From Dastarcus helophoroides (taxonomy: Eukaryota > Arthropoda > Insecta > Coleoptera > Bothrideridae): DNA of 64,000 nucleotides. The position numbers and the translations under genes are program-made. The stretch is taken from the NCBI GenBank assembly GCA_028583605.1, contig CM053328.1, positions 6,729,804 to 6,793,803 of the forward strand, in the 5' to 3' direction. The notes beneath the pieces were generated by a model, which saw only the letters and a program-made list of their open reading frames with translations, had not been told where the DNA came from and made no database searches. Below are positions 1-64,000 of this stretch, one piece after another (within the stretch, counting starts at the first letter, position 1; each line of letters starts with the position of its first letter).

Positions 1-43
1 AATTTTCTGATTTTTTTAAATTCGGATTTTCTTTCAAAATTTA

Positions 44-285
44 AAAGGAGTGATATTTCGTGAAATTTATTCTTGCATTATTTTACGAATTTGGATTCTA
101 TTCAAAACCTAGAAATGACATTTCGAGATTTCGAAAACAAATTCTGAAATTTATTCTTGCATCATTTTACAAATTTGGATTGTATTCAAAACCTAGAAAT
201 GACATTTCGCGATTTCCAAAACAAATTTTTAAATTTATTTTTGCATTATTTTGGAAATTTGGATTTTAGTTAAAACTTAGAAATT
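44..285. repeat. 84-bp tandem repeat, about 2.8 copies
   Basis: The segment AAATTTATT..TTGCAT recurs at 63, 147 and 231, so the period is 84 bp. Internal landmarks such as CCTAGAAATGACATTTCG are shared by copies one and two, and copy three is more diverged. Because 84 is a multiple of three, a 69-codon open frame crosses all copies. That frame is a by-product of the repeat and is not evidence of a gene. Confidence 0.85.
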
Positions 286-590
286 TTTTAGAATATGGAC
301 ATTTCTAGTTTTAATTTTAGGGATTAGAATGAAAAATTTGAGAAAAAACGGGCCAAGTGTCAAAACAATTTTAATTTTTTTCCACCAATTTTAATCTTTT
401 TTCTGATTGAAACTTATAGTCAGGAATTTTAGTTTTTGTTAAATGTCGACTTTAAAACAAAATATTGAGGATAAAGTCAAAAATGCAATTTTCTAATACA
501 ATCTATGGCGCAATTTTGGGGATTTTTTGGTGCAATAACATCCGGTCTTTAGTTATGAATATTTAAAGAATTCCACGAAGTAAGGGTTGG
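286..590. other. AT-rich non-coding stretch
   Basis: I see no exon signals, repeats with clear boundaries, or RNA genes here. Composition is AT-rich but not as periodic as the blocks that follow. Confidence 0.5.
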
Positions 591-1720
591 AAATGTCAAT
601 TTGTAGAAGTGTCAAACACACGTCAGTGTCAAACGTCGATTGAGGTTAGTTTTTAATCACAGATAAAAAAGTGAGTTAATAAAAACACGTGTAATAAAAA
701 TGAAAATTTCGATAAAATATCGACTATAAAAAATTCTTAAAGAGTGGAGGGCACTTTGCCCCCTTTGGTGTCGTCGCTGCTCCGAAACATGAAAATCAGT
801 AGCATTTGCTATTTGCATTTCCCGATCAGGCTTTTCCTATTTATAAAAAGTAGACACGGGCACTGTTGGTGGAAAATTTTAAGAGATGAAGCTTCGGTCG
901 CCATTTTCTAAAAGCGAAGGCGTGTCTGATGCCTCGTTATCTAAGCTCATCAGGCATTTCTTGGCAGCGCGTTTCTATCTGTGGCTATCTCTACCGACGA
1001 ATCAGAGTTTCAGTTCGTCCGGACACATGCGCATCCTTCTATCTTTCCTGCAAACGGAGGAGCCATCCGCTTATTTGTATTGATGCGCAAGTGTCTAAAA
1101 CCGCTAAAATCCTGCATACCACCGGCCTACTGGTTACGAGAGAGACAACAACCTGGTATTTAGCAGCATCCCTCCGCTCTGCGTTCGCTCTAAACATATT
1201 CTCGGTAAAAGCTACAATTTTATGTATTTTCCCGGTGTGGATTTTTAAGTGGTCGACAAGGAAATAGGAGAATAAGGCAACTCGTCCTGACATCGAACTC
1301 TTCTCCGTTTCCTTGGAAACAGGCAGACTAGTGACGTAACGTGAACATCGATCTCGGGCGGCTGTATCACTTCACCGCAGCACTTCCATCCCTGCAGCTT
1401 CTCCTTCCTGTTTCACGTTTACGCACGCACACCAGGCTGATCCATTATCCGCAGATGAGTTATGGTCTCTTGGTTTCTAGTTCGCCTTATTGCACGCCTA
1501 TCATTCCATTGGACACACATCTGCATATGCCGAATTGGATTTCCGCCATAACCGAGCCTGACTTGACATTTCGCACCTTTCCCACTTGCCCTCGAGCTTG
1601 AATATAAAAAACGACTTTGGGTTGATTACGCTCTCAATAATTTGTTTATACTCCCAACTACAAAAGTAAACAGAAAATTGATCAAATGAAAGGTGCTCAA
1701 GATACATCTATCTAATCAAA
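590..1720. other. Unique higher-GC island, function unknown
   Basis: By eye this stretch is clearly less AT-rich and more complex than its surroundings. It contains a TATA-like TTATAAAAAG at 841-850, followed 36 bases later by an ATG at 886 that opens 65 codons (begins MKLRSPFSKSEG). Several overlapping frames of similar length are open on both strands, and none resembles a family I know. A CRE-like TGACGTAA lies near 1332. It could be a regulatory element, a non-coding RNA or an exon of an unseen gene. The sequence alone does not decide. Confidence 0.4.
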
Positions 1721-1729
1721 CTCTAAACA

Positions 1730-2920
1730 CCGACTGAATGTCGATACATTGAAACCCTCTAAAACGTTCAAAGTTTAAAAGTGTTGAAATTTTGAGTCAA
1801 ACGGTATATTTTCAAAATAATTGAAAATTTAAAAATGAGGACACATTCCAAAAATATTCAAAACATGTCGAAATTGAGTCGTTGTTGTTTACCTAAATTT
1901 CGTGTTTTTTATGAAAATCTTTATTTTTTGGATATTCATTTTTTAGAAATTTTGAACATTTTTTGAAAATTTCGAGAATTTTGAAACATTTTTTTTTTAA
2001 TTTTAACCTTTTCTAAATTAAGACCTGCTTTTGAAATTTTAACTTTTCGTAAATTTCGACTCTGAAAAATTTACTTTTCTCAAAATTTCAATTTTTTTCC
2101 TAACATTTTGACTAATTTTGAAAAATTTTCGACTATTTCTAAAATTTGATTTTTTCAACAATTTTTCTTTTTTAAAAATTGCGACTTTTCAAGAGATTCG
2201 ATTTTATTCGAAAATTAAGGCCTTTCTGAAAATCTTGATTATTTTTAAAGATTTCGCTTTTAAAACTTTCGCTATTTAAAAATTTTGACTTTTTTTTGAA
2301 AATGTTAAGTTTCATGTAAGCTGGATTTTTTTAATTTTCGATTTTTTTGCAATTTTTTAACTTTTTTCAAAATTTCACATTTTTTTCGAAATTTAAAATT
2401 TTCCAAAAATTTCAATTAGTCTTAAAAACTTTGACTATTTTTAGTTAGTTATTTTTCAAAATGTATATTTCCACACTTCAGATTTTCTTAAATTTCTATT
2501 GTTTATTTAAATCTTTCAAAATGTTGAAATTTTTTTGAAGACCTGGACTTTTTAAAAAATGTTTCAAAAACATTTGTTTTAAATAATTTTATAATTCTGT
2601 CAAAGTGATCAACCTTAAAAATTTCGATTTTCTTTTAATTAAAAATTTCGACTGTTTTTTTAAATCGCGATTTTTATGATGTCAAATTATTTAAAATTTT
2701 CGACTACTCATTGTTTGAATTTTTCAAAAATATTTTCTTATTTTTAAAAGTTCTTGAAAATGTCGATTATTTCTGAAAATTTTGTTTTTTTTTGGAAATT
2801 TCGGAAATCTTTCAAAATTTGCATTTTTGGAAAATTTTAACTTCTTTAATATCCGACTACTATTTTTCAAAATTTTGAGTTTTTGCACAGTAGGTTTTTT
2901 TTTGGAAATATGGAGTTACT
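1730..2920. repeat. T-type block of the A/T low-complexity family
   Basis: The + strand is runs of T broken by TTTCAAAATTT, TTTCGACT and TTTGAAAATTT motifs, which is the reverse complement of the A-type blocks. The segment at about 2850-2905 (CGACTACTATTTTTC, then GTTTTTGCACAGTAGG) is the reverse complement of a landmark repeated in the A-type block from 5480. The two blocks are therefore inverted relative to each other across the heptamer microsatellite. Confidence 0.75.
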
Positions 2921-3011
2921 TCAAAGAGTATTTATGGAGTACTTATAGTAGCTTGTATCGTGGGGAAACCAATTTAATATTTATTAAAAATAAAACACTT
3001 TAACATGATCT

Positions 3012-5375
3012 AATGTTTAGTAGAATAGAATATACAGCATTTTGTATGCTGTATGCTGTATGTTGTTTGTTGTATGTTGTACCTTATATCTTGAATTTTG
3101 TATTTATATTTTGTATTTTATATCTTCTATTTTGTGTGCTGTATGGTGAATTTTGTACGCTGTATTTTGTATGTTGTATTTTGCAGCTTGTATTTTATAT
3201 TTTGTATTTTGCATGTTGAATATTTTATTTTGTATGTTGTATATTGTATGTTATATTTTGTACGTTGTATTTACTATGTTGTATTTTGTATGTTGTATTT
3301 TGTATTTTATATTTTGTATTTTGTAAGCTGCATAGTGTATTTTGTATGTTGTATGATGTATTTTGTAAGTTGTATCTTGTATGTTGTATGTTATTTTTGT
3401 ATGTTGTATTTTGTATGTTGTACTTTGTATTTTGCATGTTTTATGTTGTGTTGTATGTTGAATTTTGTAATTTGTATTCTGTATTCTGTATTTTTTTGTA
3501 TTTTGTATTTCGAATTTTGTAATTTGTATTCTGTATTCTGTATTTTTTTGTATTTTGTTCTTGAATTTTGTAATTTGTATTCTGTATTCTGTATTTTTTC
3601 GTATTTTGAATATTTTATTTTGTATGTTGTATTTTGTAAGTTGTATTTACTATGTTGTATTTTGTATTGTATTTTATATTTTGTATTTTTTATTGTTGTG
3701 TATTGTATTTTATGTTTTTGTATGTTTGATTATTTTATTATTATTTGTATTGTATTCTGTATTTTTTTGTTTTTGTATTTGATTTTGTAATTTTATTTGT
3801 ATTTGTATTTTTTGTATTTTGTATTTGATTTTGTTTTGTATTTGTAATTTGTATTTTTTGAATTTTGTATTTTGAATTTTTGTATTTTGTATTTTGTTTT
3901 GTATTTTGTATTTGATTTTGAATTTTGTATTTTATTTTGTATTTTTATTTTTTTGTATTTGTATTTTGTATTTGTATTTGTATATTTTGTATTTTGTATT
4001 TTGTATTTTTGTATTTTGTATTTATTTTTGTATTTGTATTTTGTATTTGTATTTGTATTTGTTTTTTGTTTTTGTATTTTTATTTGTATTTGATTTTGTA
4101 TTTGTATTTGTATTTTGTATTTTGTATTTGTATTTTGTATTTTGTATTTTGTATTTTGTATTTTGTATTTTGTATTTTGTATTTGTGTATTTTGTATTTT
4201 GTATTTTGTATTTTGTATTTTGTATTTTGTATTTTGTATTGGTATTTGTATTTTGTATTTTGTATTTTGTATTTTGTATTTTGTATTTTGTATTTTGTAT
4301 TTTGTATTTGTATTTTGTATTTTGTATTTGTATTTGTATTTTGTATTTTGTATTTTGTATTTTGTATTTTGTATTTGTATTTTGTATTTTGTATTTTGTA
4401 TTTTGTATTTTGTATTTTGTATTTTGTATTTTGTATTTTGTATTTTGTATTTTGTATTTTGTATTTTGTATTTTGTATTTTGTATTTTGTATTTTGTATT
4501 TTGTATTTTGTATTTTGTATTTTGTATTTTGTATTTTGTATTTTGTATTTTGTATTTTGTATGTATTTTGTATTTTGTATTTTGTATTTGTATTTTGTAT
4601 TTTGTATTTTGTATTTTGTATTTGTATTTTGTATTTGTATTTTGTATTTTGTATTTTGTATTTTGTATTTTGTATTTTGTATTTTGTATTTTGTATTTTG
4701 TATTTTGTATTTTGTATTTTGTATTTTGTATTTTGTATTTTGTATTTTGTATTTTGTATTTTGTATTTTGTATTTTGTATTTTGTATTTTGTATTTTGTA
4801 TTTTGTATTTTGTATTTTGTATTTTGTATTTGTATTTTGTATTTTGTATTTTGTATTTTGTATTTTGTATTTTGTATTTTGTATTTTGTATTTTGTATTT
4901 TGTATTTTGTATTTTGTATTTTGTATTTTGTATTTGTATTTTGTATTGTATTTTGTATTTTGTATTTTGTATTTTGTATTTTGTATTTTTGTATTTTGTA
5001 TTTTGTATTTTGTATTTTGTATTTTGTATTTTGTATTTTGTATTTTGTATTTTGTATTTTGTATTTTGTATTTTGTATTTTGTATTTTGTATTTTGTATT
5101 TTGTATTTTGTATTTTGTATTTTGTATTTTGTATTTTGTATTTTGTATTTTTGTATTTTGTATTTTGTATTTTGTATTTTGTATTTTGTATTTTGTATTT
5201 TGTATTTTGTATTTTGTATTTTGTATTCTGTATTTAATATTTTGTATGTTATATTTTATGTGTTGTGTGTTGTATTTTATATGTAGTATGTTGTACTTTG
5301 TATGTTGTATTTTGTATCCTGTATCCTGTATCTTGTATCTGGCATCTTGCATCTTGCATTTTGTATTTTATCATG
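3012..5375. repeat. Giant (ATTTTGT)n heptamer microsatellite
   Basis: A 7-bp unit, TATTTTG on the + strand, fills this stretch. About 4107-5227 is almost pure. The interruptions there are mostly one-base-longer or three-base-shorter units (TATTTTTG, TATTTG). Both edges (3012-4100 and 5228-5375) are degenerate, with TGTATGT and TGTATTC variants. Seven is not a multiple of three and no stop forms, so several long frames are open on both strands (the minus strand reads KYKIQNT repeats). These are artefacts. Confidence 0.97.
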
Positions 5376-5479
5376 GTGGTAACGCGAAACGATAATTTTA
5401 CCCCCTATCCAAAATCGCTAAAGGCATCTAAAAATGTTCTCTCTAAAAAAATTGTGTAATTCAAGTCGAATCAATAAGG

Positions 5480-8290
5480 ATCTCAAAGTGAAAAAAAAAA
5501 TAGAATAAAACTTCAAAAATGGTCATAATTTGAAAATAAATCGAGATTAAAAAAAATTAAAAATGTTCGGTTAAATTTTCCAAGAAAACAAATTTTTCGA
5601 AAAGCCTTCATATTGAAGAAAATTCAAAATTTTCAGAAAAGTTCAAATTTTCAAAAATGGTCCAAATTTTGAAGTTAAAGTTTTCAAAAATTCGATAATT
5701 TTGGAAGGTTGAAATTCTGAAATAGAGCATTTGTTTAAAAAGTTGAAAACTTTGGTTGAAAATTTTCCAAAAAATGTAAATTTGAAAACATTTTAGAAAT
5801 TTCCAAAAAAAATCAAAATGTTTTTAAAATGGCCAAATATTTTCGAAAAATTCAAACAACTTCCAAAAATTGTAAAAGATTTGACATTCAAAAAATCGAA
5901 ATTTAAAAAAACAACCGATATATTCAAAAAAAGTCGGAATTTTGAAGAAACTCCATATTTTCCAAAAATAAACTAGTGTGCAAAAACCCAAAGTTTTAAA
6001 AGATAGTAATTAAACACTAAAAATGTTAAAAAAAATTTTCAAAATGCAAATTTGGAAACCTTTTCCAAATTTCCAAAAAAAATCGACATTTTTAGAAATT
6101 TTTTAAAAATAACAAAATTTTTTAGAAAAATTCAAAGATAATAAAAAATTTCAAAAAAAATTGACATCGCGATTTAAAGAAGCAATCGAAATTTTGAAAA
6201 AAAAATCGGAATTTTGAAGAAACTCCTTATTTTCGAAAAAATGCTACTATGCAAAAACCCTAAATTTTGAAAAATAGTAGTCGAACACTAAAAAAGTTAA
6301 AATACTAAAATTTTCCAAAAAATGCAAATTTGGAAAGATTTTCGAAATTTCCAAAAAAAAATCAAAATTTTCAAAAAAAAGTAGACATTTTTAAAAATTT
6401 CTAAATATGACATTTTTTAGAAAAATTCTAATGGTCGAAAAATTCAAAAAATTCGACATTAGAAAAATCGCGATTTAAAAAAACAATCGAAATTTAAAAA
6501 AAAAACGAAATTTTGAAGAACCTCCAAATTTTCAAAAAAAACTAGTGTGCAAAAATCCAACATTTTTTAAAATATTAGTTAAATACTAAGAAAGTTAACA
6601 TTTTTCAAATAATGCAAATTTGGAAACATTTTCGAAATTTCCAAAAAAATCAAGATTTTCAAAAAAATCGACATTTTCAAAATTTTTAGAAAAATGCAAA
6701 GAATGGTCAAAAATTTCAAAAAATTTGGCTTAAAAAAAATCGCGGTTTAAAAAAATAATCTAAACTTTTAAAAAATATCGGAATTTTGAAAAAACTCCTT
6801 ATTTTCAGAAAAAATCTAGTATGCAAAAACCCAAAATTTTGAAAAATAGTAGTCGAACATTAAAGGAGTTAAAAAAAAGTCGACATTTTCAAAAATTTTT
6901 AAATATGACAACATTTTTTAGAAAAATTCTAATGGTTGAAAATTTCAAAAAATTCGACATTAGAAAAATAGTGATTTAAAAAAACAAAATCGAAATTTTG
7001 AAGGAGCTTCAAATTCTCAAAAAAACTAGTGTGTAAAAATCCAAAATTTTGAAAAATATTAGTTAAACACTAAAAAAGTTGAAATTATTCAAATAATTCA
7101 AATTTAGAAACATTTTAGGAATCTCCAAAAAAAAACAAGATTTTCAAAAAATATCGACATTTTGAAGAAATTTTAAAAAATAACAGTTTTTTTAGAACAA
7201 TTCAAAGATTAGTCGTAAATTTCAAAAAAATTTATATTCGAAAAATCCCAACTTAACAAAAGTAAAAATTTTTGAAAAAAAATCGGAATTTTGAAGAAAC
7301 TCCATATTTTCAAAAAAAATCTACTGTTCAAAAATTCAAAATTTTGAAAAAAAAGTATTCGAACACTAAAAAATGCAAATTAGGAAATACTTTCAAAATT
7401 TCCAAAAAAATAAAGATTTTCAAAAAAAAATCGACATTTTCAAAAATTTTTAGAAATGATATCATTTTTTAGAAAAATTCAAACAGTCGAAAATTTCAAA
7501 AGATTCTACATTGCAAAGAATCGCAATTTAAAAAAAACAATCGAAATTTAGAAAAAAATCGAAATTTTGAAGAAATTCCAAATTTTCAAAGAAAATTCAA
7601 AATTTTGGAAAACAGTAGTTAAACACAAAAAAGGCAACATACTTAAGAATAACTGAAATTTTCAAAAACAGTTTTAACTTAAAAGTGTCTAAATTTTCTA
7701 AAAACTTTAAATTTCAACAAAAAGTGAAATCTGGAAAAAATCCAGTTTACGAAAATCTTAATTTTGAAAAAAGCGAAAATTTTCAAACAGCGGAAAGTTC
7801 GAAAATATAAGCGAAATCTTAAAAAACTCAAGATTTTCAAAAAAGGCAAAACTTTCGAAAAAAAAACTTGAAAAAGTCGAAATGTCCAAAAGAAAAGCAA
7901 AAATTTCGAATTTGGTCCAAATTTTCAAAACGATAAAATTCACAAATAGTCGAACATTTTTTCAAACAAGTCAATATTTTCGGAAAAAGATCGACATTTT
8001 GAAAGGCGTAAATTTTTCGGAAAGGGATCGAAATTCGCAGCTAAAATTTCGAGAAAAACAGGGTAAAATTGGAAGTTGAATTTTCAAAAAAAAATTTGAA
8101 AAATGTCGAAATTTTAAAAAATAAGTCATTTTTTTTAATCTAGTAGAATTAGTCAAAAAAAATGTCGAAATTGAAATCTAGATTTTCAAAAAGTCAAAAT
8201 TTTTAATGAAGACGAAATTTTCGAAAATATTCCAGCCATGAAAATTTTCGAAAATATTCGAAACTTTTAAAATAGTGCAATTTTTCAAAA
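5480..8290. repeat. A-type block with tandem units of about 285 bp
   Basis: The + strand is A-rich with GAAATTTTGAAAAA and TTTTCAAAAA motifs. A longer diverged unit is visible through the landmark TGCAAAAACCCAAA followed by TAGTAGTCGAACACTAAA. This occurs at about 5972, 6252, 6549, 6822, 7033, 7328 and 7590, giving intervals of about 210-300 bp. Within units the order of landmarks is kept (ATTCGACATTAGAAAAATCG, then GAAACTCC). This is degenerate tandem repeat, not coding DNA. Confidence 0.75.
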
Positions 8291-9330
8291 AATTTATGAC
8301 GTCACGTAGCTTATGACTCGTCTCCCACCTTGTCACACGATGTTAAACTATTAACTCTCGTCCTCCCCTTAATGTGACGTAATTTATGGATGGTCCCAAG
8401 TGTAGTTTTATGTGCGTAAAAAGTGCATTACTGAATTTCTACATACTTTATTAATTTCATTGGATTATACAAGATCTTCTCATACGATTACACTTGGCTT
8501 TTACACTAGACCCATTTGACCTATTTTCTAACGGTTCGTGTTTATTTTAAACGTTTTTCTTCATTATTTTATCAAATCCTCTGCATATCTAATGCCCCTA
8601 TGAATATGACCTTATTATTCGCATGAAATGACACGTTGCGATCCCGGAGCGAGCATAAAACGCCTGTAATAATTTAATGTTCGTGATGGTCGTACAAGAT
8701 CAATCAGAAGGCGACCCGAGCGACTTAACATCAAATAACTATACCATCACGCGAGCTATTTTGCAATTTTATTGCATATAATTTATTTACTTGTGACGTA
8801 AAATGCGATAAATTAAAAATAAAGAAATTTTCGTTAACTAAAACGATCGAGACCGCCATAATTGGTAAATTCCGATCTTCGTCCTGTAGAAAATCGATGC
8901 CTGAAACAGAAATCTTGGATTCGATTTGGAATATGAGCCACAGACGAGTTAGTAATAAAACGGAACCTTTTGACATCATAACTTTGCGATCATAAAACAT
9001 GACATTAAAAATACGGTGTAATATTTCAGTCCCTCGTCGTAGTTGGCCATGAAAATAGCCAACGTATCTCGGCTTTGGGGTCCCTCCAGTCGTTTTGGTC
9101 CGCTGGGGTTCTTTTGTGGATATGAGCGGAAATCATCGAAGCGCGTACACGGTTTATACCACTTATCCACTTATGGATACTCCAGCTCCAGGAGATCACG
9201 TTATTTGAGCCCTCGGAGTTTGTCACAATTTAACTTGAAATGCCCCAATGTTTCAAAGATAAATTTATTCCTTTTATCACTGAAAAATCCAATCCTGCAA
9301 ACCAGATTTAGTTTCCTTTGTTGGTAAAGT
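8290..9330. other. Unique island with weak exon-like signals on the minus strand
   Basis: Complex, less AT-rich sequence interrupts the A-type block. It starts with TGACGTCACGTAGC, which includes a palindromic CRE (TGACGTCA). On the minus strand a 60-90 codon frame opens near 9000 with a hydrophobic N-terminus (MMSKGSVLLLTRLWLIF), and acceptor-like TTTCTGTTTCAG lies within it near 8898. No frame matches a family I recognise and no matching donor is convincing. A conserved regulatory island is equally likely. Confidence 0.35.
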
Positions 9331-9399
9331 TTTAGTATTTTGTTTTTCTCAACTTCAAACATCCTGAAATTTTTCTTGCTACCTAAAATTTCGAATTTG

Positions 9400-12300
9400 T
9401 TTCTTCCTTCAAAAAATTTCAAATTTTTAAAAAAATTTCAAATTTTTAAAAAAATTTGAAAACACTTCTTTTGTAAAATGTCAAATTTTTAAAAAAGTTG
9501 ACATTTGGAATAAATACCGAGATTTAAAACAATAGAAATGTAAAAAAGGAAATTTTAGCGAAAATCGAAATTAAAAAAAAAGTTGAAAGCAAGAAATACA
9601 GATATTTTGAAAAAGTGCCGAAACTATCAACACTCAAGTTTCAAAAAAACCGAAATTGTCAGAAAAACCAAATTCTGAAAATTGGAGATGTATTGAAAAA
9701 AATTAAAATTTTCAGAAAAAATCAGATTTTCAAAAAAATTGAAATATTCAGAAGAATGGAAATAAAAAAAAATGAAACTTTTGAAAAAAGCGACATTTTG
9801 AAAAATGACGTCATTTTCAAAAAGGTCGAAAATTTTAAACTCCCAATCTCGAAAAAAAGCCTAAGTTTTGACATAAAGTCGAATTTATAAAAATATTTGA
9901 AATTTCCAAAAGGCATTTTCTAAAAAAAAAGAAAGTTATAAAAATCAAAATTTTGTCGACGTTTTTGAAGTCAAACTTTAAAAGAGATGACATTTTAGGC
10001 AAAGTTGAAATTTTGAAAAGTGAAAATTTTAGAAAGCCGATATTTTTAAAAAATAATGGAAATTTTAAAAATTTAATCTTCCAAAATAAACTGGACATTT
10101 TCAAAAAAATAAGTCAAAACTTTGTCGATATTTTGAAAAAATCTAAATTTTTTAAGTCCAAATTAAAAAAAAAGTTGAAATTTTAATAAAATGATAAAAT
10201 TTTAAGAAATCAAAATTTTGGAAAAAATTAAAATTTTGAAAAAAAATCTAAATTTTTAAAAACAAATTTTAAAAATGATTATATTTTAGGGCAAAGTTGT
10301 CAAAATGTTTAAAAAAGTTGAAGTTTTGAAATTTTAAAGATTCGAATTTTCCAAAATACTGAACATTTTCAAAAAAAATCAAATTTTGACAAAAATCAAA
10401 ACTTTTAAACACGAAATTAACAAAGGATCAAATTTGAAGGACAAATAAGTCAAAATTTTCAAGGTCAAATTTTAAAAATGATGGTAAAATTGAAATTCTG
10501 AAATCAAAATTTTGAAAGTCAAAATTTTGAAAGTCGAAATTTTGAAAAAATAAAGGAAATTTTAAAAATAGAACCTTTCAAAAAGCTGGACATTTTCAAA
10601 AAAATAAGTCAAAACTGTCGATATTTTGAAAAAATCAAAAAAGGCCAATTTAAAAAAAATCGAAATTTTAATAAAAGGATGAGAAGTCAAAATTTTGGAA
10701 AAAATTAAAATTTAAAAAAAATCTAAATTTTCAGTCAAAATTTCAAAAAGATTATATTTTAGGGTAAAGTTGTCAAAATTTTTAAAAAAGTTGAAGTTTT
10801 GAAAAAAAAATCAAAATATGAAAGATATTCGAATTTTCCAAAATGTGGACATTTTCAAAAAAAGTCAAAATTTTGACGATCAAAATCGAAACTTTTAAAC
10901 ACGAATTTAACAAAAGATTACATTTTAAGGACAAATTTGAGTTTTGACAAGTCAACATTTTGAGAAAAAGGATGAATCTTTGTAAAAAGTTTAATTTTCA
11001 AAAAACTCAACAACCAAAAAATAAATCAATTTTGAAGGAAATGTCGAAATTATCAATAAAGTCAAGATTTAACAAAAAAAAAACGAAATTTTCAGAAAAA
11101 AAACTATTTTTTGTGCAACGGGCTGGTCCTTAGTTACCTTGAAGGACCGGAAAGTCGAGATTTTAAAAAAAAAGAACTTTTCCAAAATAAATTGAAATTT
11201 AAAAAAAAATTCACAAAGAAATTAAAATTTTCGAAAAAGGCGACCATTTAAAAAATGACCAAATTTTCAAAGAGGTCGAAATTTCCAAAGCCCAAAATTT
11301 TGATAAAAGACTCAATTTTTATGAAATCGTAATCTTAATAACATTGGAATTTTTCAAAAACCTGGACATTTTCAAGAAAAAAGAAAGTTATAAAAACCTA
11401 AATTATCAATAAGTCAAATTTTAAAAATGATTTTTGGAATTTTGAAAGTCGAAATTTTGAAAGTCGAAATTTTGAAAATCGAAATTTTGAAAGTCGAAAT
11501 TTTGAAAAGGAAATCGAAATTTCAAAAATATTCCAATCTTCCAAAAACATTTTTAAAATAAAAGAAAGTTAAAAATACCGAAATTTTGAAAATTCGAAAT
11601 TTTTAAAGTCACATTCATAAAAAAAAGATGAAATTTTAAGGAAAAGTTGACATTTTCAGAAATCTAAAATGTAAGGGAATTTTTTTGAAAATGACAAATT
11701 TTTAAAAAGTTGACATTTTGAATAAATACCGAGATTTATAACAATCGAAATTCTAAAAAAATGGCAATTTTAAAGAAAGTCGAAATTAAAAAACAATTGA
11801 AAGCAAGAAATAAAGAAATTTTGAAAAAAATTGCGAAACTATCAACACTCAAGCTTCAAAAAAACCTAAATTTTCAGAAACCCCAAATTCTGAAAAAAAA
11901 AGATATTTTGAAAAAAATTAAAATTTTGAAAAAAATTAAAATTTTGAAAAAAATTAAAATTTTCAAATAAATTAAAATTTTCAAAAAAATTAAAATTTTC
12001 AAAAAAATTAAAATTTTCAAAAAAATTAAAATTTTCAAAAAAATTGAAATTTCCAGAAAAAATGAAATAAAATAATTAAAACTTTCAGAAAAGGCGACAT
12101 TTAAAAACGACATAATTTTCAAAAAGGTCGAAAATTTTAAAAACTCCAAATCTCGAAAAAGAGTCTAAATTTTGACGTCAAATTTTAAAAATGATGGTAA
12201 AATTGAAATTTTGAAGTCGAAATTTTGAAAGTCGAAATTTTGAAAGTCGAAATTTTGAAAATTGAAATTTTGAAAGTCGAAATTTTGAAAAGGAAATCGA

Positions 12301-15300
12301 AATTTCAAAAATATTCCAATCATCCAAAAACTTGAACATTTTCAAAATAAAAGAAAGTTAAAAAAACCGAAATTTTGAAAAATCGAAATTTTTAAGGTCA
12401 CCTTCATAAAAAAAGATGAGATTTTAAGGAAAGGTTCAGATTTTCAGAAATCTAAAATTTAAAGGAATTTTTTTTAAATGTCAAATTTTTAAAAAGTTGA
12501 CATTTTGAATAAATATCGAGGTTTATAACAATCGAAATTCTAAAAAAATGGAAATTTTAAAGAAAGTCGAAATTAAAATAAAATGAAAGCAAGACATTTT
12601 GAAAAAAATGCCGAGACTATCAACAGTCAAGCTCAAAAAAATCGAAATTTTCAGTAACACCAAATTCTGAAAAAAAGAGATTTTGAAAAAATTAAAATTT
12701 AAAAAAAATATATATTTTCAAAAACACTGAAATTTTCAAAAAAATTAAAATTTTCAGAAAAATTGAAATGAAAAAAATTAAAACTTTCGAAAAGGGCGAC
12801 ATTTTAAAAAACGGCCAAATTTTAATTTTCAAAAAGGTCGAAAATTTTAAAAACTCCAAATCTCGAAAAAGAGCCTAAATTTTGACATAAAATTGAATTT
12901 CTAAAATTTTTTAAATTTTCCAAGAAAACCACTGTCAAAAAAAATAAACTTATAAAAACAAAAATTTTGAAAAAAGTCGACGTTTTCAAAGTCAAATTTT
13001 AAAAAAGATGACATTCTAGGAAAAAATGGAAATTTTGAAAGCAAAACTTTGAAAAGAGCTGAATTTTCAAAATATTCGGATCATTCAAAAAAACTGGACA
13101 TTATTTAAAAAAGTCGAAATTTTGAAAAAATCGAAAATTTTAAAGTCAAATTTAAAAAGAAGACAAAATTTTAAGGCAATGTTGAAATTTTGAAAAAATC
13201 AAAATTTTGGAAAAAATCGAAATTTTGAAAAAAGTCGATATTTCCAAAGCCAAATTTTAAAAAAGATGATATTTGGGGACAAAGTTGAAATTTTGAAAGC
13301 ATAATTTTGAAAAAAGTTGAAATTTTGAAAAATAAATTGAATTTTAAAAATATTCGAATCTTCCAAAAAACTGGACATTTGAAAAAAGTAAAATTTTCGA
13401 AAAGTCGAAATGTTCAAAAAATCAATAATTTTAAAATCGAATTTAAAAAGTAAAACATGAAAGGCAAAGTTGAAATTTTGAAAAATCAAACTTTTGGAAA
13501 AAATCGAAATTTTGAAGGTCGATATTTTCAGTCAAATTTTAAAAAAAGATGACATTTTAGGACAAAGTTGAAATTTTGAAATCAAAATTTTGAAAAAGGT
13601 TGAAATTTCGAAAGCAAAATTTTGAAAAACGTTGAAATTTTGAAAAAAATCGAATTTAAAAAATATTCGGATGTTCAAAATAACTGGACATTTAAAAAAA
13701 TGTAAAATTTTTGAATGAAAAAGTCGAAATTTTGAAAGGTCGAATTTAAAAACCAAAACATGAAATTTTAAAGCAGAGTTGAAATTTTGAAAAATCGAAA
13801 TTTTGGAAAAAATCGAAATTTTGAAAACAGTCGATATTTTTAAGGTCAAATTTTGAAAAAAGTCGATATTTTCAAGGTCAAATTTTAATAAAAGGTGACA
13901 TTTGAGGACAAAGTTGAAATTTTGAAAAAAAAATTGAATTTTAAAAATATGCGGAAAGTTTGAATAAATCGAAAATTTTAAAGTCGAATTTAAAAAGCAA
14001 AACATGAGATTTTAGGGCAAAAATGAAATTTTGAAAATCAAAATTTTGCAAAAAATCGAAATTTAGAAAAAGTTGATATTTTCAAATTTTAAAAAAGATG
14101 ACACTTTAGGGCATTAGGAAATTTTGAAAGCAAAATTTTGAAAAAGGTTGAAATTATTAAACCAAAAATTTTAAAAAGGTTGAAATTTTGAAAAAAATCG
14201 AATTTTAAAAATATTCGGATCTTCCAAAAAAACGGACATTTAAAAAAGTAAAAGAAAAAGTCGAAATTTTGAAAAAATCCAAAATTTTAAAGTCGAATTT
14301 AAAAAGAGATGAAATTTTGAAGAAAATTTGAAATTTTGAAAATAATCTAAATTTTGGAAAAAATCGAAATTTTGAAAAAAGTCAAAATTTTCAGTAAAAT
14401 TTTAAAAAAGGTGACATTTTAGGACAAAGTTGAAATTGTAACCTCAAAATTTGAAAAAAGGTTGAAATTTTGGAAAAAAATAAAATTTTAAAAAATATTG
14501 GATTCTTCCAAAACACTGGACATTAAAAAAAGTAAAATTTTTAAAAAAGTCGAATTTAAAAAAAAAAGACAAAATTTTAAGGCCAAGCTGAAATTTTGAA
14601 AATTAAAAATTTTGGAAAAAAAGTCGAAATTTTGAAAAAATCCAAAATTTTAAAGTCGAATTTAAATGGATGCAATTTTGAAGAAAATTCGAAATTTTGA
14701 AAATAATCTAAATTTTGGAAAAAATCGAAATTTTGAAAAAAGTCAAAATTTTCAGTAAAATTTTAGAAAAGGTGACATTTTAGGACAAAGTTGAAATTTT
14801 AACCTCAAAATTTTGAAAAAGGTTGAAATTATTAAAGCAAAATTTTTAAAAAGGTTGAAATTTTGAAAGAATCGAATTTTAAAAATATTCGGATCTTCCA
14901 AAAAAAGGACATTTAAAAAAGTAAAAGAAAAAGTCGAAATTTTGAAAAAATCCAAAATTTTAAAGTCGAATTTAAAAAGAGATGAAATTTTGAAGAAAAT
15001 TCGAAATTTTGAAAATAATCTGAACTTTTGGAAAAAATCGAAATTTTAAAGTCGAATTTAAAAAGGACGAAATTTTAAGGCAAAGATGGAATTTTGAAAA
15101 CTCAAAACTTTGGTAAGTCGAAATTTTGAAAAAAAAATCAAAATTTCTAAAATATTCGGACCTTCCCAAAAACTGGCCATTTAAAAAAAAATACAAACTT
15201 TGGAAAAAGTCAAAATTATGAAAAAATCGAAATTTTAAGGCAAAGCTGAAAATTTGAAAACTAAAAATTTTGGAACAAAGTCCAAATTTTGAAAAATCGA

Positions 15301-16170
15301 AAATTTTAAAGTCGAATTTAAAAAGGACGAAATTTTGAAGAAAATTCGAAATTTTGAAAATAATCTAAATTTAGGAAAAAATCGAAATTTTGAAAAAAAA
15401 AACAAAATTTCTAAAATATTCGGATCTTCCCAAAAATTGGCCATTTTCAAAAAAAAAATACAAACTTTGGAAAAAGCCAAAATTATGAAAAAATCGAAAT
15501 TTTAAGGCAACGCTGAAAATTTGAAAACTAAAAATTTTGGAAAAAAGTCCAAATTTTGAAAAATCGAAAATTTTAAAGTCGAATTTAAAAAGGACGAAAT
15601 TTTAAGGCAAAGTTGGAATTTTGAAATCTCAAAATTTTGGAAAAAGTCGAAATTTTGAAAAAAATCGAAATTTTGAAAAAAAAATCAAAATTTCGAAAAT
15701 ATTCGAATCTTACCAAACGCTGGCCATTTTAAAAAAAATACAAATTTTGGAAAAAGTCAAAATTATGAAAAAATCGACATTTTTAATGCCGAATATAACA
15801 AAACAAGAAAATTTAAGGAAACGTTGAAATTTTGAAAAGACAATATTTTGGAAAGCCAACATTTTAGAATGAAGAATAATTTGAGTAATAGTCGGAAATT
15901 TGGAAAAAAAAATCGAATTTAGAAGAAAATGCCACAATGGGAATGAAATTTTAAAACAAGTCGAAATTTTGGGAAAACCTTTCATAAAACTGCATTTTCA
16001 AAGGAAGTCAATATTTTCAAAAAGAAAGCAAATTTTGAGACAAAATTCAAAAGGATCAACCGGCCGAAATTAAAAAAGCGAAAATTATAAAACGAAATTT
16101 TGAAAAAAATATCGAAAATTTAAAAGATATTTAAGAGCTAACAAAAATCGAAGTTGAAATTGAAATTCGA
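9400..16170. repeat. Long A-type block with nested diverged tandem units
   Basis: This is A-rich low-complexity DNA built from GAAATTTTGAAAAA and AAAGTCGAAATTTT motifs. Larger units are still traceable. The landmark AAAAGTTGACATTT..GAATAAATA, followed by GAAAGCAAGA and ACTATCAACACTCAAG, occurs near 9490, 11705 and 12490. A second unit, with GGAT/C..TTCCAAAAAACTGGACATTT, recurs near 13079, 13352, 13668, 14216, 14510, 14888, 15155, 15420 and 15705. A short less AT-rich patch at 11117-11160 holds imperfect GGTCCTT/AAGGACC arms. I see no genes. Confidence 0.75.
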
Positions 16171-16820
16171 AACTTTCGTAAAGTTTTTTTTCCAAGTTTC
16201 TATTTCGAAAGCCTAAAACTTTGAAATTTTCTGCATTTTTCAATATTTCAACCATAACTTAGAAATCTCATCCATTTTCTCGAAATTTAGGAAACGTCAT
16301 TGTTTTTCATTTAATAGTGACAGAGCAACACAGATTTCGTGCTTAATGGCATTATTAATGGCAAACGGGTTGGCCGGTACGCTACGCCACTGTTTAAATG
16401 TCAACCTCTTTTTGCGAGATTAAATTTTATAAACGATTTTATACCAAAATTTCTTGCACAAGTTAGTTTCTAGCTACGCCACTGGAAAACGTCAAAATGT
16501 TGGGAAAGTCGAAACAGAAAAAGAATCAAAATTTTAAGATTATCGCTAGTTTTGTTTACAAATTTAATTTCTTTACGACAGTTTGACATTTCTAGAAAAT
16601 TTGAATTGCATTCGAAATTAAGTAAAGTTACCTTTTTTAACGCCGAATTCAATGATTCCAAGTTTGTACTGAATTTTGCATTTAATATTACGTCATCATG
16701 ATATCTTCAGCAGTATTGCTTGCATAAATTGAATTTTGTTTAAGAAATTAACATTTTGGCAGCATTTAGTAGTTATTTTAGCCACAATGACACTTGAGTT
16801 GAGCACAGAGTAGCATTTGA
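16171..16820. other. Unique AT-rich stretch with two GCTACGCCACTG copies
   Basis: GCTACGCCACTG occurs at about 16381 and 16474 in the same orientation. The reverse complement CAGTGGCGTAGC is a common terminal motif of insect DNA transposons, so these may be remnants of element ends. I cannot define boundaries. Nothing else is supported here. Confidence 0.35.
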
Positions 16821-17867
16821 GGTTATGTTAGGGATGCACTCGATACATTGATGTGTCTGAAACATCGATGTTTTCGTTTATATGTTTGACATTTTTGCAC
16901 CGATACTTTTGTTCCGATGTGTCGAAAGGATATCGATATATTTCTTTACGATGTATTGCGATGACGGGAAAGGGTATAATTTTAAAATTCCGTAGGTGGA
17001 TTTTTTTCAGTCGTTAAATGAAATTTACGTGTGATGTGGTATAATATTACTGTGGGGCATCGTATTCATACGATATATCGATACATCAAATATCGAAATA
17101 TATGTACCCATGTATTGAAACATACCAATACATCAAATGGCCACAGTATCGATGTTTTAAAAAATTTTGTGCTAGGGATGATCGATATTAGAAAAACATC
17201 GATATTGACATCAATATTAACATCGGTTCAAAAGTATGTACGATGAATATCGAAAGAAAAATATCGATGTGCGAAAAGGTCGATGTTTCAGATAAAAAAA
17301 AACAATCCATTTTATTATAAGGTATAGATATAATAAGCGACGTAAGCAGATTCATGGTAGATTGTTGGGTTACATTATTGCAAAAGTTTGAGTTTACTGG
17401 ACAGACATAGAGTACAATACAGGGTACATTTACTATACCTGTTATTTCGTTTTCGAAGTTTGATTACAAAAAAAAAATTAACTTCTACTAACACTCGCTC
17501 CCAGATTATTCTCAGATAAGAAAAAAAATTGACCATGGCTTGAAATTGGCAGTTTTTTATTTTGTTAGTTTTAATTTAGTTACATCGATCAGCGACATCT
17601 AGTGTAAATTGGGTGAAGGTGGAATAATACTAATAACAGCATTAATCAGCAATATTTGTTACAACTAATCACGCTAGATGGCCTAGACCTAGACTTAGTG
17701 TGTATGGATATCGATGTTCAGATTTTATTCTCATAGCATCAATGTGTCAATATTATCGAAAACTTAACATCGATATTAAAACATCGATGTTTTTCCACTA
17801 AACATCAATGTTCATTCACTGTCGATGAATATCGATCATCCCTATTTTGTGCATTCCTAGGTAATGT
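16821..17867. mobile_element. Outer non-autonomous hAT-type element with target duplications
   Basis: The element spans 16829-17859. Its ends are TAGGGATGCAC and GTGCATTCCTA, an 11-bp terminal inverted repeat with one mismatch. It is flanked by 8-bp GGTTATGT (16821-16828) and GGTAATGT (17860-17867), which match at 7 of 8. TIRs of this type with an 8-bp duplication are the hAT signature. Removing the inserted inner element and its duplicate leaves about 351 bp. The interior is dense in ATCGATGT/ATCGATAT motifs, as in hAT subterminal repeats. No transposase frame is present, so it is a MITE-like passenger. Confidence 0.82.
17165..17852. mobile_element. Inner non-autonomous hAT-type element nested in the outer one
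   Basis: The element spans 17173-17844 (672 bp). It has a perfect 17-bp terminal inverted repeat, TAGGGATGATCGATATT at the left end and its reverse complement at the right. Identical 8-bp duplications TTTTGTGC lie at 17165-17172 and 17845-17852. It inserted at the right terminus of the outer element, so its right target duplication overlaps the first four bases of the outer TIR. Subterminal ATCGAT-rich motifs crowd both ends. There is no transposase. The perfect TIR and duplication make it younger than the outer element. Confidence 0.93.
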
Positions 17868-18600
17868 CATTGTTGCATAACCGCATATACTTATTAAGAA
17901 TAAGTACAACAGAGAATATACTTAGTTTTTCTATGAAGTATAAGCATAACCGTCATCAAGTTTAAAAAATGCCACCATTCCTGTACGATGTTGCCAAATA
18001 TCGACATATTTAGCATAAAAATTGGGAGATTTGACATTGCCCGGGAAAAATATGTTATTTTAGGATAAAAATACATCAGTATAGAGTTTGCAATGTGAGT
18101 TGAACTTTAATGACATTAGTAAAAAGATGCTAAACAATTTTTGTCGTTATATAATAACACGATGGATCTACAGCAATAAAAATGCGTGCTAAGCGTTGTA
18201 TTTGTCACAAAAAGTTAGGTTATATTTACGGTTTTCGCTTAGATAATACATATATGAGATAATATAATAGTCAAAGGGTTTTTGTATTTGAAGAGTTTAG
18301 GACGCACACACACGAATTCGGCAGTATGAAACACAAAATAAATATTGACACCACAAGATAAGTGACATTTGCCTATAAAATGTTTAAATTTCAAAATACA
18401 ACGCGCAACCGCACAACACAAATTAATGTAGATCCAGCTAAAGAGCTGTTATATGGAATATTTTGCCGTATGTCACATTAGTAGCACTTTCGACCTACAC
18501 GCATAACATTTTGAGAAATTCGAGTTTGGAGGTATTCTGTGGTTTGACCTCGAAGTGTTGAGAAAATAGTCGAAATTTTGTTGATATAACTTTGTTGAGA
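17868..18600. other. Unique AT-rich stretch
   Basis: Sequence complexity is normal and AT-rich. I find no exon signals, TIR-bounded element or RNA gene between the nested hAT elements and the satellite that follows. Confidence 0.5.
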
Positions 18601-20690
18601 GTGGAAAACCGACCGTCTCCAAATCCCGAGTCTGATTAAACGTAAGCGAATATTCAAAAATGACATCTAAAAGTTAACAAAGTTAAGAAAATAAATAAAA
18701 TGAATATTTGTTTGTGGCGACATCTATGTAAATCATACCATACGAAAAAGGGAACTTTTATAGATTTCTGTAAAACTTTACCTAGCGTGGCATCTATTAT
18801 CGACTTATTCAACACGTATAAAAAATAAATTTTATTTTGGAGCACTATATCATAAAATAGAAATCAAAAGCGTTAATATATTTAAATTACCTGCAAAAAC
18901 CTGCGTCTAAGCAAATGTTTAAAAAATCACATCTAAAGTTAAAACACTAAAAAAATAAATATTTGTTTGTGGCGACATCTATGTAAACTACACCACACAA
19001 AAACTAAAACGTTTATAGAATTCTATAAAATTATATTTAGCGTGACATTTACTATCGACTTGTGAAACTCGTATTAGAAATAAATTTTATTTTGAAGCAT
19101 TATATCATAAAATAGAAACCAAAAGCGATAATTTATTTTAATTAGCTATAAGCAAATACCCGCGTTTGATTAAACGTAGGCGAATGTTTAAAAATCACAT
19201 CTAAAGTTAAAACACAGAAAATAAATATTTGTTTGTGGCGACATCTATGTAAACCATACCACACAAACACGTATTAGAAATAAATTTTATTTTGGAGCAT
19301 TATATCATAAAATAGAAACCAAAAGCGTAAATATATTTAAATCAGCTATAAACAAATATCTGCGTCTAATTAAACGTAAGCAAATGTTTAAAAATCACAT
19401 CTAAAGTTAAAACACTAAAAAAATAAATAATTGTTTGTGGCGACATCTCTGTACATTAAATCACACGAAAACCAAAACGTTTATAGACTTCTGTAAAACT
19501 GTTACTGAGCGTGACATCCACTATCGACTTACTTAACACATTTAAAAAAATAAATTTTATTTTGGAGCACTATATCATAAAATAGAAACCAAAAGCGTAA
19601 ATATATTTAAATCAACTATAAACAAATACTTGCGTCTGATTAAACGTAAGCAAAAGTTTAAAAATCACATCTAAGTTAAAACACTAAGAAAATAAATAGT
19701 TGTTTGTGGCGACATCTATGTAAACTACACTACACAAAGCTAAAACGTTTATAGAATTCTGTAAAATTCTATTTAGCGTGACATTTACTATCGACTTGCC
19801 AAACACGTATTAGAAATAAATTTTATTTTGGAGCATTATATCATAAAATAGAAACCAAAAGCAGTAATTTATTTTGATTAGCTATAAACAAATACTCGCG
19901 TCTGATTAAACGTAGGCGAATGTTTAAAAATCACATCTAAAGTTAAAACATTGAAAAAATATATATTTGTTTGTGGCGACATCTATGTAAACCATACCAC
20001 ACAAAAATTAAAACGTTTATAGACTTCTGTAAAATTGTACTTAGCGTGACATCTACTATTGACTTACCCAACACGTATTAGAAATAAATTTTATTTTGGA
20101 GCATTATATCATAAAATAGATACCAAAGCCGTAAATTATATTTAAATTAGCTATAAACAAAGATCTGCGTCTAGTTAAACATAAACAAATGTTAAAAATT
20201 GCATCTAAAGTTAAAACACTAAGAAAATAAATATTTGTTTGTGGCGACATTTATGAAGATTAAACTACACGAAAATTAAAACGTTTATAAATTTCTGTAA
20301 AATTGTACTTAGCGTCACATCTACTATCGACTTACTCAACACGTATAAAAAATAAATTTTATTTTGGAGAACTAGATCATAAAATAGAAACCAAAAGCGG
20401 TAATATATTTAAATTAGCTATAAACAGATAGCTGCGTCCGATTTAACGTAAGCAAATGTTTAGAAATCACATCTAAAGTAAAAACACTAAGAAAATAAAT
20501 ATTTGTTTGTGGCGACATCTATGTAAATTATACTACACAAAAACCTAAATTTTAGAAGACTTCTGTAATACGGTTTTTAATTAGCGCGACATCTACTATC
20601 CACTTATTCAACATGTATACAAATTAAATTCTATTTTGGAGCAATATACTAAGAAATACAAATTTAAAGCGGTTATAAATTAAAATCAGG
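18600..20690. repeat. Tandem satellite, unit about 267 bp, about 8 copies
   Basis: The landmark TTTGTTTGTGGCGACATCT occurs at about 18707, 18962, 19228, 19430, 19699, 19966, 20234 and 20502, giving spacings of 255, 266, 202, 269, 267, 268 and 268. Each unit carries, in order, CACATCTAAAGTTAAAACAC, the landmark, GCGTGACATCTACTATCGAC and TTTTATTTTGGAGCA. The 202-bp unit lost about 65 bp between ACACAAA and CACGTATTAG. The last copies decay toward 20830. The unit itself holds three ACATCT boxes. No ORF is conserved across copies. Confidence 0.95.
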
Positions 20691-20899
20691 GATCAACGTT
20701 AAAAACGTTATATTTCTTGTTAACTGACAACCCAACAACTTAAAAACTAATATGCCCATTCGATGCGACATCTCTGGAAATCATAAATAATAAACCACCA
20801 CCTTCGATACATTTCTGTAATATTTTAAATTTGATGTAGGGACATCTGTTGCTGATAGACCAAAACCTAAAATGTCAGAAACAGTGTAATCTGTAATAT

Positions 20900-21025
20900 T
20901 TCGTGCGTTTAACGTCACAACTTCGGCGGCCGTCCGATCGCCGACAGCGCCAATTGACAACCAACTACTTCCGAAATCCAGTCTTTCTATCAGATAAATA
21001 TTTATGCGACTTTTAAATCGCGTTT
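20900..21025 (+). promoter_or_regulatory. Candidate core promoter upstream of exon 1
   Basis: A more GC-rich, CpG-containing patch (CGGCGGCCGTCCGATCGCCG near 20923-20943) follows the satellite. TAAATATTTA at 20995-21004 lies about 31 bases before the A of TTTCAACA (A at 21027), which is acceptable TATA-to-initiator spacing. A second AT core, TTTTAAAT, lies at 21011-21018. The start site is inferred from motif spacing only and could be wrong by tens of bases. Confidence 0.4.
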
Positions 21026-21154
21026 CAACAACGGAGTTGTTCGTATCGCACCTTTAAACCGTGTAAATTGGTGTTTTTGTTTTGATTAGTGCTCGACGCG
21101 AGTGTACCGTTGTGCTGGCTGTGAAAGATTTGGAATATTTCGCCGTCGTTAGTG
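21026..21154 (+). other. Probable 5' non-coding first exon
   Basis: The stretch contains no ATG from the inferred start site to a strong splice donor (GTTAGTG followed by GTGAGT at 21155-21160). It is less AT-rich than its surroundings. ATG-free sequence between a promoter-like patch and a consensus donor is typical of a 5' untranslated exon. The 5' end is approximate. Pairing with the exon at 60021 is inferred from strand and splice-site type. Any exon beyond the window, or an unseen one between, would also fit. Confidence 0.5.
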
Positions 21155-21160
21155 GTGAGT

Positions 21161-23300
21161 TTTGAGATTTTTTTACTCTGTTGGAACGGTTGTAATCAAA
21201 CTTGAACTATTGACTTTTGTCTGGTTCATTAGGAGAGCGATGAGGTTATGTGATTTATTCATAGAATCAATTCTTTGTGTCTATTTTTGACCGATTTGGA
21301 ATCGGGGAGGTATAGACGTTTGTTTACCTCCCGCTTGGGGTTAACACGGCCATGTTTAAATGGTATTTTTTTACCGTTGGAAGCGATTTTGGTTTATTTT
21401 TGTGTTGTTTCCTGTTGCTTTTCCACGTACAGCTTTTTATTACCTTACAACTTCGATTATCTTATTTTCGTTAGAACGCAGTGTTATTTTGAAGACTAAA
21501 TAACGACAGGGTTATCATTTTATTAGAGTTTATTTTTAAAACCAGCTTAATGAGATATTGCCGAATATATAAATTTTGTTTGTTTACGAGACGAAAATTC
21601 GCTGTTTAATATTATGACTTAATTATGTCGATGATGTCAAAAAGCATCCCTCCGCTTTTCTTTTGACTTGACCATATTAATTACAGAATAAAATTATTTT
21701 TGTTGATCTTAAATGTTTGGCTGATTTAATGACAATTGCGGTCATTAGTCTAATAGGTTATTTAAATTTGGGTAGTTCAACAGACGTAAACTAATGAATG
21801 ACAGTTAAGTATCTTTCTAAATAATAAAAGCAGTGGCGTGCTTACTTTCTAAATTTCGACCTTTTACGTAAAACTAACGAGTGTGTTCCAAGGAACATGT
21901 TAAGTTGGCTGTGAAAATTTCTTCTTACAGTTCGCTGTAAGTACGTTATGAGTGATTGACAACTGTCTCATTTTAATACATTTGTACTACTATCGTATCA
22001 AACCTACTGATAGAAAATCCCAGGAGAAATAAAATTTTTCAGTTTAAACTAGTAAATTTGAAGAAAAAGTTGAGAAAACCTAGGCTTCGTGTACAAAAAT
22101 CTGGAGTTGATCTCAAAATTTAGAATTTTGATAAAAAAATATTGAAAAATTAAGACCAATTTGACCTGTTTGGGGGGGCACTTGTTGCATATTAAGGCCA
22201 CCCCTGACTAGTTTCATTAAATCTATTCCAGTAAATTTCTCAAAGTGGAGGTTACAGTTGGCACTTCTGCTTTACGTGGGCAAGGTAAACTACGGGGGTA
22301 CAGCGCATCTGCTTCAAAAAAAAGTCTGTCCTGGGAATTTTCATTGTTGTAGGACTTGTAAAACGACTAAAGTGCATAATAAATTTAAATACAGTTGTCG
22401 CTGTTTTCATTGTCTAAGTTTAATTAGAATCTTACTATTTCTCTTGATTAGATAGCTCGTCTGTGTGTGTCAATATGCTTCTTGACTATTTATCTGTTTA
22501 TCATCATAATGTCTCTTGTATACTATTAGTAACGTCGACTTTTCAGAATCATTTTATAATGCGCACTATTTCATTATCTTAAGGTACAAGTTGTGTGCAG
22601 TTCTGATAATAGGTTAACGAACTGTCTTCCTATTTCGATACCATATGTATTTATTTATTTTTTAAATTACACTACACTGTATAGGTAACTGTAATTAACA
22701 ATGTTTATGCTGGTTACAACCAACCAATCATTGTAACGATTGTGTTTTAAACAAAAAGGTTGTCGACACTTCGCTTAAAAAAAAAACCTGTGGCTTCTTT
22801 AATCGATAAAGTGCAAATGAGGTGATGGCGTCTTAGTACCAGGATTTTCCAGCGTTTAGCATACAATTGCCTTCAGGTTATTTACAAAACAATTTATCGA
22901 GAAGTCTGTAGAAAAAAGAAGAAAGATTTTGTCTTATAACTTCGTACTTGAAAGAAGGCTATGTTGTCAAGCTGTCCAAAAACTCGTATTTTGTCAGAAT
23001 TACGTTAAAAAATGAATTCTGTTAATTATTCATTACAAATGGCAACATATTGCATAATACTACAATCGTAAATCACATACAATTTTCCAAAAAAAGTCAG
23101 AAATTGTTTCTGCAATTTTTATATTGATTTCCTAATTTTATTAATTTATGTATTTTGAAAATTGTTGTGATAAACGTTTTTTCTTTTAGAAAATCAGAAT
23201 TATGACGTAATATTCGGAGTAAAATTGTTGCTGATTTTATTTTTTCTGAAAATATCCTTTTTTGGTGAAAAACCAAAATCATGATTTCCTTTTTCAAAAA
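21161..23300. other. Unique intronic sequence after exon 1
   Basis: This is normal-complexity AT-rich DNA with scattered less AT-rich patches (21290-21360, 22160-22290). One patch at 22170-22300 contains GGGGGGCACTTG and the weak exon-like segment noted under the intron. Another CAGTGGCGTGC transposon-end-like motif lies near 21832. There are no convincing genes. Composition grades into the T-type block near 23300. Confidence 0.45.
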
Positions 23301-26300
23301 TTACATTTTAATTTTTACTTAAATAGTAAAAAATATTAAAAATTTGAATTTTTCTTTTGTCGGAATTATCTAAATTATTTTGCCTTTTTTCTCAAAACCT
23401 TGATTTTTTTGGAAACTTTGCTTTTTTAAAAATGTAATTTTCAATAGATGTTTTCAAAATTTCGATTTTTTTTCCAAATTTCTCGTTCTTCAGAATTTCG
23501 ACTTTTTTATAATTTTCGACTCGTTTCGAAATTTCAACCTTTTGTTTAATCCTCGACTTCGTTTAAAAATTTCGAAATTTTGTTTTTTAGCTTTCAATTT
23601 TTATCGATAATCGTGTCGAGCTTTCTGAAAGATTTTTATTATTTCCAACTGTCAGTTTCATTTCAAAATTTAGACTCATTTTCAAATCTTACTTTTTTAA
23701 AAAGTTTGTTTGTTTGCTTTTTCGATCATTTCGATATTTTTTCAAATTTTCAAGTTCTTTTCAAAATCCTGCTTTTGTTTGAAGGTGGCAAATTTTTTGA
23801 AAACTATTTTTTTAATTTCACCTTTTCTAAATTATGACGTTTTTCGATATTTCGAAGTTTCGATTTTTTTAAAAACTATTTTTTTAATTTCACCTTTTCT
23901 AAATTATGACGTTTTTCGAAATTTCGATATTTTGATTTTTCGAAATTTTAATCTTTTTGAAAATTTACTTTTTGCTTTCTTCTGATATTTGACTTTTTTT
24001 TAATCCTCGACTTGTTTCAAAACTTGGGCTTTTATAAAAATTTTGATTTTTTCAAAATTTCAACTTTTTTCGAAAGGGTTTTTTGTTAACTTTCAATTTC
24101 TCTCATAATACTTAATGTCGAGTTTTTTGAAAGGTTTTAATTTTTTCCAAATTTCGGTTTCATTTCAAAATTTCGGCTCATTTACAAAATCTTTACTTTT
24201 TGAAAATTTTGTTTTTCAAAAATTCGAATTGGGTTTTTTCGGTCATTTCGATATTTCTTCTATTTTCCTGTCTTTTTGAAAATCCTACTTTTGTTTGAAA
24301 GTGTCAAGTTTTTTGAAAACTACTTTTTTTTTTTTAATTTTACCTTATCCAAAATGCTGTCGCTTTCCGAAATTTCTAATTTTCGAAATTTTAATCTTTT
24401 TCAAAATTGGAACTTTCGCTTTCTTCAGAATTTTGACTTTTTTAATCTTCGACTTGTTTCAAAATTTCAAATTTTTGAACATTTTTTTTTTAATTTCGGC
24501 TTTTTAAATTATCCAATTGTTTCAAAATTTTGAATTTTAAAAATTTCGACGTTTTTAAGATTCTTCAATTTTTTTAAAATTACCATTTTTAAAAATTTTG
24601 ATTTATCAAAATTCCGAAATTTTTGAAAGGTTGTTATTTTTCCGAATTTCGATTTTATTTCAAAGTTTAAACTCATTCTCAAAATTTTGTTTTTTTTTGA
24701 AAATCTTGATTTTTTAAAATTTTGATTTGGTTTTTTTGTTATTTCGATATTCTTTCAAAATTACCAGACCTTACTCCTTTTGAAGGTGTTAAGTTTTTTT
24801 AAGTTGTATTTATTTAAAATTTTTTTCAAAATTTTGGCTTTTTTCAAAATTTTGACTTTCAAAATTTCGACTTTTTTTGAAATTTTGACTCCAAAATTTT
24901 GACTTTTTTTAAAATTTCGATTTTTCGAAATTTCGGCTTTTCAAAATTTTAATCTTTTTTGAAAATTTGAACTTTCGCTTCAGAATTAAGTTTTTTCTTA
25001 ATTTTCGACTTTTTTAAAAATTTCGACTTTAAAAATTTTTGAAAATTTGAAATTTCGCTTTTTTCAAAATATCGACTTTTTAAAAAAATGTCGAATCAAA
25101 ATTTCGAAAAATCGATATTTTGATTCGAAATTTTTTCAAGATTATTTTTTCCAAATTTTGATTTTTTTTCAAAATTTGGACTCATTCTTAAAATTTTAAT
25201 TTTTTTAAAAATTTTGATTTTTCGAAATTTCGAATTAGCTTTTTTTTGTTAATTTCGATATTTTTTCAAAATTTCCAGACTTTGAAAATCCTACTATTTT
25301 TAAAATTTCAACTTTATTCGAAATTTCGGCTTTTCAAAATTTTTATCTTTTTTGAAAATTTGAACTTTCGTTTTAGAATTTAAAGTTTTTTTTTAATTCT
25401 CGACTTTTTTAAATATTTCGACTTTAAAAATTTTTGAAAAATTTGAAATTTGGTTTTTTTCAAATGTCGACTTTTTAAAAAAATGTCGAATTGTCAAAAT
25501 TTCGAAAAATCGAAATTTTGATTTTTTTCAAGGTTATTTTTTCAACATTTCGATTTTATTTCACAATTTGGACTCATTCTGAAAGTTTTAATTTTTTTAA
25601 AATCTTGATTTTTCAAAATGTTGAATTGGCTTTTTTTTATTAATTTCGATATTTTTTCTAAATTTTCAGACATTTTGAAAATCCTACTTTTTTTGAAAAT
25701 GTCAAGTTTTTTAAAGTTTTTGTTTTTAATTACACTTTTTCAAACGCTTGATTTTTTTTTTCAAAATTTCGACTTTTTCATTCAAAATTTCGACTTTTTC
25801 AAAAGTTGGACTTTTTCAAAATTTTGACTTTTTCAAAATTTTGACTTTTTCAAAATTTTGACTTCGGAATTCTGACTTTTTTTAAAATTTTGACTTTGTT
25901 TAAATTTCGACTTTATTCGAGATTTCGGCTTTTCGATATTTTATTCTTTTTCGAAAAATCGAAATTTTGATTTTTTTCAAGGTTATTTTTTCCAAATTTG
26001 GATTTTATTTCAAAATTTGGACTCATTCTTAAAGTTTTAATTTTTTTAAAATCTTGATTTTTCAAAATTTTGAATTGACTTTTTTTTATTAATTTCGATA
26101 TTTTTTCAAAATTTCCAGACATTTTGAAAAACCTACTTTTTTTTTGAAAATGTCAAGTTTTTTAAAGTTTTTGTTTTTAATTACACTTTTTCAAATGCTT
26201 GATTTTTTTTTTCAAAATTTCGACTTTTTTATTCAAAATTTGGACTTTTTCAAAAGTTGGACTTTTTCAAAATTTTGACTTTTTTCGGAATTTTGACTTT

Positions 26301-29270
26301 CTTTAAAATTTTGACTTTGTTTAAATTTCGACTTTATTCGAGATTTCGGCTTTTCGAAATTTTATTCTTTTTCGAAAATTTGAACTTTCGCTTCAGAACT
26401 TTATTTTTTTTATTTTCGATATTTTTAATTTTCGATTTTATTAAAAATTTCGACGTTTTTAAAATTTTCGAATTTTTTCAAAATTTCGCTTTTAAAATTT
26501 TTTTTTTCAAGATTCCGACTTTTTTGGAAATTTTGGTTATTTAACCTTCATTTTTTTTATGTGTCAAGTTTTTTGAATGGTTGGTATTTTTTCCAAATTT
26601 CAAATTTATTTCAAAATTTTGACTCGTTCTCAAAATGTTGCCTTTTTTGGAAATCTCGATTTTTCAAAATTTCGATATTTTTTTCCAAATTTCCAGTCTT
26701 TTTGAAAATCCCACTTTTTTTTAAAGTGACAAGTATTTCAAAAGCTTGTAGTTTTTTTTTGATTTCATCTTTTTAAAATTTTGACTTTTTTTTAAATTTT
26801 GACTTTGTTCTAGATTCGGCTTTTCGAAATTTTATTCTTTTTCGAAAATTTGAACTTTCGCTTCAGAACTTTTAAGTTTTTTTAATTTTCGATTTTATAA
26901 AAATTTCGAGTTTTTAAAAATTTTTGAAAATTTGAAATTCCGCTCTTTCAGAATTTCGACGTTTTAAAAATTTTCGAATTTTTTCAAAACTTCGATTTTA
27001 AAAATTTTGACTCGTTCTCAAAAATTTTGCCTTTTTTTGAAAATTTCGATATTTTTTCCAAATTTCCAGTCTTTTTGAAAATCCCACTTTTTTTTTAAAG
27101 TGACAAGTATTTCAAAAGCTTGTAGTTTTTTTTGATTTCATCTTTTCAAAATTTTGACTTCGAAATTTGGACTTTTTTAAAATTTTGACTTTTTTAAAAT
27201 TTCGACTTTTTTTTAAATTTCGACTTTATTCGAGATGCCGGCTTTTGGAAATTTTATTCTTTTTCGAAAATTTGAACTTTCGCTTCAGAACTTTAAGTTT
27301 TTTTTAATTTTCGATTTTATTGAAAATTTCGAAGTTTCAAAAATTGTTGAAGCTTTTTTAAAATTTCGACCTTTTTAAAATTTTCGAATTTTTTCAAAAT
27401 TTAGATTTTAAAAATTTGGTTTTTTCAAAATTCCGACTTTTTGGCTTTTTAACTTTCTCTTTTTTTATATGTCGAGTTTTTTGAATGGTTGATATTTTTT
27501 CCAAATTTTGAATTTATTTCAACATTTTGACTCGTTCTAAAAATTTTGCTTTTTTGAAAATCTCGATTTTTCTAAATTTCGATATTTTTTTCCAAATTGC
27601 CGGTCCTTTTGAAAATCCCACTTTTTTTTTAAAGTGACAAGTATTTCAAAAGCTTGTACTTATTTTAATTTCATCTTTTCAAAATTTTGACTTTTTTAGA
27701 AATTTCCACTTTTCGAAAATAATTTTTTTTTGAAAATTTTAAATCTGGCTTTCTTCGGAATTTCTTGTAACTTTTTAATTTTCGACTTGTTTTACAATTT
27801 CGACCTTTTTAAAAAATGTTATTTCTTTCAAAATTTCGACTTTTTTTTTTGGAAATTTTGGTTTGTTTTTAATACATTTTTTTGATAATGTCGAGTTTTT
27901 TGAAAAATTGTTATTTTTTCCAAATTTCGATTTTATTTCAATATTTTAGATTCGGTTCCAAAATTTTATTTTTTATTGAAAATCTTAATTTTTAAAATTT
28001 CGAATCGGCTTTTCCGTTAATTTCGATACTTTTTTAAAATTTCTGGACCTTTTGAAAGTCCTACTTTTTTAAAGTGTCAAGTTATTTGCAAGATATATTT
28101 TTTTTAATTATACCTTTTCGAAACTTCACCTTTTTTTTTTGAAATTTCGACCTTTCGAAATTGTAATCTTCTTAAAAATTTAAAATTTCGCTTTTTTTTT
28201 AGAATTTCGGCCTTTTTTAAATTTTCAACTCGTTAAAAATTTCGAACTTTTAAGAATTTTGATTTTTTCAAAATTTCGATTTTTTGACATTTTGCTTTCT
28301 TTTTGATAAATGTTTTTGATAATGTCGAGCTTTTTGAAAGGTTGTTATTTTTTCTTCAAATTTCGATTTTGTTTCAAAGTTTAGAATCATTCTCAACATT
28401 TTAATTTGGCTTTTTTCAAAATTTCGAATCGGACTTTTTCGATAATTTCGATATTTTTCCCAAATTTTCAGTCTTTTTCAAAATTTTTTTTTTTTGAAAA
28501 TTTCGAGTTTATTGAAAGCTGTAGATACTTTTTTTTAATTTTTTTTTCAAAATTTCGGTGTTTTTCGAAATCTTCAAAAAATTGACTTTTTGATTTTTTT
28601 GATACCTGCCCTTTTTATAATTTTCGAATTTTTTTGAAAAGTTTCAACTTACATTGAAAATTTTGACATGAAAATTTCGAAATTTCTGATTATTTTAATT
28701 TTTTTTTTTGAAGTTTCTGCCATTTTTTAGAACAGCGCAAATAGGTCAGAAGGTGGGCGAGGGCCCAATGTGTATTCGGACACATTTCGACTAATTTAAA
28801 AATGTAAATTCTTTAGAAAAGTTGGATTTTTCCAATATGTCGACTTTTCAGAATTTCGCTCTTCAAAATTTTGACATTTTTCGACATTCCATTTTTTTTG
28901 AAAATTTGACTTTTTGACGTTTTCATTTTTTTAGTATCAGCTCCTTTTTAAAGTTTTCGTTTTTTTTTGGAAATTTCACCCTTTTTTTCGAAATTTCGTT
29001 TTTTTTCGAAATTTCCTTTTTTTCGAAGTTTCGTTTTTTTCAAAATCTCGTGTTTTTAAAATTTCGCGTTCTTTTAAAATTTCGACTTTTTTTTAGATAT
29101 TTCAGTCTTTTTGAAAATTTGACGTTTTGGTATTTCCGTTTTTTTTAAATCTGTTCTTTTTAAAATTTTCGTTTTATTTTTAAGTTTTCATTTTTTTTGG
29201 TACTTTTTCGATTTTTTTTAAAAACTTTAACTTGTAAATTTTGAAATTATCTAAATGTTTGAATTCTTTT
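23300..29270. repeat. Long T-type block with diverged tandem units
   Basis: The + strand is T-rich with TTTCGACTTTTT, TTTTGAAAATTT and CAAAATTTCGA motifs, the reverse complement of the A-type blocks. Recognisable internal duplications include a 70-bp direct repeat (TTAATTTCACCTTTTCTAAA at about 23811 and 23886). Longer units at about 26600, 27050 and 27520 share TTTCCAGTCTTTTTGAAAA, AAAGTGACAAGTATTTCAAA and GCTTGTA. Only low-complexity ORFs rich in F, I, L and K occur. Confidence 0.75.
28735..28790. repeat. GC-richer duplicated patch, copy 1, with hairpin
   Basis: AGAAGGTGGGCGAGGGCCC is followed by a hairpin at 28767-28786 (AATGTGT, loop ATTCGG, ACACATT). The same patch recurs about 595 bp downstream. 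It stands out sharply against the T-type block and may be the remnant of an inserted element duplicated with its surroundings. Confidence 0.6.
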
Positions 29271-29282
29271 TGTGTCTGCTAT

Positions 29283-29385
29283 TCTTTAGAATATAATTCC
29301 CAACCAGTGAGGCAGGTTGCCCAGGGGGGCTCAAGAAGATCATAAGGTGGGATGAGGGCCCAATGTGTATTCGGACACATTGAGG
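29283..29385. repeat. GC-richer duplicated patch, copy 2, with hairpin
   Basis: This copy has the hairpin at 29362-29381 and the upstream AAGGTGGGATGAGGGCCC. It also carries about 40 additional GC-rich bases (CCAACCAGTGAGGCAGG, then CCCAGGGGGGCTC) that copy 1 lacks. Both copies are preceded by related TCTGC(C/T)ATT..TTTAGAA sequence. Its identity is unknown. Confidence 0.6.
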
Positions 29386-29389
29386 GAGA

Positions 29390-29860
29390 TTAAACTCGAA
29401 ATTATGAGTAAAAACTAGTTTTCAAAAAAAAAATCAAAAATCTTTTGAAACTTTGTGAAATGCAAGTCGAAGTTTGAGGAAAAAAAGTAAACATTGAGGC
29501 TATTTCAATTGATTTGCTAATGAAATGTTCTATAAAATGTTGCCCTTTGGACCATAAAAAGGAAAATAATTTCATGCTAAAACATTAGGTATTTGGTGGT
29601 TCATCAGTATTCAATTCTTCCATAAAATCATCTCTAAGATACGCAAATGTTCTCATGAAGTATTCGGATCAAAATCATTTTGAGCTAAAACGTTAGACAT
29701 TTGGTAATTCATCGGTATTTCAATTGTTTTGCCACGAAACATGCTCTTCTTGATAGTTCTAGAGGTTTTAATGTAACTATTCAATAGCGTACATCTTTGT
29801 AAAATGTTCCATATGAAGACAAAATTATAGTGGAAAAAGAAAATATAACTGATGAAATTT
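29390..29860. other. Transition into the 228-bp satellite, with short internal duplication
   Basis: AT-rich sequence in which two related segments occur about 118 bp apart (CTAAAACATTAGGTATTTGG and CTAAAACGTTAGACATTTGG, each followed by TTCATC and GGTATT-like sequence). It looks like degenerate satellite margin. I see no gene. Confidence 0.45.
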
Positions 29861-32800
29861 TGTTTTTCATTGAAATTTTTACCACCAAAAGCGTCGGTAA
29901 CTATTAAAATGTTTCTAGCGCATAATCATTCGATGACGTGCAGCTTGGAAAAATAGTCCATGTGAAGGCAAAATTATAATGGAAAAAGGAAAATATTACT
30001 GATGAACTTTCATTTTTCATTGAAATTTTGACCACCAAAAGACTTGGTAATGTATTAAGATGGGTTGATGTGCACCCAAATACTTCAGATTATGGAGGAT
30101 ATCTAATCTTTGCTCTAAAATAAAACTTCTGCTTACTTTCTAGAGTCTGTAGCATAACCATTCGATAACGTACAAGTTAGAAAAATGTTCCTCATGAAGG
30201 CAAAATTATAGTGGAAAAAGAAAATATTACTGATGATCTTTACTTTTTCATTGAAATTTTGACCACCAAAAGCATCGAGAGATTCGTTGATTGTACCCAA
30301 ATAGTAAGATTATGAAGATGGTCTGCTGTTTACATTAAAATAAAGCTTCTGATTGGTTTCTAGAGTATCTAGCACAACCATTCTATAACGTACAGGTTAG
30401 AAAAATGTTTCACATGAAGGCAACATTTTAGTGGAAAAAGAAAGTATTGCTGATGAACTTTCATTTTTCATGAACATTTTGACCACCAAACGCCTCGGTG
30501 AGTATTAAGATGGGTTAATTGTACCCAAATACGTCAGATTATAGAGGATATCTAATGTTTACTCTAAAATAAAGCATCTGATTACTTTCTACAGTATCTA
30601 ACATAACCATTTGATAACGTATAAGTTAGAAAAATGTTCCACATGAAGGCAAAATTATAGTTGAAAACGAAAGTATTACTGATGAACTTTACTTTTTCAT
30701 TGAAATTTAGACCACCAAAAGCATCGAGAGATTGGTTGATTGTACCCAAATACGTAAGATTATGAAGATGGTCTGCTGTTTACACTAAAATAAAACTTCC
30801 GATTGGTTTCTAGAGTATTTAGCACATTCATTCGATAACGTACAGGTTAGAAAAATGTTCCACATGAAGACAAAATTATAGTGGAAAAAGAAAGTATTAC
30901 TGATGAACTTTCGTTTTTCATTGAAACTTTGACCACCAAAAGCCTCGATAGGTATTAAGATGGGTTGATTGTACCCAAATACGTCAGATTATGGAGGATA
31001 TCTAATGTTTGCTCTAAAATAAAGCTTCTAATTACTTTCCAGAGTCTCTAGAATAACTATTTGATATCGTAGAGGTTGGAAAAATGTTCCACATGAAGAC
31101 AAAATTATAGTGGAAAAAGAAAGTATTACTGATGAACTTTCATTTTTCATTGAAATTTTGACCACCAAAATCATCGATAAGTATTTAGATGGATTGATTA
31201 TACCCAAATTACATAAGATTATGGAGGCAATCTGCTGTTTACTTTAAAATAAAGCTTCTGATGGGTTTCTAGGGTCTCATAACCATTCGGTAAGCTACAG
31301 CTTAGAAAAATGGTTCATATGAAGGCAATGTTGTGGTGAAAAAAGAAAATATTACTGATGAACTTTCGTTTTTCATTGAAATTTTGACCACCAAAAGTAT
31401 CGATAAGAATTAAGATGGGGTGATTGTACCCAAATACGTAAGATTATGGAGGATATCTAACGTTTGCTCTAAAATAAAGCTTCTGATTACTTTTTAGAGT
31501 CTCTGACATAACCATTTGATAATGTACAGGTTAGAAAAATGTTCCACATGAAGGCAACATTTTAGTGGAAAAAGAAAGTATTACTGATGACCTTTCATTT
31601 TCCATGAAAATTTTGACCACCAAACGCCTCGGTGAGCATTAAGATGGGTTGATTGTATCCAGATATGTCAGATTATGGAGGATATCTAATGTTTGCTCTA
31701 AAATAAAGCGTCTGATTACTTTCTACAGTCTCTAGCATAACCATTTGATAACGTACAAGTTAGAAAAATGTTCCACATAAAGGCAAAATTATAGTGGAAA
31801 AAGAAAGTATTACTGATGAACACTCGCTTTTGATTCAAATTTTGACCACCAAAAGCGTCGATAAATATTTAGATGGTTGATTATACCCAAATTACTTTAG
31901 ATTATGGAGGCAATCTGCTGTTTACTTTAAAATAAAGCTTCTGATTGGTTTCTAGGGTCTCTAGCATGACCATTCGGTTACGTACATCTTAGAAAAATGG
32001 TTCATATGAAGACAATGTTATAGTGAAAAAAGAAAATATTACTGATAAACTTTCGTTTTTCATTGAAATTTTGACCACCAAAAGCGTCGATAAGTATTAA
32101 GATGGGTTGATTGTACCCAAATACGTAAGATTATGGAGGAGATCTAACGTTTGCTCTAAAATAAAGCTTCTGATTACTTTCTAGAGTCTCTGACGTAACC
32201 ATTTGATAACTTACAGGTCAGAAAAATGTTCCACATGAAGGCAATATTTTAGTGGAAAAAGAAAGTATTACTGATGAATATTCATTTTCCATGAAAATTT
32301 TGACCACCAAACGCCTTGGTCAGTATTAAGATGGGTTGATTGTACCCAAATACTTCAGGTTATGGAGGATATCTAATGTTTGCTATAAAATAAAGCATCT
32401 GATTACTTTCTACAGTCCAGCGTAACCATTTGATAACGTACAAATTAGAAAAATGTTCCACATGAAGGCAAAATTATTGTGGGAAAAGAAAGTATTACTG
32501 ATGAACTTTCGTTTTGGATTCAAATTTTGATCACCAAAAGCGTCGATAAGTATTTAGATGGGTTGATTGTACCCAAATACGTAAGATTATGGAGGAGATC
32601 TAAAGTTTGCTCTAAAATAAAGCTTCTGATTACTTTCTAGAGTCTCTAACAGAACCATTTGATAACGTACAAGTTAGAAAGATGTTCCACATGAAGGCAA
32701 CATTTTAGTGGAAAAAGAAAGTATTACTGATGAATTTTCATTTGTCATGAAAATGTTGACCACCAAACGCCTCGATAGGTATTAAGATGGGTCGATTGTA

Positions 32801-33445
32801 CCCAAATACGTCAGATTATGGAACATATCTAATGTTTGCTATAAAATAAAGCGTCTGATTACTTTCTACAGTCCAGCATAACCATTTGATAACGTACAAC
32901 TTAGAAAAATGTTCCACATGAAGGCCAAATTATAGTGGAAAAAGAAAGTATTACTGATGAACTTTCGTTTTTGATTCAAATTTTGACCACCAAAAGCGTC
33001 GATAAGTATTTAGATGGGTTGATTATACCTAAATTATGTAAGATGATGGAGGCAATCTGCTGTTTACTTTAAAATAAAGCTCTTGATTGGTTTCTACTCT
33101 CTCTAGCAGAATCATTCGATAATACACAGATTGGAAAAATGTTCCTCATGAAGGCAAAATTATAGTGGAAAAAGAAAATATTATTGATGAACTTTACTTT
33201 TATATTGAAATTTTGACCACCAAAAGCCTCGGTAAGTATTAACATTGGTTGATTATATATAAATACGTAAGATTGTGGAGGCAATCCGCTGTTAACTTTA
33301 AAATAAAATTCTTGATTGGATTCTAGAGTCTCTAGCATAACCATTCGATAACGTACAGGTTAGAAAAATGTTCCACATGAAGACAACATTATAGTGGAAA
33401 AAAAAATATTACTGATGAACCTTCGTTTTCCATTGAAATTTTGAC
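29860..33445. repeat. Tandem satellite, unit about 228 bp, about 16 copies
   Basis: Each unit carries TTTTGACCACCAAA, an AGTATTAAGATGGGTTGATT segment, TACCCAAATACGTAAGATTA, TAAAATAAAGC, AACCATTTGATAACGTACA, AGAAAAATGTTCCACATGAA and GTATTACTGATGAACTTTC. The ACCACCAAA landmark occurs about every 220-232 bp from about 29881 to 33445. Variant positions define three unit types that alternate in the middle of the array (see findings). No frame stays open across units. Confidence 0.95.
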
Positions 33446-34640
33446 CACCAAACGAGTATTTACTTAGATTGATAAGAATACAGCTTAGAAAAATGTACCA
33501 CATGAAGACAAAATTATAGTGGAAAAAGAAAATATTACTGATGAACTTTCGTTTTTCGTTGAAATTTTGACCACCAAACGAGTATTAACCAAGATCGGTA
33601 AGAATACAACTTAGAAAAATGTATCACATGAAGACAAAAGATTATTGACCAATGTAAGGTCGATGAGAATGCTGCTTAGAAAAATGTACCACATGAAGAC
33701 AAAATTATAGTGGAAAAAGAAAATATTACTGATGAACTTTCGTTTTTCGTTGAAATTTTGACCACCAAACGAGTATTAACCAAGATCGGTAAGAATACAA
33801 CTTAGAAAAATGTATCACATGAAGACAAAATTATAGTGGAAAAAGAATTATTACTGATGAACTTTCGTTTTTCATTCAAATTTTGACCACCAAATGATTA
33901 TTAAGTAAGGTCGATGAGAATGCTGCTTAGAAAAATGTTCCACATGAAGGCAAAATTATAGTGGAAAAAGAAAATATTACTGATGAACTTTCGTTTTTCA
34001 TTGAAATTTTGACCACCAAATGGTTGAGAGTTTCCAGGGTCTCTAACATAACCATTCGGCAAGATGAAATGTATGATATAAAGACAAAATTATAGTGGAA
34101 AAAGAAAATATTAGCGGTGAACCTTCGTCTTTCGTTGAAGTTTTGACCACCAAATGATTATTAAGTAAGATAGATAAGATACAGCTTAGCAAAATGGTAC
34201 CACATGAAGCCAAAGTTATAGTGGAAAAAGAAAATGCTACTGATGAGCTTTCGTTTTTTCATTGAAATTTTGGCAACCAAAAGCGTCGATAAATATTAAA
34301 ATGTATCTAGGGCATAACCATTAGATAACTTGCAGCTTAGAAAAATGTCCCATATGAAGGCAAAATTATAGTGAAAAAAGAAACTTTCCTTTTTCATTGA
34401 AATGTTGAGCTCCAAAGTGTCGGTAAGTATTAAAATGTCTATAACGTATAAGCATTCCATAACACAACTTAAAAAAATGTTTCATATGAAGGCAAAATTA
34501 TAATGGAAAAAGAAAGTATTACTGATGAAGTTTCCTTTTTCATTGAAATTTTGACCACCAAAAGCATCGGTAAGTATTAAGATGGGTTGATTGTTCCCAA
34601 ATTATGAAGGCGATCTGCTGCTTACTTTAAAGTAAAGCTT
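33446..34640. repeat. Shortened satellite units of about 127 bp, then decayed margin
   Basis: From 33446 to about 34160 the same landmarks recur every 125-130 bp, because the middle of the 228-bp unit (from TGATTGTACCC through ATAACGTACA) has been deleted and replaced by GAGTATTAACCAAGATCGGT. One unit near 33640-33690 is further truncated. From 34160 to 34640 full-like but degenerate units return. A local short-unit derivative thus expanded within the array. Confidence 0.9.
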
Positions 34641-34649
34641 CTGAATGAA

Positions 34650-37410
34650 CTTGAAAGTCATACTCCTTGCAAAATTTTAATTCAAAAATGGTTATTTCGA
34701 ATTATGTCTTGATTTGTTCTACAACATTGAACTTGTTCTCAAAATTTAATATATTTCTGGAAATCCCTAGTTTCAACTTCAACTGTGTGGCTTCGGACGT
34801 TTTGGGGGTCAACCCGACCGGTCGAAACCGAAATTTCCTTCGGTTAATTATCACTTTTAAATGTTCCAGACCTTTGATTGATATACATTCAGAACACACA
34901 CGTCCACTGTTAATAAACATTGACATCAGCCTTGTGTGTCGTCTACGAGGCAATCAAGGTCAAGAGCCGTGACGTGAACAAGGCACTAAACATCGCTATG
35001 TTAATCCTTCGCCAAATTTTATAAAATCAAACGTCGATTAACAAGTTGACCATTGGACAACCTAACGGTCCTTTCGGGGTTAATGAACAAATTGTTTCAC
35101 GATCGGACACAAGTTACTGTGATCGGAATGACGAGGCAATCGAAAATTGCTCTCACTTCCTGATGATGGGCGATGGGCATCGACTAATTGTTGACTGAAT
35201 TGTTGTCAAGGTCTCTTGCATTTCCGCCTATCGAGCAGGAAGCTAAAATACATATGCTTCGTCTGGTTTACAAACGTTACACAAATAGCGACAAAATTAG
35301 TCTTATCAAGTCGTTACAACTTAATTTTAATGGAGCAATTGTAAACTACCAGAAGTAATGTAGCCACAACAACAAGGTTACATTTCGAGTTTTTCCGTCC
35401 GAGCTTTATCGCAATTCTTTGTCCGAATTACGTTGTTAAGTTCAAAGATATTGTTTTTCACAGCTGGAACGTCACACTCTGTTATTCATTGTTTAAAAAG
35501 AAACATTCAACAATGCATTTAACCACGTCTATCGAAGGTAAACGTGATTCAAATTAAAACAATCCGAGGTGAATTCGTATCATGGTCCGTTTGCAGATTA
35601 AATGTTTGACCCAATTCTCCAAATTATTCTACAACTTGCATACGTTGCGAAGTTGAAGATGATAAACTCGAATGCAAACGGTTATCACCCGCTAATTTTA
35701 ATTATGATAAAGTCATAAATTATTTGTGCAAACAACGGGGAAGCTTCCAACTCCAAAGATAAATAACGCATTAATTTTTGTAACGTAATATTCAAGTCCT
35801 AGATAAGTGACTAATTTTCAAAATATTGTCGCACGCCGTGCATATAATTCCCACTTGGTGTTACATTCAGTCAAGGTTCCGCTTGTAAGTTGACATAATA
35901 ACCCGTGAGTATTTCAGCTGGGGTCAGGTGGGGACCTTGGCTAATGAGATACCCGTAATTGAAGGTCGTTTACTTTAGGTGATAAAAAAAAAGTACATGT
36001 GTCAATAATTGTGTAATTCCTGTAGGTCACAGTATTTTTCAGTCTACTTCGAGCGAATGTTAAATTTCTAAGTGGCGAGAACTTGTTTCAGATAAGTGGA
36101 TACTTCGAAACTTGAAACATCACGATTTTTATAAATGGCTTAAGGTCGCACGCGACATTCGTTTCGCGTTGATATATTCATGGGAAGATTTATCGAATTA
36201 CTTATTCAAATTTTCGACAACTCAGTGACGATAACTGCTGAAACTAATCAATGGTACGCTTACGTCAGCTTTTTAACAAAAATTCGTTTTTTGTTGAGAT
36301 ATTATCAAAAAACTAAAAATCTAAACTATAACACCCCAAAGGGCGGAAGTTTGAATTTCAAATCTTTATTCGACGTTTTCTTGAAATACTAGATACTTGG
36401 AGAAAAAACTAAAAATAACAAAAAAAATATCTTCAAGTTAATTTAAAGTTAAAAATTTAATAATAATATGAACATTTTAAGATTAGATACGTTTGAAGGA
36501 AGGCAGTTGGGAGACTGCTAGCAGAAGTGAAAGCTCAAAATTAGGAAATAACAGTTGAAAGTTTCCAAATAATCGAGAAAAAGATTAAATAGAGTAAGTT
36601 TGAAACAACTTAGATTGTTCTTTTTTTGGGTTGTTTATTCGGAATTCTTGTCGATTTTTCATCATAAATTTAAAGTTTTCTACTCTAAAGTTTCTAATTT
36701 CAAATGGAACTTCCTTTTCAAGTTGCAACTTTAAAAATCTGTAAATTTCGAATTCGTTTTATAAATTTCGTACTTTTTAAAAAAAAAATGATTTTTTTTA
36801 AGGTCCGTGTTTGTTGAAATGTGGAATTTTTCGGCCGATTTTAGGCGGAACCGAAATCCCACGATCAAAAGTGTTTTTTTTTCTGGCCAAAGCTTCGGTC
36901 GATTTATCAATTTAGCACATTTTTTAGTTTTGTATCTTACGTATAGGCAATTGTAAATACTTTGAATACCGTGGTCCATCTTGGGGCTAAAAACTGAACT
37001 TCATATGGATTCAGTAGTGTTGTTTGATGCGGTAATAATGATACGGACACTGGTTAATAGATGGCGCTCAAGGTTTAGAATTCATTGATCGAGGCGGTGA
37101 AATTAAATTTCGTTGTTACTTCGATTATACTGTCATGACGATGATAACTAATCTCGTGTCAGTAGCGGCGGTAGCAATCATTGTTTTACGAATTAAAGAG
37201 GTCTTCTAGTAATTTTTGATGTATCATAACTTTCTCTAAACTTGTTCTGTTTAAAGCAGGAGTTACCAAGCTTTTTTTACATTGAGCCTCCCTTGAATAT
37301 GAAAAATATGCCCTCTCTTTTTAAGTTTTTTCATGGCTACAATAAAAAAATCATATTTATTTCTCAATTATCAAATCAATTAAAACTTTGGATGTTCACC
37401 ACGTTCACCA
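34650..37410. other. Unique, less AT-rich island, no confirmed gene
   Basis: Normal-complexity DNA with several GC-richer patches (34780-35250, 35860-35960, 36120-36390, 36830-37120). Short frames of 70-100 codons occur on both strands (for example + 34667, + 36180, - 36979) but none resembles a known family. AGATGGCGCT near 37061 resembles the insect CTCF core. This kind of intronic island often holds enhancers. That is an inference. Confidence 0.4.
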
Positions 37411-37414
37411 CGGA

Positions 37415-37520
37415 CAGTGATGTCCGTTTAATAGGAACTTTCGCTCATACCAAATCGGTAAATTGTTAAAATACTATTATTATTTATTGTTTAATAAGAA
37501 CGCTTATAACGAACCGTTTT
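37415..37520 (+). mobile_element. Possible pogo/Tigger-like terminus remnant, copy 1
   Basis: From CAGTG at 37415 this matches the copy at 37706 in order: GTCCGTTTAATAGGAACTTT, CGCTCATACCAAA, ATTATTATTTATTGTTTAAT. It is then followed by CGCTTATAACGAACCG. Pogo-like transposons commonly carry CAGT ends and TATAACGAAC motifs. The copy is diverged and lacks an identifiable second terminus. Confidence 0.4.
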
Positions 37521-37703
37521 TTTCGTTCTTTATTGATATTAATAATCATCGACTAGTGTGTTGCATCTACCAATTCGAATTTAAAAATTGAAAAATTAAA
37601 ATTTCCAAAAGGTCGAAATTTTTAACACAAATCTAAAATTGGATACGGCATCAGCAGATAAAAAAAGGAAAATTTTCACAAAAAAAAGTCGAAATCAGTA
37701 GAA

Positions 37704-37792
37704 TACAGTGGGGTTCTCTTATAACGAACCCGTTTACTACGAACTTCCGCTTATAACAAACTACTCTTACCATTATTATTTATCGTTTAATG
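37704..37792 (+). mobile_element. Possible pogo/Tigger-like terminus remnant, copy 2
   Basis: TA at 37704-37705 is followed by CAGTGGGGTTCTCTTATAAC, then GAACTTCCGCTTATAACAAA and ATTATTATTTATCGTTTAAT. A TA target with a CAGT-start terminus containing TATAACGAAC resembles pogo/Tigger elements. The partner inverted end was not found, so this is a fragment or a solo end. Confidence 0.45.
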
Positions 37793-37799
37793 CAAATTT

Positions 37800-40700
37800 T
37801 GCATAATAATCGATTCTTTCAGTCACTTGAGCTTTGTTTTAAACAGACATATGATCGAAATTTTGAAAAATGTTAAATTTTTTAAAAATATTCCAAACGT
37901 TTAATTCGAAAATTTGAAAAATAAGGGGACGTACTTAAAAAAAATCTCATTTTTTGGAAAGTCAAAAATTTTAGAAAAATTTTCATAGATAGTTTAAATT
38001 AAAAAAAATCAGAATCTTCAAAAAAGAGTTGAATTCTCGAAAAATGGTCAAAATTTTGAAAAAAATTCATTGGGTGTCAAAAAATTGGAATTTGTTAAAA
38101 AAGCAAAATCCATAACTATTTAACTGTTAAAAATGTCAAAAATAAAATTGTCAGGATGATTCGAAAAATTTGGTAAATTTTCGAAAAGTTTCAAATTTCC
38201 CAAAAATTTAAAATTTATCGAAAAAGTAAAAATTTTTATAAAATAGATGATGGTACATTTTGGAGAAATTTCGAAATTTTCAAGAAATGCCAAAATCTTC
38301 TAAAGAGTTAAAATTTTGAAAAATCGTCGAAATTTTGAAAAATCGTCGAAATTTTGAAAAATCGTCGAAATTTTGAAAAAACTAAAGTTTTTCGAGTTAT
38401 ATCTAGATAATATTGTGTTTCAAGATATATAATTCGACAATTTTGAAAAATAAATGCATTTTGAAAATGTATGCATTTTGGAAAAATTCAAATTTTTGTA
38501 AAAGTCAAAATTTTATAAAATCGGTAATTATGTATTTCGGAAAATTTTAGAAATTTTCAAAAAACTAAATTTTTAAAAATGCCAAGGAGTTGACATTTTA
38601 AAAAATCGTCAAAATTTCCCAAAAAAATCTTTAGGTTAAGAAAATTGGCCAATTTTTGAAAAGCGTAATTTTCAAGATAATTAAAAAATTGTGAAAAACT
38701 TTCAAAAAATTTAAAATTGTGCAAGAGGCCAAAATTTTGAAAAATAGATGCATTTTAAGGTATGCATTTTGGAAAAATTTCCGAATTTTTCAAAGAACGG
38801 TAATCTTCAAGAGTTTAATTTTTAAAAATCGTCGAAATTTTCAAATAAAATCATTGGATTAAGAGAATTGGCAGTTTTTTGAAATTGAGATTTTCAAAGT
38901 AATTTGAAAATTCTGAAAAATTTTCAAAAAATTTTAAATCTTCGAAAGTCAAAATTTTGAAAAATAGATGCATTTTGGGAAAGTTTCGAAATTTTGTAAA
39001 AATTTGAATTATTCAAAAAATAATCAAAATTTTCATGAATTGAAGTTTCAAAAAGTCGAAAGTCAAAATTTTGAAAAAATAGATGCATTTTGGGAAAATT
39101 TCGAAAATTTGTAAAAATTTGAATTTTTCAAAAAATAATCAAAATTGTCATGAGTTGAAATTTTTAAAAATTGCCTAAATTGAAAAAATCATTTGAATAA
39201 AAACTGGCAGTTTTTTGTAAGACGAAATTTTCAAAAAATTTTAATTTGTGCAAGAGGCCAAAATTTTAAAAAAAATAGATGCATTTAAGGTATGCATTTT
39301 GGAAAAATTTCTAAATTTTACAAATTCGAATTTTTCAAACAACGGCAATAATCTTCAAAAGAGTTGAATTTTTAAAAATCGTCGGAATTTTCAAATAAAA
39401 TCATTGGATTAAGAAAATTTGCAGTTTTTTGAAATTCGAGATTTTCAAGGTAATTTGAAAATTCTGAAAAATTTTCAAAAAATTTTAAATCTTCGAAAGT
39501 CAAAATTTTGAAAAATGGATGCATTTTGTAAAAATTTGAATTTTTCAAAAAATAATCAAAATTTTCTTGAGTTGAAATTTCAAAAAGTCGAAAATCAAAA
39601 TTTTGAAAAGTAGATGCATTTTGGGAAAATTTCGAAAATTTGTGAAAATTTAAATTTTTCAAAAAATAATCAAAATTTTCATGAGTTAAAAATTTTTAAA
39701 AATCGTCTAAATTAAAAATATTATTTCATTAAAAATTGGCAGTTTTTTGTAAAACGAAATTTTCAAAAAATTTCAGATTTTCGAAATAGTCAAAATTTTG
39801 AAAAATAGATGCATTTCGAGATTTTAAAAAAATTCGACATTTTTAGAAAAAGGTTAAATTTTTGGAAGAAGGCAAAAATTTAAAAAGTCGAAAATGTTGC
39901 ACAATTTTGCAAAATGTCGAAATTTTCATAAAAACTTAGTTTTAAAAAACTAAAATTTTTTGAAAGAAGCCAGTATCAAAACCTTAAAAAAAACCGACAT
40001 TTTCAAAAAAATTCGTTATCTAAAAAATATCGCAAGTTAACAGAAAATCGATATTTAAAAAAACAGGATTTTCATAATTTTTCGAAAATTTAGAAAAGTT
40101 TTCAGAAAAGTTGCCTACATTTTTAAAAAAAGTCGAAATTTTCAAAAAAAATTCAATTTTTTATTTAAGTTTAATCTACTCGCAAAGGGTAACCCCATTA
40201 TGCTTTCAAAGCCCTGCGAGTAGAATGCGGAAACAAGGATAGATGTTGGAAAATGTCGAAATTTTGAAGAAAATTCATAGAATTTTTTTTAAAAAGTCGA
40301 TGATATTAAAAATAGACAAAAATTTTAAACCAAGGCGAGATTTTGGAAAAAAAGGTCACAATGTCCAACAAAAAATAAATTTAGAAATGGCACAAATTTT
40401 ATATAAATTCGATATTAAAAAAAAATAATGTAAAAGAAATTGTCGAAATTTTAAAAAAGTCGAGCTTTTAAAAAAAAATTAAATAAGACGTCAATTTGAA
40501 AAAGTCAAAAATTTCAGATTTTTGAAAAATGTCGAATTTTTCATGAAACCTTAAAATTTTATAAACAACTGGAAATTTAGGAAAAAGTCGAAAATTTGGA
40601 AATATTGAAATATTCAAATAAATTCGAAATTTTGTAGATATGAAAACTTGAGAAAGTCGAAGTTAAAATTTTCAAAAATAAGTTAAAAGTCTTGAGAAAG

Positions 40701-41870
40701 TGGAAAATTTGAAAAAAATTAAAATTATCAAAAAGTGGTGAATTTGAAAAATTCGAAATTTTCGAAAAAAATCTGAATTTTCAAAAAGATTTGAATTTCG
40801 ACAAAAATCTGCATTTGAAAAGTTTCAGACATTTGAAAAGGTCGAAACTTAAGTGAAAGTCCAAATTAAAACAAAAAAAAAACGAAAATTTTAAAAAACA
40901 TCGAAATTTTGGGAAATGTACAAGTTAAAGAACTAAATTTTGAAATAACAATTTCTAATTTCAAAATATAATCGAAAATTCTTAAATTAAGTTGAATTTT
41001 GAAAGAATTAAGAGCTTCCAAGCAGCTCGACATGTTAAAAAAAAATCGAAAGTTTAAAAAAACAATTTTTTTTTCAAAGGGTGCAATTTTCGAAGTCGAA
41101 TTAAATAAGTCGAAGGTTTGAAGACAAACCGAAATTTCTGCAATCAAGTCCAAATTTTGAAAAAAGCCAAAATTTTTAAAAAAGTTGAAATTTTGGAAGA
41201 AGGCAGAAATCTGAAAAATAAAGATGAAAATTCTGAAATCTAAATTTTGAAAAATGTCGAAATTCAAAAAACGAAATTTTCGAAGAAATCTGAATTTTGG
41301 AGAGGCCAAATTTTCAAAAATAATCGACACGATTGAAATGATCAAATATTTTTGATAAGGGAAATTTTTTAAAAAGGTAGAATTTAAAAAAACATTGAAA
41401 TTTTGGGAAAAAGTCGAAAATGTTAAATAGCTCAGAAATGTTGAGACAAATTTTGAAATCGAAATTTTGAAAAGTTTCATCAACTTTAAAAAACTCAACA
41501 TTTAAAAAAATTTAATAGTAAAAGTAAAAAAAACCCAAATTTTGCAATAGGTGGCAATTTTCGAAATCAAATTTAAAAAAAGCTAACGTTTTGAAGAGAA
41601 GCAAAATTTTTGTAATTAAATCGACATTTTGAAAAAGGTCAAAATTTTCAAAAATAGATGCATTTTGAGAAGAATATTTCGATATTTTTCAAGAATTCGA
41701 AATTTTGGAAGAAAGCAAAACTTTGAAAAATAAAGATGAACATTCTAAGTCGAAATTTTAAAAAATAAAAATGAACATTCTTAAGTCGAAATTTTGAAAA
41801 ATGTCGAAATTGAAAAATTGAATTTTTCGGAAAAAACTGAAATAAAACGAATTTTTTAAAAATTCCTAAT
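37800..41870. repeat. A-type block, including a duplicated repeat of about 540 bp
   Basis: A-rich low-complexity DNA with GAAATTTTGAAAAA motifs. A unit containing AAAATAGATGCATTTTGGGA, AATTTGAATTTTTCAAAAAA, TAATCAAAATTTTCATGAGT and TTGGCAGTTTTTTG recurs with GATGCATTT at about 38748, 38968, 39083, 39289, 39519, 39615, 39808 and 41658. Pairs are offset by 520-550 bp, so a compound unit was duplicated. There is no gene, and long minus-strand frames here are rich in F, S, K and N and follow the repeat. Confidence 0.75.
40176..40223. repeat. Short hairpin, CTACTCGCA arms
   Basis: Perfect 9-bp arms CTACTCGCA and TGCGAGTAG, with CAAAGGGT..AGCCCTG near the loop, enclose about 30 bases of GC-richer sequence inside an A-type block. 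It looks like a small insertion or foldback. No target duplication is clear. Confidence 0.55.
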
Positions 41871-42133
41871 GCCTCCAAAATTTCGATTTTTATATTAAGA
41901 TTTCGATTTTTTTTTTCACAAATCCGACTTATTGTAGAAATTTCAATAAAAGCAGTTTTCTGTTTGAAATAATTAAAAACTTAAATTTTTTGAAATTTGT
42001 GTTAAAAATGTCAAAGTGCTATGTTTGGCTTTTTTGTGACTTTAAATCATTAGATGTCGAAGGAGTTAGTCTGCCACTGTCTAAATATGCCCAAATTTCG
42101 TTAATATTTTTACTTTCTTAAAATTTTTTTTTG

Positions 42134-42262
42134 AATTGAAAATACAAATCTTGTCCCCTGAAACCAAGAAAGATTAAAAAGAGTATCTCTTTGAAGATGA
42201 TAGCTTGGCTATCGAAACTTTAATATTTCTTCGTTTCAGGGGACAAAATTTGTATTTCAATT
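42134..42262. mobile_element. Foldback or MITE-like inverted repeat with 44-45 bp arms
   Basis: Arms at 42134-42178 and 42219-42262 are reverse complements with a few differences, sharing TTTCAGGGGACAA and TTTGTATTTCAATT. An inner hairpin GATAGCTTGGCTATC sits at 42199-42213. A single arm recurs at 50781-50826. The dispersed arm suggests a mobile or gene-converted unit. No target duplication or coding sequence was found. Confidence 0.65.
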
Positions 42263-42279
42263 TTTCTTAAAATTAATAA

Positions 42280-43125
42280 CTAGAGCAGTAGTGAACAATT
42301 AAAGGGTGAGTAAGAAAAATATATTGTTCAGTTTATTGGTTGGCGACTTGTCTCGCTGTACATCGCAGCTATGAAGTTAATGGTCGGCCAGATTTAACCC
42401 TGAGATGGTCGTTACCATTTTGCTCCACAATTTGACCTTTACAGAAGTGAAAGGCTGATGGTTTTTTACTCTTAAAAAAGTCCACATCCACATCACAAAC
42501 ACTATGATTATCTTCATTAAAAGTATAGATTCAATATCAAGGATATCGAATTTGGCAATCGAAGTGAACGTTAATTACTTCCACGTAAATGTAAATAATT
42601 TCGTCGCTTCTATTTGTTCGTCTGTCCTCTGCGATCCGTGACTTTAGACCGCAACTTTTTTAAATCTGTGATCTGGTTTACGTCGGGTGATGACCATATG
42701 CGCCGTGATTATACGGCACATGACCACGGACAATTGTTATTACACCGAATAAAACAATATTGGCCGTCCTTCAACTTAAGAATCGTCTTGTTGTGCTTCT
42801 GCTACGAAGCGTTCCGAAAACGTAGATTCCTTTCGAATGCAGCCCCTTGAAAAGGTGCGGATCCAGCCAGGTATAAGTAAGGCCTGGGTTATCAGGTACC
42901 CATGAACATTGACCGGTTCCAAGGTTGGTTGGCGGCGTGTACCTGTACCTCTGCCTGGCTTATTTCATAAAGGAATCTTGCTCGGGTCGGGTCTTTCATG
43001 AAATGCTACAAACTCGATTTTGTGATTACGCCATTATGACTCTTATTTATTTTAGTTGATTCAAAGCATTTCCCAGGCTATGACCCCTCATTTTTTTTTA
43101 CCTTTCGCAGCTCAATATTTTAACT
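42280..43125. other. Unique higher-GC island
   Basis: Complex sequence with patches that are clearly GC-richer (42600-42990), including GTACCCATGAACATTGACCG and TGTACCTGTACCTCTGCC. A 78-codon + frame starts at 42614 (MFVCPLRSVTL) but has no family resemblance and no splice-site support. It may be an intronic regulatory element or an unrecognised exon. Confidence 0.4.
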
Positions 43126-44597
43126 GAAACTTTTTCCTGGAATTTTGACGTCAATCCCTTTTCGATTATACCAATTCGAAGAAAATAATTAGAAAATTGA
43201 AATTTACCCTCGAAATTTTGAGGAAAAAATGGAAAGTGTGAAAAAGAATTTTTCTAATTCTATAATTTTAGTTTTTTTCCGTTTTTTCCTTTTAAAAACC
43301 GCAGATTCAACTTCAAAGTTGAAATTTAAGCTTGATATTTCTAGAGTCGAAATTTTGAAAATAAAAAAAATTAAAATTATACGCTTTCTTTCCTGATGTT
43401 TTAAGAATAAAATTAAAAATTTGTTCAAAGTTTTTTCGATTTTGTCTCGAAATTTCCACTTTTTTTTTGAGCAACATATTTTCAGAAATCTTAGCCGTTT
43501 TTCGAAATATTGGCTGTAAAGTCGAAATTTTAAAAAATCATTTGGAGAACATTTTTGAGATTAAACCTAAAATTTCGATTTTTTTCCAAACAGGTGCCTT
43601 TATAATCTCCATACTTCTTTAAGTTCAAAAGTTCTTTTATTTCAAAATTTCGTGTCTAAGGTTTTTGCAAAATTTCGACTTTTTTAACTTTATTTTTGAA
43701 GCTTTAAGTTCGACTTTTTTCAATTTTTCCTTTCATTTTATATTTTTTTTATTTTCAACTTCCATTAAAATTTTAACTTTTTCCAGAAATTTTATTTTTT
43801 TTTTGTCAAAATTCTAAGTTTTAGTTTTGAACCCAAAATTTCACCTTCAACTAATTTTTTTCGAAAGGTTTGTACTTTTTTTTTCGAAATGTTGATTTTT
43901 TTCGAGAAATTTCGACTCCAGTTTTCATGTTAGTTTTCAACAAACTTTTCAACTGAAACTCAAAAGTTAGTTTTTTTTTTGACGTGTAAGTTCAACATTT
44001 CGACTTTAATTTGCTGGTTTTGTTAAACAATTTTAAAAGCTTTAAATTTCAACTTTCCACCAAATTTAGGTTATTTTTTCCTACTGGCTTGAAGTTTTAA
44101 CCTTTTTTTTTTCTTCCATTTCCACTTTAAACTCGCTAATGATTTATAAATTCCAAATTTTGTTAATTTCAAGTTTTTCTCAAAATTCCAGTTTTGCTTG
44201 TATTCTTTGTTTAAAAATGCACTTTAAATTCGTAATTTTCACTAATTCCCGAAATTTTAATGATTTAGCTCTGAATTATCTTTTGTAAATTTCGAGTGTC
44301 CTTGTGCGAAATTTTAATTTTTTCCAAAATTCTGAATCTAATATTTCGATTTTTATTATTATTGTTTTTTTAACTTTGGCTTTGAATTTAATATTGCGAT
44401 TTTTGAAGTGGGTGTTATTTTGTATTTCGAACATTCAAATGTCATCCTTAATTTCGAAAAATTTTTTTCTTCGAAATTTTGACTTCTTTTTTTGAACATT
44501 CCAAACCTAGAACAGGAATTTCCATTTTAAACTTCTTATTGTTACAACGCAACGTATTCAATTTCAAGATATTTACTTAGAATTTGGATTCATATTC

Positions 44598-45806
44598 CTT
44601 CCTTCCTTCCTTCCTTCCTTCCTTCCTTCCTTCCTTCCTTCCTTCCTTCCTTCCTTCCTTCCTTCCTTCCTTCCTTCCTTCCTTCCTTCCTTCCTTCCTT
44701 CCTTCCTTCCTTCCTTCCTTCCTTCCTTCCTTCCTTCCTTCCTTCCTTCCTTCCTTCATTCCTTCCTTCCTTCCTTCCTTCCTTCCTTCCTTCCTTCCTT
44801 CCTTCCTTCCTTCCTTCCTTCCTTCCTTCCTTCCTTCCTTCCTTCCTTCCTTCCTTCCTTCCTTCCTTCCTTCCTTCCTTCCTTCCTTCCTTCCTTCCTT
44901 CCTTCCTTCCTTCCTTCCTTGCTTCCTTGCTTCCTTGCTTCCTTGCTTCCTTGCTTTCTTCCTTTCTTCCTTTCTTCCTTTCTTGCTTTTTTGCTTTCTT
45001 GCTTTCTTGCTTTCTTGCTTTCTTGCTTTCTTCCTTTCTTCCTATCTTCCTTTCTTCCTTTCTTCCTTCCTTTCTTCCTTTCTTCCTTCCTTCCTTCCTT
45101 TCTTCCTTTCTTCCTTTCTTCCTTCCTTCCTTCCTTCCTTCCTTCCTTCCTTCCTTCCTTCCTTCTTTCCTTCCTTCCTTCTTTCCTTCCTTCCTTCCTT
45201 CCTTCCTTCCTTTCTTCCTTTCTATCTTTCTTCCTTTATTCCTTTCTTCCTTTCTTTCTTTCTTCCTTTCTTCCTTTCTTCCTTTCTTCCTTTCTTCCTT
45301 TCTTCCTTCCTTCCTTTCTTCCTTTCTTCCTTTCTTCCTTTCTTCCTTTCTTCCTTTCTTCCTTCCTTTCTTCCTTCCTTTCCTCCTTTTTTCTTTCTTC
45401 CATTTTTCCTTTCTTCCTTTCTTCCTTTCTTCCTTTCTTCCTTCCTTCCTTCCTTCCTTTCTTCCTTTCTTCCTTCCTTCCTTCCTTCCTTCCATCCTTC
45501 CTTCCTTCCTTCCTTCCTTTCTTCTTCCTTTCTTCCTTTCTTCCTTCTTCCTTCCTTCCTTCCTTCCTTCCTTCCTTCCTTCCTTCCTTCCTTCCTTCTT
45601 TCCTTCCTTCCTTCCTTCCTTCCTTCTTTCCTTCCTTCCTTCCTTCCTTCCTTCCTTCCTTCCTTCCTTCTTCCTTTCTTCCTTTCTTCCTTTCTTCCTT
45701 CCTTTCTTCCTTCCTTCCTTCCTTCCTTCCTTCCTTTCTTTCTTCCTTTCTTCCTTTCTTCCTTTTTTCCTTTCTTCCTTTCTTCCTTTCTTCCTTCCTT
45801 CCTTCC
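44598..45806. repeat. (TTCC)n microsatellite, about 1.2 kb
   Basis: TTCC repeats are uninterrupted from about 44598 to 44920, apart from one TTCA near 44758. They then become mixed TTCC/TTTC/TTGC. Open frames on both strands (FLPS on +, KEGR on -) run for hundreds of codons and are repeat artefacts. On the minus strand this is (GGAA)n, a known binding array for ETS-class factors in other genomes. Confidence 0.97.
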
Positions 45807-48240
45807 TTCATTGGCTCGTTCATTTATTTCTTCGTCCGTCCGTTCGTTTGTTCGTTCGATCATGTGTTTTTTCGTTCTGTCGTTTTCATTTGTACGTTTG
45901 TTAGTTTCTTCGTTCGTTCCTTCTTTCATTTATTTGTTCCTTCACTTACTCGCTTGTTCCTTCGTTGGTTAATTCGTTTGTTCGTTCCAAATTTTAACAA
46001 AACTTTTTAATCAAATTATTTATTTTTATTTTGAAACTAAAATTTGGCTTTGTATTCGTTCATTCGTTGCTTCATTGTTTCGTTCTTTCATTCATTCGTT
46101 TGTTCTTTTAATCATTTTTTCGTTCGTGTATTCATTCGTTCCTTCATTCGCTCGTTCGTTCATTCTGTCGTTTGTTTCTTTGTTCATTCTTTCGTTCGTT
46201 CTTTCATTTATTCGTACCTTCGTACTGTTCTTCGTTCGTTTCTTCGTCCGTTCTTTTGTTCGTTCTTTCGTTCAGTTTTTTATTCGTTCCTTCATGCTCT
46301 CGTTCGTTCCTTCATTCTTTCGTTCGTTCGTTCCTTGGTTCGTTTTTTTTCATTCGTTCGTTCGTTCGTTCCAAATTTCGTTGTAAATTAATTATTAGTT
46401 TTAATTTTTGTTATTTTGAAAATTTGGATTTATATTCGCTGGTTCGTTGCGTCATTCGTTCGTTTCTTTGATCCGTTCGTTTCTTGGTTCATTTGTTCTT
46501 TCATTCGTTCGTTCGTTCTTCCTTTCGTTCGTTATTTCGTTCTCTTTGATTCATTCGTTCCTTTATTCGCTCGTTCGTTGTTTCATTTTGTTCATTTTGT
46601 TTCTTCGTTTGTTTATTCAGTCGTTCCTTCGTTCGTTCGTCCTTTCATTTGTTTTTTCGTTCTGTCATTTTCATTCATACGTTTGTTAGTTTCTTCGTTC
46701 GTTCCTTCTTTCATTGGTTTGTTCCTTCACTCTCTCGCTCGTTCGTTCGTTTCTTCGTCCATCCCTTCGTTTGTTTTTCCGTTCTGCCGTTTTCATTTGT
46801 ACGTTTGTTAGTTTCTTCGTTCGTTCCTTCTTGCATTTGTTTGTTCCTTCACTCGCTCGATTGTTCGTTCAAAATTTTGTCAAATTTTTTTAAAACAAAT
46901 TATTTTTATTTTGAAAATAAAATTTGGATTTGTATTCGTTCGTTCGTTGCTTCATTCTTTCGTTCTTTCATTAATTCGTTCTTTTTTTTTCGTTCTTTTA
47001 TTCATTTTTTCGTTCGTTTTTTCATTCGTTCTTTTATTCATTAGTTCATTCACTTGTTCGTTCATTTTTTCGTTTGTTCATTCTTTCGTCTTTCGTCCGT
47101 TCTTTCATTTTTTTCGTTTCTTTGTGCTTTCGTTCGTTCCTTCGTGCTCGCGTGCGTTCCTTCGTTCGTTCGTTCATTCTTTTATTCGTTTCTTCGTGCT
47201 CTCGTTCTTTCCTTCGTTCGTTCGTTCCTTCATTCGTTCTTTCGGTTGTTCTTTCGTTCGTTCTTTAATTTGTCCATTCCTTCATTAGTTCGGTCGTTCG
47301 TTCCAAATTTCAGTAAATCTTTTAAATACATTTGTAGTTTTAATTTTTTTTATTTTGATACTAAAGTTTGGATTTAGATTCGTTCGTTCGTTGCTTTATG
47401 CGTTTTTTCGTTCGTTTTCCCATTCGTTCGTTCATGCTTTCGTTCGTTCGTCATTTCGTTCTTTTATTCATTTGCTCATTCGTTTATTATTTCGTTCGTT
47501 CCTTTATTCGTTCATTCGTTCTTTCATTTGTTCTTTCCTTCATTCCTTCGTTCGTTCTTTCATTTGTTCTTTCGTTAGTTCTTTTATTCGTTCCTTCTAC
47601 CATTCGTTCGTTCGTTCGTATTTTCGTTCGTTCTTGCATTCGTTCTTCCATTCGTTCGTTCCTTCATTAGTTCGCTCGTTCGTTCCAAATTTCGGTAAAT
47701 CTTTTAATAAATTATTAGTTTTTATTTTTTTATTTTGATACTAAAGTTTGGATTTATATTCGTTCGTTGCTTTAGCTTTTTTTCGTTCGTTTTCTCATTC
47801 GTTCGTTCGTTCGTTCGTTCGTTCATCCTTTCGTTCGTTCGTCATTTCGTTCTTTTATTTATTTGCTCATTCGTTTATTATTTCGTTCGTTGCTTTATTC
47901 GTTCATTTGTTCTTTCATTTGTTCGTTCCTTCATTCGTTCGTTCTTTCATTCGTTCTTTCGTTAGTTCTTTTATTCATTCCTTCTACCATTCGTTCGTTT
48001 GTTTCTTCATTCGTTCATCTTTTCGTTCGTTCTTGCATTCGTTCTTCCATTCGTTCGTTCCTTCATTAGTTCGATTGTTCGTTCCAAATTTCAGTAAATC
48101 TTTTTAAATAAATTATTAGTTTTTATTTTTTTATTTTGAAACTAAAATTCGGACTTATTCGTATGTACATTGGTTTATTCGCAAGCTCGTTCTTTTATTC
48201 ATGGATTCCTTTATTCACTCATCGTTGGTTCATTTGTCCG
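45807..48240. repeat. TTCG/TTCA tetranucleotide array in compound units of about 380-500 bp
   Basis: TTCG and TTCA quadruplets dominate. They are broken at about 45987, 46370, 46870, 47303, 47685 and 48083 by a related AT-rich spacer (GTTCCAAATTTCAGTAAATC, then TTATTAGTTTT, TATTTTGAAACTAAAATTTG). The array is therefore a higher-order tandem repeat of spacer plus tetranucleotides, with spacings of 383, 500, 433, 382 and 398. Units at 47303, 47685 and 48083 are the most alike. ORFs here are rich in S, F, R and V and are artefacts. Confidence 0.92.
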
Positions 48241-48249
48241 TCGTTCGTT

Positions 48250-48437
48250 TGTTCTTTACAAAAAATTCAAGATTTTAGAATACAAAATTTGGAAAATTTC
48301 AAAGAATTAAAGTGTTTAAAAAATCAAAATACTTAAAATATCAAAATGTTGAAAAAAATGAAATTTCGAGAAAAAGTCGAATTTTTCAAAATATTAAAAA
48401 AAAACGGTATTTTGATGAAGGATCAAAATTTTTAAAT
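48250..48437. repeat. Short A-type segment
   Basis: ACAAAAAATTCAAGATTTTA followed by A-type motifs. The same segment recurs after TTCG arrays at about 49166 and, more diverged, near 49535 and 49795. It is part of the compound unit in this region. Confidence 0.65.
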
Positions 48438-48547
48438 TAAGTCAATATGTATGCAAGAAGAATGCAACCTAGACTACAAATTCATGCAGCCCTCCAGGCG
48501 TGTATAGTGAATCATAGGTAGCTGAACTACCAACAGTTGAAACACTG

Positions 48548-48556
48548 CGCCACCTA
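48548..48556 (-). promoter_or_regulatory. CTCF-like core motif inside the hammerhead element
   Basis: The minus strand reads AGGTGGCGC, extended to CTAGGTGGCGCA. This is the core reported for insect CTCF. One 9-bp match is weak evidence of binding, but being carried on a mobile element makes it worth noting. Confidence 0.3.
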
Positions 48557-48600
48557 GCGAAGCGGTTGCTCTCTAGGAGAGTTCCCAGAAGACAAGGATT

Positions 48601-48756
48601 CTATAATGCACAGACCAATAGGTTTGAACATTTATTAGATTCGAAGTTTGGAAACCAAATACCGGTTTCGATCTTGTTAGATCTCGTCAGTTTGGTATTT
48701 GGTTTCCAAACTTCGAATCTAATAAATGTTCAAACCTATTGGTCTGTGCATTATAG
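48601..48756. repeat. Perfect 63-bp inverted repeat around the ribozyme core
   Basis: Bases 48601-48663 are exactly the reverse complement of 48694-48756, with a 30-base spacer. In the full hairpin the ribozyme core sits in the loop and the CCAAATACC segment pairs with GGTATTTGG. In the ribozyme fold a 7-base slip occurs next to the core. Two exclusive RNA folds are therefore possible. Confidence 0.95.
48646..48711 (-). ncRNA. Type I hammerhead ribozyme
   Basis: Read on the minus strand, the core is CTGACGA, stem II GATC/GATC with loop TAACAA, then GAA, a palindromic minimal stem III ACCGGT and cleavage residue A. This gives a GUA site between + positions 48660 and 48659. Stem I inner helix is CCAAA (48695-48691) with TTTGG (48659-48655). 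A 7-base bulge CCAAATA (48702-48696) separates it from the outer helix GTTTGGAAA (48711-48703) with TTTCCAAAC (48654-48646). All invariant core bases are present. The bulge facing loop II is where type I hammerheads make stabilising tertiary contacts. The loopless 3-bp stem III resembles the minimal hammerheads of Penelope-like elements and retrozymes, which often act best as dimers. Cleavage activity is not shown. Confidence 0.85.
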
Positions 48757-48768
48757 TAAGTCAATATG

Positions 48769-49170
48769 GTTCGTTCCTTCATTCGCTCATTCGTTTAATA
48801 TTTCGTTCATTCTTTCTTTCATACGTTTGTTCCTTCTCCGTTCGTTCGTTCTTTTATTCGTTCATTCTACCATTCTTGCGTTCGTTCGTTTCTTCATCCG
48901 TTCGTTCTTGCGTTCATTTTTTCATTCGTTCGTCTTTTCGTTCGTTCTTGCATTCATTCTTCCATTCATTCGTTCCTTCATTAGTCCGATCGTTCGTTTC
49001 AAATTTCACTAAATTTTTTAAAATAAGTTATTAGTTTTAATTTTTTTTTGAAACTAAAATTCGAATGTATTCATTTGTTCATTGCATCATTCGCAAGTTC
49101 GTTCTTTCATCATTCGTTCATTCATTCATCGTTCGTTCATTCATCCGTCGTCCGTTTGTTCTCTACAAAA
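48769..49170. repeat. TTCG/TTCA array resumed after the insertion
   Basis: Quadruplet arrays continue directly from the right target duplication. The AT spacer of the compound unit recurs at about 48998-49065. This shows the hammerhead element landed inside a pre-existing compound repeat. Confidence 0.85.
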
Positions 49171-49301
49171 AATTCAAGATTTTATAATACGAAATTTGTA
49201 AAATTTCAAAGAATGAAAGTTTTCAAAAAAATCAAAATTCTTAAAATGTCAAAATTGAAATTTCGAGAAAAAGCCGAAGTTTGCAAAATATTTAAAAAAC
49301 G

Positions 49302-49530
49302 TTCAGTCAGTCAAATAGTCGGTCAGTCAGTCAGTCAGTCAATTTGTTAGGTAATTAGTTAGTTAATCAGTTAGTTAATTGGTTAATTAGTTAGTTAAGT
49401 AGTTAGTTAAGTAGTTGGTCAAGTAGTTAGTTAATTAGTTAGTTAAGTAGTTATGTAATTATTTAATTAAGTAGTTATTTAATTAGTCAATTAAATACAG
49501 TTAAGTAGTTAGTTAATTAGTTAGATCGTT
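49302..49530. repeat. (GTCA)n then (GTTA)n tetranucleotide tract
   Basis: CAGTCAGTCA repeats at about 49302-49341 pass into GTTAGTTAATTAGTTA and GTAGTTAGTTAA repeats to about 49530. Adjacent quadruplet families change one base at a time across the region (TTCC, TTCG, GTCA, GTTA). Confidence 0.9.
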
Positions 49531-49539
49531 CGTTCGTTG

Positions 49540-50780
49540 CGAAAACATTAAGATTTCAAATGCAACATTTGGAAGTAAGACGAAATTTTCAAAGAATGAA
49601 AATTTTCAAAACTTGAAATTTTGAAAGTCAAAATCTTTAAAAATTCGAAATTTTTAAAATGTCAAAATGTTGGAAAGTAATTAATGTTCGAGAAAAAGTC
49701 GAAATTTTAAAAAAATCTAAATCAAAATTTTGAAAAAAGTCAGCAGTTTGGTAAAGAATCGAAATTTTTAAACTAAGTTCACATTTCGTTCGTTACAAAA
49801 AATTTAATATACAAAATTTGGAAAATGGTCGAACTTTTTAAAGTCAGTATTTTCAAAACTTGAAGTTTTGAAAAAGGTTGAAATTTTCAGAATGCTAAAA
49901 TGTTGAAAAAAAATGAAAAAAGAAATATAAATCGCTAGAAAAAGTCGCAATTTTAAAAATATATAAATCAGAATTCTAAAATAAGGTCTAAAATAAAGGA
50001 TCAAAGTTATTAAACTAAATCAATATTTTAAGAAAAGTTGAAAGCTTGAAAAAAGTGGAAATTTTGAATAAAATCGGTATCATTGGAAATTTTGAGTAAA
50101 ACTGGAAATTTTCGATAAGACTGGAAATATCGAAAATTTCGAAATTTTCATTCGTATGATCAAAATATACAAAAAGTTAAAATCTGGAACAGTCTAAACT
50201 TTAAAAAAAGTCACTTTTTCGAAAATAAGAATTTAAAAAAATAAGGAGCGACAATTTTCCAGGCATTAAGTCAAAATTTATAAAAGGTCAGTTTTGAGAA
50301 AAGGTCGAAATATAAAAACCAGAATTTTCAGGAAAGTTCAAAATCCAAAAAAGGGTCAGAATTTTCAAAAACCACTTAAACAACATTAAACATTTTGAGA
50401 AAAAGTTAAAAATGGGGATTTGAAAATATTGGAAATTTTGAAATGTCGAATTTGTTTAAAAACAGTCAAAATATACAAAAAGGGCAAATTTTCGAGATAA
50501 AGTCGAAATTTTCACAAAAAGTCAAAATTTAAGAAAGCGAAATTGTCGAAATTTTCAGTCATAATCAACAAACCAAGTTTTGAAAAAGGAGAAATTTTCA
50601 CTACAAAAATTATCAGAAAAAATGTCGAAGAGTTTGAAAGAATTTTTAGAAAAAGCCATATTTACAGAAAAAAGGCGAAATCTTTGGAAAATTCAGATTT
50701 TGAAAAAGTTGATTCTATTAGAAGTCGAAGAAAAAGTCAAAATTTAAGAAACGTGTTAGAGCAACATTTGTTGTGTTTTT
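49540..50780. repeat. A-type low-complexity block
   Basis: A-rich GAAATTTTGAAAAA and AAAGTCGAAATTT motifs. Short frames at 50543-50914 are K/N/F-rich and end in an (AAT)n tract. They are not supported as genes. Confidence 0.65.
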
Positions 50781-50826
50781 TTAATCTTTTTTGGTTTCAG
50801 GGGACGAGATTTGTATTTCAATTTTT
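50781..50826. mobile_element. Single arm of the foldback seen at 42134-42262
   Basis: TTAATCTTTTTTGGTTTCAG, then GGGGACGAGATTTGTATTTC, matches the reverse complement of the left arm at 42134-42178 over its length with few differences. No second arm is nearby. Confidence 0.65.
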
Positions 50827-50860
50827 GAAGATAACCAAGGATCAGTTCGTTCTACCAAAA

Positions 50861-50884
50861 AATAATAATAATAATAATAATAAT
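50861..50884. repeat. (AAT)n microsatellite, about 7 units
   Basis: Uninterrupted AAT repeats immediately after a short A-run. Confidence 0.9.
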
Positions 50885-50989
50885 GTTCAAAAAGGTGAAA
50901 ACTTCGGAAAATAGTCGAAATTTAAAAAATATAGAAATGTTCAATAAAATTTTAAAAAAATGCAGATTTTGTGACATTAAACATATTGG

Positions 50990-52245
50990 GCAATCAAGTG
51001 GTATAAATGCAAGTATGTTTTTGAAAATCGTTTTCCCCTTTAAACCAATTTTTTTTTCTGATTATTTTTCATCTTTTCCAGTTAAAATGGCACAAATTGC
51101 ACAAGAATTTTGGATTGGCCACGTAGTTATATTTCAGTTTTGAAGAGCAAAATAGTAGGACATAAAAGAATGCCATTTTTGCACTTTATGACATAAACTG
51201 TTTATTTATAAATCAATTTGCAAATAAAACAATTTTATTGTTTTTGCTACAGATACTCTCTCACGTACCCTTTGCGTTAAAAAAAATTACCATCAGTATT
51301 CTTCGCATTAATAATATATCTCCTAAATACAATAGGGGGCTTGGTTAGGCCCGCAATAAACAGTGATTAAAAATAAAAGAATATCCCCATGTAGGGTGAA
51401 CGTACAAGGGTTGATTGTCGGCATCATTCAGCTTATACCTAAAATCGATAGAAAAGTCCTTGTGCAGACAGTATGCCATAGCGAGCAAGCGTATACGGCC
51501 AACTTTCCGTATTCGATTTGTGCCGTTTTGGCAACGCCGCAGAACGTTGGGTGTGAATGCTGCCTTTTTAGCAATTTTAGCATCAGTTTCAATCCCATTT
51601 CTAATATTTCATCACGAAAACGCAATTTTAATTAAAGATGCAACCCTCCATGCTTAACGCATCCAGCTGAATTTCTACAGATTTTTATACTAGTTACAGT
51701 CATACTGTTATTTATTCTAAACAGACACTTTTTTTCATAAAAGTCGTTCGCAGTGGCAGGGGTTTTAATAAATATATTCGTTAGTGAACTTTTTTAGTGG
51801 ACAATTAAAAAATTCTATTTACTTTATTTACTTTGATTTAATTTTTTTACCACGTGTTCCCCGCATCACGTGTATTTTTTGATTAATTTTGAAGCAGGTT
51901 GTATAAAATGTAGGTAGAGCTATGAGAAGGAAATATTTGTGTTCGTCAGGTGCCCCGATGGTCGAAAACCATTATCACAAAGGAAGAAAAAACGTAAATA
52001 AAATCACTGAAACGGGACATGGTGTTGGCCTGAAACAGATGGTCTGTGAACAAAGGAACATTATACCATCAGCCAGCAACCCAAGAGCAGACAGACATTA
52101 AAGATATAATGACTTTCGAAACGCAAGCTTATACAACGTTGAATTCCGAGTAAAAAGTCTTTTTCGTGCGAAGCACCCTACTTGGTAAACTGCAAGTTAC
52201 CACTACGACCTCGCAGAACTGCTACAAATAAAATGAACAATTTTT
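50990..52245. other. Unique island with one coding-like patch, unassigned
   Basis: Normal-complexity DNA follows the A-type block. At 51363-51660 overlapping frames of 65-90 codons are open on both strands and composition is less AT-rich. One + frame has a hydrophobic stretch (GVNAAFLAILASVSIPFLIF) and could be a decayed copy of a small membrane protein. The frames conflict and no splice sites or start context settle it. Other GC-richer patches lie at 51930-52110. Confidence 0.35.
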
Positions 52246-52249
52246 CATA

Positions 52250-54356
52250 AAAAGCCTAAATTTTGGAAATGACTGAATTTGCCAAAATGTCCAAATTTTC
52301 ATAGAAAGTTAAAGTTTCCAAAAAACGGAGATTTTCAAAAAACGTCAAAAGATTTGAATTTTGAAAAAGTCGATAATTTCGAACATTCTTTTCAAAAAGT
52401 ACCGAAATTTACGAAAAAATTTGTAATTTGGGAAAAATTTGTTTCGAATTTGAACTGGAGATTTCTACGTTAATGTTGCCTTTTCCAAAAAAAAAAATGT
52501 AAAACGTTTGAACTTAATGTTGAAAGGTTCAAGAAAGGTGAAAATTTCGATAACCTTAATATTTAGTGGAAAAAATTATGGAATCTTCGAGTTTCAAGTT
52601 TAAGTAGAGAAAAAAAGTACAAATTTTGAAAGGTAATCTACGTTTTAAGATAGTATTTCCATAAAACTTGGAATTTCAACTCAAAACGAAATATGTTGCA
52701 ATTTTAGAAAACGAAATTTTCGAAAAAGTGGAAGTTTTAGAAAAAGTCGAAATTTAGAAAATAAGACAAAATTTTCAAAAGACTATCGAAATTTTAAACA
52801 TTTCAAAAAGTCAAGTCGAAATTTGGAAAAACTTTAACTTTTAAAAGAAGTTGAAATTTTGGAAAACGATAAGATTTCAAATTGGTCAAGATTTTGAAAT
52901 AATTTCGAGCTTAAAAATGTATAAATGTTTGCTCACATTTTCCTAAAAAAAAATAACCGACTGTTTCGAAAAACCTTTATATTGAATAAAAGCCAAAATT
53001 ATCAGAAAAGTTCAAATTTTGAAAATTGATAGAAATTATCAAAAGTTCAACTTTTGAAAAAAATTAAAATTTTAAAGCTACAATTTTCCAAACAAAGGTC
53101 TAAATTTTGAAAAATGTCTGAATTTGGAAAAATGTCCAAATTTTCAATTCATAGAAGGTTACAGCTTTCAAAAACGGAGACTTTTAAAAAAACGTCGAAA
53201 AATTTGAATTTTGAAAAAATCGATAATCTTCGAACATTCTAATATTTCAAAAAGTGGCGTGATTTTCGAAAAAATTTGTATAATTTGGAAAAAATTGGTT
53301 TCAAATTTGAACTGGAAATTTCCATATTAACGTTGACTTTTCCAAAAAAAGTAAAACCTTTGAATTTTAACTTTAAAGTTTTCAAAAAAAGGTGAAAATT
53401 TCGATAACCTTAAATTTAGTGAAAAATATTGTGGAATTTTCGAGTTTAAAAAATTCAAGTTAAAGTAGAGTTTTTAGAAAAAAAGGTACACATTTTGAAA
53501 GGTTAAATATAAAAAAAAAGTAAAACGTTTGAACTTACTATTGAAAGGTTCAAAAAAGGTGAAAATTTCGATAACCTTAATATTTAGTGGGAGAAATTCT
53601 GGAATCTTCGAGTTGCAAGTTGAAGTAGAGAAAAAAAGTACACATTTTGAAAGGTAATCTACGTTTTAAAATAATATTTCCATAAAACTTGGAATTTAAA
53701 CTCAAAACGAAATATTAAAGATATTTCAAATTTTGGAAATGGTCGAAAATTTTGAAGCTACAATTTTCGAAAAAAGTTCTAAAATTTTGAAAATGTCTGA
53801 ATTTGGAAAAGTGCCCAAATTTTCATAGAAAGTAAAGTTTCCAAAAAAAACGGAGATTTTTGAAAAACTTTGAAAAATTTGAAAATTTAAAAATATCGAT
53901 AATTTCGAATATTCTCAAATTTGTACTTTGGAAAAAAATTTGTAAAAATTGAACTGGCAATTTCCATGTTAACGTAGACTTTTCCAAACAGGAAGGTGAA
54001 AGTTTTCAAAAAATCTCGAAAAATTTGAATTTTAAAAAAATCGATAATTTCGAACATTCTAAAATTTCAAAAGGTAGCGAATGTTACGAAAAAATTTGTA
54101 ATTTGGGAAATATTTTTTTCGAATTTAAACTGGAAATTTTCATGTTAACGTTGGCTTTTCCAAAAAAAGTAAAAGCTTTGAACTTAATTTGAAAATTTCA
54201 AAAAGAGGTGAAAATTTCGATAAGCTTAATATTTAATAAACAAAATTCTGGAATTTTTTAGTTTAAAAGTCGAGTCATCTCTAGTTTAAATTTGAATCCG
54301 AAAAAAGATTTGACGTGGTGAAAGGAATTTGAATTTTTTTTAAGTCTCTTTTTGAG
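52250..54356. repeat. A-type block with tandem units sharing a long landmark series
   Basis: Units contain CGATAATTTCGAACATTCT (52371, 53220, 53897, 54042), then ATTTGTAATTTGGGAAAAA, GAACTGGAAATTTCCATG, TTAACGTTGACTTTTCC and GTGAAAATTTCGATAACCTT. The series is kept in the same order in each copy, so these are diverged copies of one sequence. The segment AAATAACCGACTGTTTCGAA at about 52963 matches sequence near 56098. Confidence 0.8.
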
Positions 54357-54497
54357 AAAATATCGATATTTAAAGTTTTAATTTTAGAATTAGAGAGAAA
54401 GGTTTGATAAGAAAAAGACAAACATTTTTTGTTTGTCTTTTTCTTATCAAACCTTTCTCTCTAATTCTAAAATTAAAACTTTAAATATCAATATTTT
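54357..54497. repeat. Near-perfect palindrome, 67-bp arms, 7-base loop
   Basis: Arms 54357-54423 and 54431-54497 pair with one mismatch (54364 with 54490) around the loop ATTTTTT. The + strand composition changes from A-type to T-type at the centre. Confidence 0.95.
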
Positions 54498-55640
54498 TGT
54501 AAAAAATGTCTACATTTAGAATAAAACACAAATTTGTAAAACAATGAAATTATCGATTTCTTCAAAATTCAAAATTTCAATGGTTTTTGAAAATCTCGAT
54601 TTTTTGGGAAACTTTAACTTTCTATGAAAATGTTTAATCATTTTGTTTAACATTTCTACGACCCACTTTGGAAATTAAAAATTCCTATGAAAATTGTGGA
54701 ATTTTTCCGAATTCAGAAATTATTCAAAATTATAATCTTTTTTGGAAACTGGAATGAATTTGAAAATTTATTTTAGAAATTTTGAAATGTCACTCTTCCA
54801 ATTTTCAGTTTGAAAGGAAATTCTGAATTTTAAGAAAATCAAAAATTAGGAAAATTAATAAGTCGAATTTTTCGAAAATCCATATATTAAAAAAAATCCA
54901 AAATTATCGGATTGTCTAACTTTTGAAAAGTTAAAATTTTGGAAATCAAAATTTCCAAAGGGTAACACTTTCCAGTTTTTTAAGTTTCGAAATTTTCACC
55001 TCCTTTTTAAACTTTCAAGTTTAAGTTCAAAAGTTTAACTTTTTTTTTTTGAAAAAGTCAACGTTAACGTGATAATTATCAGTTTAAATTCGAAACAAAT
55101 TTTTTCCAAATTACAATTTTTTTCGAAAATTTTGCTACTTTTTGAAATTTTAGAATAAATGAAATTATCGATTTTTTCAAAATTCAAATTTTTCGATGTT
55201 TTTTGAAAATCTCTGTTTTTTGGAAACTTAACTTTTTATGAAAATTTGGATATTTTTCCAAATTCAGACATTTTCCAAATTCAGACCTTTTTTTGGAAAA
55301 TCGTAGCTTCAGAATTTTGGACCATTTCCAAAATTTCAGCTTTTTTTGAAAATTTCGGGTTTTTAAAAATATTTCGAGATGTTGGAAAATTTTAACTTTC
55401 TTTGTAAATTTCGATTCTAAAATTTTGACTTTTTTAAAATTTCGACCTTTTTGAAAATTCGGCTTATTTTTTAAAATTTTAACTTCGAAAATTTTAAAGT
55501 TTTTAAACATTTCCTCTTATTTTCAATTTTTCAATCTTATTTTGTAATTTCGAGTTTTTCGACAATTCCACATTTTTCTGCTGTTTTTAAAAGTTTCGGC
55601 AATTTTTCACAATATCGACTACATTTTAAAAAATTATAAA
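54498..55640. repeat. T-type block, inverted copy of the flanking A-type units
   Basis: The landmark series of the 52250-54356 units appears here reverse-complemented: AGTCAACGTTAACGTGATAA near 55066, TTTTTCCAAATTACAATTTT near 55101, AATGAAATTATCGATTTTTT near 55157 and again near 54543. This block is therefore an inverted member of the same unit family. Confidence 0.8.
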
Positions 55641-55925
55641 ATGTATTCTAAATTAGAAATCATAAAATGTAGTCGAAATTATGCAAAATGTAGAAACTTT
55701 TACAAAAAAACCGAAACTTTAAAATGTTGCAATTTTGAACAATGTAAAATTGTTGGAAAACTCGAAATTACAAAATAAGATTGAAAAATTCGAAAATTAG
55801 ACGAAATTTTCAAAAAATTTCAAATTTTCGAAGCCAAAATTAAAAAAAAAGACGAAATTTTCAAAAAAGTCGAAATTTCAAAAAAAGTCAAAATTTTGGA
55901 TCAAAATTTACAAAGAAAGTTAAAA
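55370..55925. repeat. Large diverged palindrome centred near 55645
   Basis: The left side (GTTGGAAAATTTTAACTTTC, TTTGTAATTTCGAGTTTTTC, GACTACATTTTA at 55617-55628) is matched on the right by reverse-complement sequence (TAAAATGTAGTC at 55663-55674, GAAAACTCGAAATTACAAAA, TTTACAAAGAAAGTTAAAAT near 55907). Arms extend at least 270 bp with substitutions and small indels. Composition changes from T-type back to A-type at its centre. Confidence 0.85.
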
Positions 55926-57050
55926 TTTTGCAAAATCTGGAAAGTATTAAGAAAACTCGAAATTTTGAAAAAAATTGTAATCTCTAAAAGTTGAAAGTTT
56001 GGAAAATAGAATAAGGTATCAAATTGGTCAAGATTTTAAAATAATTTCGAGCTTTAAAAAAAATTGAAAAATGTTTGGTCACATTTTCAACAACAAAAAA
56101 AATAACCGAATGTTTCGAAAAGCCTTCATATTGAATAAAAGATAAAATTATCAGAAAATTTCAAATTTTCGAAAATGGTAGAAATTTTCGAAAGCTTAAA
56201 ATTTTCAAACAAAATGAAAATCTTTTGTAGTTGAAATTTAAAAAAAAATCGAACTTTTTTTAAAATCGTAATAATAATTGGAAAAAAGTCGAGATTTTCA
56301 GTGTCAACATTTTAAATATTTTTTGAAAATAACCTAATTATTAGAAAAATCCATAGATCAGTCAAAAACATCAAAAAATTCTCCATTAGAAAAATTCCCC
56401 ATTTAAAAAACGATCGAAATTTAATTAAAAAAAATCCAGCGTGCAAAAAAGTCAAAATTTTGAAAAATGATAATTCAAAACAAAAAGATCAAAATTTTTA
56501 AGATCGAACGAAAAAGTTGTATTAAAAAAAAAATCGAAATTTTTATATTAAATTTCGAATAAAAAGTGTAATTTTAAAGAGTTCAAAAATTTCAAAAAGT
56601 CGAAATTTTGGAAAAATTTCAGCTTACAGGAAATTTGATATTTTTTAAAGAAGTTTAAAAAATAGCGGACATTTTGAAAAAAATAACGACATTTTAAAAA
56701 AATTCAAGGTTTTCAAAACACACTAAATTTTTTTTGGAAGGTCGAAATTTTGAATTTAATCTAAATTTTGGGAAATCAAATGGTAAAATAGTAGAAAACT
56801 GTCAGATGAATCAAAATTTTCAAAAAAGTAAATTTTTCAAAAAAAAAGTCGAAATTGATTAGTAAGTTAACACTTTGGGAAGAAATCTAATTAGGAAAAA
56901 CTTGATATTTTCACATTTTGAGAAAATGTCGAAATTTCAAATTTTTTTTAAAATCGAAGTTTTCTAAAAAAAGTAGGATTTTTCAAGTACTCAATATTAA
57001 AATATAAATTTTCAAAAAGTCAAAATTTTTGAAGAAAGACGAAATTTACG
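55926..57050. repeat. A-type block related to the block at 5480
   Basis: CGAAAAGCCTTCATATTGAA at about 56118 is also present at about 5596 and, diverged, at 52972. ATTAGAAAAATTCCCCATTT and GTGCAAAAAAGTCAAAATTT follow, as in the 285-bp units. The same family thus recurs about 50 kb apart. Confidence 0.75.
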
Positions 57051-59850
57051 AAAACATTCGAACATAAAAATTGGAAAGTAAAAAAAAATGGAATAATTCA
57101 AAAGGGGATCAAAATCAAGTCAGAATTTCGAGATAAGGTCACCAAAAATGGAGAATAAAAAAAAATTGTTTTCAAAAAAGCCTAAATTGTCGAAAAGGAT
57201 TCGAAGTTTTAAAAAGTCGAAGTTTCCAAAGAAAATTAAATTTTGAATTTAGTCCAAATTTTCGGGAAGTCAAATTGTAAAAATAGTAGAAAGCTTTTTC
57301 AAATAAATCAAAATTTTTAAAAAAGTAATATTTTTCAAAAAAAGAGTCGAAATTCACAAGTCAACATTTCAAAGTCTATGTAAGTTTGGAAATAAAAAAA
57401 AAATCGAAGAATGTCGAAATTTTCAAAAGATATCAATTTTTCTAAAAAATCGAACCTTTCAAAAAAGATATAATTTTACAAAAAATGTCAATCTGAATTT
57501 TCAAAACGTCAAAATTTACAATAAAGAAAACATTTTCGGAAACATTCGAACATAAAAAATGAAAATTTTCAAATAACAATGGAATCATTTTAAGGGGGAT
57601 CAAAAGAAAGTCAGAATTTGGAGAAAAGGTCACCAAATAGTGAGAATTGTAGCAAAAGAAAACTTTCCAAATAATTTCAATTTTCGAAAATGTTAAAAAT
57701 AAAAAATCTATATTTTAAAATAAGTCGAAATTTTCACAAAATCGATTTAAGAAAACGAAACGTTAAAAAAATCAATTTTTTTAGTAGGTCAAAATTGTTA
57801 CAATAAGTTAAACATTTTGAGAAGTCTAAAATTGGAAAAAACTAGAAATTTTCAAAAAACGTCAAACTTTTTAAAAATATGTACATTTTTTAAAAATGTC
57901 GAACGTTTTTTTAAAATAAGAAAATAGAAAATAGTAGAAAAGTAGTAGTAGCAGAAAATAGTAGAAATTTACAAAAAAACGTCGAAATTGGATCTGAAAT
58001 TTCAAAAGGTCAAACTTTTCAAAAAAAAACGAATTTTCGAAAACATTCGAACATAAGAAATGGAAATTTCCAAAAAAAAATGGAACAATTCAAAAAGGCT
58101 CAAAAGAAAGTCAGAATTTGGAGCAAAGGTCACCAAATAGTGGGAATTTTAAAAAAAGAAAGCTTTTCAAAAAATTTCAGTTTTCAAACAATTTAAGACA
58201 AAAAAATCTAAATTTTGAAGTAGGTCGAAATTTTTTTAAAATCGATTTGTTTAAGAAATCGAAAAGTTAACAAAAATCTATTTTTCTAGTAGGTCAAAAT
58301 TGTTACAATAGGTTAACATTTCGAGAAGAAGTCGAAAATTGTAAAACCTTGAAATTTTGTTTTCAAAAATGTCTACATTTTCGAAAACGATTCGAAGTTT
58401 TGAAGAGTCGAAATTTCGAAAAAACAAATATTTTGATTTTACTCCAAATTTTGGAAAGTCAAATGATAAAAATAGAAAGCTTTTTTAAATAAATCAAAAT
58501 TTTCAAAAAGGTAAATTTTTCAAAAAAAGTCGAAATTTACTATAAATTAACATTTCTAGAAAAAGTCTAAATTAGGAAAAACTTGTAATTTAAAAAAAAA
58601 AAACAAAAGATGTCAAAATTTTCAAAAGATGTCAATTTTTTTAAAACAATCGAACTTTTCAAAAAAGTGAGAAGTTTTCAAAAATGCCAACATGAAATCT
58701 GAATTTTGAAAAATTCAAAATTTTCAAGAAAGAAAAAATTTTCGAAAACATTCGAACATAAAAAGTGGAAATTTTCAAAAAAAAATGGAACAATTCAAAG
58801 GAAATCAAACCAGGTCAGATTTGGAGATAAGGTCGTCAAAAAGTGAGAATTTAAAAAAAAGAAAATTGTTTTCGATAATGCCTACCTTCTCGAAAGTAAT
58901 TCGAAAGTTAGTATTGAAAAGTCGAAATTTCCAAACAAATACAAATTTTGAATTTAGTCTAAACTTTGGGGAGTCTGGATTTTCTGGATTCGTTGTGGGT
59001 TGCCTAAAGTTTAGGCCAGCACTTAGGTCACCCTTTCCGGGCCCATTGTGCTATCCCGTGAATTGAGGGGAGTCAAAATAGAAAACCTTTTTAAATAAAT
59101 CAAAATTTTCAGAAAGGACAAATTTTTCAAAAAAAGGTCGAAATTTACAAAAAGTTACATTTCTGTAGGAAGTCTAAATGTGGAAAACCTTGTAATTTAA
59201 AAAAAAAATCGAAAAATGTCAAGATTTTCAAAATATGTCAATTTTTTTAAAGCAATCGAACTTTTCAAAAAAGAGAATTTAAAAAAAATGTCAACATTGA
59301 AATCTGAATTTTGAAAAATTCAAAATTTTCCAGGAAGAAAAAATTTTCGAAAACATTCAAACATAAAAAGTGGAAATTTTCGACAAAAAAATGGAATAAT
59401 TTAAAGGGGATCAAAATCAAGTCAGGAGTCAGAGAAAAGGTCACTAAAAAGTAAGAATTTTAAAAAAAGGAAAAAAATTTCGTAAACATTCGAACCTAAA
59501 AAGTGGAAATTTTCAACAAAAGGTGGAACAATTCAAAGGGGACTAAAACCAAGTCAGGATTCCGAGAAAAGGTTACCAAATTTATCAGCAAAAAGTAAGA
59601 ATTTAAAAAAAAAAATTTCAAAGAATTTCAATTTTCAAAAAAGGTTAAAATAAAAAAATCTAAATTTTGAAAAGTTGAAATTCAGCAAATAAGACAAGAT
59701 TTGCAAAAGACATCGAAATTAAAAAAAAGGCCAAAAGTCAAATCGAAATTTTTAAAAAAATATTAAAATATTGAAAAAATTAAAAATCTGCAAAACTTTT
59801 CAAAAATTAATCTCAATGTTGAGATGAGAAAAAAATTTCAACACTGAAGA
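57050..59850. repeat. A-type tandem units of about 490-705 bp
   Basis: The landmark TTTCGAAAACATTCGAACAT, then GTGGAAATTTTC, ATGGAACAATTCAAA and AGGTCACCAAA, recurs at about 57053, 57543, 58044, 58749, 59353 and 59485. Lengths vary through internal indels. No genes. Confidence 0.8.
58968..59074. mobile_element. 91-bp GC-richer insertion with 8-bp target duplications
   Basis: GGGGAGTC lies at 58968-58975 and 59067-59074. Sister units without the insertion (near 57271 and 58460) run straight from TTTTGG/C..AGTC into AAAT, so the 91 bases 58976-59066 are an insertion. It contains GCCTAAAGTTTAGGC (palindromic) and TTTCCGGGCCCATTG. An 8-bp duplication suggests a hAT-like MITE remnant. A truncated retroelement is possible because no TIR is evident. 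Confidence 0.7.
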
Positions 59851-59854
59851 AATT

Positions 59855-60020
59855 GGCATTTTTTAAAATTCGAAAATTGGCAGAAATGACATTTTGACAA
59901 TTTTTCAAAGAGTTGATGACCAATCAAGTGTCCCAAATCAAACAAATTGCAAGGACGAGCGCAAGCCCAATATTCAAAAAAGATTCATCAGACTTTTCTG
60001 ATTTTTGTTTTATTTTTCAG
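59855..60020 (+). other. Intron 3' end with branch-point-like and acceptor signals
   Basis: Low complexity gives way to unique sequence. CTGAT at 59998-60002 lies about 20 bases before the AG of TTTTGTTTTATTTTTCAG (60003-60020). Spacing and pyrimidine content suit an insect 3' splice site. Confidence 0.6.
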
Positions 60021-60071
60021 GATAACACGCTGGATCCATGTACAACGAACTCGCCTTCATTCACGTAATAG
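60021..60071 (+). CDS. Candidate start-codon exon, coding part 60038-60071
   Basis: The exon is 51 bases between a strong acceptor and a consensus donor (GTAAGT at 60072). Its first ATG at 60038 reads MYNELAFIHVI plus one base of the next codon (phase 1). In-frame TAA at 60023-60025 closes the frame upstream, so if exon 1 (ATG-free) is spliced to it, this ATG is the first in the message. The start context is not strong (C at -1, T at -3). I do not recognise the peptide and the rest of the protein lies beyond 64000. Alternatively the whole exon is untranslated, or a second frame (ITRWIHVQRTRLHSRN) reads through it as an internal exon. Confidence 0.55.
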
Positions 60072-60236
60072 GTAAGTGGATTTATTCCGAACTTCCAACC
60101 AACTTGTATCGAAATAAACCCCATCCGATGATGTTTTAAACAGAGGGTTGTAATTCGTGATTATATAACGAAGGGAAGAGGTCGACGAACTGTACAGCGA
60201 CATGATTTTAAACATTAGCCCGTTTGTGCGTGCAAC

Positions 60237-60275
60237 TATATAAAGGGTACGGTACTGAGTCTGGCTGTTTTCAAT
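60237..60275 (+). promoter_or_regulatory. TATA-box promoter candidate downstream of exon 2
   Basis: TATATAAAGG at 60237-60246 is a full TATA box. TTTCAATCC (A at 60272) lies 35 bases downstream as a possible initiator. It sits in a unique, less AT-rich patch. It could drive an alternative transcript starting inside the next intron. Evidence is motif-level only. Confidence 0.4.
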
Positions 60276-60289
60276 CCCCTAATCTAGTC

Positions 60290-60349
60290 ATGGCAAACGT
60301 AATATCGCGAAACCATCCTCCACGTTGCAATTGGATTTGCAACCCTTAA
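60290..60349 (+). CDS. 19-codon small ORF after the TATA box
   Basis: ATGGCAAACG opens MANVISRNHPPRCNWICNP and stops at TAA 60347-60349. The ATG has G at +4 and lies about 18 bases after the possible initiator. No known small peptide is matched. It may be chance, a short upstream ORF of an alternative transcript, or nothing. Confidence 0.15.
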   Translation: MANVISRNHPPRCNWICNP

Positions 60350-60620
60350 ATTTATTAGCAGCGAAATCATTTTTTTAATTTTGTGAAGCGACTTACCCAT
60401 ACTAGGTTATTTTTTTTTTGAATTTTATGTGATTGTGAAGGGAAATTACATCGAGTGTAGAGAAGAAGAGAAAAAGGACAATAATTAACCACAAAACTAT
60501 TTAGAGCCTCCACTAATTTCCTTCTAGGTTTTCACCATGATGACCATAAAACTGAAATCGTTTGGAGACTCAGTTTTATTTTATTTTCTGCCATTGGGTT
60601 ATGGCCCGACGTGTTCTCGA
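60350..60620. other. Unique intronic sequence after exon 2
   Basis: Normal-complexity AT-rich DNA with no exon signals that I trust. It passes into a T-type block near 60620. Confidence 0.5.
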
Positions 60621-63600
60621 AATTTTGACTTTTTTGATAATCATTTTAATGGTTAAAAAAATTTCTACTTTGAAAGCTCGACCTTTTTTGATTTATATTT
60701 TTTAAAATTCGTCTTTGTTTTTAAATTTCGACTTTATTCGATTTATTAATTTTTTTTTTAAATTACGCCCCATCAAAATTTTTGCCATTTTTCCCGAAAT
60801 TTGACTGAAAATTTTGCCTTCTTTTCAAAATTTCTCCTTTTTTGTAAATTTTGACATCCTTTCAAAAAATTCCATATTTTTTTGACTTTTTGAAAATCTC
60901 GACTTTCAATATTCCAGCTTTGAAAGTTTGTGACTTTTTTCCTCAAGAAGTCAACTATTTTTGAATATGTCGATCTTTTTTAAATTTTGCGACTTTTTTT
61001 TTTAATATTTCGGTCCCAGTGAGTTGAACAATTTTTTGTTTTTCAATATTTCCACTTTTTTCAAGTTTCGAAGATTTCGAATTTTTATGAAAATACGAAT
61101 TTTGAGAATTTCGATTTTTCTCAAGTCAAATTTTTATGAGAATTTCGATCTTTCTCAAAATTTAAACTTTTTACATCTTGCATTTTGTGAATTTTTTCGG
61201 AAATTTCGCCTTTTTCTGTAAATTTCGACTTTTTTGAAAAATTCGATTTTTTGAAAAATTCGATTTTTTGAAAAATTCGATTTTTTGAAAAATTCGAATT
61301 TTTGAAAAATTCGATTTTTTGAAAATATCGAGTTTTTGTGCAAATGTGCCTTTTTTCAGATTTTCTACTTTTTTGTAAATGTGGACATCCTTCTAAAAAA
61401 TTCCATTTTTTTTTCAAAATATTGACTTTTTGAAAATGTCGGTCGACCTTTCAACATTTCCCCTTTTGAAAGCTTTTGACTTTACTCCAGACGTCGACTA
61501 TTTTTAAATATTTCGAACTTTTTTTTAATATTCCGATCTTTTTGAATTTTACGACTTTTGTTTTCAGTATTTTTATGAAGATTCAATATTTCCACTTTTT
61601 TCGAGTTTCGAAGATTTCAAATTTTCGAAATTCGACTTTTGACAATTTCGACCTTTCTCGAAATTTGAATTTTTTAAAAACTCAACATTTTAAATTTCGC
61701 AAATATTTTCGAAAATTACGCTTTTTTTTATAAATTTCGACTTTTTCGAAAATTTCGAATTTTTGAAAATTTCGAATTTTGTTTACAAATTTGCCTTTTT
61801 TCAAAAATTTTACTTCGACGTTCTTTTAAAAATTCCATATTTTTTTTTCAAAATATTGACTTTTTGAAAATGTCGACCTTTCAACATTTCCACTTTTGAA
61901 AGCTTTTGACTTTACTCCAGACGTCGACTATTTTTAAATATTTCGAACTTTTTTTTAATATTCCGATCTTTTTGAATTTTACGACTTTTGTTTTCAGTAT
62001 TTTTTATGAAAATTTAATATTTCCACTTTTTTCGAGTTTCGAAGATTTTGAATTTCGAAATTCGACTTTTGACAATTTAGACTTCTCAAAATTTGAATTT
62101 TTTAAAAAGGTCAACATTTTGAATTTTGAAAATTTATTCGCCTTTTTCTGTAAATTTTGACTTTTTTTTTGAAAAAATCGATTTTTTGAAAATTTCGAAT
62201 ATTTTTATAAATGTGCCATTTTTCAAAATTTCTACTTTTTTGTAAAATTCGACATCCTTTTAAGAAATTCCATATTTTATTTTGAAAATATTGACTTATT
62301 GAAAATGTCGACCTTTCAACATTTCCTCTTTTGAAAGCTTTTGACTTTCCTCCAGACGACGACTGTTTTTGAATATTTCGACCATTTTTTTTTTAATATT
62401 CCGATCTTTTTGAATTTTACGACTTTTGTTTTCAGTATTTTTATGAGGATTCAATATTTCCACTTTTTTCGGGTTTCGAAGATTTCAAATTTTCGAAATT
62501 CGACTTTTGACAATTTCGACCTTTCTCGAAATTTGAATTTTTTAAAAACTCAACATTTTAAATTTCGCAAATAGTTCCGAAAATTACGCTTTTTTTTTAT
62601 AAATTTCGACTTTTTCGAAAATTTCGATTTTTTGAAAATTTCGAATTTTGTTTACAAATTTGCCTTTTTTCAAAAATTTTACTTTTTTGTAAATTTCGAC
62701 GTTCTTTTAAAAATTCCACATTTTTTTTTTGAAAATGTCGACCTTTCAGCATTTCCTCTTTTGAAAGCTTTTGACTTTCCTCCAGACGACGATTGTTTTT
62801 GAATATTTCGACCTTTTTTTTTGAATATTCCGATCTTTTTGAACTTGACGACTTTTGTTTTCAGTATTTTTATGAAAATTCAATATTTCCGCTTTTTTTG
62901 GCTTTCGAAGAATTCGAAATTCGACTTTTGAAAATTTCGACTTTTATCGACATTAATTTTTTTTAAAGTCAATATTTTGAATTTTGCAATTTTTTTCGGA
63001 AATTTCATCTTTTTCTGCAAATTACGACTTTTTTGAAAAATTCGATTTTTTGTAAATTTCGACATTCTTTTAAAAAATTCCAAATTTTTTTTGAAAATAT
63101 TGACTTTTTGAAAATATCCACCTTTCAACATTTCCACTTTTAAAAGCTCTTGACTTTACTCGAGACGTCGACTGTTTTTGAATATTTCGACCTTTTTTTG
63201 AATTTTACGACTTTTGTTTTCAGTATTTTATGAAAATTCAATATTTCTACTTTTTTCGAGTTTCGAAGATTTCGAAATTCCACTCTTGACAATTTAGACT
63301 TCTCAAAATTTGAACTTTTTAAAAAGTCAACATTTTGAATTTTGCAAATTTTTTCGAAAATTTCAATTTTTTGAAAATTTCATTTTTTTGAAAATTTCAA
63401 TTTTTTAAAAATTTCAATTTTTTAAAACTTCGAATTTTTTCACAAATTCGATCGACTTTTTAAATTTTTCGACTAGTTTTAATTTTGTTTGTGAATTTAT
63501 TTTAGATTTCCAAATTTTTCTCGAAATTACGATTTTTTTTAAAAGGAAATTTGACTTTTTTTGTATATTTTGACTTGAAAAAATTTGCGCTTTGTTGAAA

Positions 63601-64000
63601 ATATCGAATTTTTTGAAAATTTCATTGTGTTATGAAAATTATGTTTAATTCTGAAAATTTGAACTTTTTAACAGTTTCCCCCTTTTTTTTTGAAAATTTC
63701 GTCTTTAAAGGTTTGGTTTTTTTAACTTTGAACGATTTGGACATTTGTATCTTTTTTTTTTCAAAATTTCGACTGTTTCTCCAAATTTTGGCTTTTTCAG
63801 AAAATGTCGACTGTTTTTGTTGAATTTTTTTGAAAATTTCGCTTTTTTTTGAAAATTTCTACGTTTTTTTTTGTGAAATGTTGTCTTTAAAATTTCAGAT
63901 TTCATTTTTGGGAATTTCGATTCAAAATATTGACTCCTTTTTAAGAGTTTTACTTCCTTTCATAATTTTTGACCTTTTTTCGAAATATCGAGCAATTCGA
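60620..64000. repeat. T-type block with tandem units of about 430 bp
   Basis: The landmark GAAAGCTTTTGACTTTACTC, then GACGTCGACTATTTTT, ATTCCGATCTTTTTGAA, ACGACTTTTGTTTTCAGTAT and TTCGAGTTTCGAAGATTT, recurs with AGCTTTTGAC at 61471, 61901, 62336, 62766 and 63145 (spacings 430, 435, 430 and 379). A more diverged copy begins near 60915. Copies 61471 and 61901 are the most alike. At 61246-61326 a 16-bp TTTTTTGAAAAATTCG tandem is embedded. From 63480 to the end the block is generic T-type. No genes. TTTTCAG motifs in each unit are acceptor-like by composition only. Confidence 0.85.

Follow-up and report, generated by a model that had tools for sequence, protein, structure and literature searches.

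How did a 307-bp insert carrying a hammerhead ribozyme core come to lie between two identical 12-bp sequences in the genome of the beetle Dastarcus helophoroides, and what kind of element is it? The insert is located in the window analysed here, a stretch of 64,000 nucleotides (contig CM053328.1, positions 6,729,804 to 6,793,803) belonging to a 539-Mb assembly (GCA_028583605.1), and the genome searches reported below cover that assembly. A COX1 stretch of the assembly, translated with the invertebrate mitochondrial code, shares 95% identity with a record labelled Cucujiformia, and the labels inspected among 120 listed of 7,986 matches are beetle taxa, with one Endopterygota label among them, in keeping with a beetle host most likely belonging to Cucujiformia.

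Anatomy of the window insertion and its ribozyme

The insert is bounded exactly by copies of TAAGTCAATATG at 48438–48449 and 48757–48768, confirming the 12-bp target duplications proposed in a sequence-only reading of the window, and it is less AT-rich than its surroundings as that reading had also noted, with a GC content of 40.7% compared to 27.2% for the whole window. It consists of two arms, namely a 249-nt arm that begins at start site A on the left flank, and a 63-nt arm whose outer end (unit 152) places start site B at the right flank. The arms overlap by GGTAT, a 5-nt microhomology, and their meeting point is stem I of the ribozyme. A perfect 63-bp inverted repeat (48601–48663 and 48694–48756) with a 30-nt spacer results from the turnaround, and the hammerhead core sits in this spacer and the inner arm of the repeat. 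Long TTCC/TTCG-type simple-sequence arrays are found around the insertion at 44595–48084 and 48769–48998. The features are as follows.

48438–48449, no strand: left target-site duplication TAAGTCAATATG, exact letters
48450–48756, minus strand (the sense of the ribozyme RNA): retrozyme insertion, a copy of the 379-bp RZ1 family
48450–48698, plus strand: left arm, running antisense to the ribozyme from unit 1 (start site A) through unit 249
48601–48663, no strand: left half of the turnaround-derived perfect 63-bp inverted repeat
48660–48690, minus strand: hammerhead core CTGACGA/GATC-TAACAA-GATC/GAA/ACCGGT/A, from pattern match, Rfam HH9 and letters
48694–48756, minus strand: right arm, unit 214 to unit 152, ribozyme-sense on the plus strand
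48757–48768, no strand: right target-site duplication TAAGTCAATATG, exact letters

The 31-nt minus-strand core (CTGACGA-GATC-TAACAA-GATC-GAA-ACCGGT-A, 48690 to 48660) has the characteristics of a type I hammerhead, including the conserved core CTGACGA/GAA/GTA, a GATC stem II and a short stem III. The predicted cleavage site lies on the minus strand between 48660 and 48659, corresponding to unit positions 211/210. The core is not a chance match, since the exact pattern was counted 3,253 times across the genome (1,629 + 1,624), as opposed to 0 + 0 for a reversed-pattern control. The best hammerhead covariance-model match of RZ1 is Hammerhead_HH9 (RF02275), which scored 23.7 bits on the window copy (model positions 11–63 of 77) and 34.4 bits (E 7.1e-7) over the full model length on the canonical unit, both below the gathering score of 52; no Rfam family reached its gathering score anywhere in the window. 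The covariance-model check suggested in the sequence-only reading thus returned a match, but a sub-threshold one.

That reading also described the hammerhead as complete. This holds for the core, which is intact, but is too strong for the ribozyme as a whole as the copied-back strand has taken the place of the natural 5′ strand of stem I in the window copy. Predicted RNA energies, in which stem III is left uncounted, are −108.9 kcal/mol for the turnaround hairpin versus −94.3 kcal/mol for a hammerhead-compatible fold of the window copy, and −43.1 and −39.5 kcal/mol for the same two folds of the canonical unit. The exchanged strand of stem I together with the more stable predicted hairpin suggests that the window copy is probably a poor ribozyme, with the hairpin probably masking or disabling it. 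Rfam miRNA models also matched the window hairpin, all below their gathering scores, and were taken as long-hairpin matches.

Elsewhere in the window, 16 CTGATGA...GAAA strings at 29849–34522 were considered as hammerheads and rejected by eye, stem II being unpaired; they lie in and beside a 229-bp tandem repeat (29920–34515). Another tandem repeat, with a unit of ~200–268 bp and about five copies of the longer unit, occupies 19065–20648.

Outer ends of RZ1 and of a second family, RZ2

Genome searches returned 192 matches to the 307-bp element (best 40 of 337 candidates) and 162 matches to the 379-bp unit (best 40 of 1,163 candidates). RZ1 copies are short, very similar insertions of tandem 379-bp units, up to about five per arm, which agrees with the unit length of about 150–450 bp and the short tandem arrays that characterise retrozymes. 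Also as in retrozymes, the unit is low in GC (43%) and non-coding, the longest stop-free stretch being 74 amino acids in four joined units, and target-site duplications are longer than 4 bp. The sequence-only reading of a non-autonomous retroelement is therefore upheld, in that RZ1 is a non-coding, multi-copy, tandem element of the type known as animal retrozymes, and the genome also contains Penelope-like elements (PLEs) that encode reverse transcriptase (RT) and GIY-YIG domains. As that reading also held, the 307-bp insert is too short to encode anything, and the unit is likewise devoid of coding capacity. Its proposed search for copy number and tandem arrangement has a clear outcome in the thousands of exact cores and the tandem units. 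Rather than the solo terminal repeat that it offered as a possibility, the evidence favours a minimal two-armed (palindromic) insertion of the 379-bp unit.

The sample comprised 41 RZ1 loci, namely the window copy plus 40 chosen among the listed matches (listed arrays outside this fetched set include C6:27778699, C7:19355743 and C12:23365853), to which were added six loci at the beginning of contig C1 whose cores pair closely as minus/plus, the feature for which they were selected. RZ1 copies are typically two-armed, and such loci have a left arm antisense to the ribozyme and a right arm in sense orientation, joined in mid-insert. Nearly all outer ends fall at one of two unit positions, ~1 or ~150; they were scored as A if ≤11 nt from unit 1 and as B at unit 143–160. 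A script found 29 of the 41 loci to be two-ended, 16 of them A/B and 13 B/A (including L009, which has Ns directly past its A end), and a further two whose short right arms it had missed (L019 and L021) are A/B, bringing the total to 31. Four of the six C1 core pairs are likewise A/B or B/A with both ends readable, the ends of the remaining two (L085 and L087) being decayed. All 35 two-armed loci with both ends readable are thus A/B or B/A with no instance of A/A or B/B, an outcome with a probability of 2^-35 if the ends were independent and even. Among 100 listed C1 cores (of the 3,253), 16 adjacent pairs are within 600 bp of each other, comprising 11 minus–plus, 3 plus–plus, 2 minus–minus and no plus–minus pairs. 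The ten sampled loci outside the end count are seven called one-armed by the script (L023, L024, L028, L061, L068, L070 and L074), L010 with Ns at its right, and L063 and L078 with left ends at unit 349 and 288, respectively. One of these, L061, has an 18-nt left piece from unit 14, an A right end and no target-site duplication, and is a possible A/A-like exception to the rule.

Exact target-site duplications of at least 8 nt, both copies of which had to end ≤4 nt from the insert boundary, flank 32 of the 35 two-ended loci (11–13 nt in 26), as compared to 8 of 1,190 mismatched left/right flanks; 3 of 9 one-armed or odd loci also have them. Short arrays of few-hundred-bp units are reminiscent of tandem satellite DNA, and foldback artefacts exist in long-read data, so that either a satellite or a palindromic misassembly holding a hammerhead by chance might be envisaged. 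We consider this highly improbable in view of the contrast in duplication frequency, the RZ1 matches on each of contigs C1–C13, and the two constant end positions in the counted copies. Equally hard to credit is a DNA transposon, MITE or fold-back element with terminal inverted repeats, which would account for the 63-bp inverted repeat, the target-site duplications and the absence of coding capacity, but not for outer ends that are unlike one another (A and B), arm lengths and joints that vary by locus, and tandem units.

A looser core pattern, which matched 709 + 744 times with RZ1 variants included (control 4 + 4), revealed a second family, RZ2, with the core CTGATGAG-GCC-AAGGAA-GGC-CGAAAC and a unit of 467 bp, slightly over the retrozyme range. 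RZ2 and RZ1 have no match to each other at E ≤ 1. Judged by match coordinates, 16 of 40 RZ2 loci are two-armed, every one of them antisense-then-sense, and the 13 whose two ends are both readable all combine an X end with a Y end, the right end being unreadable in the other three. The remaining 24 loci are one-armed, 21 of them with a Y end, a proportion to be read with the query in mind, which was opened at Y such that an arm filling it to the edge was called Y. The grouping took 108 of 109 match rows, omitting one overlay row on contig C5. Four RZ2 loci were fetched, of which L097, one of the 13, is X/Y with a 13-nt duplication. Both L098, whose X end falls 19 nt short, and L099, a Y/X locus, are consistent with the rule, and L100 is one-armed; no exact-match duplication was found at the expected place in these three, while the flanks of L099 are similar by eye. 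A two-armed RZ2 insertion, L096 (G000:C3:12966362-12970276), lies inside a mitochondrial-type COX1 stretch for which uninterrupted COX1 provides a natural empty site; its right arm stops within the ribozyme and its duplication appears short (ACAGG, by eye).

When the RZ1 unit (L009:1084-1462) is folded as a circle, A lies on one strand and B on the other of a predicted stem (pair probabilities 0.76–0.98) that closes a structured domain of ~150 nt. An RNA-structure link between the two start sites was considered as a general rule and rejected; it holds for RZ1 and fails for RZ2, in whose predicted fold X and Y have no common stem, indicating that a start-site stem is not general.

Template and joints of the two arms

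The relationship between the arms can be assessed from rare variants, defined as those found in at most two loci of a set of 45 RZ1 loci and 173 unit pieces. Both arms cover the positions of 76 such variants, of which 13 recur in all units of the two arms, 60 occur in just one unit and 3 in part of the units. Difference rates are 0.0027 within an arm, 0.0034 to the other arm of the same locus and 0.0086 between loci. Variant sharing and difference rates together indicate that a single monomeric sequence most likely served, over repeated rounds of copying, as the source of both arms. The simplest template of this kind, and the one we favour, is a circle, in line with the earlier suggestion of spread through a circular RNA, with the division of rare variants between every unit and one unit pointing the same way. 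A cleaved linear monomer is not the template of arms longer than a unit, as these read through the cleavage site.

Uniform arms could also be derived from a uniform linear multimer, and more broadly priming from two sides might have taken place on a linear multimeric array transcript, or on two RNAs, in place of one circle. Source arrays with several units exist, PLE protein in vitro appeared to use unprocessed RNA according to PMC11167929, and two loci have non-uniform units: in L012 just one arm carries a 5-nt insertion, in its units 2 and 3, and L016 has a cluster of changes confined to one unit, neither of which is simply explained by a single monomer. The nearly all-or-one distribution of rare variants argues against such templates, and we judge them to be a minority possibility, if a real one, relative to copying of both arms from one circular RNA.

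Of 32 RZ1 turnarounds, 19 have an overlap of 0–6 nt and 13 have 1–28 nt between the exact matches, some of this filler being partly unit sequence given that arm extension was stopped at the first mismatch (as at L026, L063, L065, L073 and L078, where it is partly unit sequence with a mismatch). L025 has an additional 27-nt piece. Joints are spread over the unit apart from one hot spot, with the right arm ending at unit 205–214 in 7 of 34 joints (L001, L013, L018, L020, L066, L019 and L021), adjoining the predicted cleavage site at 210/211. This hot spot might result from run-off where a ribozyme has been cleaved, or from annealing at stem I.

The window joint, with its GGTAT overlap and 30-nt loop, would make a plausible snap-back hairpin, and self-priming, in which one cDNA from one cut strand snaps back and copies towards the flank, is the published reading of rotifer Penelope palindromes (PMC3846280). 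A cDNA folded back in this manner copies its own start, and outer ends are therefore expected to match or to be randomly truncated, but they differ in the fixed A/B way at 35 of 35 loci. Overlaps of 5–6 nt are moreover confined to 3 of 32 joints, and the right arm is sometimes longer than the left (1,259 versus 187 nt in L015). We accordingly hold self-priming to be improbable for RZ1, and prefer priming from two sides.

Penelope-like elements, a proposed mechanism and known systems

Genes of the Penelope type are present in the genome, as evidenced by GIY-YIG matches, 91 of which are over the cut-off with E ≤ 0.001, and by RVT_1 and GIY-YIG domains in one frame in both PLE ORFs scanned, each of which is 5′-truncated. 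The 307-bp insert itself does not encode the RT and GIY-YIG of a PLE proper. Two-armed insertions also occur in two PLE families, PLE1 and PLE2. Four of five readable PLE1 insertions (L080, L082, L093 and L095) have a tail of ~35 nt at one end and none at the other, and the fifth, L091, is a counterexample with tail/tail ends and no target-site duplication; L092 and L094 are unreadable, and L083 and L084 have one arm. Duplications are present in L093 and L095, none is convincing in L082, and a 9-nt candidate in L080, CTTAAAAAT, would be compatible with a tail extending 21 nt past the BLAST end (by eye). For PLE2 (query L081, best 40 of 10,031 candidates), all ten readable two-armed insertions are tail/no-tail and one more is unreadable, with no same/same ends and no plus-then-minus neighbours among the matches listed. 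This grouping used 54 of 91 listed rows, omitting the self match and rows overlaying via the query's own inverted copy, and a locus output twice (C8:6484065) was counted once. Decayed PLE2 pieces are found in the window itself at 42134–42265 and 50786–50862, the former a small two-armed insert whose ends both seem to be no-tail, with a TSD-like 12-mer, TTTCTTAAAATT (by eye), and this looks like a counterexample to the one-tail rule.

Taken across families, two end positions with one at each end were observed in RZ1 (35/35), RZ2 (13/13), PLE2 (10/10 of those listed) and PLE1 (4/5). Comparing the retrozyme units with the 3′ parts of the two PLE families gave a 20-nt match at E 0.4–0.7 as the best result, and no Rfam hammerhead was found at E ≤ 0.5 in six PLE loci scanned. 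The linkage to Penelope suggested from the window sequence is thus supported by the likeness in insertion anatomy, but not by any pLTR sequence link in the PLE parts compared.

We posit a scheme for RZ1 insertion in which the self-cleavage, the circle and the enzyme are each putative. Transcripts of tandem copies would self-cleave and then circularise. A Penelope-type RT/GIY-YIG enzyme would cut both target strands about 10–13 bp apart, in line with the observed target-site duplications, and each cut 3′ end would prime reverse transcription of the same RNA, one at site A and the other at site B, thereby accounting for the two ends observed. Both cDNAs would travel round the RNA for up to about five rounds before their far ends were joined, consistent with the observed arm lengths and joints. 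The resulting insertion would consist of antisense units followed by a joint and then sense units, one flank bearing A and the opposite flank B. On this basis, we consider it likely that window positions 48450–48756 represent one RZ1 insertion made by Penelope-type two-sided priming, at A and B, on one probably circular RNA. Among the observations that speak against the scheme are the A–B spacing of ~150 nt, which exceeds the PLE tail of ~35 nt, and the right arms ending at unit 205–214, which the model does not predict.

A bolder hypothesis, to which we give roughly even chances, is that insertion is an obligate two-site event in which a pair of PLE enzymes loads the two start sites of one circular ribozyme RNA, each onto a different strand of a single cut, with both polymerases then travelling round that circle, and that the same scheme, rather than self-priming, explains Penelope inverted repeats. 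If true, each two-armed copy preserves the outcome of rolling-circle reverse transcription begun on the two sides of the cut. Two-sided priming also provides an alternative to self-priming as the origin of PLE inverted repeats, and the 379-nt RZ1 RNA could be a minimal substrate for testing PLE insertion in vitro.

Animal retrozymes have been described as tandem repeats with PLEs proposed as their mover, a proposal based on features in common and on the two kinds of element occurring together (Cervera & de la Pena 2020, PMC7229834). The word 'inverted' is absent from the main text of that paper, and in the portion of PMC7761336 drawn on here it occurs only in a reference title; the portions used of PMC8490949 and PMC4918200 have nothing further on two-armed retrozyme architecture. 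No work on two-armed retrozyme arrays or the A/B rule was found among the literature titles and abstracts searched. The element type is already known, and the two-armed, one-start-site-per-side architecture in two unrelated families appears to be new. Linking two unrelated retrozyme families to the two-start-site signature of PLEs points to the moving enzyme, and this genome constitutes a dense natural data set in which the insertion ends, joints and shared variants of RZ1 and RZ2 record the reaction.

RZ1 resembles the metazoan non-LTR retrozymes of PMC7229834 in its type I hammerhead with very short stem III, its unit of a few hundred bp, and its tandem units, low GC, target-site duplications, lack of coding capacity and coexistence with PLEs. 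It differs from their description as tandem repeats in being two-armed, with A on one side, B on the other and a common template. Penelope inserts with inverted pLTRs and an optional tail at one of them have been reported (PMC3846280), and purified PLE protein cleaves and extends both strands, RT starting at two internal sites that match and explain the genomic tail, with hammerhead mutants having no effect on in vitro insertion (PMC11167929). RZ1 shares with the PLE insertions of these two papers head-to-head arms, target-site duplications and two end positions. Typically one PLE end has an extra segment and the other lacks it, as seen in PLE1 and PLE2 here with exceptions. Unlike PLEs, the retrozyme codes for nothing, its units are tandem, and its start sites are ~150 nt rather than ~35 nt apart. 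L1 twin priming likewise has a single RNA primed by two target ends and yields an inversion-containing product, but there it is an infrequent, incidental event that sets out from a poly(A) start, whereas RZ1 uses two fixed start sites, one per side, across 35 two-ended loci.
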